Positions 1 to 64,000 of a stretch of DNA of 64,000 nt are shown piece after piece. Below the pieces are notes generated by a model. That model worked only from the letters and a program-made list of their open reading frames with translations. It made no database searches and was not told the origin of the DNA. The DNA lies in assembly GCA_001692895.1 (NCBI GenBank), contig KV748234.1, positions 620,001 through 684,000 on the forward strand, in the 5' to 3' direction. How positions within the stretch are numbered: position 1 is the first letter of the stretch; every line of letters begins with the position of its first letter. The position numbers and the translations under genes were made by a program. This DNA comes from Cenococcum geophilum 1.58 (lineage: Eukaryota > Ascomycota > Dothideomycetes > Gloniales > Gloniaceae).

Positions 1-3000
1 AGATTCTTAGGAGAGAGATTAAAGCTTAAGGGATTCCTTACGTAAATGTACTTTAAAGTAGCGTAAGAAGGAGCTAAGCTACTAATACCTATGGATTAAA
101 TAGCCTATATAGGACTATTCTTATTAGGAAGGGCACTTAAGTAGTTTAAGTCTTACTTTATAGAGATATAGGTAAATGGAATAATAACTATTAATTAAGA
201 TATGCGATTTATATTCTTAAGCTAGAAAGGGTTTGCAGAGTAACTTATATAAATATTTAGAGACCTAAAGGTAGTAACTATAGCGGAAAGAAAACTTTAA
301 GATATTATATAACGAACCTTAGTAATTAAATATATAATATAGTTTTAGACGCTAGTGATATAAGTTAAGTAAAATAATAAGGCGCTTATAGTATAGTATA
401 AATAAGGACTTAAGGCTAAAGTTTAGGATATAATTATTCTAATAGAAGATACGGATACCCTAAGGGATTTAATAGATTAAGTAATTAAGATTAATAATTA
501 GATCTACTAAAGGGAATAGGCTAAAAAGGGTTAAGATAGAGTTCTATAGTTATATAAGATATAGAGTATATAATAACTAAAGCTAAGTTAGAAACTATAG
601 TATAGCGTAGAGCTAATAGACCTAAGTAGTACTAAAGAAGCCTATAAGAGATAGAGTAAGAAACTATAAAAACCTAGAGGTTAAGGATTTAGTAATTATA
701 GGACTAAGGAGCAGAGGCTAAATTAGGGATCTTAGTAGTAGAAGATATTTAGGTGGACTCTATAGTAAAGTTAATAGTTTAGAGACGGAGCTTATATAAA
801 TTATAGAAAATAAGGTTACTTTATAAGGGATTATAAAGATAGTTAGAGTTACTATATAATAAAGGGAACTAGACTAGCGGTAGAAGATATATATATATAA
901 AGGGATAATAGTGTACTATAAGGAATAAAAGAATGTTTAATTAGAAGTCTTATATTTTATTATAATAATATATACTAAATTTATAAAGACGCTAAGTATG
1001 GTATAAGCTATTAGCTATAGGAGTTAAAATTTATAGAATATAGAGGAACTAATAAACTAGTTTATAGATTGGATATTAAGGATAATAAATTTAATAAAGG
1101 CGAAATATTTTATAATAATAAGGTAATAAGAGCAGCTTATTAGGAGTATGTAAACCTTAAAGATATTATACTAAAGGTAGAGGATAATTCCACTATAGAA
1201 TAGGTAATATTAGTAGGGATTAAGACCCTACTAGATATAATGTTTATCACTTTGCGAGATATAAAAGAAGTAGGATAGTAAACTACTTTGGCACTTAATA
1301 AAGGTAAAAGGCTAAAGGCTTAAGATTCTTAAGAAGAGATAAGAGATAATTAAGATTCTTAAGATAAGATAAGGTAAGCTTAAGGACCTATAATAGACGA
1401 TAACTAATAGAGTAGAGTAATAGCTTAGTTTAAAGATATATAAATAAGCTTAGGATAGAGTTTCCTATAGGTATAAGACTCTTAAGATAAGATAAGTAAG
1501 ATTTAAAACTCTTAAGATAAGATAAGTAAGATTTAAAACTCTTAAGATAAGATAAGAATACCTAAGCTTAGTTAGACTAAGGTAGGAGTAAAGCTTAAGT
1601 TAGAAGTAAGCTTAGGATTAAAAATCCTATAAAACTAGGATTTTAAGACACGGATAAGGATTATTAATAAGATTAGAGAATCTATAATATAAATAGCAAC
1701 TAGACTAGGAGATAGATATATAGACCTAGAGGACTTACTAGGAGAATATAGTGTTTAGCCTAAGGATTAGAAGACTAATACTAAGATTAAGAAGTAAGAA
1801 GACTTTAAGGATCTAAGCGTAAGACGTAAACTAAAAGAAACTATAGAAGAATTTAGATAAAGAATTATTATATAGTAAGAATAGAAACTAGATAAGAGAT
1901 CTAGTATATTAGGACGTATAAAGGATAGAGCGCTAGTATAAAGAATTACTAATAGGCTTAGAGTAGGCATACTAAGAGCTAAGTGGCTTACTAAACTAGG
2001 AAATAAAGAGGATCTAGGGATTTTAACTAGGTTTAAGGAATAATATACTAAAGGTTATTATAATGTAGTAATAAGAAGATACTTCCTTATAGACGAGCTG
2101 TATATACTCTAGTAGCTATACTAAAGGTAGTATAGGTAAAGGCATAATAACGAGTAGGAAGATTTCTATATATAGCTAGATAAAAAAGTTATTTAAGACT
2201 ACCTAATTATAGAAAAGGCTATAAATTATATTAAAGGAGCCTTAATTATAATATTAAAAGATCTAAAGAAATGCTTAGAGGACTAGAGAAGTAAGAGGCG
2301 TATTTTAATACTTGTAAATAAAGTTATAACGTTTAGATTAATATAATAAAGGTTTAAACTTAAGAATAAAGACGAGCTAAGAGTTAACCTAAGACACTAA
2401 GTATATTATACGCTATTATAGATTATATATATAGATAATACGTATAATATATATAGAGCACTAAAGGACAAGCACTATAAGTATCCTATAAGAATATATT
2501 AGATAATAAAGGAGTAAAAATATAGGAATGCTAAGTATATATATAGCTAGCATCTAGTAGAAGTTTAGAAGTTAAAAGACTTAATATTTTAACTAGGAAG
2601 ATTCCTTATAGAAGAATGCCTAGAGAATATATGTTTATAGTATATTAAAGACAAAAAGCGAACTAAGTATTAACTAAAGTTAGACTAAGTATAAGTAGGA
2701 TTAAGCAGCTAATAGTTAGGAAAAGTGGAGGCCTATAAAACTAGAGGAAGCTAGTAGTAAAGCCTTAGACCCTTAAAGGAATTTAAGGATAATACCTAAA
2801 TTTATAAGTTAAATAGTAAGATTAACAGTTTAAAGCGCTAATAGATAGTAAAGTAATAAGAAACTATATCTTACTAGCAGTAGTTAAGAGAATAGGATTA
2901 CCTTATAGGTAAAAGGAGGAATCTTACCTATTAGTAACAATTTTAGGAGATCTAATAGCCTATAGAGGAGGTATTATTAATCTTAAAACAGGACCTATTT

Positions 3001-6000
3001 AGTTAACCATTAAAGGAAGATAAATTAAGATATCTTTTAATATATTACTATTAGGAAATAATAAGGCAGTACTAGGAATGCCTTAGTTATAGGAATATAA
3101 TCTAAAGATTAATTAGGTTATAGGTTAGGTTAATATTAGAGATACTTAATAATATAAGATATAATAATAAGCTAAGATAGTATAGTACTAAGTAGGAGCG
3201 ACCTATAAAGAAATAGAAAAAGGACTAAGTTATATACTAAAGAGATACTATAAGTATGGTAAGAAACTATAGTTACTAAAAAGTAAGAAGCTGTTAAAGT
3301 ATATAGTATAGGACTATAAAATAGAATTAAAACTAGGAATAAGTTTAAGGTTCTTTCTAATTTATAAGCTTACTAAAAGGGGGGGTAGAGTATTAAAAGA
3401 GTTTATTTAGGAAAATCTATAAAAAGGATATATTAGACTATCGTAGTTATTAGCAGGTTATCTAGTACTATTTATACTAAAGAAAAACGGTAAGCTAAGG
3501 CTATATATTAACTATAAACAGTTAAATAGCATTACTAGAAAGGATAGGTATCTTTTACCTTTAATTAGCGAAATTTAAGATAGGATAGGTAACGTATAAA
3601 TCTTTATAAAGATAGATCTAAGATAGGCGTACTATTAGATTAGGATTAAGGAAGGCAATAAATAAAAGGCAGCCTTTAGGTTAAAAGAAGGACTATATAA
3701 ACTATTAGTTATATAATTTAGGCTTATAAACGTACTAGTAACGTTTTAGAAGTATATTAATAATATATTAGAAGAACACTTAGATAAATTTGTTATAGTA
3801 TACCTTAATAATATTATTATCTACTTAATAACTAAGAAAGAATACGGGGAATATGTTAAATAGGTCTTAAAAAGACTATAGGAAGAATAGATGCTAGTAG
3901 TAATTAAAAAATGCGAGTTCTTTACTAGGAAGACCAATTTTATTAGATTTATTATTAAACTAGGCCAACTTAGTATAGATCTAAAGAAAATTAAAGCTAT
4001 AGTAAATTGGTAAGAACTAGAGAACATTATATAGTTAAGATTGTTTTTAGGGTTTTACAATTACTATAGAAGGTTTATAGCGCAATAATTAAAAAATATT
4101 AAGCTATTTATATAATTAATAAAGAAAGAAGAACTATAGGTATAGGGAAAGGAACAGCGGGAACTCTTTAAAAAAGTTAAAGAGTTATTTACCTAGGAGC
4201 TAGTTTTTAAGATCTATTAACTAGGTTTAGAGACGGTTATAGAAATAGATATATTAGACTATATACTAGGGGTATACTTTATATAGAAATATTAAAATAG
4301 ATAGCACCTAGTAGCATATTATAGTTGGAAGATAATACTACTAGAGTTAAACTATAACATTTATAATAAGGAGTTATTAGGTATAGTTATAGTACTAAAG
4401 AAATAAAGAGCATTCTTATAAGGTATAGAGAAGCTATTTATAGTTAAGATAGATTATAAGAACCTAATAGGATTCCTAATAATAAAGGAACTTAACTAAA
4501 GATAGGTTAGATAGGTAGAGATGCTTATAAAATACTATTTTAAAATTTAGTATATTAAGGGTATAGATAATATATAAGCGGATGCTCTAAGTTAAAAGGC
4601 TAAACTATAAAATAATAAAAAGCCATTAGGGGCTTTACTGCGAAAAGATATAGACGGATTAATTAGGTATAATTATCTAAAAATTATAGTAACTTAAGAA
4701 GAACTAGATAGAGTTTATAAGTTACTAAAGAACCTTTAGGTATAAAGAATTCTAGAAGTATAATTAGAAGATCTATAGATAGATATATATAAGAATTAAG
4801 AAGTAGCGTATATCCTAAAGAGCATAGCAGAATAATTTATAGAAGATTTCTATAAGGAAATAACTTAAGGATATAACGGAGCTATAGGCTTAGTATTAAG
4901 ACTCTAAGAGGAGTATATTATTAATAAAATCCAGGGCTTAGCGTAAAAAGTTACTAAAAAATGTCTAAATTGCTAAAGAAATAAACTAATAAGGCATAAG
5001 CTATATAGAGGGCTATAACCTATTAAAATACTAGAGAGACTATAGAAAGTTATATTATAGGACTTTATTATTAAGTTACTAAAGTTAAGAGATCCTATTA
5101 CCGGATAAGATTATAATATAATCTTAGTAATAGTAGATAAGCTTATAAAGTGGGGATACTTTATAGCATATATAGAAGAAATATTAGTAAAAGATATTAC
5201 TAAAATCTATATTAAGGAAGTGTTTATAAAATATAGAGCACTAAATAAGATTATATTAGATAGAGATTTAAGATTTATAGTAGTATTCTAGGAGGTATTC
5301 TTAGCGGAGTAAGGGATTAGAGTAGTAACTTTTACCGTATATTATCTATAGACAGACGGTTAAACGGAGAGACTAAATTAGATACTAGAATAGTATCTAA
5401 AACACTATATTAATTACGTATAGAATAATTAGGTATTACTGTTACTAATTATATAGTTTGCATATAATATAACACTATAAGAAGGAATAGGTATATTACT
5501 ATTTAAGGCGAATTATAGATACGAGCTAAGAATATTATTATTGCTATATTAAGTAAAGAAGATAAGTAGTATAGCTAAGTAAAGAATAGAGATATTAATA
5601 AATCTTTATAAGAACCTTATGGAAATAATAAAGACGGTATAGCAAAGAATAAAAAGGTACTATAATGCTAAGAGATCTAAGGGACTAGATCTTAAGGAGG
5701 AAGATAAAGTATAGCTACTATATAAAAATTTTAAGAGTTGACGATTAAGTAAAAAGTTAAACTATATTAGACTAGGACCTTTTAAAATTAAGTAAAGGAT
5801 TTTACTAGTTATATTTAAGTTAAACCTACTAGCTAAAATAAAGATCTACCCTATATAGTATATTATAATACTAGAGCTAGTATATAGAAATATTAAGCCA
5901 CTAATTTATAAAGCAGATACGTATAGAGGATAGGATAAAGATAAATAGCAAGTTTCGAAGATTATTAATTATAAGGATATTAATAATAAAATATAGTATA

Positions 6001-6820
6001 AGGTAAAGTAAATAGGCTATAATAAGACTACCTAGGAACTACTAAAGAATTTAAAGAACGCTATAGGAAAGGTATAGGAGTATTAAAAGAAATTAGGTTA
6101 AGTAGTATTAATAAAGAAGAATTACTAAAGAATAAGTTACCTAAGGGGGACCTAAGAAGAGCAGTTACTAAGCTATTTAGATCTATTTCCTTCTCCATTA
6201 GGAGAGAATCCGTTATTTTATTACTAAGTTTCTATAGACCCTATTCTATAAGTTTCTACTCCTTAAAACGGACCTTCTTATAAACCTTTTTAAGACGGAG
6301 CAAATAAGTAGACGCCGCAATATAAGTATCTAGGGCCTTCTATTCCGCATCTTAAGAACGTTTTAACTTAGCTAGGGCTTAAGATAGTTTACTATCTAGC
6401 CGCGTAGTAGTAGATTAAATACAAGACCCTAAGACAAATTAATTAGGGAACTAGACGACTATTAAGAGTAATAGATTATGTATATTTAGTATTAAAAGTA
6501 AAGCGAACGTTATAGAACAAACGAATATTCGCTTTAGTATACTTTAAGTAAGAGGATAGTTATTATAAAGATAGGTTTACTAATATAATATAAACTAACC
6601 CCTTTTTTAAATAGCAAGAATATAGAGACGGTATAATCTTACTAAGAGATAATATCGCAGCAATAGTGCGGGCACGACGTTGGGCGTATAAAGAAGAAAT
6701 TGCTTTAGGTATAATAAGCAATAATATTAACTAAATTAATTAAACGGATATTATACCTTTAGTAAGCGACTTAAAGATATTTTAAATCTTTAAGGACAAA
6801 GATAAAGAGGAGGGAGATAG
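1..6820 (+). mobile_element. Ty3/Gypsy element A1, internal region (5' end outside window)
   Basis: Fossil Ty3/Gypsy retrotransposon on the plus strand. The window opens about 250 bases into gag, judged by alignment with copy A3 (position 1 matches about 48871). Visible in order: gag with a degenerate CCHC knuckle near 785-840, a long extra segment (about 900-2750) with short direct repeats at 1480-1560, an aspartic protease block near 2820-2880, reverse transcriptase with its YLDD-type box near 3795-3820, RNase H near 4240-4600, integrase about 4900-5700, and a purine-rich tract just before the LTR. The element is heavily RIP-altered with a great many breaks. It lies inside the LTR of B1, so it is younger than B1. 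Confidence 0.9.
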
Positions 6821-7243
6821 TGTTATAGACGCTTTAAGTATAATATTATAACTACTTAGAGAAGAATCGGAAGAAGCTAGTTAGTTAATTTAGGCACGGT
6901 TTAGAATAAAGCCGATAGAACTATATAACAAGGAATAGTAACTAAGGTTATATAACATACTATATATTAAATAAGAGGTATAAAAAGAACTTATATATCT
7001 TATATATAAGACATATATTACGTATAAAAAGGAATTCTTAGGAGTATAGTTATGTATTTAAGGACCTTTAATCCCTACCTAGATAGTTCCTTCCTTATAG
7101 TAATTTTTAGAATATAATTAAAGTTAATTTATTAGGCAACTACTCTACTAGTTATTATTACGTTGTTAACTTTAATTTATATTACCTATACACCTAGCCT
7201 AATAACAAGCCTATTGAAGTTCTTGCTATAAGGTTCCGTTATA
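6821..7243 (+). repeat. 3' LTR of element A1
   Basis: The 423-base block starts tgttatagacgc right after a purine tract and ends in ggttccgttata. It matches the LTRs at 48190-48614 and, in reverse, 29684-30110, 53339-53764 and 60861-61286. The ends fit TG...CA after RIP. The next base falls in the middle of a reverse family-B LTR, so this edge is an insertion junction. The matching 5' LTR and target duplication lie left of the window. Confidence 0.9.
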
Positions 7244-7389
7244 CCAAGCTTATAATATAACTAGCTATATAACTTAGCTACCTTTTATTTTATAGCTTAA
7301 TTAGTTCTAGCGCCTCTTATACTATTTTAACTAACCTATTTATATCCCTTTTTAGTAGTTGTACTACTATTAATATAAGGTCCGTAACA
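7244..7389 (-). repeat. 3' LTR of element B1 (part)
   Basis: This piece matches 14180-14334 directly and 23744-23900 in reverse complement, so it is part of a family-B LTR in minus orientation. It begins mid-LTR exactly where A1 ends and stops at ggtccgtaaca. The rest of this LTR should lie left of A1, outside the window. Confidence 0.8.
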
Positions 7390-8154
7390 CTATCCCCCTT
7401 CTCTTTATCTTTATTCTTAAGGATATCTCCTATCTTTAAGTTGTCTACTAGAAGTATAGTATTCCCTTCTTTAATTTAATAACCTTTATTATTCCTAATA
7501 CCTCTTATTAAATCTTCTACATTTAATTATTATAACTAGCTAGTAACGTTTATTCTTTTACTTAGTAAAGTTATACTATTATATTGTTATTATATAGAGA
7601 AGAAGTTAATATATATTATAATCGTGGCTCTATTTAGTTACTAACTTTCTTTCTATACTAAGTATACGCAAGTAAATATATAGTTATCCTATAATATTTA
7701 ATCCGTCTCTAACGCTAAGTATATATATCTTATTATTCTTTATAACCGTCTAATTTTATATTTAATCTACCCTAAGGTTACGTGTATTAGTAGTAGCTAA
7801 AAAACTAAAGAGTAAGCTAGCTGAGGCCCTTATTAAGGTTTAGCGTTATTTTAATAAGGTATCTTAGGCTTTAAAAGCTTAACTAGATATTTATACTTGC
7901 CTAAGCTATCTAGTAAAGGTTTATAAAAAGGTACGCTTAAAAGAGCTACGTCTAGTAGAGTAAGGTTTATTTAAACTTAAGGCTAAGAAGGCTAAAAAGG
8001 ATTTTAATTAAGATAAGGCGGAAATAACTAATATACTAGCGGTAGATCCCTTAGATAATCCGGCTTGTCTATTACCCTTAACTAATCCCTTTATCTTTAG
8101 CTCCTTCTTAATATTACTTAACCTATTTTCTTCTAATACTTATAACGTCTACTA
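7390..8154 (-). mobile_element. Ty3/Gypsy element B1, 3' internal part
   Basis: Reverse complement of the 3' untranslated part of B2 (about 22980-23743), including its purine tract next to the LTR. It is one of two surviving pieces of B1. The other (12400-13923) holds gag, and the pol region between them is missing and occupied by family-C sequence. Fossil, heavily RIP-altered. Confidence 0.75.
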
Positions 8155-11100
8155 TAGCTACCGCTTTCTGCCAGTGCTGTAATATAACCCCCCCCTCTAT
8201 AAAAGCCTACCCTTAGGCTTTATATATCCATATTATGCCTATAAGGCGTTCTTATCTTTATACTCTTCCGGTAGCTTATTATCTTTATTATACTAGCATT
8301 TTATCTATTTATCTAGGTACTTTAGCGGTCCCGGTTTATTAGGGTAATAGCTATAGAATTTTTAAAGCTTATAGGGACTGCTAATAAAGTTCTATATAGG
8401 GTACTAGGTAGGATCTAGGTTATAGCCTTTCCAACTAATGTGGTACTTTAGCGTTTTCCTTACTAGCTTATAGGCTAGTATCTCTTCAATTTCCCATTCG
8501 TTGTCGTCATTAACTTAAATTGGTAGGGGGGGGGGTTATTCTTTTGTCTAGGTATAAGTCGTTTATAGCCTTCCGTAGCTTATCTGGCAAAAAATAAGGT
8601 AAACCTTAATTAAATCTAGGAGCTCTACTTTATATAAGTTGCCTATTTTCTTAAGAACCTTATACGGTCCTACTATCTAATAATTAAGCTTATAACTAGG
8701 CCGTTCCGTCTTCTAGTTCTTTATTATAACCCAAACTATATTACCTACGGTAAAGTTAGGCTCGCGCCTATACTTATTTGCCTACTATTTTATTAATTTT
8801 TAAGCCTTTTCTAGATTTGTATAGGCTACCATTTAGGCTTCCTCTAAGCGCTTAGCGTACTACTAGGCTTCCTCATAAGACAGTTTCTCGCGTACAGTCT
8901 ATAATCCTTCTAATCTATCCTAGTCAAAGCTTATTTATAGTAAATACCCTATTTCTAGTTAGATAGGTGTAAATCCTATAAAGTTATAGGGTAAAGTCGC
9001 CTGGGCGTAGTCCATTAAAGGTAGTAGTTCGCCCTAGTTATCTTAGAAGTAGTTAATAAAGGGCCGGAGTCTCTAGTCTAAGTATTAATTTATAATCTCC
9101 GTCTAACCGTCTATCTAGGGGTAGTACGCTGTAGAAAGCTTTAGCCTAATTCCTAGGATCTAAGTAAACTTATTTTAGAAAGCTAATATAAACTACGGTT
9201 TATAGTCTAATATAATAGTATCTAGTAGTCCGTAAATTTAGTAGATATAATAGATATATAGTTAGGCCGCTTTTTTAGTATTAATATTCTTATAATAGGG
9301 GATTAAGAAAGGGCGTTTGCCAAAATAGTTAACTAAGATTATAACTATATCGTACCCGTTACGATCCACTAGTAGTTTATAAAAGTCTATAAAGATATAC
9401 TACTAGGGGCGCTCTAGTATTAGGAGTGGCTTTAATAGTCCTAGGGTCTTATCTTGTAGAATCGTAGACCTACGGCAGTTATTGCAGTTCTGTATATAAC
9501 AGTTAATATTTATAACTATTCCGGGGTAGTAGTAACGGTCACTAATAATCTTACGGGTCTTATTTTTTCTAGGGTAGGCTGTAGAGACCTAGGTATATAC
9601 TTCGGTAATAAGCTAAGTTTGTAAGTTCTATTCTTTTATTACTACTAGCTATTCCCAGTACTTAAGCAGTTTATTTTTAAGGGACTATAGACTAGTAATA
9701 TCCTTTACCTTTTCGCGGTACTCTTGTAGAGAAGAGTCCGTACGGTTTACTTACAGTAGTTTATTAATAAGGTTAAATTCCATAGGGTTAATAGGACATA
9801 TCTCGGCGCTTAAAGATTTAGTACTTAGTTCTTCTCGTATCTAAGGGTTAAGGTACTCTAGTTATAGTAGCGTCTAGGTCCGTAATAAGATCTTCGTGGC
9901 TATCTAGTTATTTAGGTCCTATTTACGTCTTATAAAAGCATCTGCACGGTTAGTAGCGCCTAGCCTATATATAATTAGGAAGTTAAACTAAGATAGGATA
10001 TCTACCTAGCGCGCCTGCCGGGCTATAAGGGCTTTTATTATTATAAAATATTCTAAGGCTTTATAATCTAAAACTACTTAAATAGGTTTAGGGGTCCCTT
10101 TTAGCTATACTCGTCAGTGCCGAAAGCTGTAAATAATAGCTAATATTTCTTTGTCATAAATCGGGTAGTTTAGCTTAGTATCTACTATAGTTATTAAGTA
10201 GTAAGTAATAGGGTGCTATTTTCCGTCTATCTGTTTCTGGGAATAAACACTAGCAACAACACTATCTAAGGTATCCGTTTCTAGTATTAAGGGCCATTTT
10301 AGGTTAAAGTAGGCGAGTAAAGGAGCGGAGACTAGCCGTTTTTTAAGTTTATTAAAAGCCTGCCTATATACGGTGTTAAAGTAAAAAGGCCAGCCCTTTA
10401 TAGTAAGGCGGCTAAGGGGCTAAGTAATCTTACTATAGTTTTTAATAAAGCGTTAATTGAAGTTATAGAAGCCTAAGAATGACTATATCCCTTTTACGGT
10501 CTATAGTAGTTCCCATTAATTAATTACGGCCGTCTTTTCTAAGTCTGCCTCAATTCTGTCTATACTAATAATACACCCTAAGTACTTTATATACTTTACG
10601 CTAAATTCTAACTTCTTAATATTAGCCTAGAGACTAGCCTTATAGAGCCGTTATAGGACCTTATAAACGTGCTCCTCGTATTCTAGCTTATTTTTAAAGT
10701 AAATTATAATATTATCTAGATAGGCCGTATAGAAGTTATTAAGGTAGTTAAAGAGAATATCATTTATATATTATTAGTACGTAGCTAGTTTATTAGTTAG
10801 TCTAAATAGAAGTACTTTATACTTATATAATCCGTATTAAGTCTAAAAGGTAGTAAGATTTATAGATCTAAGGTTTATTTTAATTTAGTAAAAAGCCTAA
10901 TGGATATTAAGCTTAGTAAATATCTTAGCTCTATTTATTTAAGCCAGTGTTTTATTAAGTAGGGGTAGCGGATAACAGTCTTGATAGGTTATATTATTAA
11001 GTTTATAGTAGTTAATATAGAAACAAAGTCCTTTATTTAGCTTTTTAGTAAAGAGAATAGGGGAGGCGAAAGGGGCCTAGCTAGGCTTAATAAACCCCTT

Positions 11101-11822
11101 TACTAAGTTGTTAATAAGGTACTACTTAGTAGCTTATAGTTTAGCAATAGACTATTTATAGAGGGGGGTATAGCTAAGGATGTTTTCCTTATCTGGCTTA
11201 ATCTTAATCTTATAGTTATATAGTTAGTAAGGTAAAAGCATATTAAATACTACCTTAGAGAATATATCCTTAAACTTTTAGTACTAATAGGGTAGTTTCT
11301 ATTCTACTAGCTTCTCGTTTATAAGCTCGCCTTCCTATTTACTAAGCTCGCTTTCTTTTTCCTTAATTATATAATTAATTTTGTATAAGCTAGTATTAAA
11401 AGTAATGGTATTAGGCTAAACTAGGTTTTAGTAGAATCCTATAGCGCTAATATAGCAGATACTAACTGGTGGGAGGTCTATAGGTTTCTTTACAGGTATT
11501 CTTTAGGCCGTATTTTACGGTATAGGGTTTATAGTCTTCCTTAGCTTATATTCTATTTTCCGTAAGTTATCCTTCCGGTTTATTAGTTTAGTATATTATT
11601 TAATATTCCTAGCCTTTTATTATAGCTGTATAGGACCTAGGTCCTCTACTAGGGACTTAGGTAAGTTACTACCGACTTCCTAAGTCTATAGTGTGGGTGG
11701 CGTAATATAGGTAGTCTAGGGGCGGCGTAGTATATAAATCCGTTACGGGTTAAGCTGTATATCCTTCTTAAAGGCCTAGTCTCTACGTATAGTATTAGCC
11801 TAGTAGATAGTATTAATCTAGG
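8155..11822 (-). mobile_element. Chromovirus-type Gypsy fragment C1 (pol with chromodomain)
   Basis: Minus-strand pol of a second, chromodomain-bearing Gypsy family. Reading right to left: linker after protease (about 11735-11820, matching 43591-43690), reverse transcriptase with its YLDD-type box near 10683-10712, RNase H near 9950-10300, integrase about 8600-9800, and a chromodomain near 8230-8520 with the WEVEEIL-like start and a WKGY-like core. A C-run at 8185-8195 is the polypurine tract on the minus strand. Only about 30 bases of its LTR remain (8155-8184). Gag and protease are absent. It retains more CpA than the A copies. Broken at many points. Confidence 0.8.
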
Positions 11823-12018
11823 TGTTACGGCACTAACCTAACGTATACTATTTTATACTGTTTTATACTATCTTATACTATTTCCTACTATTAGCTAGCC
11901 CACCATTAGCGCCTTAGCGGCTAGCCCTACTATTTATATATAATACCCCCTTTTACCTTCTTCTCCTCTTTATACTATAACGTAGTTATTTAGTCTACTC
12001 TATTATAGCACTATAACA
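11823..12018 (+). repeat. Family-C LTR, plus orientation
   Basis: This 196-base LTR starts tgttacggcactaacc and ends agcactataaca, with a TATA-like tract near 11935-11945. It is similar in the same orientation to the start of the LTR at 31748 and in reverse to 25820-26006. The two ends are themselves inverted repeats of about 12 bases, so orientation rests on the match at 31748 and on the downstream gag-like stretch. Confidence 0.7.
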
Positions 12019-12400
12019 GTTTATGGTATCCCTAATTGCGCCCTATTACAACCTTTGTTTTTTCCTAGTCTATTATTTCTATTTTCCTAGTATAATTGCG
12101 ACCTAGCGTAACCGATAATACTATACTATAAGTCCTAGATAACCAGTATAGTTATAAATAATCTTAGTACTATAGCTAGCCTTATAGACTTTAATTACCT
12201 TATACAGATCCTTTAAAATAGGCAACTATAATATAGATAATACCCTATTAACAAATATACGCAAAGCACTTGCCTACCTTTTTAATACCTTCTATACCTA
12301 TATTGCCTAGGCAGTTAGGAGTAGCCTAGAGTACTTTAAGGACCTTAATATAGTAGGAACCTTCTAGTACCTCTCTATATATATAACTTTCCTAACTAGC
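12019..12400 (+). mobile_element. Family-C leader and start of gag
   Basis: This stretch follows the plus-oriented LTR directly. From about 12225 it reads as a gag-like stretch on the plus strand before it meets the reverse gag of B1 near 12400. I read it as the 5' end of a forward family-C element cut off at the B1 junction. The gag call is weak because no motif is diagnostic here. Confidence 0.45.
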
Positions 12401-13923
12401 GTTAAGAGCGGTCTTTAAGCCTATTTTATAAAGCGATAGATACTGTATTTAATAGTATTATAATTTCTATTACTAATCCTTATTTTATAAAGGTTTTAGT
12501 CTCTACTTTTAATATAACTATTCTAAGGTCTATACGCTTTTAGTAAGCTGCCTTTATTACTTTATTATTAGTAAATATTTCGCTTATATTAAATTTATTA
12601 TCTTTAATATCCAATTTATATAATAGTTTATTAGTTCCTTTAAACTCTAATAATTTTAGCTCCTATAGCCAATAGCTTACGCTATACTTAGCGTCCTTAT
12701 AAATTTGGTATATATTATTATAATAAAACGCAAAACTTTTAATTAAACATTCTTTTATTCCTTATAATACACTATTATCCCTTTATATATATATGTTATC
12801 TACTAGCCTAGTTCCCTTTACCGTATAGTTACTCTAACTATCCTTATAGTCTCTAGCGAAATAACCCTATTTTCCGCAATTTATATAAGCTTCCTCTTTA
12901 AACTATTTTTCTTGCTATAAAGTCTGCCTAAACATCTTCTGCTACTAAGATCCCTAGTTTAGCCTCTGCTTTTTAGACCTTTAATTATTTAATTCTTATT
13001 CTCTAGGTTTCTATAGTTATTTTATTTATCTTTTATAGGTTGTCTTAGTACCGCTTAAGTCTATTAGCTTTACGCTATACTATAGTTTTTTACTTTATTA
13101 CTGCGTATTTTACGCCCTATATAACTATATAACTCTATTCTAACCCTTTTTAGTTTATTCTCTTTAGTATATTTTATTATTAATCTTAATCGCTTAACTA
13201 ATTAGTTCTTTTAGGGTATCCGTATCTTCTATTACGATAATTACGTCCTAGACTTTTACTTTAAGTCCTTATTTATACTATACTATAAGCGCCTTATTAT
13301 TATATTTTACCTATATAGCTAATATTTAAAACTACGTTATATATTTAATTGTTAAGGTTTGTTAGATTAGGTTCTAAAGCTTCCATTCCATTATAGTAGT
13401 TACTTTTAAGTTTTTAAATATCTGTATTAACCGTTTTGTAAACCTATTTTAGCTAGCGAATATATATTATACTCCTTAATTAGTAGTTACTATACTGTGT
13501 TTCTATACTTCTATAAGCTAAAATTTAAACCACTTAAGTACCCTTATTGTTAGGAATAGTCCTACGTAAACTACTTAGTCTATAGCTATTACTAACCTTC
13601 CTTCTTCCTATATAACCTTAAAGTGCATTTATATAAGGAATCCTTTAAGTTTTAACTTCTCTCCTAAAAATAGCTTAATTAATAGTAGCTTAACTTTAGC
13701 TACTCTAATCTTGTTAATCCTTTCTTTAAGTATCTTGTTATTATCTATTAATTAATTAACTATTTTCTATAGCTGTCCAACGGTAACTAGCTATAAGTTA
13801 GTGTTTATTATACTAGTATTATTACCTAATCTTAAAGTAGTTACTACCGTTAACGGCGTTATAGCTACTGCTTTTAGTGGTATATTATTTAACTTATTAA
13901 TACCGTAACTTTAGTAGTAAATA
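12400..13923 (-). mobile_element. Ty3/Gypsy element B1, gag region
   Basis: Reverse complement of the gag of B2 (about 16833-18020), with the CCHC-knuckle region near 12850-12890 and the gag start near 13850-13900 next to the 5' LTR. Fossil and heavily RIP-altered. The pol of this element is gone. Confidence 0.8.
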
Positions 13924-14334
13924 TATAACGAAGCCTTGTAGGAGATACTACTGTAAATATATTAATAGGCTAGGTATATAGATAATAATAACTAGTAGAG
14001 TAGTTACCTAATAGATTAACTCTAATTATATTCTAAGATTTACTATAAAGAAGAGAACTATCTAGGTAGGTACTGTAGTCCTTTAAATATATAATACTGC
14101 GCCTATAAAGTATACTAAGTATATTAGTATATTAGTACGTTAATACATTACATTCCTATATTCCTATATTTCTACATTCCAAACTTATAACGTAACTAAC
14201 TATATAACTTAGCTACTTCTTATTTTATAGCTTAATTGGTTTTAGTGCCTATTATACTATCTTAATTAACCTATTTATATCTCTTCTTAGTAGTCGTACT
14301 ACTGCTAATATAAGGTTTGTAATAAAGGGAGCTT
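13924..14334 (-). repeat. 5' LTR of element B1
   Basis: A 411-base LTR in minus orientation: tataacgaagcc at its left edge and ggtttgtaata at its right edge. It matches the forward LTR at 23744-24163. With 7244-7389 it brackets B1. Confidence 0.85.
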
Positions 14335-14635
14335 ATAAAAAGGTACTAAGGGTTAGCTAAAGGCTAGCCTTAAAGCTTATAAAATACTTTATAGGCTAAA
14401 CTATAGTTTACTTATAATAGAGGTCCTACTAATAGAGCTTAAAAGGTTAAACGCCCTTAAAAAGATATAGCTACCCTAGAGGCTATTTAATTGCTCTTTA
14501 ATAACTATTTAAAGAACTAACGGCTAGTTATTAAAGCTATAGCTACTACCCTCTCTTTTAAATAAAATATAATTAAGGCCTACGGCCTAATTAGCTAAAG
14601 GGCTACTAAGACTAAACTATAGGCGGTTATCTTTT
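14335..14635. other. Unassigned spacer
   Basis: This RIP-altered stretch between the B1 LTR and a Copia-type LTR shows a lysine- and leucine-rich coding-like stretch on the plus strand. I cannot assign a family. No LTR or terminal repeat is visible. Confidence 0.4.
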
Positions 14636-14801
14636 TGTTGGGAATAAGGCAAGTGGTTATTACGTAACGCCACGGCACTAGCGTAACGAGGAGTCTTAAG
14701 CTCCTCGCCCTTCCTTATTCCAATTAATAAGCTTTATTAACTAATATTACTATAACCTACTTAAGTAGTTATTATTAGTAAGTCACCCTATATAACTAAC
14801 A
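14636..14801 (+). repeat. Copia-type LTR, plus orientation
   Basis: Starts tgttgggaataaggcaag, a typical Ty1/Copia LTR start, and ends near ctaaca. It contains an imperfect hairpin around cttaagctcctcgccc. The same LTR occurs in reverse at 16632-16832. It is not paired in direct orientation, so it is a fragment or one side of a rearranged element. Confidence 0.65.
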
Positions 14802-16631
14802 CTNATTAGTAATTAAATATATAGTTAACTATAGAGCAGCTAGGTTTTTAAATAGAAGAGACAGTCTTATATAGGGGTGCTATATACGCTTATATAGAAT
14901 AGATCCTGGCGATACTATACTACCTTAGACTTGCGGAAAACTAGTAATAAAAGTGTTACTAAGTACTAGGAGATACTAAGTTGCGTCTATTATATAAAAT
15001 AACCACGTTTATAAAGATTTAGTTAAGTACTTTAGGTTAGAAGTATTACTAAACCTAGGGTCCTAAGTCAACGTCTAAAACGCGTTAAATAATTACCTTA
15101 ACACCCTCCGTGTACCTTCGCAGATCTTAAAATTATAATTAATACTTAAATCCACCTACAAATGTCCGCTATTATGGCGTTAACCTACCTAAAAAAGTAT
15201 AAGGACGATATTAACCTAGAGATATAGAATACCGATATAACTAACCTTAAAGATGCGAACTAGCAAGACTTAAACGGATTTTTATTACACCGTATAGTAT
15301 ACTATAAAGACAGCGAATATAATAACACTATATTATGGTACTATATAAGGGAGGACTTTATTAAATAGATAAAGGGAACATAGACTCCTATAAAGAAGGA
15401 TATTATATAAAACTTCTATAACTTCTTATAGAAGTATAGAGTGTTTATACCTATAGATAGGGGTACTATTAGAGACAATATTTAGGAGCAGGTTATTAAC
15501 GTAAAAGAAGAGTATAAATAGACTCTATAAGAGATTAAACACCAACTACGCACTATAAGGAAGCTTAACTTATAATAGAACTTAATAGTACTAGTAGTAT
15601 TAAATTTTAACCTTATTACAACAGTTATAAAAGACCTATAGTTTTACTCTAAGTATATTATATAGTTCTCCTTTAAACTTCTTCTCTTTATCCAAATATA
15701 CCTTTATTAGATTCGTAACTTCTTATAATAGAGATTTACCAGTTAGTTAAAATAGAGGAGTTAAAGGCGGCGGAGAAGGTAAAGAAAGAGTACCTTTAGG
15801 TAGGAGAGTAGCGTTCTAGGGGTTTCGTTCTAAATTAAAGTTGCCTTTTAAAGAATATAGGTTAGTTTTAGGTTTCTATAGTTAACGGATAATCTTAGCT
15901 TCTATCTATACTAGTTTTTCTATACTAAGAATAACAGCCTAAATATTACTAGTAATTGGGTTACTATTCTTAGTAATATATACCCTATTCCTACGGAGGA
16001 AGTCTTAAAAATCCTAAACAATATTAACATTTCTAAGTGCCTAGGTGTCAGCGGTCTATCCTATAAAATCCTCCCTAAAATATTCCTATAGCTATAAATC
16101 GGTATAGTAGCTATCTTAGTAGAATAGAATATAGTATAGAAGAAAGCTATTAACTTATTTTACGGTATAAGTTATTATATTAATGGTAAATTTATCCCAA
16201 TTTTTATTAATAAGTTTTGCGTATATAGCTACCCTTAGTAGTAAGGAGTCTTTCTAGTTATTTAGAGTAGCTATGTTTTTAGAGGAAGGGAAATATTATT
16301 GGTATAGGGATTATCATTTAGTACGCGTTCGTAACGAGAATCTATAATTATTAGGCTTAGGACTAGTTCTAGCCTTAAATTGCAAAGACTTATAAAGCGT
16401 GTTATTTTATATAATAAACGCAAGAATCTGTAATCTAGGAGAGGCTTAAGACCAGTTTTAGCCTTTTAAATCCTTAGATTTATAAAAGAGTTTTATTTAA
16501 GGTTTAGGACCAGTTCTAACCTTAAAAAACAGCTTCCTCTAGCACGAGTAGTACTAGTACAGTAGCTTATCTCTTTTTAGTAGAATACCTAGCTATTTTA
16601 TAGTATAATAGTAAAGTTAACTACTAATTAG
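14802..16631 (+). mobile_element. Decayed coding stretch with LINE-like reverse transcriptase, between inverted Copia LTRs
   Basis: Both ends (to about 14990 and from about 16560) resemble Copia leader sequence in opposite orientation. A plus-strand lysine-rich coding-like stretch runs about 15162-15660, which I do not recognise. At about 15950-16110 the plus strand reads ILNNINISKCLGVSGLSYK, resembling the KAPGPDG block at the start of non-LTR (Tad/I-type) reverse transcriptases; stops interrupt the frame soon after. About three copies of a 75-base unit containing gaccagttctagcctt lie near 16346-16530. A LINE fragment is the best guess. Confidence 0.4.
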
Positions 16632-16832
16632 TATTAGTAATATAAGGTGATATTACATATCTATAAGTTGTAGGTAGTATAATTATTATTATTCTGTGTT
16701 CTTCTTGCTTAAGAAAGGGCGAGGAGCTTAAGGCTCCTTGCTACGCTAGTGCCGCGGCGACACGTAATAGCAGCTTACCTTACGTAACGGCAACTTGCCT
16801 TACGTGATATTAACTTGCCTATATTCCTAATA
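16632..16832 (-). repeat. Copia-type LTR, minus orientation
   Basis: Reverse complement of the LTR at 14636, with its start at the right edge (attcctaata). It keeps the same hairpin around gcgaggagcttaaggctcc. It abuts the truncated 5' end of B2 at 16833. No target duplication is visible on the two outer flanks. Confidence 0.6.
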
Positions 16833-19800
16833 GAGAGTAAAGCTAATAACATCTATAAACTAAATAGCTTATATAGGACTATTTTTAATAGGAAGGGTAC
16901 TAAAGTAGTTTAAGCCTTACCTTACGAAGATATAAGAGAGCGGTATAGTAACTATTAACTAAGAAGTATAATATATATTTACTAGTTAGAGTAGGTTCGC
17001 GGAATAATTAATATAAATATTTAGAGACCTAGAGGCAACTACTATAGTAGAAAAAAAGCTTTAAAACCTAGTATAACAAACCTTAGCAATTAAATATATA
17101 ATGTAGTTTTAGATATTAGTTATATAAGTTAAATAGAATAATAAGGCGCTTATAGTATAGTATAAACAGGGACTTAAAGTAAAAGTCTAAGATGTAATTA
17201 TCGTAATAGAAAATGCAGATACTCTTAGGGAATTAATTAATTAAGTAATTAAGATTAATAATAGGATCTACTAAAGAAAATAGACTAAAAAGGGTTAGGA
17301 TAGAGTTCTATAGTTATATAAGGCGCAGAATACGCAATAATAAAGTTAAAACTAGAAACTATAGTATAGCGTAGAGCCAATGAACCTAAGCGGTACTGAA
17401 GAAAATGGAAAATAGAATAAGAAACTATAAAAACCTAAAGGATAAGGTTTAAATAATTAAAGGTTTAAGGAGTAGAGGCTAAACTAGGGATCTTAGTAGT
17501 AGTAGAAGACGTTTAGGTGGACTCTATAGTAGGAAAAATAGTTTAAAGAAGGAGCTTATATAAATTACGGAAAATAAGGTTACTTTATTAGAGACTATAA
17601 AGATAGTTAAGGGCACTATATGGTAAAAGGAATAAGACTAGTAGACAATATATATAAATAAAGGGGCAATAGTATACTATAAGGAGCTAAAGAGTGTTTA
17701 ATTAAGAGTTTTACGTTTTGTTATAATAACGTATACTAAATTTATAAGGACACTAAGTACGGCGTAAGCTATAAGCCATAAGAGCCAAAATTATTAGAGT
17801 TTAAAGAAACTAACGAACTATCTCGCAGATTGGATATTAAGTACGATAAATTTAATATAGGCGAAGTATTTAGTAACAATAAGGTAACAAAGGTAGCTTA
17901 CTAAAAGTATATAAACCCTAGAAATATTATACTAGAAGTAGAGACTAAGACTACTATAAAGTAAGGGTTAGTAATAGAAATTATAATACTATTAGATACG
18001 GCATCCATCGCTTTATAAGACGGAAGGAGAAATATTTAAGAAAATGGATTAAGTAAGCAGATAACTGCTAGTGCTAACTTACCACTTAATAAAGGTAAAA
18101 GGCCATATACTAAAGATTCTTAAGAAGAGATAGAATATGCTTAAGGACCTATAATAGATAATAACTAATAGAACAGAGTAATGGCTTAGTTTAGTAATAT
18201 ATAAATAAGCTTAGGACGAAGTTTCCTAAAGGTATAAGATTCTTAAGATAAGATAAGTAAGATTTAAAACTCTTACGATAAGATAAGAATACTGTAAAAG
18301 CTGAGTTAGACTAAGGCTAGAGCTAAGCTTAAGAAGGAAGTAAGCTTAGGATTAAGAATTCTATGGAACTAAGATTTTAATATATAAATAAGAAAATTAA
18401 CAATAAGATTAAAAAGTAAAAAGACTTTAAGGATTTACTTATAAGGCGAAAAATAAAGAAAACTATAGAGGAATTTAGGTAGAGAATCCTTATATAGTAA
18501 GAATAAAAACTAGACCAAAGAACTAGTATACTAGGCCGTATAAGGAATAGAGCACCTATATAAAGAATAACTAATAGGCCTAAAATAGGCACGCTAAGAG
18601 TAAAGTGGCTTACTAAACTAGAACAAGAAGAGGATCTAGAAATCCCTACTAGGTTTAAAGAACGGTATATAAAGGGCTATTATAATATAGTAATAAGAAG
18701 ATACTTTCTTACGGATAAGCCGTATATACTCTAATAACTATACTAAAAGTGGTATAGATAGCAATATAATAATAAGTAGGAAGATTTTTATATATAGTTA
18801 AATAAGCAAGTTATTTAGGACTACCCTATTATGGAAAAAGCTATAAGTTATATTAAGGGAGCCTTAATTATAATATTAAAGGATCTAAAGAAATAATTAG
18901 AGGACTAGAAAAGCGAAAGGCAAATTTTAGTACCTATAAATAAAGTTATAACGTTTAGATTAATATAATAGAGGTTTAAACTTAAGAAATAAAGATAAGT
19001 TAAGAGTTAACCTAAAACACCTAGTATATTATACGCTATTATAGATTATATATATAGATAATATATATAATATATATAAAAATCCAAAGAAAAAGAATTA
19101 GAAGTATCTTATAAGGATATATTAGGCACTAAATAAGCAATAGTATAAAAATACTAAGTATATATATAGATGGCATCTAATAAAAGTTTAGAAGTTAGAA
19201 GACTTAATATTTTAACTAAAAAGATTCCTTACGGAAGAATGCTTAAATAGATAATAGTAGTAGGAGTACCTAGAAAATATATATCTATAGTATATAGAGG
19301 ATAAAAAGCAAACTAGGTATTAGCTAAAGAGTAAGCTAAGTATAATAGAATTAAGTAACTAATAGTTAGGAAAAGTAGAGGCTTATAAAACTAAAGGAAG
19401 CTAGTAGTAAAGCCTTAAACCCTTAAAGGAATTTAAGGATAATACCTAAATTTATAAGTTAACTGGTAAAATTAATAGTTTAAAGTATTAATAGATAGTG
19501 GAGTAATAAGGAACTATATCTTATTAACAGCAGTAAAATAAATAGGACTACCTTATAAATAGAAGGAGTACCCTTACTTACTAGTTATAATTTTAGGAGA
19601 TTTAATAGCCTATAGAGGAGGTATTATTAACCTTAAAATAGGACCTATTTAGATAACTATTAAAGGGAGATAAATTAAGATATCTTTTAATATCCTACCA
19701 TTAGGACGGGATAAGGTAGTATTAGGTATGCCTTAGTTATAGAAATATAATCTAAAGATTAATTAGGTTATAGGTTAGGTTAATATTAAAAATACTTAAT

Positions 19801-22800
19801 ACTATAAAATATAATAATAGATTAAGTTAATATAGTACTAAGTAGAAGTAATATATAAAGAGACTAAGCAAGGCTTAAGTTATATACTAAAGAGATATTA
19901 TAAATATAGTAAGAAACTATAGAGCCTAAAAAGTAAAAAGCTAGTAGATTATATAGTATAGAACTATAAAATAGAATTAAAACTAGAAATAAGTCTAAGG
20001 TTTTTCCTAACCTATAAGCTTACTTAAGAGGAGTTAAAGCACTTAAAGAGTTTATCTAGGAGAACTTACGAAAGGGATATATTAAACTATTATAGTTATT
20101 AGCGGGATATCTAGTACTATTCGTACTAAAGAAAAATGGGAAATTTAGGTTATATATTAACTATAAATAGTTAAACAACATTACTTAAAAGGATAGGTAT
20201 TCTTTATCCTTAATTAGCAAAATATAAGATAGGATAAGTAATATATAAATCTTTATAAAGATAGATCTAAGATAGGCGTACTATTAGATTAGAATTAAGG
20301 AAGGCAATAAATAAAAGGCAGCCTTTAGGTTAAAAAAAAGGACTATATAAACTATTAGTTATATAATTTAGGTTAATAAATGCACCAGCGATATTTTAAA
20401 AGAGAATTAATAGTATATTAGGAGAACACCTTAATAAGTTTATTATAGTATATCTTACTATTATTATTATTTACTTAATAACTAAGGAAGAATATAGGGA
20501 ATATATTAAATAGGTCTTAAAGAGACTATAAAAAAATAGACGCTAGTAGTAATTAAGAAATGCGAGTTCTTTACTAAAAAGACCGATTTTATTAAATTTG
20601 TTGTTAAATTAGGTTATATTAGTATAGACCTAAAGAAAAATAAAGCTATAGTAAATTGGCAAGAATTAGAAAATGTAATATAGTTAAGGTTATTTTTAAG
20701 GGGTTGTAATTACTATAGAAGGTTTATAGCAAAATAGTTAAAGAATATTAAACTATTTACTAGACTTAAAAAGAAAGAAAAACTATAGGTATAGGGGGAC
20801 GAGCAGAGGAAGCTGTTTAAAAAACTTAAAGAGCTATTTACCTAGGAGCTAATCCTTAAGATCTATTAACTAGTACTAGACACGGTTATAAAAACGGACG
20901 TGTTAAACTTTATACTAGGAGTATATATACTCTAGAAGTATAGAAATGTATAGAATTTAGTAGCATACTATAATTAAAAGATAACACTACTGGAACTAAA
21001 CTATAACATTTATAATAAGGAGTTATTAGGCATAGTTATAGCACTAAAAAATAGAGAGTATTCTTATAAGGCGTAAAAAAAAAATTTATAGTTAAGATGG
21101 ATTATAAAAACCTAACGGGGTTCCTATTAATAAAAGAACTTAATTAGAGATAAGTTAGATAGATAAAGATGCTTATAGAATACTATTTTAAGATTTAGTA
21201 TATTAAGGGAACTAAAAATATAAGAGTAGATATACTTAGTAGAGAGGCTAAATTATAAAATAATAAGAAACTATTAAAAGTAATACTACGTAAAAATAAG
21301 GACGGATTAATTAGATATAATTACCTTAAGCTAGTAATAACTTAAGAGGATAATAAACTAGGAAGAGTCTATAAGATACTAAAGAGCTTTTAGGTATAAA
21401 GAATTCTAAAAGTATAACTAGAGGATTTATAAATAGATATATACAAAAATTAAGAAGTAAAGTATATCCTAAAGAGTATAGCAGAGTATTTTATAAAAGA
21501 TTTTTATAAGGAAATAACTTAGGGACATAATAGAGTAATATGCTTAGTGTTAAGACTTTAAGAAAAATATATTATTAACGGAATTTAGGGCATAGCTAGA
21601 AAAGTAATAAAAGAGTATTTAAATTGCTAAAGAAATAAACTAATAAGGTATAAGCTATATAGAGGGCTATAACCTATTAAAATACTAGAAAGACTATAGA
21701 AGGTTATATTATAGGACTTTATTATTAAGTTACTAAAATTAAGAGATCCTATTACTAGATAAGAGTATAATATAATCTTAGTAATAGTAGACAAGTTAAC
21801 TAAATAGGGCTACTTTATAGCATATATAGAAGAAATCTTAGTAGAAGACGTTGCTAAAATCTATATTAAAGAAGTATTTATAAGATATAAAGTACTAAGC
21901 AAAATTATATTAGATAGAGATTTAAGATTTATAGTAGTATTTTAAGAGGTATTCTTAGCGGAATAAGGAGTTAGGGTAGTAACTTTTACCGTATATTATT
22001 TATAGACAAATAAATAAATAGAAAGATTAAATTAGACACTAGAGCAGTAATTAAGACATTATATTAATTACGCATAAAACAATTAGGTATTGCTATTACT
22101 AGTTATATAGTTTATATATAACACTATAGAAGGGAATAGGTATATTACTATTTAAAGCAAATTATAGATATAAGCTAAGGATATCGTTATTATTATAATA
22201 AGTAAAGAAAAAAATTAAGATACTAATAAATCTTTACGTAGACCTTATAGAATTATTAAAGATAGTATAAGAAAAGATAAAAAAGTACTATAATACTAAA
22301 AGATCTAAGGGACTAGATCTTAAGGAGGGGGATAAAGTATAGCTACTATATAAAAATTTTAAGTGTTAATAACCAAGTAAAAATTTAAACTATATTAGAC
22401 TAGAACCTTTTAAAATTATATAAAGGGTTTTATTAGTTATATTTAAACTAAACTTACTAGCTAAGATAAAGATCTACCCTATATAATATATTATAATGCT
22501 ATAGCTAGTATATAGGAATATTAAGCCACTAATTTATAAAGCAGATATATATAGAGGGTAAAAAGAAGATAAATAGTAAGTTTTAAAGATTATTAGTTAT
22601 AAGGACATTAATAATAAAATATAGTATAAGGTAAAATGGATAAGCTATAACGAGACTACCTAAAAACTACTATAGAATTTAATAATAATTCATTGCTTAA
22701 CGTCCGATTCGGATCCCTATTGGGCCCACACGGACTACTCCTTATTTATATATAGGGAGAAAACTCAACTTTAGAAAGACTCAACTTGAGAAAACCCTAT

Positions 22801-23743
22801 AATCCATCTCCTTACCTTTTAGGACTCGCTTATAAGGCGCCTACGAGGCGCCTACAAGTTACCTGTAGTGCTCCTACTACCTTACTTTTTAACCTCCTTA
22901 GGAACTACTACTGCCGTAATAAGCCTACGGACGCGCTAGTACCGCATACTTTATACTATAGAATTTAAAGAACACTATAGAAAAGGTATAAGAGTATTAA
23001 AAGAAAATAGGTTAGGTAATATTAAAAAGGAGCTAAAGATAAAAGGATTAGTTAAAGATAATAAACTAGCCAGGTTATCTAAGGGATCTACTATTAGCAT
23101 ATAAACTATTTCCGCCTCTTCTTAATTTAAATCCTTTTTAGTCTTTTTAGCCTTAAGCCTAGACAGACCTTACTCTACTAAATGCAACTCCTTTAAGCGT
23201 ACCTTTTTATAGACCTTTATTAGACGGCTTAGGCGAGTATAAGTATTTAGTTAAACTTTTAGAGCTTAAAACGCCTTATTAAAATAATAATAACCCTTAA
23301 TAAGGGCCTTAACTAGCTTACTCTTTAGTCTTTTAGCCACTACTAATATATAAGACCCTAAGATAAATTAGATAAGGAACTAGACGGTTATAAAGATTAA
23401 TAAAACGCGTATATTTAGCATTAGAGATAGATTAAACGTTATAGAATAATTATATATTCGCTTACGTATACTTAGTATAAAAAGAAAGTTAGCAACTAGA
23501 TAGAGCCGCGATTATAATATATATTAACTTTTTCTCTATATAATAAGAATAGGATAGTATAGCTTTATTAAGTAAACGGATAAATATTACTAGTTAATTA
23601 TAATAATTAAACATAGAGGATCTAATAGGAGGCATTAAGAATAATAAAGGTTATTAAATTAAAGATAAGAATACTATACCTCTAATAAACAACTTAGAAA
23701 TAGAAGGTATCTTTAAGAATAAAGATAAAGAGGAGGGGAATAG
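16833..23743 (+). mobile_element. Ty3/Gypsy element B2, internal region
   Basis: Forward family-B element starting inside gag; its 5' LTR and gag start are lost at the Copia LTR junction. In order: gag with CCHC knuckle near 17550-17600, a long extra segment to about 19470, protease near 19480-19520, reverse transcriptase with its YLDD-type box near 20450-20480, RNase H, integrase near 21600-22300, a 3' untranslated part with a short foreign insertion at 22683-22953, and a purine tract before the LTR. Fossil, with very many breaks. Confidence 0.9.
22683..22953. mobile_element. 271-bp insertion with 15-base target duplication
   Basis: The 15-mer tactatagaatttaa occurs at 22668-22682 and 22954-22968, and B2 reads through once the stretch between is removed. 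The insert is rich in CpA/TpG, unlike its host. A target duplication of this length with an AAT-like simple tail at one end (taataatt) fits a SINE or LINE-derived retroposon on the minus strand. I do not see clear pol III A and B boxes, so the class is unproven. A 60-codon open frame inside it is not convincing as a gene. Confidence 0.65.
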
Positions 23744-24163
23744 TATTACGGACCTTATATTAGCAGTAGTACGACTACTAAGAAAAGATATAAATAGGTT
23801 ATTTAAGATAGTACGGGAGGTGCTAGAATTAGTTAAGCTATAGGAAATAGGGTAGCTAAGTTATATAGCTAGTTACGTTATAAGTTTAGAATATAAGAAC
23901 GTGGAAATATAGGAATATAATATACTAATGTACTAATATCCCAACGTACTTAGTATATTTCTTAGGCATAGTATTATATATTTAAAGGACCATAGTCCCT
24001 ACTTAGATAGTTCTCTTCTTTATAGTAAATCTTAAAATATAATTAGAGTTAATCTATTAGGTAACTACTCTACTAGTTATATTTACGTTATTAACTATTC
24101 TATACCTATATACCTAGCCCATTAATAAGTTTACCGTAATATTTCCTATAAGGCTTTATTACA
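23744..24163 (+). repeat. 3' LTR of element B2
   Basis: A 420-base LTR starting tattacggacc just after a purine tract and ending ggctttattaca. It matches 13924-14334 in reverse. Confidence 0.85.
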
Positions 24164-25540
24164 CAATTACTTTAAGTAAGTTAATAAAAGGCTTAGCCCT
24201 AGTGTAATTATATAGCGGGCTTATAGATTCTAGGAGCCGTAAGGGCCGTAAACTATCATTGACTTTATAATCTTAGTAAGATAACTAGTAAAATCGTCCT
24301 CTAGCTATAAAAGCTCCACGGATATAAAATAGTTAAAAATAGCTAGGTTTAGCAGCCTATTACAGTTATACGGATATAGAAAAAGTAGTAGGTATAGATA
24401 AGGAAAGCCCCGTTTTTAATACTTAATGCGTTAAGAAATTTTAATATATAATCTTAGAACTTTATAACATACTCTATAGGTAAGCGGCCTATATAGGTAA
24501 GCGGCCCACCTTAAAAATTAGAAAAATTACACCTTAATATCTTAACAACCACTTTATAATAAATTCTAATACTTTAGATTTAGACTTTTATATATACTTT
24601 ATAACTTTTATTAAAGTTGCATCGTAAATAGGTTAGTAGTTTTTAAGATATTATAACTTAGGGGCCAAAATAAGGCTAAATTACTATATTTTAAAAACCA
24701 CTAATCTATTTACGATGCAACCTTAATAAAAGCTATAGAGTATATATAAAAGTCTAAACCCAAATTTTTAGAATTTATTATTAAGTGGTTGTTAAGATAT
24801 TAAGGTGCAGTTTTTCCAATTTTTGGTAAGGTTTTAAGGTAGGCCGCTTACCTATAGAGTACGTTATTAGCTAAAATATATAAATAAGTATAAAGATAAA
24901 TAAAGTGGCCTTTAAAATATAATTAATTACCTCTTATAGTAGTTAACTAGTTAATTAGTAGAGATATATTACTCTTTAGCAGTGTCGCGTTCTATTAATA
25001 AGTCAACCCTCCTATATTTTCGTACTAGAGATCCTTAAATAGCAGATAAGATAATAAGCCTAATAGGGGTTATATAACGCTAGTAGGGGTTTAATAAGGC
25101 TAGCAGGGGTTGTTATAAGGGGGTAACATAAGCGGGCTAGCTGCCCTCCCTACTAGCGTTCGTGCGGTATTAGCTATATAAAGTATAGCTCTTATAGTAA
25201 TCTAATAATTTATAAGCAGCTAAAGAAGCTATAAGAGTATAACCTAGAGGTAATATAAAGTAATTAAAATGCGAGATATAATATATATCTTAATATACAT
25301 CTTAATATACATCTTAAAATGCTAAATCTTATACGTTATAAACGTGGCCACTATTTACCTCTAATTAGCTATTTAGTTCTTTGAAATATAGAAACTCGGC
25401 TCTTTTTACGCGAGCGTAATATTATATATTCTCTTAATTGCTATGCTAATTAAGCTTATAAGAAGATCGGCAGCTCTCTTAGTATCATTTACAGTGTAAT
25501 CTCTACCTCCCTTTAAAAGGATACCTAGACCCCTTAAAAG
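24164..25540 (-). repeat. Decayed copy of the 34.6-34.9 kb repeat, with flanking spacer
   Basis: About 24390-25110, leaving out the MITE at 24472-24859, is the reverse complement of about 34560-34910. Shared landmarks are a block containing agttaactagttaa and two or three copies of taggggtt-containing units. This is therefore an RIP-altered copy of part of the nested transposon at 34517-35699. The rest (24164-24390 and 25110-25540) shows a short atcttaatatac tandem near 25280-25318 but no gene that I can see. Confidence 0.6.
24472..24859. mobile_element. 388-bp palindromic MITE flanked by TA
   Basis: The ends are ctctataggtaagcggcc and its reverse complement, flanked by TA on both sides (24470-24471 and 24860-24861). 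Most of the length folds back on itself: the arm around 24600-24640 pairs with 24700-24740. A TA duplication with long inverted repeats fits a Tc1/mariner-type MITE. The left arm carries a tandem duplication of its ataggtaagcggcc segment. It has no coding capacity and lies inside an older repeat. Confidence 0.8.
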
Positions 25541-25810
25541 CAGAGAGGAAGAAAGCTAAATATTAATACTCTAATAAAAGAGCGCCTTATTGCGCGTATT
25601 AAGCTTAATCGTTTCCACCAACAAAAGCTATTTAAAGAGATTGTATTCCTAGAGGGCGTCTCTACCTACAAGCGATCTCTATATAAAGCCTTTAAAAAAA
25701 GTAATATTTTCGCCGCATTATAATAGAGAAGCCTCTTATTATACCTAAGCAATAAAAGGCGAGGCTAAAATAGGCGTATTCTTACCTCAAATGGACTCCT
25801 AAGATATAGG
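25540..25810 (+). mobile_element. Tc1/mariner transposase fragment
   Basis: A plus-strand stretch reads as the N-terminal DNA-binding half of a fungal Tc1-type transposase. It includes an LNRFHQQKLFKEI block and a GVSTYKRSLYKAFKK helix-turn-helix-like block, then, after a frame change, an EKPL block and a YLKWTP block. In this family those precede the first catalytic aspartate. It stops at the LTR at 25820, and no catalytic motif is seen to the right. Confidence 0.6.
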
Positions 25811-25819
25811 TAGCAGTAA

Positions 25820-26006
25820 TATTACAGCGCTATAATAAAGTAGACTAAATAACTACGTTATAGTATAAAGAGGAGAAGAAGGTAGAAGGGGGGTATTATA
25901 TATAAATAGTAGTGCCGGCCGCTAAGGCACTAGTAATAGGCTAGCTAATAGTAAGAAATAGTATAAGACAGTATAAAACAGTATGTATTAGGTTAGTGCC
26001 GTAATA
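25820..26006 (-). repeat. Family-C LTR, minus orientation (apparently solo)
   Basis: A 187-base block matching the LTR at 11823-12018 in reverse complement, with edges tattacagcgc and gtgccgtaata. No internal family-C sequence adjoins it, so it looks like a solo LTR. The five bases on either side do not match, so no target duplication is seen. Confidence 0.7.
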
Positions 26007-26590
26007 ATACTCCTCTCCCCTAAATAGTTTAGTCCCTAAATTAAATAAATAACTCTAAAATAGGCAGTGTATAGGGTTGCCTATTTTTTACTATAAAGAT
26101 ATTAGTTCCACTTACTGCCCTTAACTAAATTAATAGCGATTTTCCGTACCGGGCATAGAAATCCTAATTAGTTAGTTTAGTAAGTAAGGTTAGTAAAACT
26201 CTATACTGCTACCTAAATTAATCCGCGTAGCGTTTCTTGGCAAGAATCTAGCTAATTAAATAAATTTAACCGCCGGTTAAAGTTCTATAACATCTTAACT
26301 ACTATAAATTTTAACACTGTGGTCGGCTATAACCTTAGCATAGCTTTTCCTTATATTATACCTAGTCTAGGGGTTTTAGTTTCTTAGGGTATTACTTATA
26401 AAAGCGCTATATAGCTTATTTGCAACCCTTTAGGTCTTCTTTTAGCTGCTAGGTTATATCCTTATAATATTTTTATTTAATCTTATAAATTAGGCCTTAG
26501 GGGTCTTTATTATCTACATTAAGGATTTTCTTAAACTCTTATTTATCTTTTATATTACTATTATTATCTCTCTTTACTACTCGTCCTTCC
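26007..26590. other. Unassigned AT-rich spacer
   Basis: I recognise no element end or motif here. About 26265-26310 is similar in reverse to 30455-30485 (around ggttaaagtt), so a short repeat is shared with the region right of A4. No coding frame is convincing. Confidence 0.35.
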
Positions 26591-29500
26591 GTAGGCCTCT
26601 ACTTTTCCTAACTATTAGCTGCTAGATCTTATTTATACTTAGTTTAACTTAGGCTAATACTTAGTTTATTTTTTGTCTTTAATATACCATAAATAGGTAT
26701 TCTCTAGATATTCCCACTATTGTTATCCATCTAGGCATTCTTCCGTAAGGAATTTTCCTAGTTATAGTATTAAGTCCCCTTATTCTTAAACTTCTACTAG
26801 GTGCTAACTATGCATATACTTAGCGTTTCGATACTTTACCTTATCTATTATCTAATACATCCTTATTAAATACTTTTGATTTTTATCCTTTAGTGCTCTA
26901 TATATATTACACGTATTATCTACGTATATTATCTACGATAATATGTAATATACTTAATATCTTAAGTTAACTCTCGGCTTGTCTTTGTTCTTAAGTTTAA
27001 ACCTCTCTTATATTAATCTAAGCGTTGCGACTTTGTTCGCGGGTACTAAAATTTATCTTTTACTTCTCTAGTCCTCTAATTGCTCCTTTAGATCCTTTAA
27101 TATTATAATTAAGGCCCCCTTAATATAAGTTATAGCCTTTTCTGTAATTGGGTGGTTTTAGATAACTTTTTCGTCTAACTATATATAGAAATCCTCCTAC
27201 TTATTATTATGTCGTTGTCTATACCACTTTTAGTATAATTACTTAAGTATATACGGCTCGTCCGTAAGGAAATATCTCTTTATTACTACGTTATAACAGC
27301 CTTTAGTATATCGTTCTTCGAACCTAGTAGGAATCCCTAAATTCTCTTCTTATTCCAGTTTGGTAAGCTACTTAGCTCTTAGTATGCCTGCTCTAGGCCT
27401 ATTAGTAATCCTTTATACTAGCGCTCTGTCCCTTATATGTCCTAATGTACTAGACCTCTTATCTAGTTTCTGTTCTTGCCATGAAGTAATTTTTACCCTG
27501 AATTCCTCTATAGTTTCCTTTATATTACGTCTTATAAGTAAATTCTTAAAGTCTTCGTGCTTCTTAATCTTAGTATTAACTTTTTAATCTTTAGGCTAAA
27601 CACTATATTCCCCTAGTAAGTCTTCTAGGTCTATATATCTATCTCCTAGTCTAATTACTATTTATACTGCAGATTCTCTAATCTATAAAGAAGCTTCTTA
27701 CCTCTTGCTTATGGGTGTCCTAATTTATGCCCCAAATTCTTAACCCTTTGGATTTTTTAATCCTGAGTTTGCTTCTAACTTAAGCTTAGCTTTAGCCTTA
27801 GTCTAACTAGGCTTTACTAGTGTCCTTATCTCGTCTTAAGAGTCCTAAATCTTACTTATCTCGTCTTAAAAGTCTTATGCTATTAGGAATTCTTATCCCG
27901 AGCTTATTTATATATCTTTAAACTAAGCTACTACTCTACTCTATTGGTTTCTGTCTATTATAGGTCTTTAAGCTTACCTTATCTTATCTTAAGAATCTTA
28001 GTTATCTTTTATCTCCTTATAAGAATCTTAAGCCTTTGGCCTTTTGCCTTTATTAAGTGGTAAGCTAGCACTAGTAGTTATCTGCTTGCTTAATCGTCCT
28101 TAGATATTACTTCTTCTGTCTTATAAAGCGATGGATATTATATTTAACGGTGTTATAATACCCGTTACTAAACCTTGCTTTATAGCGGTCTTAGTCTCTA
28201 CTTCTATTATATTATTAAGGTTTAGATACCCCTAGTTAGTTCCTTTACTGTCCTTATCGCTGTTAATTAATAAGTATTTTAACTCTATTGTTATTATTGC
28301 TAATCATTATCTGTATATTACTGTAATATCTTAATCTAGCTCGTAGAGTCAATCTTATTCTTTATCTAACTCTTTAGTTCCTTTAAGTCCTTTTAACTCT
28401 AGCTCTTATGGCCAATAGCTTGCGCCATACTTGGCATCTTTATAAATTTAGCATATATTATTATAATAAAACGCAAAACTTTTAATTGAACATTCCTTTA
28501 TTCCTCACAGTATACTATTATCCCTCTATACGTGTGTATTACGTGCTACTAGTCTAGTTCCCTTTATTATATAGTAACTCTAAACATCTTTGTAATCCTT
28601 TACGAAGTAACCCTATTTTCCGCAATTTATGTAAGCTCCGTTTTTAAACTATTGACTTTATTATAGAGTCCGCCTAAATATCTTCTACTATTAAGATCCC
28701 TAGTTTAGCCTCTACTCCTTAGTCCTATAATTACTAGATCCTTAACCTTTAGGTTTCTATAGTTTCTTGCTTTATCTCTTATAGGCTTCTTTAGTACCGC
28801 TTAGGTCTATTAGCTCTGCGCTATACCATAGTTTCTAACTTAGCTTTAGTTATTGCGTACTTTACGTCTTATATAACTATAGAACTCTATCTTAGCCTTT
28901 CTTAGCCTGTTCCCTTTGGAAGATCCTATTATTAATCTTAATCGCTTAATCTATTAATTCCCTTAGGGTGTCCGCATCTTCTATTAGAATAATTACGTCC
29001 TAGACTTTAGCCTTAAGTCCNTNTTTATACTATNCNATAAGCGCNTTATTNTTCNATTTNACCTATATNNTAAGTATTTAAAACTATATTATATACTTAA
29101 TTACTAAAGTTCGCTATATTAGGTTCTAAAGCTTTTTTTTTACTATAGTCGTTGCTTCCAGGTCCCCAAATATCTGTATTAATCGTTTCGCGAATCCTAC
29201 CTAGCTAGAAAACACAAATCGTACCTCTTAATTGGCAGTAGTTATTCCGTTAGTCTATATTTCTATTAAGTAGGGTTTAAACCATTTAAGTGCCTAACCT
29301 ATTAGGAATAGTCCTGCATAGGCTATCTAGTCTATTATTATGGCTAACTTAGCCCCTTCTTATATAACCTTAAAATGTATTTGCGTTAGAAATCCTTTAA
29401 GCTTCGATCTTTCTCCTAAGAATTATTTAATTAATAGTAACTTAACCTTTACTACTCTAATTCCATTAAGTCTGTTTTTAAGTACCGTATTATTTTCTAT

Positions 29501-29683
29501 TAATTAATCCACTATTTCCTATAATTGTCTTACCGTTATAGGTTATTGCAAGTTAGTATCCGCTATACTAGTGTTACCCCCTGACCTTAAAGTAGTTGCC
29601 ATCGTCAATAGCGTTATAGTGGCTGCTTTTGGTAGTATATTGTTTAACTTTTTGTATTTAATACTGTAACTAGGTAGTAATTA
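26590..29683 (-). mobile_element. Ty3/Gypsy element A4, 5' internal part
   Basis: Reverse family-A copy holding gag, its CCHC-knuckle region near 28610-28640, and the extra gag-to-protease segment with short direct repeats near 27830-27900. It stops near 26590 before the protease, so all of pol is missing. It matches 57820-60860 of A5. Ns lie at about 29021-29070. Fossil, with many breaks. Confidence 0.85.
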
Positions 29684-30110
29684 TATAACGGAACCTTATA
29701 GCAGGGACTATAATAGGTTCTGTTAATGGGCTAGGTGTATAGAAAATGTAAAGATAGTAGTTAACAACGTAATAATAACTGGTAGAGTGGTTGCCTAATA
29801 GATTAACTTTAATTATATTCTAAGAATTACTATAAGGAAGGAACTATCTAGGTAGGGATTGAGGGTCCTTAAATACATAACCGTACTCCTATGAAATCCT
29901 TCTTATACGTAATGTACGTCTTATCTGTATTAAACGTGACGTCCCTTACGTTTAATGCAGCCAACACGTTTAACCATTATGTGATTCGCTTACTATTCCT
30001 CGTCGTATAGTTCTACGGGTTCTATCCTAGTCCGTGCCTATATTAACCAACTAGCTTCTTCCGACTCTTCTCTAAGTAGTCGTAACATTGTACTTAAAGC
30101 GTCCGTAATA
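29684..30110 (-). repeat. 5' LTR of element A4
   Basis: A 427-base family-A LTR in minus orientation: tataacgg at the left edge and gcgtccgtaata at the right. It abuts the chromodomain-coding 3' end of another Gypsy element, so A4 probably inserted into or was joined to that element. Confidence 0.85.
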
Positions 30111-30643
30111 ACGAAGATAAGAACTATAAAGAGTGGACCGTTAAACGAATTACTAACTCTAAATACTTTGGCAAAGGTAGAGGACGATGGCTCTACTACA
30201 GAGCTATATATATAGGATTTGATATAAATTAGCCAGAATGGCAACTATAGGAAGACTTCGAAAATGCAAAGGATCTAATTAGCGACTTTTACTACGCGAA
30301 CCTATAGAAACTGGGCCTAAGTAGAGATTTTATACCTAATCCTTTATAGGAGCCCTTATAGAGTTAAACCGTTATATATTACTATATAAGGGCAAGTTGC
30401 TATTAAATTGTGGTAAAGTGTGATCACGTAACTGGAATATTGTTAAGATATCTAGGAACTTTAACTAGCGGTTAAAGTTGTCTAATTAGTCAGATTCTTA
30501 GATGCCAAGCCTTATTATATAACGTTGTTTTAAACCTTTAGCAATACCCCCCTTTCTTCTTTTCTATACCTTAAGTGTCCCTTTTATATATATATAGTAA
30601 CTACAGCGTCGCCGGAGCTCCGCCTCTATAAGAGGGGGGGTAG
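30111..30643 (+). mobile_element. 3' end of a chromodomain Gypsy element (family D)
   Basis: About 30120-30360 reads on the plus strand as a chromodomain at the end of a polyprotein. Visible blocks are YKEWTVKRITNSKYFGKGRG and a YIGFDIN-like core, followed by an aspartate-phenylalanine block typical of fungal chromoviruses. After an untranslated stretch with no visible gene comes a purine tract (aagaggggggg, about 30630-30640) just before an LTR. It is less RIP-altered than the A copies. The element is truncated on its left by A4. Confidence 0.7.
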
Positions 30644-30830
30644 TATTACAGAACCCCACCGTAGGGGCCTCTATAGGAGAGCCCCGTGCTCTCGCGTACA
30701 CCTCGCGTACAGCTTATGTTAGCTACGCGTAGGTATATTACCTCCTTACGCCCTTAACCCTTACGATTGATCGCGTAACGTTTTATAGACTCCTTGAATA
30801 CATACACTCTGTAGCTACTGCCCACGTTCT
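30644..30830 (+). repeat. Family-D LTR, truncated
   Basis: Begins tattacagaacccc directly after a polypurine tract and includes a small palindrome around accccaccgtaggggcc. Its right end is not clear: by about 30835 the sequence reads as integrase of a different element, so the LTR seems cut off there. Confidence 0.5.
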
Positions 30831-31747
30831 ATAATATAGTTAAACCAAGATTATAAACCAGTACCTTAACTAGCAACTACATCCCTTTATAAACTACTAT
30901 TAAAATAACTGGTTAGAACTACTGCCTATAATAGACTACGCGTAGCTTATACTCCCCTATAATAGTATAGGGATATTACTATTTAAACTGCTCTACGGGT
31001 ATGCACTATAAACGTCCTTTAATTGGGATAGGCCTACTAAACCCACTACGGCCCGCGAACGCCTTAGCTATAAAGAGGCTTAAGTATTTGCTGAGAGAAT
31101 ATATAGAGCCTAGGAGACTGCTTAAATAATTATAAAAAAAGGCGTAAAAGAAGAAGAAGTCCAATATAAACCGATATTATTGCGAAATAGACTTCTAAGT
31201 AGGAGATAAAGTATAGGTATTAATAAAGAACTAGAAATTCTAGAGGCCGAGCTATAAGCTAGACTACTAAATAGCTAGCCTATATAAGATTCTTTAGAGG
31301 GTAGGATACTCTTTTAAGGTTAAGCTACTAGAGTTAATAAGGATCTACCCTATTTTCTCCCTAGACCGACTATAAAAGGTTATAGATAATCCACTACCTA
31401 GGCAGTATAATAACCCCCTACTATTAATCTAGATTATAGAGGACGAGGAATAAGAAGTTAAAGAAATCCTAGTAGTTAAAAAGAACTATAATGTCTTAAA
31501 ATACTATATAAGCTAGGTAGGCCATAATAAAGACCTAAAATAGTACCCTGCATTTAATTTTAAGTACTCTCCCTATAAGCTACAGGACTTTTATATAGCC
31601 TACTTTAACCTCCCTAGACTACTATATAAATTAAATAACTAGATTAAATGCTAGGAAGAAGGGTTAGATAACTATAATAATTTAAACAATAATAGGGAGC
31701 TTAGATAACGCCTAAGGGCAGGCTTTTTTAGAAGGGGGGGGTGATAT
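30831..31747 (+). mobile_element. Integrase C-terminus and chromodomain of family-C element C2
   Basis: Plus-strand fossil carrying the end of the integrase core (PFINYY block near 30888), the ARERLSYKEA helix block near 31048, the GPY/F-type module (about 31190-31380), and a chromodomain near 31495-31640 with KYSPYKLQDFY near its end. It finishes with a G-run (about 31733-31741) before the LTR. It is among the better-preserved element pieces here but still has many breaks. The 5' portion is missing. Confidence 0.75.
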
Positions 31748-32176
31748 AACGGCGCTAGAGCGCGTTACCTGCTAAATTCTACCCAAGTTCTACTATATTC
31801 TGCTACCTATTATACTATTTTCTACTGTTAGCTCGCCTACTACTAGCGCCTTAGCGGCTCGCGCTACTTATTTGTTTACACTAGCCCTAGCGACCCCCTT
31901 TCCTTCTCCTTAGCTTAGTATCTTTGTAAGATAGCATTCTATAAACTTTAGTTTAGAGGTATTTATGCGAGCCGTTACAAATATATACTGTAAAGTTTAT
32001 ATTATACCTTAATTAACTAAGTCACTAACACTTTAACCGGCGCTGCTCTTCTTCTTCTTTTTTTTTCTCTAGCTTTAGATCCTCGTTTATAGATAATTTA
32101 ATCGTATAGGCTGTATATATCCTCCTTGCTATACTTATGCCTTAATTGACTAAGTTACTAATAAATTAAATCTATA
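31748..32176 (+). repeat. 3' LTR of element C2
   Basis: Starts tataacggcgctagagcg after the polypurine tract. Its first 120 bases resemble the LTR at 11823. The right limit is inferred from a block at about 32080-32176 that matches 47690-47790 in reverse, where a family-C LTR ends. A ttaattaactaagtcactaa motif near 32000 recurs diverged near 32155, so part of the LTR may be duplicated. Confidence 0.5.
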
Positions 32177-33403
32177 GGTATATTAATAGTAGAACGTCTT
32201 TATTTAGCTTTTTAATTAACTTTTAAGCTTTAGGGCTTCCCTTTTTACAAATTCAATATACTTTTTAATTTGCTTAGAATTATCTTATTAGTTATTATTA
32301 CTATTTATTATAGTTCTGGCATATAGAGTACTGCTACTTAGTTAATATAATAATAATAATATCTATCCTATATTACGAAGTAAGATAAGCAATAATAATA
32401 TATAGCAAAGTAGATATTATTAAGCTATGTATATAAACTATATAATAAGATTAAGACGTTGCGTAAGGAGAGAAGGTAGAAAAATGGGGAGAAAGGGTAT
32501 ATATCGTTAGCTTGGTTGCTTAGTCAACACGTGCACGGAGCAGAATAGGATTTAGGTGGTGGTCCTGGCAGAACTTGACAGGATTTGTTGGAACTTGGCG
32601 GAATATGGCAGAATATGGCATATTGCCGTCAGATTGCCGCAAATTGCCGTCTCGTGGTCAGTCTCTAGTTGCTGAGTCGGTGGAAACAGGTGGACGTGTA
32701 TAAGGTGTCACGGGGGTGTCCCGTGACATCCCGTGTAGATTCCACCTCTTTTTCTCCTAGTAGAATGTCTTTATATTATAGCTAGCAAATTAAACTCTTA
32801 CGCCTTTAGCTTCCGTCACCGCCTTATCTAATTATTTATACTCTTCTGCCTTAGGTTTGTAATAATAGATAATCTTAAATAGAGTTTAGAACCTATTAAA
32901 TATAACTCTAAGTGTAGAAGCGCTAAACTTAGGCTTATAACCTATTAGAAGCTAGAACAATTAGACTTAGAATAATAGATTACTTCTATCTTGTTTAACT
33001 ATCTAAGTTGTAACGGCGGTGGTATATATAGCTGTTTAGGTCGGGGAGTAGAGTATTACGCGGCCTTTACCACCCATTAACTCATTCACAACTATATTGC
33101 CACTTGTAGATGGAGGCACGTGACGGGCCTGCGGTACCACTCCTATCGACAGAATATTGTTCCTCGTCTTGTCAGGGCTGCAATCGGTTGTTGTGTGCCG
33201 CATTATGGAAGCGTAAGATTAACTAGTACTAATACTCATTCAACAGCATACTCCTAGCAGGGATAAACAAACAGTCTCACACAACCCCTGATATAAAATA
33301 TCGCTATCTTCTGATCCTGACTATTCTCGCCACTCTTCTCACCACCCTTCTCACCACTCTTCATCATCATCATCATCCGCCTCCTCTCCACTTGACACAT
33401 CAT
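32177..33403. other. Transition from RIP-altered repeats to normal sequence
   Basis: No gene is supported. About 32570-32660 carries short irregular repeats (ggaatatggcagaatatggc and attgccg units). A small hairpin, gtcacggg/cccgtgac, lies near 32707-32730. About 32760-33000 is again TpA-rich and may be decayed coding sequence on the minus strand, unassigned. From about 33050 the composition becomes normal and leads into the 3' flank of the minus-strand gene remnant at 33404, with a ctcaccac-rich low-complexity stretch near 33330-33380. Confidence 0.4.
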
Positions 33404-34442
33404 TTATAAGCTTGTCCTCCCCCCATCCCTCCCAAGCTTTCCCAGTTCTGTCAAGAAACGCTGATTGTACGCATCGGGACCTTCGTGCCCCGAAACTCCA
33501 ACACCGGAGAGGTTGAGTTTGACAGTATTATCAGGGTTGTCCTCCTCCTCGGCTCGCGTATTGCCTGGGCTGCGAATATTCTTCAGCTGAACCGGCAGAG
33601 AGAGAGGCGGAAGGGTAGATCCCTTTTCTTCGAGCTTATTCGGAAGTACTTGGCATCCAGGAGCTGATATTGCGCGGCGCACACGCTCTTTCCCGGCAGG
33701 GTCGCTCTGACAATGGTCGACTTTTGGCGGATAATGTTGCCTCCTCCGCCAATAGGGATGTTAAAAAAAGCCATTATTTCTGCAGCGATGCCCGCCTCAG
33801 CGGTGACGCTGTTCCCATCTCCCACGAAGCTCTTGCCGTCGACGAACTCATAACCCAGTCAACATCCAGATCTTCGGCGCTCCGAGTAGCATTGTTTTGG
33901 TGAGGTATTTGCCTGTCTTAAGTGAAAGCCATCGTTGGATTTTACTTCGCGTTGGCTCAATGCTTAGAACTTTCTCGTTAAGGAATTTCTCTGGACTTCC
34001 AAAGGATTAGCACTGATCGCCTGGTTTTAACGAGATTTCAATCAGAAGGTACTCAACTCCTTAAGAGCGATACGCCGGCATCGCTTAGCAGCAACTGCCC
34101 TCCCCATTGACCTTTCAAAGGCATTCCCAATATTGACGAGTTTGATAGCATTTGCTTCGATCTCGAGGCCCTACAGCTCCGTGGTGGTGATGCAGAAATC
34201 CACCAACTCTTGCACATACGCCCATTATCCAAGATCTAGATCGCTACGCATCGGAACACCGAGTACCTTGCACAGTGCACTCGAAGAGGGATCCAGAAAC
34301 CGTACCTTAACTGGCCGATAGAAGAGTGTGGATCTTTGTCAGGCCTAGTGTAGCTTCCAAACACTACATGTCCCAAATTGAGCTCTTCGGGGGAGTAGCC
34401 GCGGGCATAGAGATAGAAATTTGACTCTTCTTTCTTAGGCAT
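33404..34442 (-). pseudogene. Gasdermin-like gene remnant
   Basis: Minus-strand host gene remnant starting at the ATG of MPKKEESNFYLYARGYSPEE. After an N-terminal LYARGY/LNLG block and a RAVAAKRCRRIALKEL block come KIWMLTGLYEFVDGKSF near the middle and PGKSVCAAQYQLLDAKYFRI near the end. The order (short N-terminal strand block, 'F/WxxTGL' strand, then a 'VxAxQxxLL' strand) and an estimated length near 300 residues resemble fungal gasdermin-like (RCD-1/HET-Q1) pore-forming proteins. That is recognition from memory, not a search. It is broken in several places. A transposon lies just upstream of its start. The neighbouring CHAT-protease remnant supports the call, because fungal gasdermin genes are often paired with protease genes. 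Treated here as a fossil. Confidence 0.55.
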
Positions 34443-34516
34443 TTTTGGCACTAGTTTCGGCTGACTGTTTTGGTGAAGAGCTGGATTCGCTTTCAAGAGT
34501 GGAAGTCTCATTGCTG

Positions 34517-35699
34517 TTATCTCAGTAAGCGACTCAGACGGCAAACGAGACAGTAAATCCCGCTAGTACTTAACTAGTATAGCTTGTATATAACCCCTAC
34601 TAGCTTTATAAAACCCCTGCTAGTGTTATATAACCCCTATATTTAGGCTTACTATCTCGTTTGCCGTCTGAGGGCCTTTGGTGCGAAAATGTATAATGGT
34701 CGACTATTAACGGGAACGTGATACTACTAAAGAGTAATATATCTCTACCAGTTAACTAGTTAACCACTATAAAAGGTAATTGATTATATTTTAAGGGTCG
34801 CTTTATTTATCTATGTACTTATTTATGTATTTTAGCTAATATAAAGTTCTAAAATTACAGGTCGAAAATTTTTAACGTATCTTTATGGTCCAACTACGGC
34901 GCAAATTCTCTCTTAATGCTCCCCCCCTTGCCCCCCCTCCCCTCCCCTAATACCCAGTTATACACTGCCTAAATAAAACGTATACTAACCCTAACTACCC
35001 CACAGCTCCAGAGCCACGTTAGATGGTCCCAAACCCTAGAATGTTAAGCACCAGACGGATTCCATAGAGCTTCGATAGAGCTTCGAGCAGAGCTCCGAGT
35101 AGAGCTTTGATAGAGCTTTAAGCAGAGCTTCGATAAAGCTTTAAGCAGAGCTTTAATAGAGCTTCGAGCAGAGCCTTGTGTAGAGCCTTAAAGTAGAGCT
35201 TTGTGCAGAGCGTCGCGCAGAGCTTTGTATAGAGCTTTGTACAGGCGTTTGTGCAGACGTTCGTGCAGATGTTCGTGCAGACGTTTGTAGAGACGATTAT
35301 AAGACTTCCTAGTATATTAGTGCTGGGGACGCGTCAGTGTCTACCCAAATACTAGAAGCGCGTAACTCGTAAGAAAATGGTATTCCTATTGTAAAAAAGT
35401 AATTAATTGTGGAGGAGACTGGTCTAACTTAACTTATCAGCTTATTAGGTTAAAAAGGTATTATTAGGGAGTCAAATATATAGGAGGAAGTGTCTCTTAT
35501 ACAAAATTACAAAAATTAAAGTTAAGCACTATAGAGTTCCGCACCAAAGGCCCTCAGACGGCAGGGTAAACTTAAGGTTGGTAGATAGCTGATTGGTTAA
35601 AAGAAAGTGGCGTTTATTTAGGCGGAGACTAGTAATACTTTAGTATTAGTGAGTGCGCCTTCAGTTTGCCCTTGCCGTCTGAGTCGCTTACTGAGATAA
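34517..35699. mobile_element. 1.18-kb nested inverted-repeat DNA transposon with 8-bp target duplication
   Basis: The target duplication is cattgctg (34509-34516 and 35700-35707). The terminal repeats are ttatctcagtaagcga plus ctcagacggcaa at the left and the exact reverse complement at the right. Inside, ctcagacggcaaacgaga pairs with 34655-34672, ggcctttggtgcg at 34673 pairs with 35540-35552, and a third pair (35553 and 35683) bounds a 131-base unit. The interior has a C-rich run near 34920-34950 and a 12-bp minisatellite, but no transposase. An 8-bp duplication fits hAT and is compatible with Mutator-like elements, so this is a non-autonomous element of uncertain superfamily. It separates the gasdermin-like and CHAT remnants. 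Confidence 0.75.
35066..35290. repeat. Decayed 12-bp minisatellite (agagcttcgatag-type units)
   Basis: About eighteen diverged 12-base units of the form agcttcgagcag, drifting to gttcgtgcagac-type units at the right. This is the reverse complement of the cacgaagctctg unit at 62956-63612. It lies inside the nested transposon. Changes between units are mostly C/T and G/A, which suggests RIP or drift. Confidence 0.75.
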
Positions 35700-35706
35700 C
35701 ATTGCT

Positions 35707-37068
35707 GAGAGATGGTCGCGCTGTCCCGTCAGGCTGAACACGTGCTGAACATTTAGGCAGCAACTCAGCCCCGCTTTATGTCACCGAAAATACCACATTT
35801 CCTGGGCTGTGCGTTTTGCAGTGAAATACCCAGCTTCTATTAAAGGCGATATTCTCTGCACTCTCTGACTCGCTGAAGCATCAGCGCCTCAGAGGAACTT
35901 CTGTCATAGATCCACAGCGACTTGTTTCGTCATTTCGCTTCAGCGGCCGGTCGTGCATGACGGCATTGTCAGCACTCATCAAGGGAACCTCACGGATATT
36001 AACCTCAGGAGTCTGGTCCTGACCTTTATAAAAGCCATGAGGGACCGCACTATGCTCCCAGGCGATCTTCCCGAAGACTTTGTGCCCAGGTCAAAGGAAA
36101 AGCTTGCGCAGATAACCCAGAGCATTTCCAAGGAGATTTTGGAGCCAGTTAAAGATGTTCTTCGGAGCAAGGCCAATGTAGTCATCGTTCCGTCGCACCC
36201 ACTGCAGATGTTTCCTTGATCAGCACTGGTCCTAAATAGACAGCCACTGTTCCTGCAGAAAGCCGTATATCAGATTCCGAGCCTATCTGTGTTGTGCCAA
36301 ATAACTCAGCGCGGTACGAACGCCACTCTTTCCAAGGCCGCTATCCTGGCTAACTCCAAAGCGGTGTTAACTATTCCAATGGTTGGAATCGAAGCTGTCG
36401 TTGTGTTACAACTCTTTAACATGCTCCCTAGAGACTTTAAAGAACTAGATGTCCAGGAACTCCAATCCGTATTCGAGGATTCAGACATTGTGTACGTCGG
36501 GTCCCACGGAAGGCCAATATTCTCATCGCCCTAGCATTCTTACATCGAGGCCAAGGACAAGTTCCGCGTCCTGGATCTCGCCGCCTTAACAAAATGCGCC
36601 CCCTTAGTCTTCTTCGGCGCCTGCTAGAGTGGACTGGGAAGCGCGACTGTAGGAAACGACGTTCTGGGCTTTTCTCACGCGGTCTTGGAATCAGGTGCTC
36701 TGGCGTACATCGATGGGCTCTGGAAAGTGAATGATGTTGCCTCGATGCTCTAGACGATCTTCTTCTACCGCGGGTTGTCCAAGCGCGAAGAGAATGTCTC
36801 GGTCGCGGAGATATGGCGGAAGGCGCAGGTTGCGCTGTACGAGCTGGATACTCCCAGAGCCATAACGCTGCTAGAGCATCTGCTAAAAGCCCAGGGTGCG
36901 GCCCAGGATAAAGGGTACGATGCGGTGGGTTTCCAGGATTCACGCAGCGGCTTGTTAAAGGTGATCGAGCAGCTTAAACTTCCAGAGCACGAAATTGATT
37001 TCAAACACCCAGCTATATGGGTGCCATTCATCTTAACAGGATATGGAGGACTTGTTTTCAGCTAAAAG
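35707..37068 (+). pseudogene. CHAT-domain protease gene remnant
   Basis: One plus-strand frame from 35953 to the stop at about 37065, about 370 codons, is interrupted by four in-frame stops. The CHAT (caspase-HetF-associated-with-TPRs) domain is clear: an IVYVGSHG block supplies the catalytic histidine, a VFFGAC block supplies the catalytic cysteine, and then come DGLWKVND, a VSVAEIWRKAQVALYELD helix, and HPAIWVPFILTGYGG at the end. That is the usual order of the family. Upstream of 35953 further coding-like pieces occur in other frames back to the transposon edge at 35700, so the N-terminal part is lost or scrambled. CHAT proteases cut partner proteins; in fungi they occur next to gasdermin-like genes, as here. 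The stops at TAG/TGA codons fit mild RIP. Confidence 0.75.
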
Positions 37069-37449
37069 TTACGATCTGCTTCCCTTTTAGACTAATGGTT
37101 TGGGGATCTGGGAAAAGTTTGCGATCAGTATACGGGGGTCTTATCAGGAAGCGCATATATCAGAAGTAGTAACAACGAAGTGAAAACCAAAGTGAAATGG
37201 GAGAAAGAGCGAGCCCCGACGGCACAATTTAAGTTGCCGTGACATGACCGCTAAAACGTTTCCCAATACGCACAAAACGGCCCGATCACTTTTATTTGAC
37301 GGGTTAAGTTTTGTCCAACACCATCAAGAAATTATAACGTATGACCGCTCAGTAAAAACTCCGCCACAAATATAGTTGCTTCCTACGCTCCAGCAACGTA
37401 AACTACCCATAGCAGACATACTTTAAGAACCACTCTCTGAGTAGAGCTT
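37069..37449. other. Intergenic spacer after the CHAT remnant
   Basis: Normal base composition. I see no coding frame, repeat or RNA gene. It presumably holds the 3' flank of the CHAT remnant and the upstream region of the next gene remnant. Confidence 0.4.
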
Positions 37450-37950
37450 TCCCTCTTGCTCCTCTTCTACTTCCCATCGTGACATCGAGCACCGAGTACG
37501 GCCAAAGGCACAAGGCTATCAAGAACAGGCTTTTGTACGGGCGCAACTGGTTTAAAATACAGCGAAGATTCTCACTTGGAATCATCAGTCTTGTTCCTAC
37601 TAGTGGCACATAGAATATCAGCAATTTTGAGTAAGTGGTCTGGTGGATTCATCTAAACAAGTTACTAATAAAGTGAAGAATTGAAAGATTACCGGCGGAT
37701 GTGTTCAGCACATTTTTAGATGTTTTCGACGAGAAGCGTGGCGAGGTGGTTCAAGCTATCAGCGCATCAATTACCACAGCCATCGACAACATTCTACATA
37801 AGCGGGATCTAGGTAGAAGGTATGTTTTTAAGATTGTGGAGGAGGACACGTTGAAGAAAGAGCCGCTCGGCTCGGATAAGTTCATTCAATTCTGTGAACT
37901 GGGGGGAGCTGAGAATTAGTATAAGTGGCATTTTAAGCTCAAGGTAAGGT
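37450..37950 (+). pseudogene. Unassigned spliced host gene remnant
   Basis: Two plus-strand blocks look like one gene. The first (about 37475-37630) reads EYGQRHKAIKNRLLYGRNWF and then SLGIISLVP, with one in-frame stop. It ends at a good donor, gtaagt at 37631; a branch-like ttactaataa lies at 37661 and an acceptor near 37690. The second block reads LPADVFSTFLDVFDEKRGEV, continues through an isoleucine- and alanine-rich helix and a RDLGRRYVFKIVEEDTLKKE segment, and stops at 37919. I do not recognise the family. It could be the N-terminal domain of a STAND protein or an independent gene. The conserved-looking composition and the intron argue that it was once real. Confidence 0.45.
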
Positions 37951-38599
37951 AGATGGAGTTACGGATCTTAACTTCGATAAAATAAAATAACTAGTTTGCG
38001 CGTCGGTGAAAGTGACCGAAATATGGATGATACTCTCTGCCGTTTCTAAGACGCTTTCTTTAAGGTCTTTCTTTTTTTTTAATTTAATTTAATTTTTTTT
38101 CTAAAAGAAAAAGTGGGTATACTAGTGTGGATCTCCAAAACATACAGAACAGTCCCAACAAAAAAAAAAGGAAAAGGGAGAGTCCATACTATTTTGCCTG
38201 AGGGTGGCTGTCACGATATAACCCAAGCACGTGACTCTTGGTGCTCACGTGATTTCGTGAATCTCGCGAGGCCCCTTTTCCGGGCCCTCGCTCATGTCTT
38301 CCTTTCTTTCCTCTTTTCCTCATGCTACGTCTTGTATCTAGACTTGACCTTTTGCTTGAGACCAATCATCACCGACGTCTTCATCCATCCAGGCCTCCCT
38401 GCTGACTTGAGATTGCACTTAAATCCTTACAGAGGCTTAATCTTGATGCTTGAGCCCAGTGGGGCTGCGGGGCAGCCCACGCCTAGCAATGGCCTGGGGA
38501 AGTCTCCGCTCGGCGGGGCTCGCGGGGCCCGCGCCTTACCTGTCCTAATTGATCCCACAAATTTAGTCTGTTGCTCCACAAAACTGGTCCACACATCTA
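37951..38599. other. Upstream region of the hydrolase-NLR remnant
   Basis: Contains a T-run (38060-38100), two cacgtga-type palindromes near 38228-38255, pyrimidine-rich promoter-like sequence (38290-38330) and a GC-rich block (38455-38540). One long open frame on the plus strand crosses all of this, but its composition changes abruptly and it includes promoter-like sequence, so I do not accept it as a protein. The 5' part of the hydrolase gene may begin near the ATG at 38445. Confidence 0.35.
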
Positions 38600-39580
38600 T
38601 TGCCTTGCGAACTGATCTGTTACGAATAGTGCCTTATCAAGGCGGTTCAGATGAATCAGGATGATCACCCAACAATAGCGTCTCTCCACAAGGCCACGTA
38701 CGGCATTCTTTTCTTCGCAACGCCACACAAAGACATGATAGTAGAGGACATCAGGATGATGCTTGCATGCCAAGATAATCATCCGCGGCATGTGCTACTC
38801 CAGCGAATCAACCGCGAGTCCGATCTGACTTCTCAGCTGGTCGACTTCAAGAACCTGATCCGGGATCGCAGGATTGTGGGTTTCTACGAGACTGAGCAAA
38901 CGAGACGACTGGAATTTGTAAGTAATCTCAGCGATATGGAGCACGACGATGGGAAATTATCTGACCTTGAAATGCTAGAGTGCGGAGAGTCAATCCTGGA
39001 GACGAACAGGCCATTTTATCACCGCTGTGGATACTAACGCCGCTCTGCTACACCTTCCTGACCATATTGAAGATAAAATCCCCCCTCCACACCGACCACT
39101 CCCAAATCGTCAAGTTTGGTAACCGGAACGCTTCAGGATACAGGAGCGCCCTAGAGAAGCTAAAGAAGTTCGAGCGGGATGCACCGCCAGTAGTGTCTGC
39201 TCATTTTTGTACGTAGTTTTCGCCATAGATCCACCAGCAACTTCGATTAGGAGCGATCCCAGAGAGTTTATGATACAAATACAAGTCAATCCTTCTCAAG
39301 CGATGGCAATCATGACTCTCGGGTCGGCCACAGTTATAGCCGGATCACCAGCACCTTCAAACCTCCTTAGTTATATGTCAAGCGGTATCACGCGGACAGC
39401 AAAGCTAACAGAGCTCTATTCCCAGCACAACCGTCCCTACAAACAACTACCCCATCCTCCACAGTACCATTTCGGCGTGATGGGGACTATCCATAGCGAC
39501 ATCCTCGCCAAGATCCACAGGAGATGTTCTCAGCCGGCATCTCGGGCCGCACTCGTTAGCCTTGGGGGTGTTGGGTAGGC
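38600..39580 (+). pseudogene. NLR remnant: SesB-type hydrolase and start of NB-ARC
   Basis: The plus strand encodes the second half of the alpha/beta-hydrolase (SesB-like) domain found at the N-terminus of fungal STAND/NLR proteins. Blocks are ASLHKATYGILFFATPHKDM, DNHPRHVLLQRI, LVDFKNLIRDRRIVGFYETE, then, in another frame, DHSQIVKFGNRNASGY and KKFERDAPPVV. After a linker (39230-39450) comes the start of an NB-ARC domain: KIHRRCSQPASRAALVSLGG at 39495-39570. The reading stops just after the P-loop GxGG, where the lysine of the Walker A motif is expected. The hydrolase is missing its first half and the nucleotide-binding domain is cut off at its start, with at least two frame changes. No repeat domain remains. 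These proteins act in heterokaryon incompatibility and immune-like cell death, in keeping with the neighbours. Confidence 0.7.
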
Positions 39581-40058
39581 TATCAACCTGACGGTTGTTT
39601 CTCGTAGCCGCGAGCTCCGCGGATCTTACATCTTCGTAAGCCCTTCTTCTCCGATGCCTGAATAGCTTCAGACCTGTCTGATTCGTGGCAAGCAGATGAT
39701 AACTATCAGTGGTGTGCTTGGAGCTGGTCTCCATGTGAGGAGTGGCTCAATTCTTCGAATTACTGGACCGGTTGCAGTCTTGGTCTCCTTCGCTGTCCTC
39801 AGGCTACTCGCATTGATAGTAACGCAGTGTATAATTAGCGGAAAAGCCCTATTGGAATTGGACAACCATGCAGGCAACCGCGTGGAAAGTTCCGTAGTTG
39901 CAGGCAACAACATCTACGGCAACATCATTCTCTCGGATATATAAAGCCAGTCATTACCACAGGTAGATAAGAAATCAATTAAGCTGAACGGGATCACTTT
40001 GCCCTACAAGCTCAATGAGTGCTACACTGCTACACACAATCCCCATGAGAATATGTTC
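39581..40058 (+). other. Spacer with a short hydrophobic open frame
   Basis: An 82-codon open frame at 39696-39944 contains one clear hydrophobic segment (RITGPVAVLVSFAVLRLLAL) followed by a polar tail. It is in the same frame as the P-loop fragment upstream but unlike any NB-ARC sequence, so it may be a leftover exon of a membrane protein or chance. No splice context is clear. The rest of the interval shows no gene. Confidence 0.3.
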
Positions 40059-41856
40059 TCACTCTCGCTTCTCTTGTTCTTCCTGGTTCATCCGATTAAC
40101 AACCTGTGAAACTGCTGTCGCCGTCCTCAACGTCTCGTCATCAAGCGCTCCCGTGTGCACAAAGAGGCGCTGCATCTTATCCGGATGCCACCGGACCTTC
40201 TCGGCTTTGAGAATAGCGAGAAGCTCGGCTGACTTCTTGCCCGGAATAACAGGACTTAAGAGTCCGTAGTGGAAGAAGGCCTCGATGTCTGCTGCTTCCG
40301 CGCTCTGGCAGCTGCTAAACGTCCCAGCGTCGGTAGGCCAGGGAATAGAGTTGCGCGGGTTTCTTGTCATACGGGACTGTGCTGTGGCGTTACTGAGTTC
40401 CGCCCAAGCACGGGTGTACCTGTCCCAACGGGCCTTGTTTCGAAGAACTTTTGCTGCCGCCTCCGCACGTTGACGGTTCGCTGCTCCCTCACGCCTTGCT
40501 CTTGCTTCCCTCTGTTGCCGCTCTTGCCTTTCCCTTTCTTCTCGTTCCTGCCTTTCCTTTCGTGCTCGTTCCTCCCCTTCCTTTCTCGCTTTTTCCTCCC
40601 TTTCGAGTCGTGTTTGTTCCTCTCTCTCACGCTTCAGCTTGGCCTCCTCCTCTTTCATCCAGTTCCCCTCTTCATGCCAGCTCGATGTGTATGTATCGGT
40701 CGCTAGTCGAGTCCCGCTTGCGTATGGCGGATCTTCACGCCCAAGGTTAAGGTTTTTAAAGAGGTCCTCGAAGGGCCTCTGGTATGTTCTGTTCGGCGAA
40801 CTAGGCGTAGATGGCTGTTCCCAAGAGAATTGGCTGGCAAAATCCTCAGAGTTGGTTCCAAACGTCGGACTTCCGTTTTCGGCAGCAAGGGCTCTCTGGA
40901 GCTCCATTCGCAACTGGACAAGAGTGGCTGGATCGAGCATCCTCTTAGCGAAAGCATCAGCCCCAGGCAGCCAGGTCACTGCAAGAGCTTGAAGGACAAG
41001 CATCCCAGGTTGTATCGGAAATAATAATCCTCCACCATACCGGCCTGCCGCATCTAACCAGTATCGGCCTGCGGACGGCAATATACCCATCGACAGGATC
41101 TGAAGGCCATCTAACGGATGGATTAACCGTCCGTTGATGGAGACGCCGGTGTCCGACGGACAAGAAGCATCCGCTTGGAGCTCACCACCGAGATCCATGC
41201 CTGGGGGAAGGATGCCAAGGCAGGGTCCACCCTTGATGCCCCATATACCGCAAACCTTGTCATACCTGGCGTTCGGATCATATATCAGCTAGATATGCTG
41301 GGGACAACGCGATGCAAGACGCTTTGACTCACCAGTACTGGCCAGGGGAAGGAAAATAGCCCTTAAGCTTGAGACGCAGGAGCTGCACCTTGGCAAGCGG
41401 TGTGCCGTTGATGGTGACCTGGTCGGAGACATTGGGGAGGGGAGAGGAAGTCCAGAATGATTCCTGACATCCTGCTGTCGGCGAAGTTCCAGACCAGGCC
41501 GAGGTATATTGGGGTCCAGAATTGTAAGATGCCCATGCGGCCCTCTGAGCTGCCGCTTGAGCTTGTTGTTTCTGGAGACCCTCCGCCAACCCCTTTTTGA
41601 ACTCCTCCTTAAACACAGACCATAATGTTGACGTGAGTGAAGGCTTCTTGGCTCCATTGCCGAAGCTGAAGGTGGCTGAGGACGGGTGTGCCTGCGGCGG
41701 CTGCCCGGTGAAAGCCTGTCCATGGCCCGAGGACGCAACGTAGGCCGGGCGCATCCAAGAAGTCTCGCCCGTTCTAATGTTCTCGTAGTAGAGCTTCCCA
41801 TCGGGGTCGCTCTTGATAGTCCAGCCTAGAGGGGCATAATTGAAAGAGTCCGCCAT
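40059..41856 (-). CDS. WW-domain, coiled-coil protein with a WHPDK-type C-terminal domain
   Basis: Two exons (41856-41333 and 41265-40059) join in phase 2 to give 576 residues with no internal stop. A WW domain (about residues 10-37, from LGWTIKSDPDGKLYYENIRT to W34 and P37) should bind proline-rich ligands. Residues 147-199 and 213-266 are two copies of one module: V(T/S)ING, a leucine-rich stretch, then PG/AG(Q/R)YW and a glycine-rich end. Residues about 378-458 form a highly charged R/E/Q helix, probably a coiled coil. Residues about 520-570 carry KAEKVRWHPDKM, resembling the J-like end of NFKBIL1-type and related fungal proteins. No signal peptide or membrane segment is seen. Composition is normal and free of RIP, unlike most of the window. 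Function unknown; a scaffold role is inference. Confidence 0.85.
41266..41332 (-). other. 67-bp intron of the WW-domain gene
   Basis: On the minus strand it begins gtgagt, has a branch-like agctgatat and ends cag. Length and signals are typical of filamentous fungi. Splicing restores the tryptophan of the GQYW motif and joins the two halves of the first repeated module. Without splicing the frame ends at once. Confidence 0.85.
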
Positions 41857-42689
41857 ATCGATATGGCAAGTGGGTGTGGGAGAAGAGGGTAGCGAAAAAC
41901 TGGAAGAGAGCCCGAAGTCCCCTGGGTTAGGCTCTAGTGTTACCTAATGCATCACAGAAACACCCCGCAAGGCGTTGCCTCAGCCTTGCTTTAGTTATTC
42001 GGAAATCAGCCAATTAGAGCAGGGCTAGCTATCTCAGCATCAAGTCATTCCTTTCGCCCATCTTCACAAACCAAGCCTCCTGCTACAGGCTTATATGGCG
42101 CCAGAAGGCGATCGCCATGCCCGTAAGTCGGAGTTCGTCTCTGCACCCTATATGCGCAAACCCACTTTAGCCAACTTGGACACCAAATGGATATTGGGTG
42201 AATGGATGGATGGGTTTCCTTACGCGTGATTGGTGGTTAACTAATTTGGCAAGCGGACCTCGGAAACCCCGTCACAAACAGCCCCAGGAAGGGTTCGATG
42301 TGCCGTTCTGTTGTTTATCTGCGTGAAAAATAATGGAATTCTAAACCTGGAAAATGGACGCCCGAAATGAAAAGCGCCTATTAGTGTGCTGGCGCACAGG
42401 GCGGGTCTTTGAGAATCGGCTGACTGAATCCCCTTCTAAAACGATATAAAGGCTCTTTCTAGGCTTCGTCTCCAACCGCCTGGTAGGGCTGTGTAGTAGG
42501 AGCTCACACAATATTAAATAATTTGGTGCATTTGTGGAATCGCCCGGCCATACAAGGGGGATACATGTGCGGTTTGGCATGGTCAGTGCATCCGAATATT
42601 CCAGAATTGCTAGCAAAACCTATATAAGCTTAGAATGCATTGATGAATCAGGTATATAACGAATTTTTCTTATCTAAAGTCGCAATTAC
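41857..42689. other. Upstream region of the WW-domain gene
   Basis: Unique-looking sequence of normal composition. The first 100-200 bases upstream of 41856 should hold the promoter and 5' leader of the minus-strand gene. The minus-strand open frame at 42341-42616 has no recognisable features. No RNA gene is seen. Confidence 0.45.
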
Positions 42690-42691
42690 TA

Positions 42692-42837
42692 CAAGGGGGC
42701 CTCCTGAGCGGGCTGCCGCGCCCACCCTGCAAGTTTGGTGGCAATATAGTAATATTCTAAGAAAATAGTGTGGATACTACTAAAATGTCACAAAACTTGC
42801 AGGGTGGGCGCGGCAGCCCGCTCAGGTAGCCCCCTTG
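42692..42837. mobile_element. 146-bp inverted-repeat unit flanked by TA, at the head of a Tc1 element
   Basis: Two arms of about 48 bases, nearly perfect inverted repeats (caagggggcctcctgagcgg at the left and its counterpart at the right), enclose about 50 AT-rich bases. TA lies on each side (42690-42691 and 42838-42839). It sits 29 bases upstream of the transposase start codon. It could be a solo MITE or the doubled terminal repeat of the transposon. Confidence 0.75.
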
Positions 42838-42866
42838 TAAGTATATTCGTTCCTCTCGTCTTTAAT

Positions 42867-43590
42867 ATGCCGAAAACGCCTCTACGTCGTCTAACGTATA
42901 AAGAGCGCGTTCAAATCCACACCTTATTCCACGATGCTGGCTAGACGCAACCTCGAATTGCAAGGGAGCTAGGAATACCTAGAGAAACGGTTGGATACTG
43001 TATTCAATCCGGCCAGCTTACTCCTCATAAAGGACAAGGACGTAAGCCTATTTTGAATACTCCCCTTCGAAGATTACTCGTTCAACATGCTACGCAGAAT
43101 GCCGTCCAGAGGAGAAAGACCTGAGAAGAGATAGCATAAGAGCTAGGGATCTCAGTATGCCGACGGTCTTTAATTAAGGCATTCGAGAGGGAAATGTACT
43201 ATCGTAGAGTAGCCATAGAGAAGCCTTTCCTAACCAAAGCACACAAATCTGCACGTCTTACTTGGGCGTAGGAGTACCTATTTGGGACCGAGCGAATATA
43301 GGATTGCGTCTGCTGAATGGACGAAACTTCCTTTTGATATAGCGGAGGCCAGGTATTTGTTACGCGTCATCCGGAGGAGAAGTATCTACCCGAGTGCTGC
43401 GTGGCGAAGTTTAAAAACTATTCAAGTTGGATGGCCTGGGGCATTATTACGAGGAAGTGGAAAGGGCCTGTTGTCTTTTTTGAGAAGGAATGGGGTAGAG
43501 TCTCCAGCTTAGTATACCTAGAACGCATCGTTCCCGTTATCGCTGCGTTCCGCAAGGCGTACGAAGAGAGGGAAGTCGGTATTGGAAATG
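42867..43590 (+). mobile_element. Tc1-type transposase pseudogene
   Basis: One frame from the ATG at 42867 reads MPKTPLRRLTYKERVQIHTL, a paired helix-turn-helix region (IARELGIPRETVGY), a GRKP linker, EKPFLTKAHKSARLTWAQ and the first catalytic aspartate in MDETSF. This is the order of Tc1/mariner DD34E transposases, which cut and paste DNA at TA sites. Seven in-frame stops (TAG, TGA, TAA) lie between codon 26 and about codon 160, with no frameshift, as expected of RIP. The second catalytic aspartate and the glutamate are missing: near 43591 the sequence switches to family-C element sequence. No downstream terminal repeat is seen. Confidence 0.8.
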
Positions 43591-45422
43591 CAATAGTATA
43601 TAAATCCGTTATAAATTAGGCTATACGTCTTTCTTAAAGGCATAGTCTCTACATATAGCATCGGCCTAGTAAATAGTATTAATCTAGGGCCGTATAAGGT
43701 TTTCTATTATAATACTGATTTCTTTTATAAAGGAAGGGGTTAGGGGTAGGGTTTTGGGCTAGATAAGCCGTCTACTCTATGCGTCGAGCTATAAGTCTAA
43801 ATATGCTAGCTATTTTCATTTTAAGATTATATTATAGCTACCTAGGTCCATAATAAGAAAGGGGATGTTATACTACCTTCGTCCGTTAACACGGAGGTAA
43901 ATCCATAAGATAGTCGTAATAGGTAGCCTTATCCGCCCGTTATACCCATAAATAGGAATTAGTTTAGGTAGTTCTTTAATAAGTATATTTAGAAAGTTAG
44001 CCAGCTTTACGGTATACTAGGTATCTATTAAGGTAAAGGCATTTACTCTAGAGTTAGCTAAAGTAGAGGTTAAAACTTGGTATCTATTACGGAATAAAGT
44101 ATAAGAAATAGTGTAGCTTCTTTTACTAACTAGCTAACCTAGATTAACATCTAATATATTAATCCCTTTTAACCCTAAAGAGGAGTCTTCCTTTAGGGTT
44201 TCTCTTTTTCCAACTTTACGCTATTCTCCTAGATTAATAAAACCTCGTCTGCTTTTACGCCTATTAGGTAATCCTTTATATAATAACCTTTTTAACTATA
44301 AGAGAAGTAAGCTCCTTAATTACTAAGGGCCTATATATAGGGGTTACTATATATAGGCCGAGCATTCGCTAGACCCATAACAGGACTGGCCGTACGGCTA
44401 GCTGCTAAATTGGCGGCAGGCTGTATGGGTAGTGCTATAGGGGTTACTAATTGTGCTAGGGCATTGTAGGCCGTTCTTATATTACTTATAATCTAATTTA
44501 AAGGGTTTCTAGCTTTATACCGTTCGGTATATACCTTAATTTAGTAGAGGCCTTAGTTAATAGCTAAGCACTAGTCTATAAGTTCCTTTAGCGTCTATAT
44601 AGTAGTAAAAACTAGTAGTATAGCTTGCTATAGGTTTAGGGTAAGCTTATTAAATAGNTCTAGTATTANATCTTNNTAGNGAATTTAANCCTAGCTAGCT
44701 AGGTGTAGAAAGCGGGTCTAAAAAGCTAAGAAGGTCTCTATTGTTTTTATATTTAGGCTTTTATAGTTAAGTTAGGCGTTTTATACTTTAAAGGGGTCCT
44801 TATAAATAGAAGACAGGTAGATAATTATCTCTTTTTTAAAGAGGAAGGGATTTACTAAGTCCTATGCGTACCGCGGACGTAGGTGCGTCTATATATCCCC
44901 ACCAGTACAGCCGAAAACGTAGGCCATTTTAGCCTAAGTAGTAGGGAAGTAGTCCGCATTAACTTTAAGCTTATTCTATAATTAAAGCTTCTAATTATTA
45001 AATATAGGGTCGGTTCCGTTTATAAGTAATAGGGGGTCTATAACCTTTACAGACCGCGATAATACTAATACTATATATTAGGCTAGAGCCTTAAGAACTA
45101 TAGTAAGTCTTTAGGTGTTTAATAACTCTTTACTAGGTATAGGGGGTTCTTTAGCTTTAAGTAGCTCTTAAAGTCGTTTAATTTTAGTATTAGCTACTAT
45201 AAGCTCCACCTAGGAGTTCAAGTTAGTTACTGTTTTACTATTAGAGGTATTTAGGGGTCCTATAGCTGCTTTACCGGCTACTGTATTTCTTAGCATTATG
45301 GTATAGTTATTAGGGAAACTTTTAGTAGGATTCTATAGGGGTTCTAGTCTATATATATTCTATAAATCTTATTATTCTTTTCTATTCTTCTAATTCTGTT
45401 TTATTCTTTAAGTTTTAGTAAT
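43591..45422 (-). mobile_element. Family-C element C3, gag and protease
   Basis: Minus-strand fossil. Reading right to left: leader and gag (about 45400-44300), a retropepsin-like block near 43870-44130 with an LIDT motif, and a linker at 43690-43591 that matches 11735-11820 of C1. It is cut at 43591 where it joins the transposase. Ns lie at 44658-44690. The 5' leader is interrupted at 45422 by the compact LTR element and resumes at 47603. Confidence 0.7.
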
Positions 45423-45669
45423 TGTCACGGGACTTACACGCTCTCACGTCCCTGCGCGTTTTGACATTCTTAACCCGTGCTTATGTTTGTCCCAAGACAC
45501 CTACGCACGTTCCCCTACAACCCCTATTTATACCCGACCTAGCACAAAGAATCTTCTTCTTTATCCAAATGTCTTTGTATTAACCACGCATAGTTACGCG
45601 TACGTAGCCTTCTTTAATTACTACCCTGTTTAGTACATTGTATTCCAGCTCATGCCTACTTCTGTGACA
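45423..45669 (+). repeat. Left LTR of the compact element
   Basis: 247 bases, starting tgtcacgggacttacacg and ending cttctgtgaca. It differs from the right LTR by a modest number of mostly C/T and G/A changes. It contains tatttatacccgacc, a possible TATA region. Confidence 0.9.
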
Positions 45670-45819
45670 CTATATTTAGATCCCTTTTCTATACCTGGCG
45701 GGCCTATAGGCTACTAGTCGCGGAGCATACCTTTCTACGCCTAATACGAGGGTAGATACAGGAGCTGCTGGCTACGGGTAGACTGGGACGCTAGGGTTCT
45801 GAACTAGTACAACAAGACA

Positions 45820-46860
45820 TCGCGCCGATACGCCTGCGACCTCAATAGCTTATACCCTACTACTACCGATTTTAAACGAGCACGTTACTGCCCTCCGGTT
45901 TGACCTCAGATGGCTCGTATCCTACTGCATGACGACCCGAACCCGAACCCTGCGCTAGCATCATACTGCTGTCCTACTAACCTAGCCCCATTACTGCCGT
46001 ACGAATCTAACAAGTCTCCGCGCCAATACGCCTATAGAATCATGACCTGCCAACAAGACATCGCGCCAATATGCCTGTAACCTTGATAGCTTGCACCCTA
46101 CTGCTACCGACTACAAACAGGCACGTTACTGCCCCTCGGTTTAACCTGATGGCTCGCATCCTACTGCATAACAAACACAAACATAAATACGGAAGCTAGT
46201 ATCTTACTACTATCCTACTAACCTGCACGCACTACCCTACGTACCAACAAGACCTCGCGCCGATACGCCTGCGAAACAACCCCGATAACCTATTATGCCA
46301 ATACGCCTACGACCTGTTGCTGGCACCGTACTGCTACCGTCCGAACCTACCGCCGAAGCTCTCTACATCTAATACCCGAATTATCTTAAGCCGCCCGAAC
46401 CTGTTGCTAGCATTGTACTGCCGCCGCCGAAGCTATTTGCATCCGATACCCAGACTGTCTTAAGCCGCCCATTACTTACATTATACTGCTACCCAAACCA
46501 ACAAGCCTCGTGCCGATACGCCTATAAGCCGAACACAACTAGGTAGAGCCTCGCTCCCTAGACCCCTAAACCCGTCGCTTGCATCGTACTGCTGCCTGAA
46601 CCGACAAGCCTCATACCGATACGCCTACGAGATGCCCCATCGCTGGCATTATACTGCTACCTACCCGAACCAACAAGCCTCGTGCCGATATGCCTACAAG
46701 ACGACCCCGTCACTAGCACCGTACTGCTACCATATAAACTAATAAGCTCCGTGCCGATTCGCCTACGGAACCCGAACACGTCGCTAGCACCATACTGCTA
46801 CCCAAATCTAATAAGATCCCGTGCCGATATGCCTACGGAACCTACGCTGGTACTGTACTG
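45820..46860. repeat. Diverged repeat array inside the compact LTR element
   Basis: A motif like gtgccgatacgcctacgag recurs about ten times (near 45834, 46021, 46066, 46256, 46293, 46512, 46611, 46681, 46750 and 46815), often followed by gctagcaccgtactgctacc. Spacing is irregular on the left and about 65-70 bases on the right. No long open frame runs through it. Confidence 0.7.
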
Positions 46861-47350
46861 CCACTGATAAGAACCTGCCTATAATACAAATACTGCACCG
46901 CACTAATAAGAACCTACTAAGAATATGCCTTACCACGACTATAAACACCGTACTGACCGTACTATACTACCGTTTAGGCCGATAAATACTGCCTAAAACG
47001 CCCATTTTAGACCAAAAATTAGAGTAATTTTTTAGGGGGACCTGGAGTATAGGAAGGGAAGGCCGTAGAGCTGCTAAAAGCAAAAAAGGGACTATATAAG
47101 CTTTAGCAATGCGTCTCTAAGCGGCGAGGACAGGAGTGTAGCTGGCGACGGAAGCTGGGCTATGCTTTGGGCCTAATAAGTTAGTGGCCTAACGATTAAA
47201 TATAGAAGGACCAAACTGGAGGAGCTTGTGTAATGGAGGACGTAGAAGGGCGGAGAAGGCTAACGAATTTTTTTTTTCTTATATTGGGTTTTTTTCTGGT
47301 ATATATAACACGACACGCCTCGCAGGAGCTTGGAAGTAAGGGGGGGGTAC

Positions 47351-47597
47351 TGTTACGGGACTTACACGCTCTCATGTCCCTGCGCGTTTTAACGTTCTTA
47401 ACCCGTGCTTATGTTCGTCCCAAGACACCTACGCACGTTCCCCTATAACCCCTATTTATACCCGACCTGGCATAAAGAATCTTCTTCTTTATCTAAATGT
47501 TTTTGTATTAACCACGCATAGTTACGCGTACGTAGCCTTCTTTAATTACTACCCTATTTAGTACATTGTATTTTAGCTTGTGCCTACTTCCGTAACA
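47351..47597 (+). repeat. Right LTR of the compact element
   Basis: 247 bases, starting tgttacgggacttacacg and ending cttccgtaaca, followed by the gtaat target duplication. It is the direct counterpart of 45423-45669. Confidence 0.9.
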
Positions 47598-47985
47598 GTA
47601 ATAGTCTTTAGGTCTATTTCTATATTCTATTCTTATTTATAGTCCGTAAATATTTTTAAGTTCCTTTTTAGGAAGAAGAGGTAGTTAAGCTTTAGATAAT
47701 ATTAGCGACTTAGTTAATTAAGGCATAAGCATAGTAAGAAGGACGCGTAAGTCTATATAATTAGTAGGCTATAAATAAGAATCTAAAGCTAGAAAAAGAA
47801 AAGGAAATAGAGGGTGGTACTGCTTAACGTTATATACGATCCTCTAGTTACGTAACGGCAACTATTTAGAACTGTATAAAACTGTTTATAACTATCTGCA
47901 ACTATCTATAGCTATTTACAACTATCCGCTATAATCTACTAATATTTATTAGCCGCAATCTACTAGTTTTTACTAGTGCCGTAAT
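47598..47985 (-). mobile_element. 5' leader and 5' LTR of element C3
   Basis: After the gtaat duplication the C3 leader continues to about 47690, and a family-C LTR in minus orientation follows to 47985 (its start is gccgtaata at the right edge). About 47690-47790 matches 32080-32176 in reverse. Inside the LTR an aactat-containing motif is repeated several times (47860-47930). Confidence 0.6.
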
Positions 47986-48189
47986 ATACACTAGACCCGT
48001 AGTGAGGGTAGCTATATAGCTAGCTACTAGGTTAACTATAGGCTAAGCAGTTAGTATAATAGGGGTTGCTAATTATATTAAGGTACTACGGGCCGTTTTT
48101 ATAGTACTTATAGCCTAGTTTATAAGGTTTCTAGTTTTTAGCTAATTAGCGCATATCTTAATTTAATAAAGGCCTTAGTTAATAGCTAG
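47986..48189 (-). mobile_element. Fragment of a second family-C gag
   Basis: This stretch matches about 44370-44565 of C3 directly, from ctagaccc to gttaatagct. It is therefore a second reverse copy of family-C gag, cut at 48190 by the insertion of A3. Confidence 0.7.
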
Positions 48190-48614
48190 TATTACGGACG
48201 CTTTAAGTACAATATTACGACTACTTAGAGAGGAGTTAGAAGAAGCTAGTTAGTTAATATAAGCACGGTCTAGGATGGAGCCGATAGAACTATATAACGA
48301 AGAATAGTAACTAAGGTTATATAATATGCTACGTATTAAACAAAAGGGATAAGAGGAACTTACGTACCTTATATATAAGACGTATATTATATATAAGAAG
48401 GATTTTATAGGAATACGGTTGTGTATTTAAAGACCCTTAATCCCTACCTAGATAGTTCCTTCCTTATAGTAATTCTTAGAATATAATTAAAGTTAATCTG
48501 TTAGGTAACTACTCCACTAGTTATTATTACGTTGTTAACTTCTATATTTATATTACTTATATACCTAGCCCAATAACGAGCCTACCGTAGTTCCTACTAT
48601 AAGGTTCCGTTATA
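48190..48614 (+). repeat. 5' LTR of element A3
   Basis: A 425-base family-A LTR starting tattacggacgcttt and ending ggttccgttata, followed by a leader and the gag start near 48640-48660. Confidence 0.9.
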
Positions 48615-51600
48615 TATACTACCTAGTTACGGTATTAAATATAGAAAGTTAAATAACATGCCACTAAAAGCAGCCACTATAATGCTATTAACAGCGGCAA
48701 CTACTTTAAGGTTAGGTAACACCAGTATAGCAGATACTAACTTACAGTAACCTATAACGGTCGGATAACTATAAAAGATAGTTAACTAGTTAACGGAAAA
48801 TAATATAGCACTTAAAGCTAGGATTAACGGGATAGGCGCAGCAAAGGTTAAGTTACTATTAATTAAAAGATTCTCAGGAGAGAGATTAAAGCTTAAGGGA
48901 TTTCTTACGTAAATGCACTTTAAGGTCGCGCAGAAAGGAGCTAAGCTGGCAACACCCATAGATTAAATAGCGTATATAGGATTATTCTTAACAGGAAGGG
49001 CACTTAAATAGTTTAAATCTTACCTTATGGAAATCTAGGTAAATGGAATAATAACTATAAACTAAGAGGTACGGTTTATATTTTTAAGCTAGAATAGATT
49101 TATAAAACGACTTATATAAATATTTGGAGACCTAAAGGCAGTAACTATAGTAGAAAGAAAACTCTAAGATATTATATAATAAACCTTAGCAATTAAGTAT
49201 ATAACGTAGTTTTAGACGCTAGTAATATAAGTTAAGTAGAACGATAAGGCGCTTATAGCATAGTATAAGTAAGGACTTAAGGCTAAAGTCTAGGACGTAA
49301 TTATTCTAATAGAAGATACGGACACCCTACGGGATTTAATAGATTAAGCAATTAAGATTAATAATTGGATTTACTAAAGGGAACAAACTAAGAAGGTTAG
49401 GATAGAGTTTTATAGTTATATAAGACGCAAAGTACGCAACGACTAAAGCTAAATTAGAAACTATAGTATAGCGTAGAGTTAATAAACCTAAGCGGTGCTA
49501 AAGAAGCCTATAAAAGATAGAGTAAGAAACTATAAAAACCTAAAGGTCTAAAATCTAGTAATTATAGGACTAAGGAGTAGAGGCTAAACTAGGGATCTTA
49601 GTAGTAAAAGACGTTTAGGTGGACTCTATAGCAAAGTTAATAGTTTAAGAATAGAGCTTGCATAAATTACGGGAAATAAGGTTATTTTATAAGGGATTAT
49701 AAAGATAGTTAGAGTTATTATGTAATAAAGGGAACTAGACTAGTAGTAGAGGATATATATATATAGAGGGATAATAGTATACTATAAGGAACAAGAGAAT
49801 GTTTAATTAAAAGTTTCGCGTTTTATTATAATAACGCATACCGAAATTATAAGGACGCTAAGTATAGCGCAAGCTATTAACTATAGAAGCTAAAGTCTAT
49901 AGAATATAGAGGAACTAATAAACCAGTTCGCAGATCGGACATTAAGGACAATAAATTTAATATAGGCGAAATATTTTATAACAATAAGGCAATAAGGGCG
50001 GTTTACTAGGAACGTGTAGACCTTAGAGATATTATATAAGAGGTAGAGGATAATTCCACCACAGAATAGGGAATATTAGTAGGGATTAAGACCCCACTAA
50101 ATATAATATCTATCGCTTTATAAGATATAAGAGAAGTAGGACAGTAAACTACTTTAGCACTTAACAAAGGTAAAAAGCTAAAGGCTTAAGATTCTTAAGA
50201 TAAGATAAGGTAAGCTTAAGGACCTATAATAGACAGAAACTAATAGAGTAGAGTAGTAGCTTAGTTTAAAGATATATAAATAAGCTTAGGATAGAGTTTT
50301 CTACAGGTATAAGACTCTTAAGATAAGATAAGTAAGATTTAAGACTTTTAGGACGAGATAAGAATACCTAAGCCTAGTTAGACTAAGGCAGGAGCTAAGC
50401 TTAAGTTAGAAGTAAGCTTAGGATTAAAAAATCTAAGAGACTAGAAATTTAAAGTATAAATAAAGACACCTATAAGCAAGAGGCAAGCAGCTTCTTTATA
50501 GATTAGAGAATCTGTAGTATAAACAGCAACTAGACTAGGAGATAGGTATATAAACCCAGAAGACTTACTAAAAGAATATAGTATTCGGCCTAAAGATTAA
50601 AAAGTTAATACTAAGATTAAAAAGTAAGAAGACTTTAAGAATCTATTTATAAGACGTAAACCAAAAGAAACCATAGAAGAATTTAGGTAAAGAATTATCG
50701 CATAGCAAGAATAGAAACTAGATAAGAAATTTAGTATATTGGGACGTATAAGGGACAGAGTATTAATATAAAGAATTATTAATAGGCCTAGAGCAGGCAT
50801 ACTAAAAGCTAAGTGGCTTACTAAACTGGAAAACGAAAAGGATTTAGGGATTTTAACTAGGTTTAAAGAACAACATACTAAAGATTATTACAACGCAGTA
50901 ATAAGAAGATACTTCCTTACGGATAAACCGTATACACTCTAGTAGCTATACTAAAGGTAGTATAGGCAGAGGCACAATGATAAGTAGGAAGATTTCTATA
51001 TGTAGTTAGACGAAAAAGTTATCTAAGACTACCCGATTATAGAAAAGGCTATAAGTTATATTAAAGAGCCTTAATTACGATATTAAAAGATCTAGAGAAG
51101 TAATTAGAGAACTAGAGAAGTAAAAGATAAATCTTAGTACCTATAAATAAGGTTATAATACTTAGATTAATATAAAAGAGGTTTAAACTTAAGGATAAAG
51201 ACAAGCTAAAAGTTAACCTAAGATACTAAGCATACTATATATTATATAGATTGCATATATAGATAATACGTATAATATATATAGAGTACCTAAAGATAAG
51301 AACCGGAAGTACCTAATAAGGATATACTAGTTATTAAATAAGGCAAAGTATAGAAATGCTAAGTATATACATAGTTAGCACCTAGTAGAAGTTTAGGAGT
51401 TAAGAGACTTAATACTTTAACTAGGAAAATTCCTTACGGAAGAATACCTAGATAAATAATAGTGGTGGGAATACCTAGAGAATATATATCTATAGCATAT
51501 TAAGAACAAAAAGCGAACTAAGTATTGGCCTAAGTTAGACTAAGTATAAATAGGATTAAGTAGCTAATAGTTAGGAAAAGTAGAGGCCTATAAAACTAGA

Positions 51601-53338
51601 GGGAACTAGTAATAGAGCCTTAAACCCTTAAAGGAATTTAAGGACAATACCTAAATTTATAAGTTAAGTGGTAAGATTAACAGTTTAAGGCATTAATAGA
51701 TAGTGGAGTAATAAGGAACTATATCTTGCTAATAGCAGTTAAAAGGATGGGCTTACCACATAGGAAAAAGGAGTATTTTTACCTATTAGTGACAATTTTA
51801 GGAGATCTAATAGCCTATAGAGGAGGCATTATCAATCTTAAAATAAGACCTATTTAGATAACCATTAAAAGAAGACAAATTAAGATATCTTTTAATATAT
51901 TACTATTAGGGAATAATAAGGCAGTACTAGGAATGCCTTAGTTATAGGAATATAATCTAAAGATTAATTGGGTTACAGGCCAGGTTAATATTAGAAATAC
52001 TTAACGCCGTAAGATATAATAATAAGCTAAGTTAATATAGTACTAAGTAGGAGCGACCTATAAAGAAACAGAAAAGGGATTAAGCTATATACTAAAAAGA
52101 TACTATAAGTATAGTAAGAAACTATAGTTACTAGAAAGTAAAAAGCTGTTAGAGTATATAGCATAAAACTATAAAATAGAATTAGAACTAAAAATAAGTC
52201 TAAGGTTCTTTCTAATCTATAAACTTACTAAAGAAGAAGGTAGAGTATTAAAAGAGTTTATCTAGGAAAATTTATAAAAGGGATATATTAGACTATTGTA
52301 GTTATTAGCGGGTTATCTAGTACTATTTATACTAAAGAAGAATAGCAAACTAAGGCTATATATTAACTATAGATAGTTAAATAGCATTACTAGAAAGGAT
52401 AGGTATTCTTTACCCTTAATTAGCGAAATCTAAGATAAGATAGGTAATGTATAAATCTTTATAAAGATAAATCTAAGATAGGCGTACTATTAGATTAAAA
52501 TTAAGGAAGGTAATAAATAGAAGGCAGCCTTTAGGTTAAAGGAAGGACTATATAAACTATTAGTTATATAATTTGGGCTTATAAACGCACTAGTAACGTT
52601 CTAGAAGCGTATTAATAATATATTAGGGGAACACTTAGATAAATTTATTATAGTATATCTTAATAATATTATTATCTACTTAATAAGTAAGGAAGAATAT
52701 GGGGAATACGTTAAATAGGTCTTAAAAAGACTATAAGAAGAATAGATGCTAGTAGTAATTAAAAAATACAAGTTCTTTACTAGGAAAACTAATTTTGTTA
52801 AATTTATTATTAAACTAGGCTAACTTAATATAGATCTAAAGAAGATTGAGGCTATAGTAAATTGGTAAGAACTAGAGAATGTTACGCAGTTAAAATTGTT
52901 TTTAAGATTGTGTAATTACTATAGAAGGTTTATAGTGTAATGGTTAAAAGATATTAAGCCATTTACGCGATTAACGAAAAAAGAAGAACTATAGGTATAG
53001 GGAGAGGAATAGTAAAAACTTTTTAAAAAAGTTAAAGAGTTGTTTACCTAGGAGCTAGTTCTTAAGATCTATTAACTAGAACTAGAGACGGTTATAAAAA
53101 TAAATATATTAGACTATATACTAGGAGTATACTTTATATAGAAATATTAAAATAAATAGCACCTAGTAGTATACTATAGTTAGAAGATAACACTACTAGA
53201 ATTAAACTATAACATCTATAATAAGGAGTTATTAGGTATAGTTATAGTATTAAAGAAATAAAAAGCATTCTTATAAGATATAGAAAAACTATTTATAGTT
53301 AAAATAGATTATAAGAACCTAATAGGATTCCTAATAAT
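48615..53338 (+). mobile_element. Ty3/Gypsy element A3, first part
   Basis: Forward fossil with leader, gag (start near 48655), CCHC knuckle near 49645-49700, the extra gag-to-protease segment with direct repeats near 50310-50350, protease near 51690, reverse transcriptase with its YLDD-type box near 52650-52680, and RNase H up to 53338, where A5 is inserted. It continues at 61287. Heavily RIP-altered, with very many breaks. Confidence 0.9.
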
Positions 53339-53764
53339 TATAACGGAACCTTATAGTAAGAACTATAATAGGTCCTATTATTAGGCTAAGTATATAGGAA
53401 ATATAAGTATAAAAGTTAATAATATAATAATAACTGGTGGAGTAGTTATCTAATAGATTAACTCTAATTATATTCTAAGAATTAATATAAGGAAGGAACT
53501 ATCTAGGTAGGGACTAAGGGTCCTTAAATACACAACCGTACTCCTATAAAATTCTTTTTATATATAATATACGTCTTATATATAAGGTATATAAGTTCCT
53601 CCTATTTCTTTTATTTAATACGTAGCATATTATATAACCTTAGTTACTATTCCTCGTTATATAGTTCTATTAACTCTATTCTAGACCGTACTTAAATTAA
53701 CTAACTAGCTTTTTCCGTCTCTTCTCTAAGTAGTTATAATATTATACTTAAAGCGTCCGTAACA
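53339..53764 (-). repeat. 3' LTR of element A5
   Basis: 426 bases, tataacgg at the left edge and cgtccgtaaca at the right, adjoining the purine-rich tract on the minus strand. It is the same length as its partner at 60861. Confidence 0.95.
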
Positions 53765-56700
53765 CTATCTCCCTCCTCTTTATCTTTGTCCTTAAAGATT
53801 TAAAATATCTCTAAGTTATTTACTAGAGGTATAATATCCGTCTAATTAATTTAGTTAATATTGTTACTTATTATACCTAAAGCAATTTCTTCTTTATACG
53901 CCTAACGTCGTGCTCACACTATCGCTGCAATATTATCTCTTAGTGATATTATACCGTCTCTATATTCTCGCTGCTTAAAAAAGGGGTTAGTTTATATTAC
54001 GTTAATAAACCCATCTTTACAACAACTATTTTCTTATTTAAAGTGTACTAAAGCGAATATTTATTTATTCTATAATGTTTACTCTACCTCTAATACTAAA
54101 TATACGCGACCTATTACTCTTAATAGTCGTCTAGTTCCTTAATTAATTTATCTTAGGGTCTTATATTTAATCTACTGCTACGTGGCTAGATAGTAAACTA
54201 TCTTAAGCCCTTACTAAGTTAAAATATTCTTAGGATGCTAAACAGAAGGCCCTAGATACTCGCATTGCGGCGTCTATTTATTTACTCTGTCTTAAAAAGG
54301 TTTATAAAAAGGTTCGTTTTAAGGAGTAGAAACTTATAAAATAAGGTTTATAGGAACTTAGTAATAAAAGAACGGATTCTCTTTTAATAAAGAAGGAAAT
54401 AGATCTAAGTAGTTCGGTAACTACTCTTCTTAGGTCCCCCTTAGGTAACTTATTCTTTAGCGATCCTTTTTTATTAATACTACCTAACCTAATCTCTTCT
54501 AATACTCCTATACCTTTCTTATAGCGTTCTTTAAATTCTCTAATAGCTCCTAGGTAGTCTTAGTATAGCCTATTTACTTAACCTTATACCATATTTTATT
54601 GTTAATATCCTTATAACTAACGATCTTTAAAACTTACTATTTATCTTCTTCTTATCCTCTATACGTGTCTGCTTTATAGATTAGTAGTTTAATATTCCTA
54701 TATACTAGCTCTAGTATTACAATATACTATATAGGGTAGATCTTTATTCTAGCTAGTAGGTTTAACTTAAACGTAACTAGTAAAATCCTTTACTTAATTT
54801 TAAAAGGTCCTAGTCTAATATAGTCTAACTTTTTACTTAGTCGTTAACTTTTAAAATTTTTATATAGTAGCCACACTTTATCTCCCTCCTTAAGATCTAG
54901 TCCCTTAGATCTCTTAGCATTATAGTACCTTTTTATTCTCTCTTATACTGTTTTTACTGTTTCCATAAGGTTCTTATAAAGATTTATTAGTGTCTCCATT
55001 CTCTGCTTCGCTATACTACTTATCTTCTTTACTTAATGTAGCAATAACGATGTTCTTAGTTCGTATCTATAATTCGCCTTAAATAGTAATGTGCCTATTC
55101 CTTCCTATAGTATTATATTATATATAAACTATATAACTAGTAATAGCGATACCTAATTGTTTTATGCATAATTAATATAATGCCTTAGATACTGGTCTAG
55201 TATCTAATTTACCGTCTATCTACGGATAATATACGGTGGAAGTTACTACTCTAACTCCTTATTCCGCTAAGAATACCTCCTAAAATACTACTATAAATCT
55301 TAGATCTCTATCTGATATAATCTTATTTAATACTCTATATCTTATAAACACTTCTTTAATATAGATTCTAGCGACATCTTCTGCTAATATTTCTTCTATA
55401 TATACTATAAAGTATCCCCACTTTATAAGCTTGTCTACTATCACTAAGATTACGTTATAATCTTATCCGGTAATAGGGTCTCTTAACCTTAATAACTTTA
55501 TAATAAAGTCCTATAATATAACCTCCTATAGTCTCTCTAGTATTTTAATAGGTTATAGCCCTCTATATAGCCTATACCTTATTAGCTTATTCCTTTAGCA
55601 ATCTAAACACTCCTTTATCACTTTTCTTGCAATATTTTAGATTCCGTTAATAATATACTCCTCCTAAAGTCTTAACACTAAGCCCGTAGCTCTATTATAC
55701 CCTTAAGTTAATCCCCTATAGAACTCTTCCACAAATTGCTCTGCTATGCTTCTTAGGATATACTTTACTTCTTAATTTTTATATATTTCCATTTATAGAT
55801 CTTCTAGCTATACTTCTAGAATTCTTTATACCTAAAAGCTTTCTAGTATCTTATAAACTTTATCTAATTCTTCTTAAGTTGTTATAATCTTTAGATAATT
55901 ATACCTAATTAATCCGTCTATATCCTTTCGCAGTAAAGCCCCTAATAGTTTTTCATCGTTTTATAGTTTAGCCTTTTAACTTAAAGCGTCTGCTTGTGTA
56001 TTGTCTATACCCTTAGTATACTAAATCTTAAAATAGTATTCTATAAGCATCTCTGCCTATCTAACCTATCTTTAGTTAAGTTCCTTTATTATTAGGAATC
56101 CTATTAGGTTTTTATAATCCGTCTTAACTATAAATAGTTCCTCTATACCTTATAAGAATGCTCTCTATTCCTTTAATACTATAACTATACCTAATAACTC
56201 CTTGTTATAGATGTTATAGTTTAACTCTAGTAGTATTATCTTCTAACTATAGTATACCACTAGGTGCTATTAATTTTAATATTTCTATATAAAGCACGCC
56301 CCTAGTATATAGTCTAATATATCCATTTCTACAACCATCTCTAGTCCTAGTTAATAGATTTTAAAAACTGGCTTCTAGGTAAATAACTCTTTAATTTTTT
56401 TTAAAGAGTTTTTACTATTCCTCTCCCCATACCTATAGTTCTTCTTTCTTCGTTAATCGCGTAAGTAGCTTAATATCTTTTAACTACTGCGCTATAAACC
56501 TCCTACAGTAATTACAAACCCCTAAAAACGATCTTAACTACGTAACGTTCTCTAGTTCTTGCCAGTTTACTATAGCCTTAATCTTCTTTAGATCTATACT
56601 AAGTTAGCCTAGTTTAATAATAAATTTAACGAAATCGGTCTTCCTAGTAAAGAACTCGTATTTCTTAATTACTACTAGCATCTGTTCTTCTTATAGTCTC

Positions 56701-59700
56701 TTTAAGACCTATTTAACGTATTCCCCGTATTCTTCTTTAGTTATTAAGTAAATAATAATATCGTTAAGGTATACTATAACAAATTCATCTAAGTATTCTC
56801 CTAATATATTATTAATACGCTTCTAGAACGTTGCTAGTACGTTTATAAGCCCGAATTGCATAACTAATGGTTTATATAGCCTTCCTTTAACCTAAAAGCT
56901 GCTTTCTATTTATTGCCTTCCTTAATCCTAATCTAATAGTACGCCTATCTTAGATCTATCTTTATAAAGATTTACGCATTACCTATCCTATTTTAGATTT
57001 CGCTAATTAAGGGTAAAGGATACCTATCCTTCCTAGTAATACTATTTAACTATCTATAGTTAATGCATAGCCTTAGCTTACCATTTTTCTTTAATATAAA
57101 CAGTACTAGATAACCCGCTAATAACTGCAATAGTCTAATATATCCTTTTCGTAGGTTTTCCTAAACAAACTCTTTTAATACTCTACCTTTTTCTTTGGTA
57201 AGCTTATAGATTAGAAAGAACTTTAGACTTATTCCTGGTTCTAATTCTATCTTATAATCCTATAATCCCACGCTATATAATTTAACAGCTTCTTACTTTC
57301 TAGTAACTATAGTTTTTGGCCATACTTATGGTATCTTTTTAGTACATAACTTAAGCCCTACTTAGTCTCTTTATATATCGCTCCGACTTAGTATTATACT
57401 AACTTAGCTTATTATTATATCTTACGGCGTTAAGTATCTTTAATATCGACTTAACCTATAATCCAATTAATCCTTAGATTATATTCCTGTAACTAAGGCA
57501 TCCCTAATACTGCCTTATTATTCCCTAATAGTAATATATTAAAAGACATCTTAATTTACCTCCCTTTAATAGTTAACTAAATAGGTCCTGTTTTAAAATT
57601 AATAATCCCTCCTCTATAGGTTATTAGATCTCCTAAAATCGTTACTAATAGGTAAGGTTTCTCCTTCTGTCTATAAGGTAATCCCATTCTCTTAACTACT
57701 GCTAATAAAATATAGTTCCTTATTGCTCTACTATCTATTAGCGCCTTAAACTGCTAATCTTACCATTTAACTTTTAAATTTAGGTATTATCCTTAAATTC
57801 CTTTAAGGGTTTAAGGCTCTACTACTAGCTCCCTCTAGTCCCGTAGGCCTTTACTTTTCCTAACTATTAGCTGCTTAATCCTTATACACTTAGCTTACTC
57901 TTTAGCCAATACCTAGTTCGTTTTTTGTCTTCTATATACTATAGACACGTATTCTCTAGGCATTCCCACTACTATTATCCGTTTAAGCATTCTTCTATAA
58001 GGAATCTTCCTAGTTAAAATATTAAGTTACCTAACTCCTAAACTTCTACTAGATGCCAGCTATATATATACTTAGTATTCCTATATTATTACTTATCTAT
58101 TATCTAATACATCCTTATAGGGTATTTCCGATTTTTTTCCTTTGGATTCTTATATATTTTGTATATATCGTCTACATATATAATCCATAATAGCGTATAG
58201 TATGCTAGGTGCTTTAGGTTAACTCTTAACTCGTCTTTATCCTTAAGTTTAAACCTCTATCGTGTTAATCTAAACGTTATAACTTTATTTACAGGTACTA
58301 AAATACGTCTTTTACTTCTCTAGTCCTTTAAATGCTCTTCTAGATCCTTTAATATTATAATTAAGGCTCCTTTAATATAATTTATAGCCTTTTCCGTAAT
58401 TGGGTGGTTTTAGATAACTTTTTCGTCCAACTATATATAGAAATCTTCCTACTTATTATTATGCCTCTGCTTATACCACTTTTAGTACAGCTACTAGAGT
58501 GTATATAGCTTATCTATAAGGAAGTATCTTCTTATTACTGCATCGTAACAGCCCTTTATATGTCGTTCCTTAAACCTAGTAAAAATCCCTAGATTCTCTT
58601 CATTTTCTAATTTAGTAAGCTACTTGGCTTTTAGTATGCCTATTCTAGGCCTATTAGTAATTCTTTATACTAGTGCTCTGTCCTTTATACATCCCAATAT
58701 ACTAAATCTTTTATTTAGTTTCTATTCTTGCCATATAATAATTCTTTATCTAAACTCTTCTATAGTTTCTTTTGGTTTACGTCTTATACTCTAATCCTTA
58801 AAGTTTTCTTACTTCTTAGTCCTAGTATTAACTTTTCGATCTTTAATCCGAATACTATATTCTACTAGTAAGTCCTCTAGGTTTATATGTCTATCTCCTA
58901 GTCTAGTTACTATTTATATTGCAGATTCTCTAATCTATAAAGAAGCTCCTTACCTCTTACTTGTGGGTGTCCTAATTTATACTCCGAATTCTTAGTCCCT
59001 TAGATTCTTTAATCCTAAGCTTGCTTCTAACTTAAGTCTAGCTTTAGCCTTAGTCTAACTAGGCTTGCTTAGTATTCTCATCTTATCTTAAGAGTCTTAA
59101 ATCTCACTTATTTTGTCTTAAAAGTCTTATGCCTATAGGAATTCTTATCCCAAGCTTATTTGTATATCTTTAAACTAAGCTACTGCTCTACTCTATCGGT
59201 TTTTGTCCGTTATAGGTCCTTAAGCTTACCTTATCTCATCTTAAGAATCTTAGTTATCTTGTATCTCGTCTTAAGAATCTTAAGTCTTTAGCCCTTTGCT
59301 TTTATTAAGTGCTAAAGTAGTTCGCTATCCTACTTCTCTTACGTCTCGCGAAGCAATAGACATTATATCTAGTAGGGTTTCGATCCCTACTAATATTCCC
59401 TATTCTATAGTAGAATCATCCTTTACCTCTAGTGTAATATCTTTAATAGCTACGTGTTCCTAGTAAACCGCTCTTATTACCTTATTGTTACGAAATGTTT
59501 CGCCTACGTTAAATTTATTATCCTTAATGTTTAATCTGTAAACTAGTTTATTAGTTCCTTTATATCCTATAGGTGTTAGCTCTTATAGCTAATAGCTTAC
59601 GCCGTACTTAGTATCTTTATAAATTTGGTATACGTTATTATAACAAAACGTAAAACTTTTAATTAAATACTCTTTTGTTCCTCGTAGTACACTATTATCC

Positions 59701-60860
59701 CTCTATACGTATATATCTTCTACTATTAGTCTAGTTCCCTTTATTATATAGTAATTCTAACTATCTTTATAATCCCTTACGAAATGACCTTATTTCCCGC
59801 AATTTATATAAGCTCCTTCTTTAAACCATTAACTTTGCTATAGAGTCCGCCTAAACATCTTCTACTATTAAGATCCCTAGTTTAGCCTCTACTCCTTAGT
59901 CCTATAATTACTAAATCCTTAACCTCTAGGTTTTTATAGTTTCTTACTCTATCTCTTATAGGCTTCTTTAGTACTACTTAGGTCCATTAGCTCTATGCTA
60001 TACTATAGTTTCTAACTTAGCTTTAGTCGTTGCGTACTCTATACCTTATATAACTATAGAACTCTATCCTAACCTCTCTTAGTCTATTCCCTTTAGTAGA
60101 TCTAATTATTAATCTTAATCACTTAATCTATTAGGTCCCTTAGGGTATCTGCATCTTTTATTAGGATAATTACGTCCTAGACTTTAGTCTTAAGTCCTTG
60201 CTTATACTGTGCTATAAGCGCCCTATTATTCTACTTAACTTATATTGCTAGCGTCTAGAACTACATTATATACTTAATTACTAAGGTTCGTTACGTAATA
60301 TCTTAGAGTTTTCTTTCTGCCGTAGTTACTGCCTTTAGGTCTCCGAATATTTACGTAAGTCGCTTAACGAATCCATTCTAGCTTAAAAATATAAACCGTA
60401 CCTCCTAGTTTGTAGTCGTTATTCCGTTTGCCTAGATTTCTATAAGGTAAGGCTTAAACCATTTAAGTGCTCTTCCTATTAAGAACAATCCTACGTACGC
60501 TATTTAATCCATAGGTGTTGCTAGCTTAGCTCCTTCCTACGCAACCTTAAAATGCATTTGCGTAAGGAATCCTTTAAGCTTTAATCTCTCTCNTAAGTAC
60601 CTTTTAATTGATAGTAACTTAACCTTTACTGCGCCTATCCCATTAATCCTATTTTCCAACGTTATATTATTTTCTATTAACCGGTTAACTATCTCTTATA
60701 ACTATCTAACCGTTATAAGTTACTATAAGTCAGTGTCTACTATACTAGTATTGTTACCTAATCTTAATATAGTTGCCGCCGTCAATGGCGTTGTGGTGGC
60801 TGCTTTTAGTGGCATGTTATTCAACTTTTTATATTTAATACTATAACTAGGTAGTGATTA

Positions 60861-61286
60861 TATAACGGAACCTTGTAGCAAAAACTACAATAGGTCCTGT
60901 TATTGGGCTAGGTGTATAGGAAATGCAAGTACAAAAGTCAATAATGTAATAATAACTGGTGGAGTGGTTGCCTAACAGATTAACTCTAATTGTATTCTGA
61001 GAATTACTATAAAAAAGGAACTATCTAGGTAGGGACTAAGGGTCCTTAAATACACAACCGTACTCCTATAAAATCCTTCTTATATATAATATACGTCTTA
61101 TATATAAGGTACGTAAGTTCCTCCCGTTTCTCTTGTTTAATACGTAGCACATTATATGACCTTAGTTACTATTCCTCGTTACATAGTTCTATCGGCTCCA
61201 TTCTAGACCGTGCTTAAATTAACCAACTAGCTTCTTCTGTCTCTTCTCCAAGTAGTCGTAACATTGTACTTAAAGCGTCTGTAATA
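60861..61286 (-). repeat. 5' LTR of element A5
   Basis: 426 bases, tataacgg at the left edge and gcgtctgtaata at the right. It keeps visibly more CpA/TpG than the 3' LTR, so the two LTRs were not altered equally and their divergence is not a clock. Confidence 0.95.
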
Positions 61287-62694
61287 ATAATAAAGGAACT
61301 TAACCAGAGATAGGTTAGATGGGTAGAGATACTTATAGAATACTATTTTAAGATTTAGTATATTAAGGGTACAGACAATATATAAGCAGATGCTCTAAGT
61401 TAAAAGGCTAAACTACAAAATAATAAAAAGCCATTAAGGGCTTTACTGCGAAAAGATATAGACAGATTAATTAGGTATAATTATCTAAAAATTGCAGTAA
61501 TACGAGAGGACGACGAACTAGAAAGGATTTATAAAATACTAGAAAGCTTTTAGGTATAAAGAATTCTAAAAGCTTAACTAGAAGATTTATAGATAGATAT
61601 ATATAAGAATTAAGAAGTAAAGTATATCCTAAGAAGCATAGCAGGGTAATTTATAGAAGACTTCTATAAGGGAATAACTTAAGGATATAATAGAGCTATG
61701 GGCTTAGTGTTAAGACTTTAAGAGGAGTATATTATTAATAGAATCTAAAGCTTAGCGTAAAAGGTTATAAAGGAATATCTAGATTACTAAAGGAATAAAT
61801 TAATAAGGCATAAGCTATATAGAGGGCTATAACCTATTAAAATACCAGAGAGACTATAGAAGGTTATATTATAAAACTTTATTATTAAGTTACTAAAATT
61901 AAAAGATCCTATTACCGGATAAGATTATAATATAATATTAGTAATAGTAAATAAGCTTATAAAGTAGGGATACTTTATAGCGTATACGGAAGAAATATTA
62001 GCAGAAGATATCGCTAGAATCTATATTAAAGAAGTATTTATAAGATATAGAGCACTAAGTAAAATTATATCGGATAGGGATCTAAGATTTATAGCAGTAT
62101 TTTAGGAGGTATTTTTAGCGGAATAAGGAGTTAAAGTAGTAACTTCTACCGCATATTATCTGTAGATAGATAGTTAAATAAAAAGACTAAATTAGACACT
62201 AGAATAGTATCTAAGGCATTATATTAATTATACACAGAATAATTAGGTATTATTATTACTAGTTATATAGTTTACATACAATATAACACTATAAAAGGGA
62301 ATAGGCATATTACTATTTAAGGCGAATTATGGATATAAACTAAGAATATTGCTATTACTATATTAAGTAAAGAAGATAAGTAGCACAGCTAAAGAAAGAA
62401 TAAAGACGTTAATGAATCTTTATATAGACCTTATAGAATTAGTAAAGAAAGTATAAGAAAGAATAAAAATGTACTATAATGCTAAGAGATCTAAGGGACT
62501 AGATCTTAAGGAGGGAGATAAAGTATAGCTACTATACAAAATTTTTAAGAGTCGACGACTAAGTAAAAAGTTAGACTATATTAGACTAGGACCTTTTAAA
62601 ATTAAGTAAAGGATTTTACTAGTTACGTTTAAATTAAACCTACTAGCTAAAATAAAGTTCTACCCTATATAGTTATTGTAATGCTAGAGCTATA
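61287..62694 (+). mobile_element. Ty3/Gypsy element A3, second part
   Basis: Resumes A3 within RNase H (matches about 4482 onward in A1) and continues through integrase (about 61640-62560). It stops near 62694, short of the 3' untranslated part and LTR. The right end of A3 is thus lost at the palindromic MITE. Confidence 0.9.
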
Positions 62695-62955
62695 TTAGGA
62701 AAAAAAATTTTGGGCACGTTGTTGTAAACGAAAATCGGGGTCTGCAAAACCTGCGTAAGTCGCAATTTTGGCAATTTGCGGCAATTTGTAGCAATTTGCT
62801 ACAAACATATAGGCTACCTATACACGCGCCTGCCCTATCTATGTGTTTATAGCAAATTGCTGCAAATTGCCGCAAATGCTAAAATTGCGACTTACGCCTG
62901 CAGGTTTTGCAGACCCCGATTTTCGCTTGCAACAACGTGCCTAAAAAAAATTCCT
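62695..62955. mobile_element. About 260-bp palindromic MITE
   Basis: Nearly the whole stretch folds back: ggcacgttgttgtaaacg at the left pairs with cttgcaacaacgtgcc at the right, and the arms continue through ggggtctgcaaaacctg, cgtaagtcgcaatttt and a run of gcaatttgc units towards the centre. Two open frames cross it, one per strand, only because it is a palindrome. The exact ends and target duplication are not clear. It lies between the truncated end of A3 and a minisatellite. Confidence 0.7.
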
Positions 62956-63612
62956 GATGCAGAGGCTCTGCACGAGGCTCTCACACAAAGCTCTGCACGA
63001 AGCTCTGCACGAAGCTCTACACGAAGCTCTGCACGAAGCTCTACACGAAGCTCTGCACGAAGCTCTACACGAAGCTCTATACAAAGCTCTGCGCGAAGCT
63101 CTACACGAAGCTTTGCACGAGGCTCTACACGAAGCTCTGCACGAATTCGTGCACGAAGCTCTATACAAAGCTCTGCGCGAAAGCTCTACACGAAGCTTTG
63201 CACGAGGCTCTACACGAGGCCTCTACCACAAAGCTCTGCGTACAGAGGCTCTGCACGAGGCTCTACACGAAGCTCTGTTACGAAGCTCTGCACGAAGCTC
63301 TATATAAAGCTCTGCACGAAAGCTCTGCACGAAGCTCTACACGAAGCTCTACACGAAGGCTTTTGCACGAGGCTCTACACGAGGCTCTACACAAAGCTCC
63401 GCATATGGAGGCTCTGCACGAGGGCTCTGCACGAAGCTCTACACGAAGCTCTACACAAGGCCTCTGCACGAAAGCTCTACACGAAGCTCTGCACAAAGCT
63501 CTATATAAAGCTCTACACGAAGCTCTACATTATGGAGGCTCTGCACGAGGCTCTGCGCGAAGCTCTGCGTACGGAGGCTCTACACGAAGCTCTACACAAA
63601 GCCTTTGTGTGT
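62956..63612. repeat. 12-bp minisatellite (cacgaagctctg)
   Basis: About fifty tandem 12-base units, mostly cacgaagctctg or cacgaagctcta, with occasional gaggctctg variants and 1-2 base slips. Because the unit length is a multiple of three and has no stop in most frames, long frames stay open on both strands (HEAL, SSTR and CRAS-type peptides). I regard these as artefacts. The same unit occurs reversed and decayed at 35066-35290. Confidence 0.9.
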
Positions 63613-64000
63613 GTGCGCCGCGAACACCATTACTATCCGGGTCCTCCCGCTATATTCCCGATAGCCTCTACACGTGCCTCTGCCAAGTATACCCCCCTAT
63701 ATACACCTAGGTAGCCCACCTCATTTTTTTACCCTTCCTTACATCCTACCTAGGAAGACACAGAACGACAGCCAGCAGACGACCGTCGCCGGAGCCAGGA
63801 CGGACCATCGCCGGAGCCAGATGAGAGCTAGACGACCGTCAGAGCTGGACGACCGTCAGAGCTAGACGACCGTCGTCAGAGCTGGACGACCGTCGCCGGA
63901 GCCAGATGACCGTCGCCAGAGCTAGACGACCGTCGCCGGAGCCAGATGACCGTCGCCAGAGCTAGACGACCGTCAGAGCCAGACGACCGTCGTCAGAGCT
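63613..64000. repeat. Spacer and second minisatellite (gacgaccgtcgccagagct)
   Basis: About 63613-63755 is unique-looking sequence with no gene. From about 63760 to the window edge there are tandem units of 15-24 bases built from gacgaccgtc plus agagct or cggagccag, with irregular length. The array runs past the end of the window. It is not obviously a telomere repeat. Confidence 0.8.

What the first reader, a model, noticed from the sequence alone, without database searches (positions are those of the whole stretch)
33404..39580. Fossil fungal cell-death locus: gasdermin-like, CHAT protease and SesB-type NLR remnants side by side
Seen: a minus-strand remnant with gasdermin-like blocks, a plus-strand CHAT domain with its His and Cys blocks recognisable, an unassigned spliced remnant, and a hydrolase/NB-ARC remnant, all in 6 kb of normal composition. 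Known: fungal gasdermin-like genes (RCD-1/HET-Q1 family) are frequently paired with protease genes, including CHAT proteases, and SesB-type NLRs work in allorecognition. Inference: this was a three-part or larger cell-death cluster, now dead, invaded by transposons. An NLR fragment directly next to a gasdermin/CHAT pair would be a notable combination.
Basis: partly seen in the sequence, partly recalled or inferred. Interest (0 to 1): 0.75.

Follow-up and report, generated by a model that had tools for sequence, protein, structure and literature searches.

The report
Dead fungal CHAT–gasdermin-like gene pair
A fungal genome carries the decayed remains of what looks like a two-gene cell-death module, a caspase-like protease and its probable pore-forming partner, next to a broken immune-receptor gene; such pairs are already known, and this genome keeps unbroken-looking ones elsewhere.

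Summary
The sequence features are real. The plus-strand CHAT remnant is certain (PF12770, 85.6 bits, E 2.3e-22, four stops). The minus-strand remnant is a true gene fossil: three co-linear blocks match a spliced 257-codon gene on contig C25 (0 of 1000 shuffles each). The one other clear member of this CHAT subclass lies on the same contig, 33 kb from that gene, in the same head-to-head order, across RIP-like, repeat-bearing DNA. Profile comparison joins the remnant's family to a second branch with members 2-7 kb from other CHAT genes. This fits published fungal CHAT-gasdermin clusters.

The third remnant is the 5' half of a SesB-like hydrolase/NB-ARC receptor, cut at the P-loop. No listed NB-ARC match lies on the contigs of five other CHAT pairs, but that list is incomplete, and one partner fragment sits beside an NB-ARC gene. 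A three-part cluster is not established. The remnants show no RIP signature; an inverted-repeat element separates the pair. A dead new member of a known kind.

The parts
33404..34442 (-). gasdermin-like remnant; significant blocks at 34239-34442 (N-terminal), 33848-34006 and 33586-33858, in three frames; probable C-terminal tail to 33404 (inference)
   Evidence: co-linear matches to the C25 gene L010; a probable intron lies just before the PE(E/K)FLN block in both (read)
34516..35700 (.). inserted element with terminal inverted repeats and a 6-bp flanking duplication ATTGCT, containing an inner inverted repeat and a minisatellite; sits between the two genes
   Evidence: inverted repeats I1-I3 and minisatellite; flank letters; RIP-like composition
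35950..37059 (+). CHAT protease remnant, C-terminal part only; four in-frame stops; His and Cys blocks recognisable; no credible trace of the N-terminal ~950 residues of its C25 relative
   Evidence: PF12770 at 36118-37041; 34% identity to residues 957-1327 of the C25 open frame
37413..37919 (+). unassigned remnant, perhaps two exons (inference)
   Evidence: weak relatives of 37677-37916 elsewhere in the genome; no Pfam match
38630..39213 (+). SesB-like alpha/beta hydrolase remnant
   Evidence: own-genome relatives of 38630-39034; relative L039 carries Abhydrolase_6 over the cut-off; 39035-39213 by reading only
39357..39578 (+). linker and P-loop start of an NB-ARC domain; the rest of the domain is missing
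   Evidence: 14 further matches of 39312-39575 in the genome, E 5e-7 to 0.66; in L044-L046 the same motif is followed by an intron-like gap and KSQLAIEY... sequence; no Pfam match of the piece itself
39666..39941 (+). amino-acid permease fragment directly after the broken receptor gene
   Evidence: PF00324, E 2.3e-4, below the cut-off

Best explanation
The locus held a head-to-head two-gene cell-death module: a CHAT (caspase-like) protease and a small gasdermin-like protein. By the published model, the protease cuts the partner, which then makes membrane pores and kills the cell, for example after fusion with an incompatible strain. Shown here: CHAT homology, the partner family, their repeated linkage, and their decay. 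Inferred: that the partner is a gasdermin, the cleavage, the pore and the trigger. Both genes show stops and frame changes but no RIP signature. An element inserted between them, and the N-terminal part of the protease gene is missing. The SesB/NB-ARC receptor fragment downstream is most likely an independent dead gene in the same small island.
For: CHAT over the Pfam cut-off. A genome search with the C25 CHAT finds itself, the window (200 bits) and one distant 32-bit match. The closest relative of the partner remnant is also on C25, 33.3 kb away and also divergent; chance of such placement 9e-5 if sites are uniform. The partner's profile joins a second branch (hhalign 95.3%, E 2.3e-8; 100 column shuffles reach at most 0.7%). 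In a whole-genome search with the C65 gene, five other loci cover most of it, and three of them lie within 7 kb of a CHAT match, against 0.13% expected per locus. The C25 gene has 257 codons to its first stop; RCD-1-1 has 257 and HET-Q1 278 residues (passages of PMC12881547, PMC10989679). About 19% of fungal gasdermin genes lie within 10 kb of CHAT genes (passage of PMC10197012).
Against: No profile or sequence match to any known gasdermin. None of 20 S8 protease matches lies near a locus of the family (the nearest is about 134 kb away, on C65), although S8 is the commoner partner in print. Two of the nine fuller loci (C2, C28) have no CHAT match on their contig. The single-piece fold of the window was meaningless (mean pLDDT 37). 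The C45 first-branch copy has no CHAT of the matching subclass on its contig among the matches found.
Confidence: 0.75

Rival explanations
1. The CHAT partner is not a gasdermin but another, unnamed fungal protein family that is the substrate or guard of CHAT proteases. The locus is then a protease/partner pair of unknown killing mechanism.
For: No gasdermin profile or PDB match; no S8 linkage.
Against: Size, small-protein/CHAT pairing and proteolytic logic match the published CHAT-gasdermin clusters (passages of PMC12881547, PMC10197012).
Confidence: 0.18
2. A true three-gene module: a separate SesB/NB-ARC receptor sensed the trigger and acted on the CHAT protease, which activated the gasdermin-like protein.
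For: The receptor fragment starts 1.6 kb after the CHAT remnant on the same strand. By a lower-bound count of 37 NB-ARC matches such nearness has chance 0.1% for a random site; gene islands and missed receptor genes make the true chance higher. On C66 a C-terminal partner fragment lies next to an open NB-ARC frame with TPR-like repeats beyond it.
Against: No NB-ARC match on C25, C45, C65, C1 or C46 among the 37 listed; no SesB or P-loop match in C25:475000-531500; an unassigned remnant lies between. The C66 neighbour shows no match to the window's SesB pieces in the stretches fetched and its partner fragment is only the gene's end.
Confidence: 0.1
3. The minus-strand blocks are chance frames and only the CHAT and receptor fragments are real.
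For: The remnant spans several frames, and one of four blocks is not significant alone.
Against: Three blocks in order against one gene, 0 of 1000 shuffles each; in a search of 177 Mb with the exon-3 frame of L010 the only non-self matches at E 1 were here.
Confidence: 0.02

Closest known systems
CHAT-protease/fungal gasdermin two-gene clusters (Q2-L class, Podospora and others)
   Same: small partner gene beside a CHAT gene; the C25 relative is a large protein with a C-terminal CHAT domain; pairing repeated in the genome
   Different: both genes dead here; partner not proven to be a gasdermin; protease lacks its N-terminal part; the C25 pair, whose CHAT is open, is 33 kb apart
HET-Q1/HET-Q2 of Podospora anserina
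   Same: protease plus small partner; partner of similar length (257 codons to the first stop in C25, against 278 residues)
   Different: HET-Q2 is an S8 serine protease, not CHAT; no S8 match lies near this family here
hetB of Aspergillus fumigatus (CHAT protein of 1,327 residues; passage of PMC11138114)
   Same: the C25 relative has an open frame of 1,333 codons ending in a CHAT domain
SesB-type fungal NLRs (hydrolase followed by NB-ARC)
   Same: hydrolase followed by linker and P-loop start
   Different: cut at the P-loop; NB-ARC body and repeats absent

Membership tests
CHAT protease | PF12770 match over the curated cut-off | tested here: met
   85.6 bits against 24
CHAT protease | catalytic His and Cys | tested here: met
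   both blocks align with the intact domains, though a stop follows the Cys
CHAT protease | open reading frame | tested here: not met
   1 TGA and 3 TAG inside the domain: a pseudogene
fungal gasdermin (RCD-1/HET-Q1) | sequence or profile similarity to known gasdermins | tested here: inconclusive
   no Pfam or PDB match; profiles had only 2-4 sequences
fungal gasdermin (RCD-1/HET-Q1) | gasdermin pore-forming fold | not testable with these tools
fungal gasdermin (RCD-1/HET-Q1) | genomic linkage to an S8 or CHAT protease gene | tested here: met
   of 9 fuller loci, the window included, 7 lie within 33.3 kb and 5 within 7 kb of a CHAT match; none near S8
SesB/NB-ARC NLR | SesB-like hydrolase N-terminal domain | tested here: met
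   best own-genome match 35%, E 1.3e-5; the name SesB is recalled, Pfam shows Abhydrolase_6 in relative L039
SesB/NB-ARC NLR | NB-ARC domain | tested here: inconclusive
   only the P-loop start is present; no Pfam match of the piece
NLR-CHAT-gasdermin three-gene cluster | same trio at another locus | tested here: inconclusive
   no NB-ARC match on C25, C45, C65, C1 or C46 among 37 listed, but the list misses known receptor genes; a partner fragment lies beside an NB-ARC gene on C66, where no CHAT match is listed

The most novel reading that the evidence does not exclude
The locus is the fossil of a split, three-gene inflammasome-like pathway: a free-standing SesB/NB-ARC receptor, a separate CHAT protease and a gasdermin-like pore former in one 6-kb cluster. 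That would be the mammalian order of parts as separate genes, whereas in the published fungal cases that I saw in passages (PMC10197012, PMC9815663) the receptor itself carries the protease.
Probability: 0.1. Interest if true: 0.7.

Novelty: new member of a known kind. Interest (0 to 1): 0.33.

Why it matters
It shows birth and death of CHAT/partner pairs within one genome. In the C59 and C25 pairs both genes are each other's nearest relatives found; the C65 and C46 pairs match each other best among those compared. The pairs decay, or lie far apart across RIP-like DNA. The open partner frames at C25, C65 and C1 give concrete candidates for testing which small protein a fungal CHAT protease controls, a question left open for hetB in A. 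fumigatus (passage of PMC11138114).

Tried and rejected
Pfam on ten stop-to-stop pieces of the region and on further pieces: apart from a weak CHAT piece and an amino-acid permease fragment, nothing useful. PDB searches of gasdermin-like pieces and profiles gave no match or chance matches only; one search's single row was a cholera toxin chain at E 0.75, a chance match that was not pursued. The C25 CHAT had no PDB match at E 0.01. PADLOC on the second branch gave one weak match (spbK, E 0.0075, one of four members), taken as chance. AlphaFold2 of one 90-residue window piece: mean pLDDT 37, not used. The C45 first-branch copy was at first taken as a third matched pair. Its CHAT belongs to the other subclass and a second-branch gene lies nearer (6.6 kb against 24.6 kb), so it is not counted as a matched pair. 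Rows dropped before counting: of the 39 matches, only the six loci covering most of the gene (C65 itself, C46, C28, C2, C45, C1) were counted as fuller loci; the rest are three pieces beside C65 itself and about 27 partial loci. Bias: C65, C1 and C45 were first met by scanning CHAT neighbourhoods, then recovered by whole-genome search; C46 was found by that search alone. The flanks (about 4-10 kb a side) of 9 of the 16 CHAT matches outside the window were fetched and scanned; partners were found at 3 (C65, C1, C45). C25's partner lies beyond its first flank.
Full report
1. Setting. The window is C59:620001-684000 of an unnamed 177.2-Mb genome in 162 contigs. In 2-kb blocks, 1-32 kb and 44-64 kb have TpA/ApT 1.52-2.04 and mostly a low (CpA+TpG)/(ApC+GpT), a strong RIP signature; the blocks from 32 to 44 kb have GC 0.41-0.55. 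Within that island the gasdermin-like, CHAT and receptor remnants have GC 0.50-0.51, TpA/ApT 0.68-0.76 and a second index of 1.26-1.33, so they bear no RIP signature; stops and frame changes arose otherwise. I do not know the species and make no claim about it.

2. CHAT. A whole-genome family search gives 17 CHAT matches, all over the cut-off. The window's match is at 36118-37041, 85.6 bits, with 1 TGA and 3 TAG. Similarity to the C25 protein extends over 35950-37059 and covers residues 957-1327 of its 1,333-codon open frame; no credible trace of the first ~950 residues remains in the window. Among nine CHAT domains compared (of 17), window and C25 score 190-199 bits with each other and at most 50 with the rest. 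A genome search with the C25 CHAT finds only C25, the window, and a distant 32-bit match on C15.

3. Minus-strand gene. The N-terminal piece finds itself and a 29%-identical stretch on C25 (E 0.025). The exon-3 frame of that C25 gene finds, at E 1, only itself and two stretches of the window, in order (E 0.007 and 0.048). The C25 gene can be read as three exons: introns of 55 and 46 bases with GT..AG ends, 257 codons to a TAG. The alignment with the window remnant is 30% identical. A probable intron lies just before the PE(E/K)FLN block in both (read). Shuffle controls: 0 of 1000 for three blocks, 122 of 1000 for the fourth. A further, decayed copy lies at C45:266692 (E 0.87 for its first stretch; then). 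Its first and third blocks pass the shuffle test (0 of 1000 each) and its last does not (136 of 1000).

4. Linkage. On C25 the partner gene starts 33,288 bases from the CHAT open frame, and the two are divergent as in the window. The DNA between is AT-rich: TpA/ApT is 1.21-2.04 in 31 measured 1-kb steps, 28 of them at 1.49 or more. Of its two outer pieces 66-72%, but of the two inner pieces only 13-29%, matches sequences elsewhere among those I hold. The chance that a random site falls this near the one other CHAT of the subclass, in this orientation, is 9e-5. This assumes uniform placement and ignores gene islands.

5. Second branch. A three-sequence profile over 6,708 open frames from 44 sources gave weak new matches beside CHAT genes on C1, C65 and C45 (E 0.006, 0.78 and 1.2). 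Genome searches with the C65 and C1 genes define a second branch: open frames at C65 (248 aa), C1 (315 aa) and C2 (309 aa), and broken copies at C45, C46 and C28. Profile comparison of the two branches: 95.3% probability, E 2.3e-8, over 109 columns. Of 100 column-shuffled controls none exceeds 0.7%; a reversed control gives 0.6% and a CHAT alignment 0.1%. Gaps to the nearest CHAT: window 1.7 kb, C46 2.2, C1 3.5, C65 3.6, C45 6.6 and 24.6, C25 33.3. C2 and C28 have no CHAT match on their contigs. The C46 pair matches the C65 pair best among those compared (CHAT 57%, partner 71%), so pairs seem to be copied and to decay together. Orientation is not constant: C65 is tandem and C1 convergent.

6. 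Gasdermin or not. Published passages say that about 80% of fungal gasdermin genes are clustered with protease genes, about 19% near CHAT genes; that HET-Q1 has 278 and RCD-1 244-257 residues; and that a TPR-bearing CHAT protease of P. anserina activates its gasdermin (passages of PMC10197012, PMC10989679, PMC12881547; the primary paper PMC8851545 is not held). The anatomy here fits. Direct tests gave no match: Pfam and PDB. None of 20 S8 protease matches lies near these loci. I put 'gasdermin' at about 0.8, given that CHAT pairing is secure.

7. Receptor fragment. 38630-39034 has eight other matches in the genome, best E 1.3e-5, four below 0.01. In L039 and L036 the hydrolase region is followed by NB-ARC-like sequence. 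The tail 39312-39575 has 14 further matches, and in L044-L046 its last motif runs, after an intron-like gap, into KSQLAIEY... sequence that I read as NB-ARC. In the window the gene ends at the P-loop and an amino-acid permease fragment follows. Among 37 NB-ARC matches at E 0.01 none is on C25, C45, C65, C1 or C46. The list is a lower bound and misses the genes of L044-L046, so this absence is weak. A result the other way: on C66 a fragment of a C65-type partner gene (79% over 34 residues, 88% over 16, tail end only) lies about 0.25 kb from a TPR stretch on the opposite strand, which follows an open NB-ARC frame. The window's SesB and P-loop pieces found nothing in the two stretches fetched there, and no CHAT match is on C66. 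So a receptor beside a CHAT/partner pair is seen once, as a fossil, and a receptor beside a partner fragment once more.

8. Inserted element. Between the genes lies an element at 34516-35700 with terminal inverted repeats (30 bases identical) flanked by ATTGCT on both sides. If that is a target duplication, the flanks were contiguous when it inserted: about 70 bases upstream of the partner's start, and about 250 bases before the first recognisable CHAT-gene sequence. Either the protease gene had already lost its N-terminal part, or it was always short. I cannot tell which.

9. Literature. Searches for gasdermin with CHAT, NLR, SesB, pseudogene or Cenococcum showed listings of 20, 20, 20, 0 and 1 papers out of 161, 32, 591, 0 and 1. 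None of those listed describes, by its title or opening lines, a SesB receptor beside a gasdermin/CHAT pair. I read passages, not whole texts, of seven papers: PMC10197012, PMC12881547, PMC10989679, PMC11138114, PMC12258605, PMC9815663 and PMC11760362.

Noticed in passing
C65 gene (L017:4084-4827, -) and its copies listed: About 27 partial copies of the C65 gasdermin-like gene, some 24 of them wholly within residues 1-142 and all but one with stops (mostly TAG/TAA), are scattered over many contigs. The 5' half of the gene seems to have been carried and multiplied by a repeat that was then RIP-mutated (inference).
   Followed up: partly
C66:228600-232900 (L054, L053): Open NB-ARC frame (PF00931 match; its upstream frame reads like a HET-domain protein, recalled) with TPR-like repeats, and about 0.25 kb beyond them, on the other strand, the tail end of a C65-type partner gene.
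   Followed up: partly
L010:2364-2582: After the TAG that ends the 257-codon C25 gene, the same frame stays open for 71 more codons with a coiled-coil-like stretch; the window and C45 copies also seem to have C-terminal extensions. The C25 protein may be a shortened form.
   Followed up: no
C15:60702-61004 (L034) and C15:82708-83514 (L005): The best relative of the window's SesB piece lies 21.7 kb from the CHAT gene that is next closest to the C25/C59 subclass. Coincidence or a second SesB-CHAT association is open.
   Followed up: partly
window 37677-37916: Piece with 14 weak relatives (18-32% identity) across the genome, 13 with stops; family unknown.
   Followed up: partly
window 35066-35286 and 62958-63600: A minisatellite of AGAGCTTCG-like units occurs inside the inserted element, near the window's right end, and in L029.
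   Followed up: no
window 40059-41943 (-): Open frames with a WW domain (PF00397, E 6.7e-7) and a long charged region, normal composition; looks like a living gene at the edge of the island.
   Followed up: no
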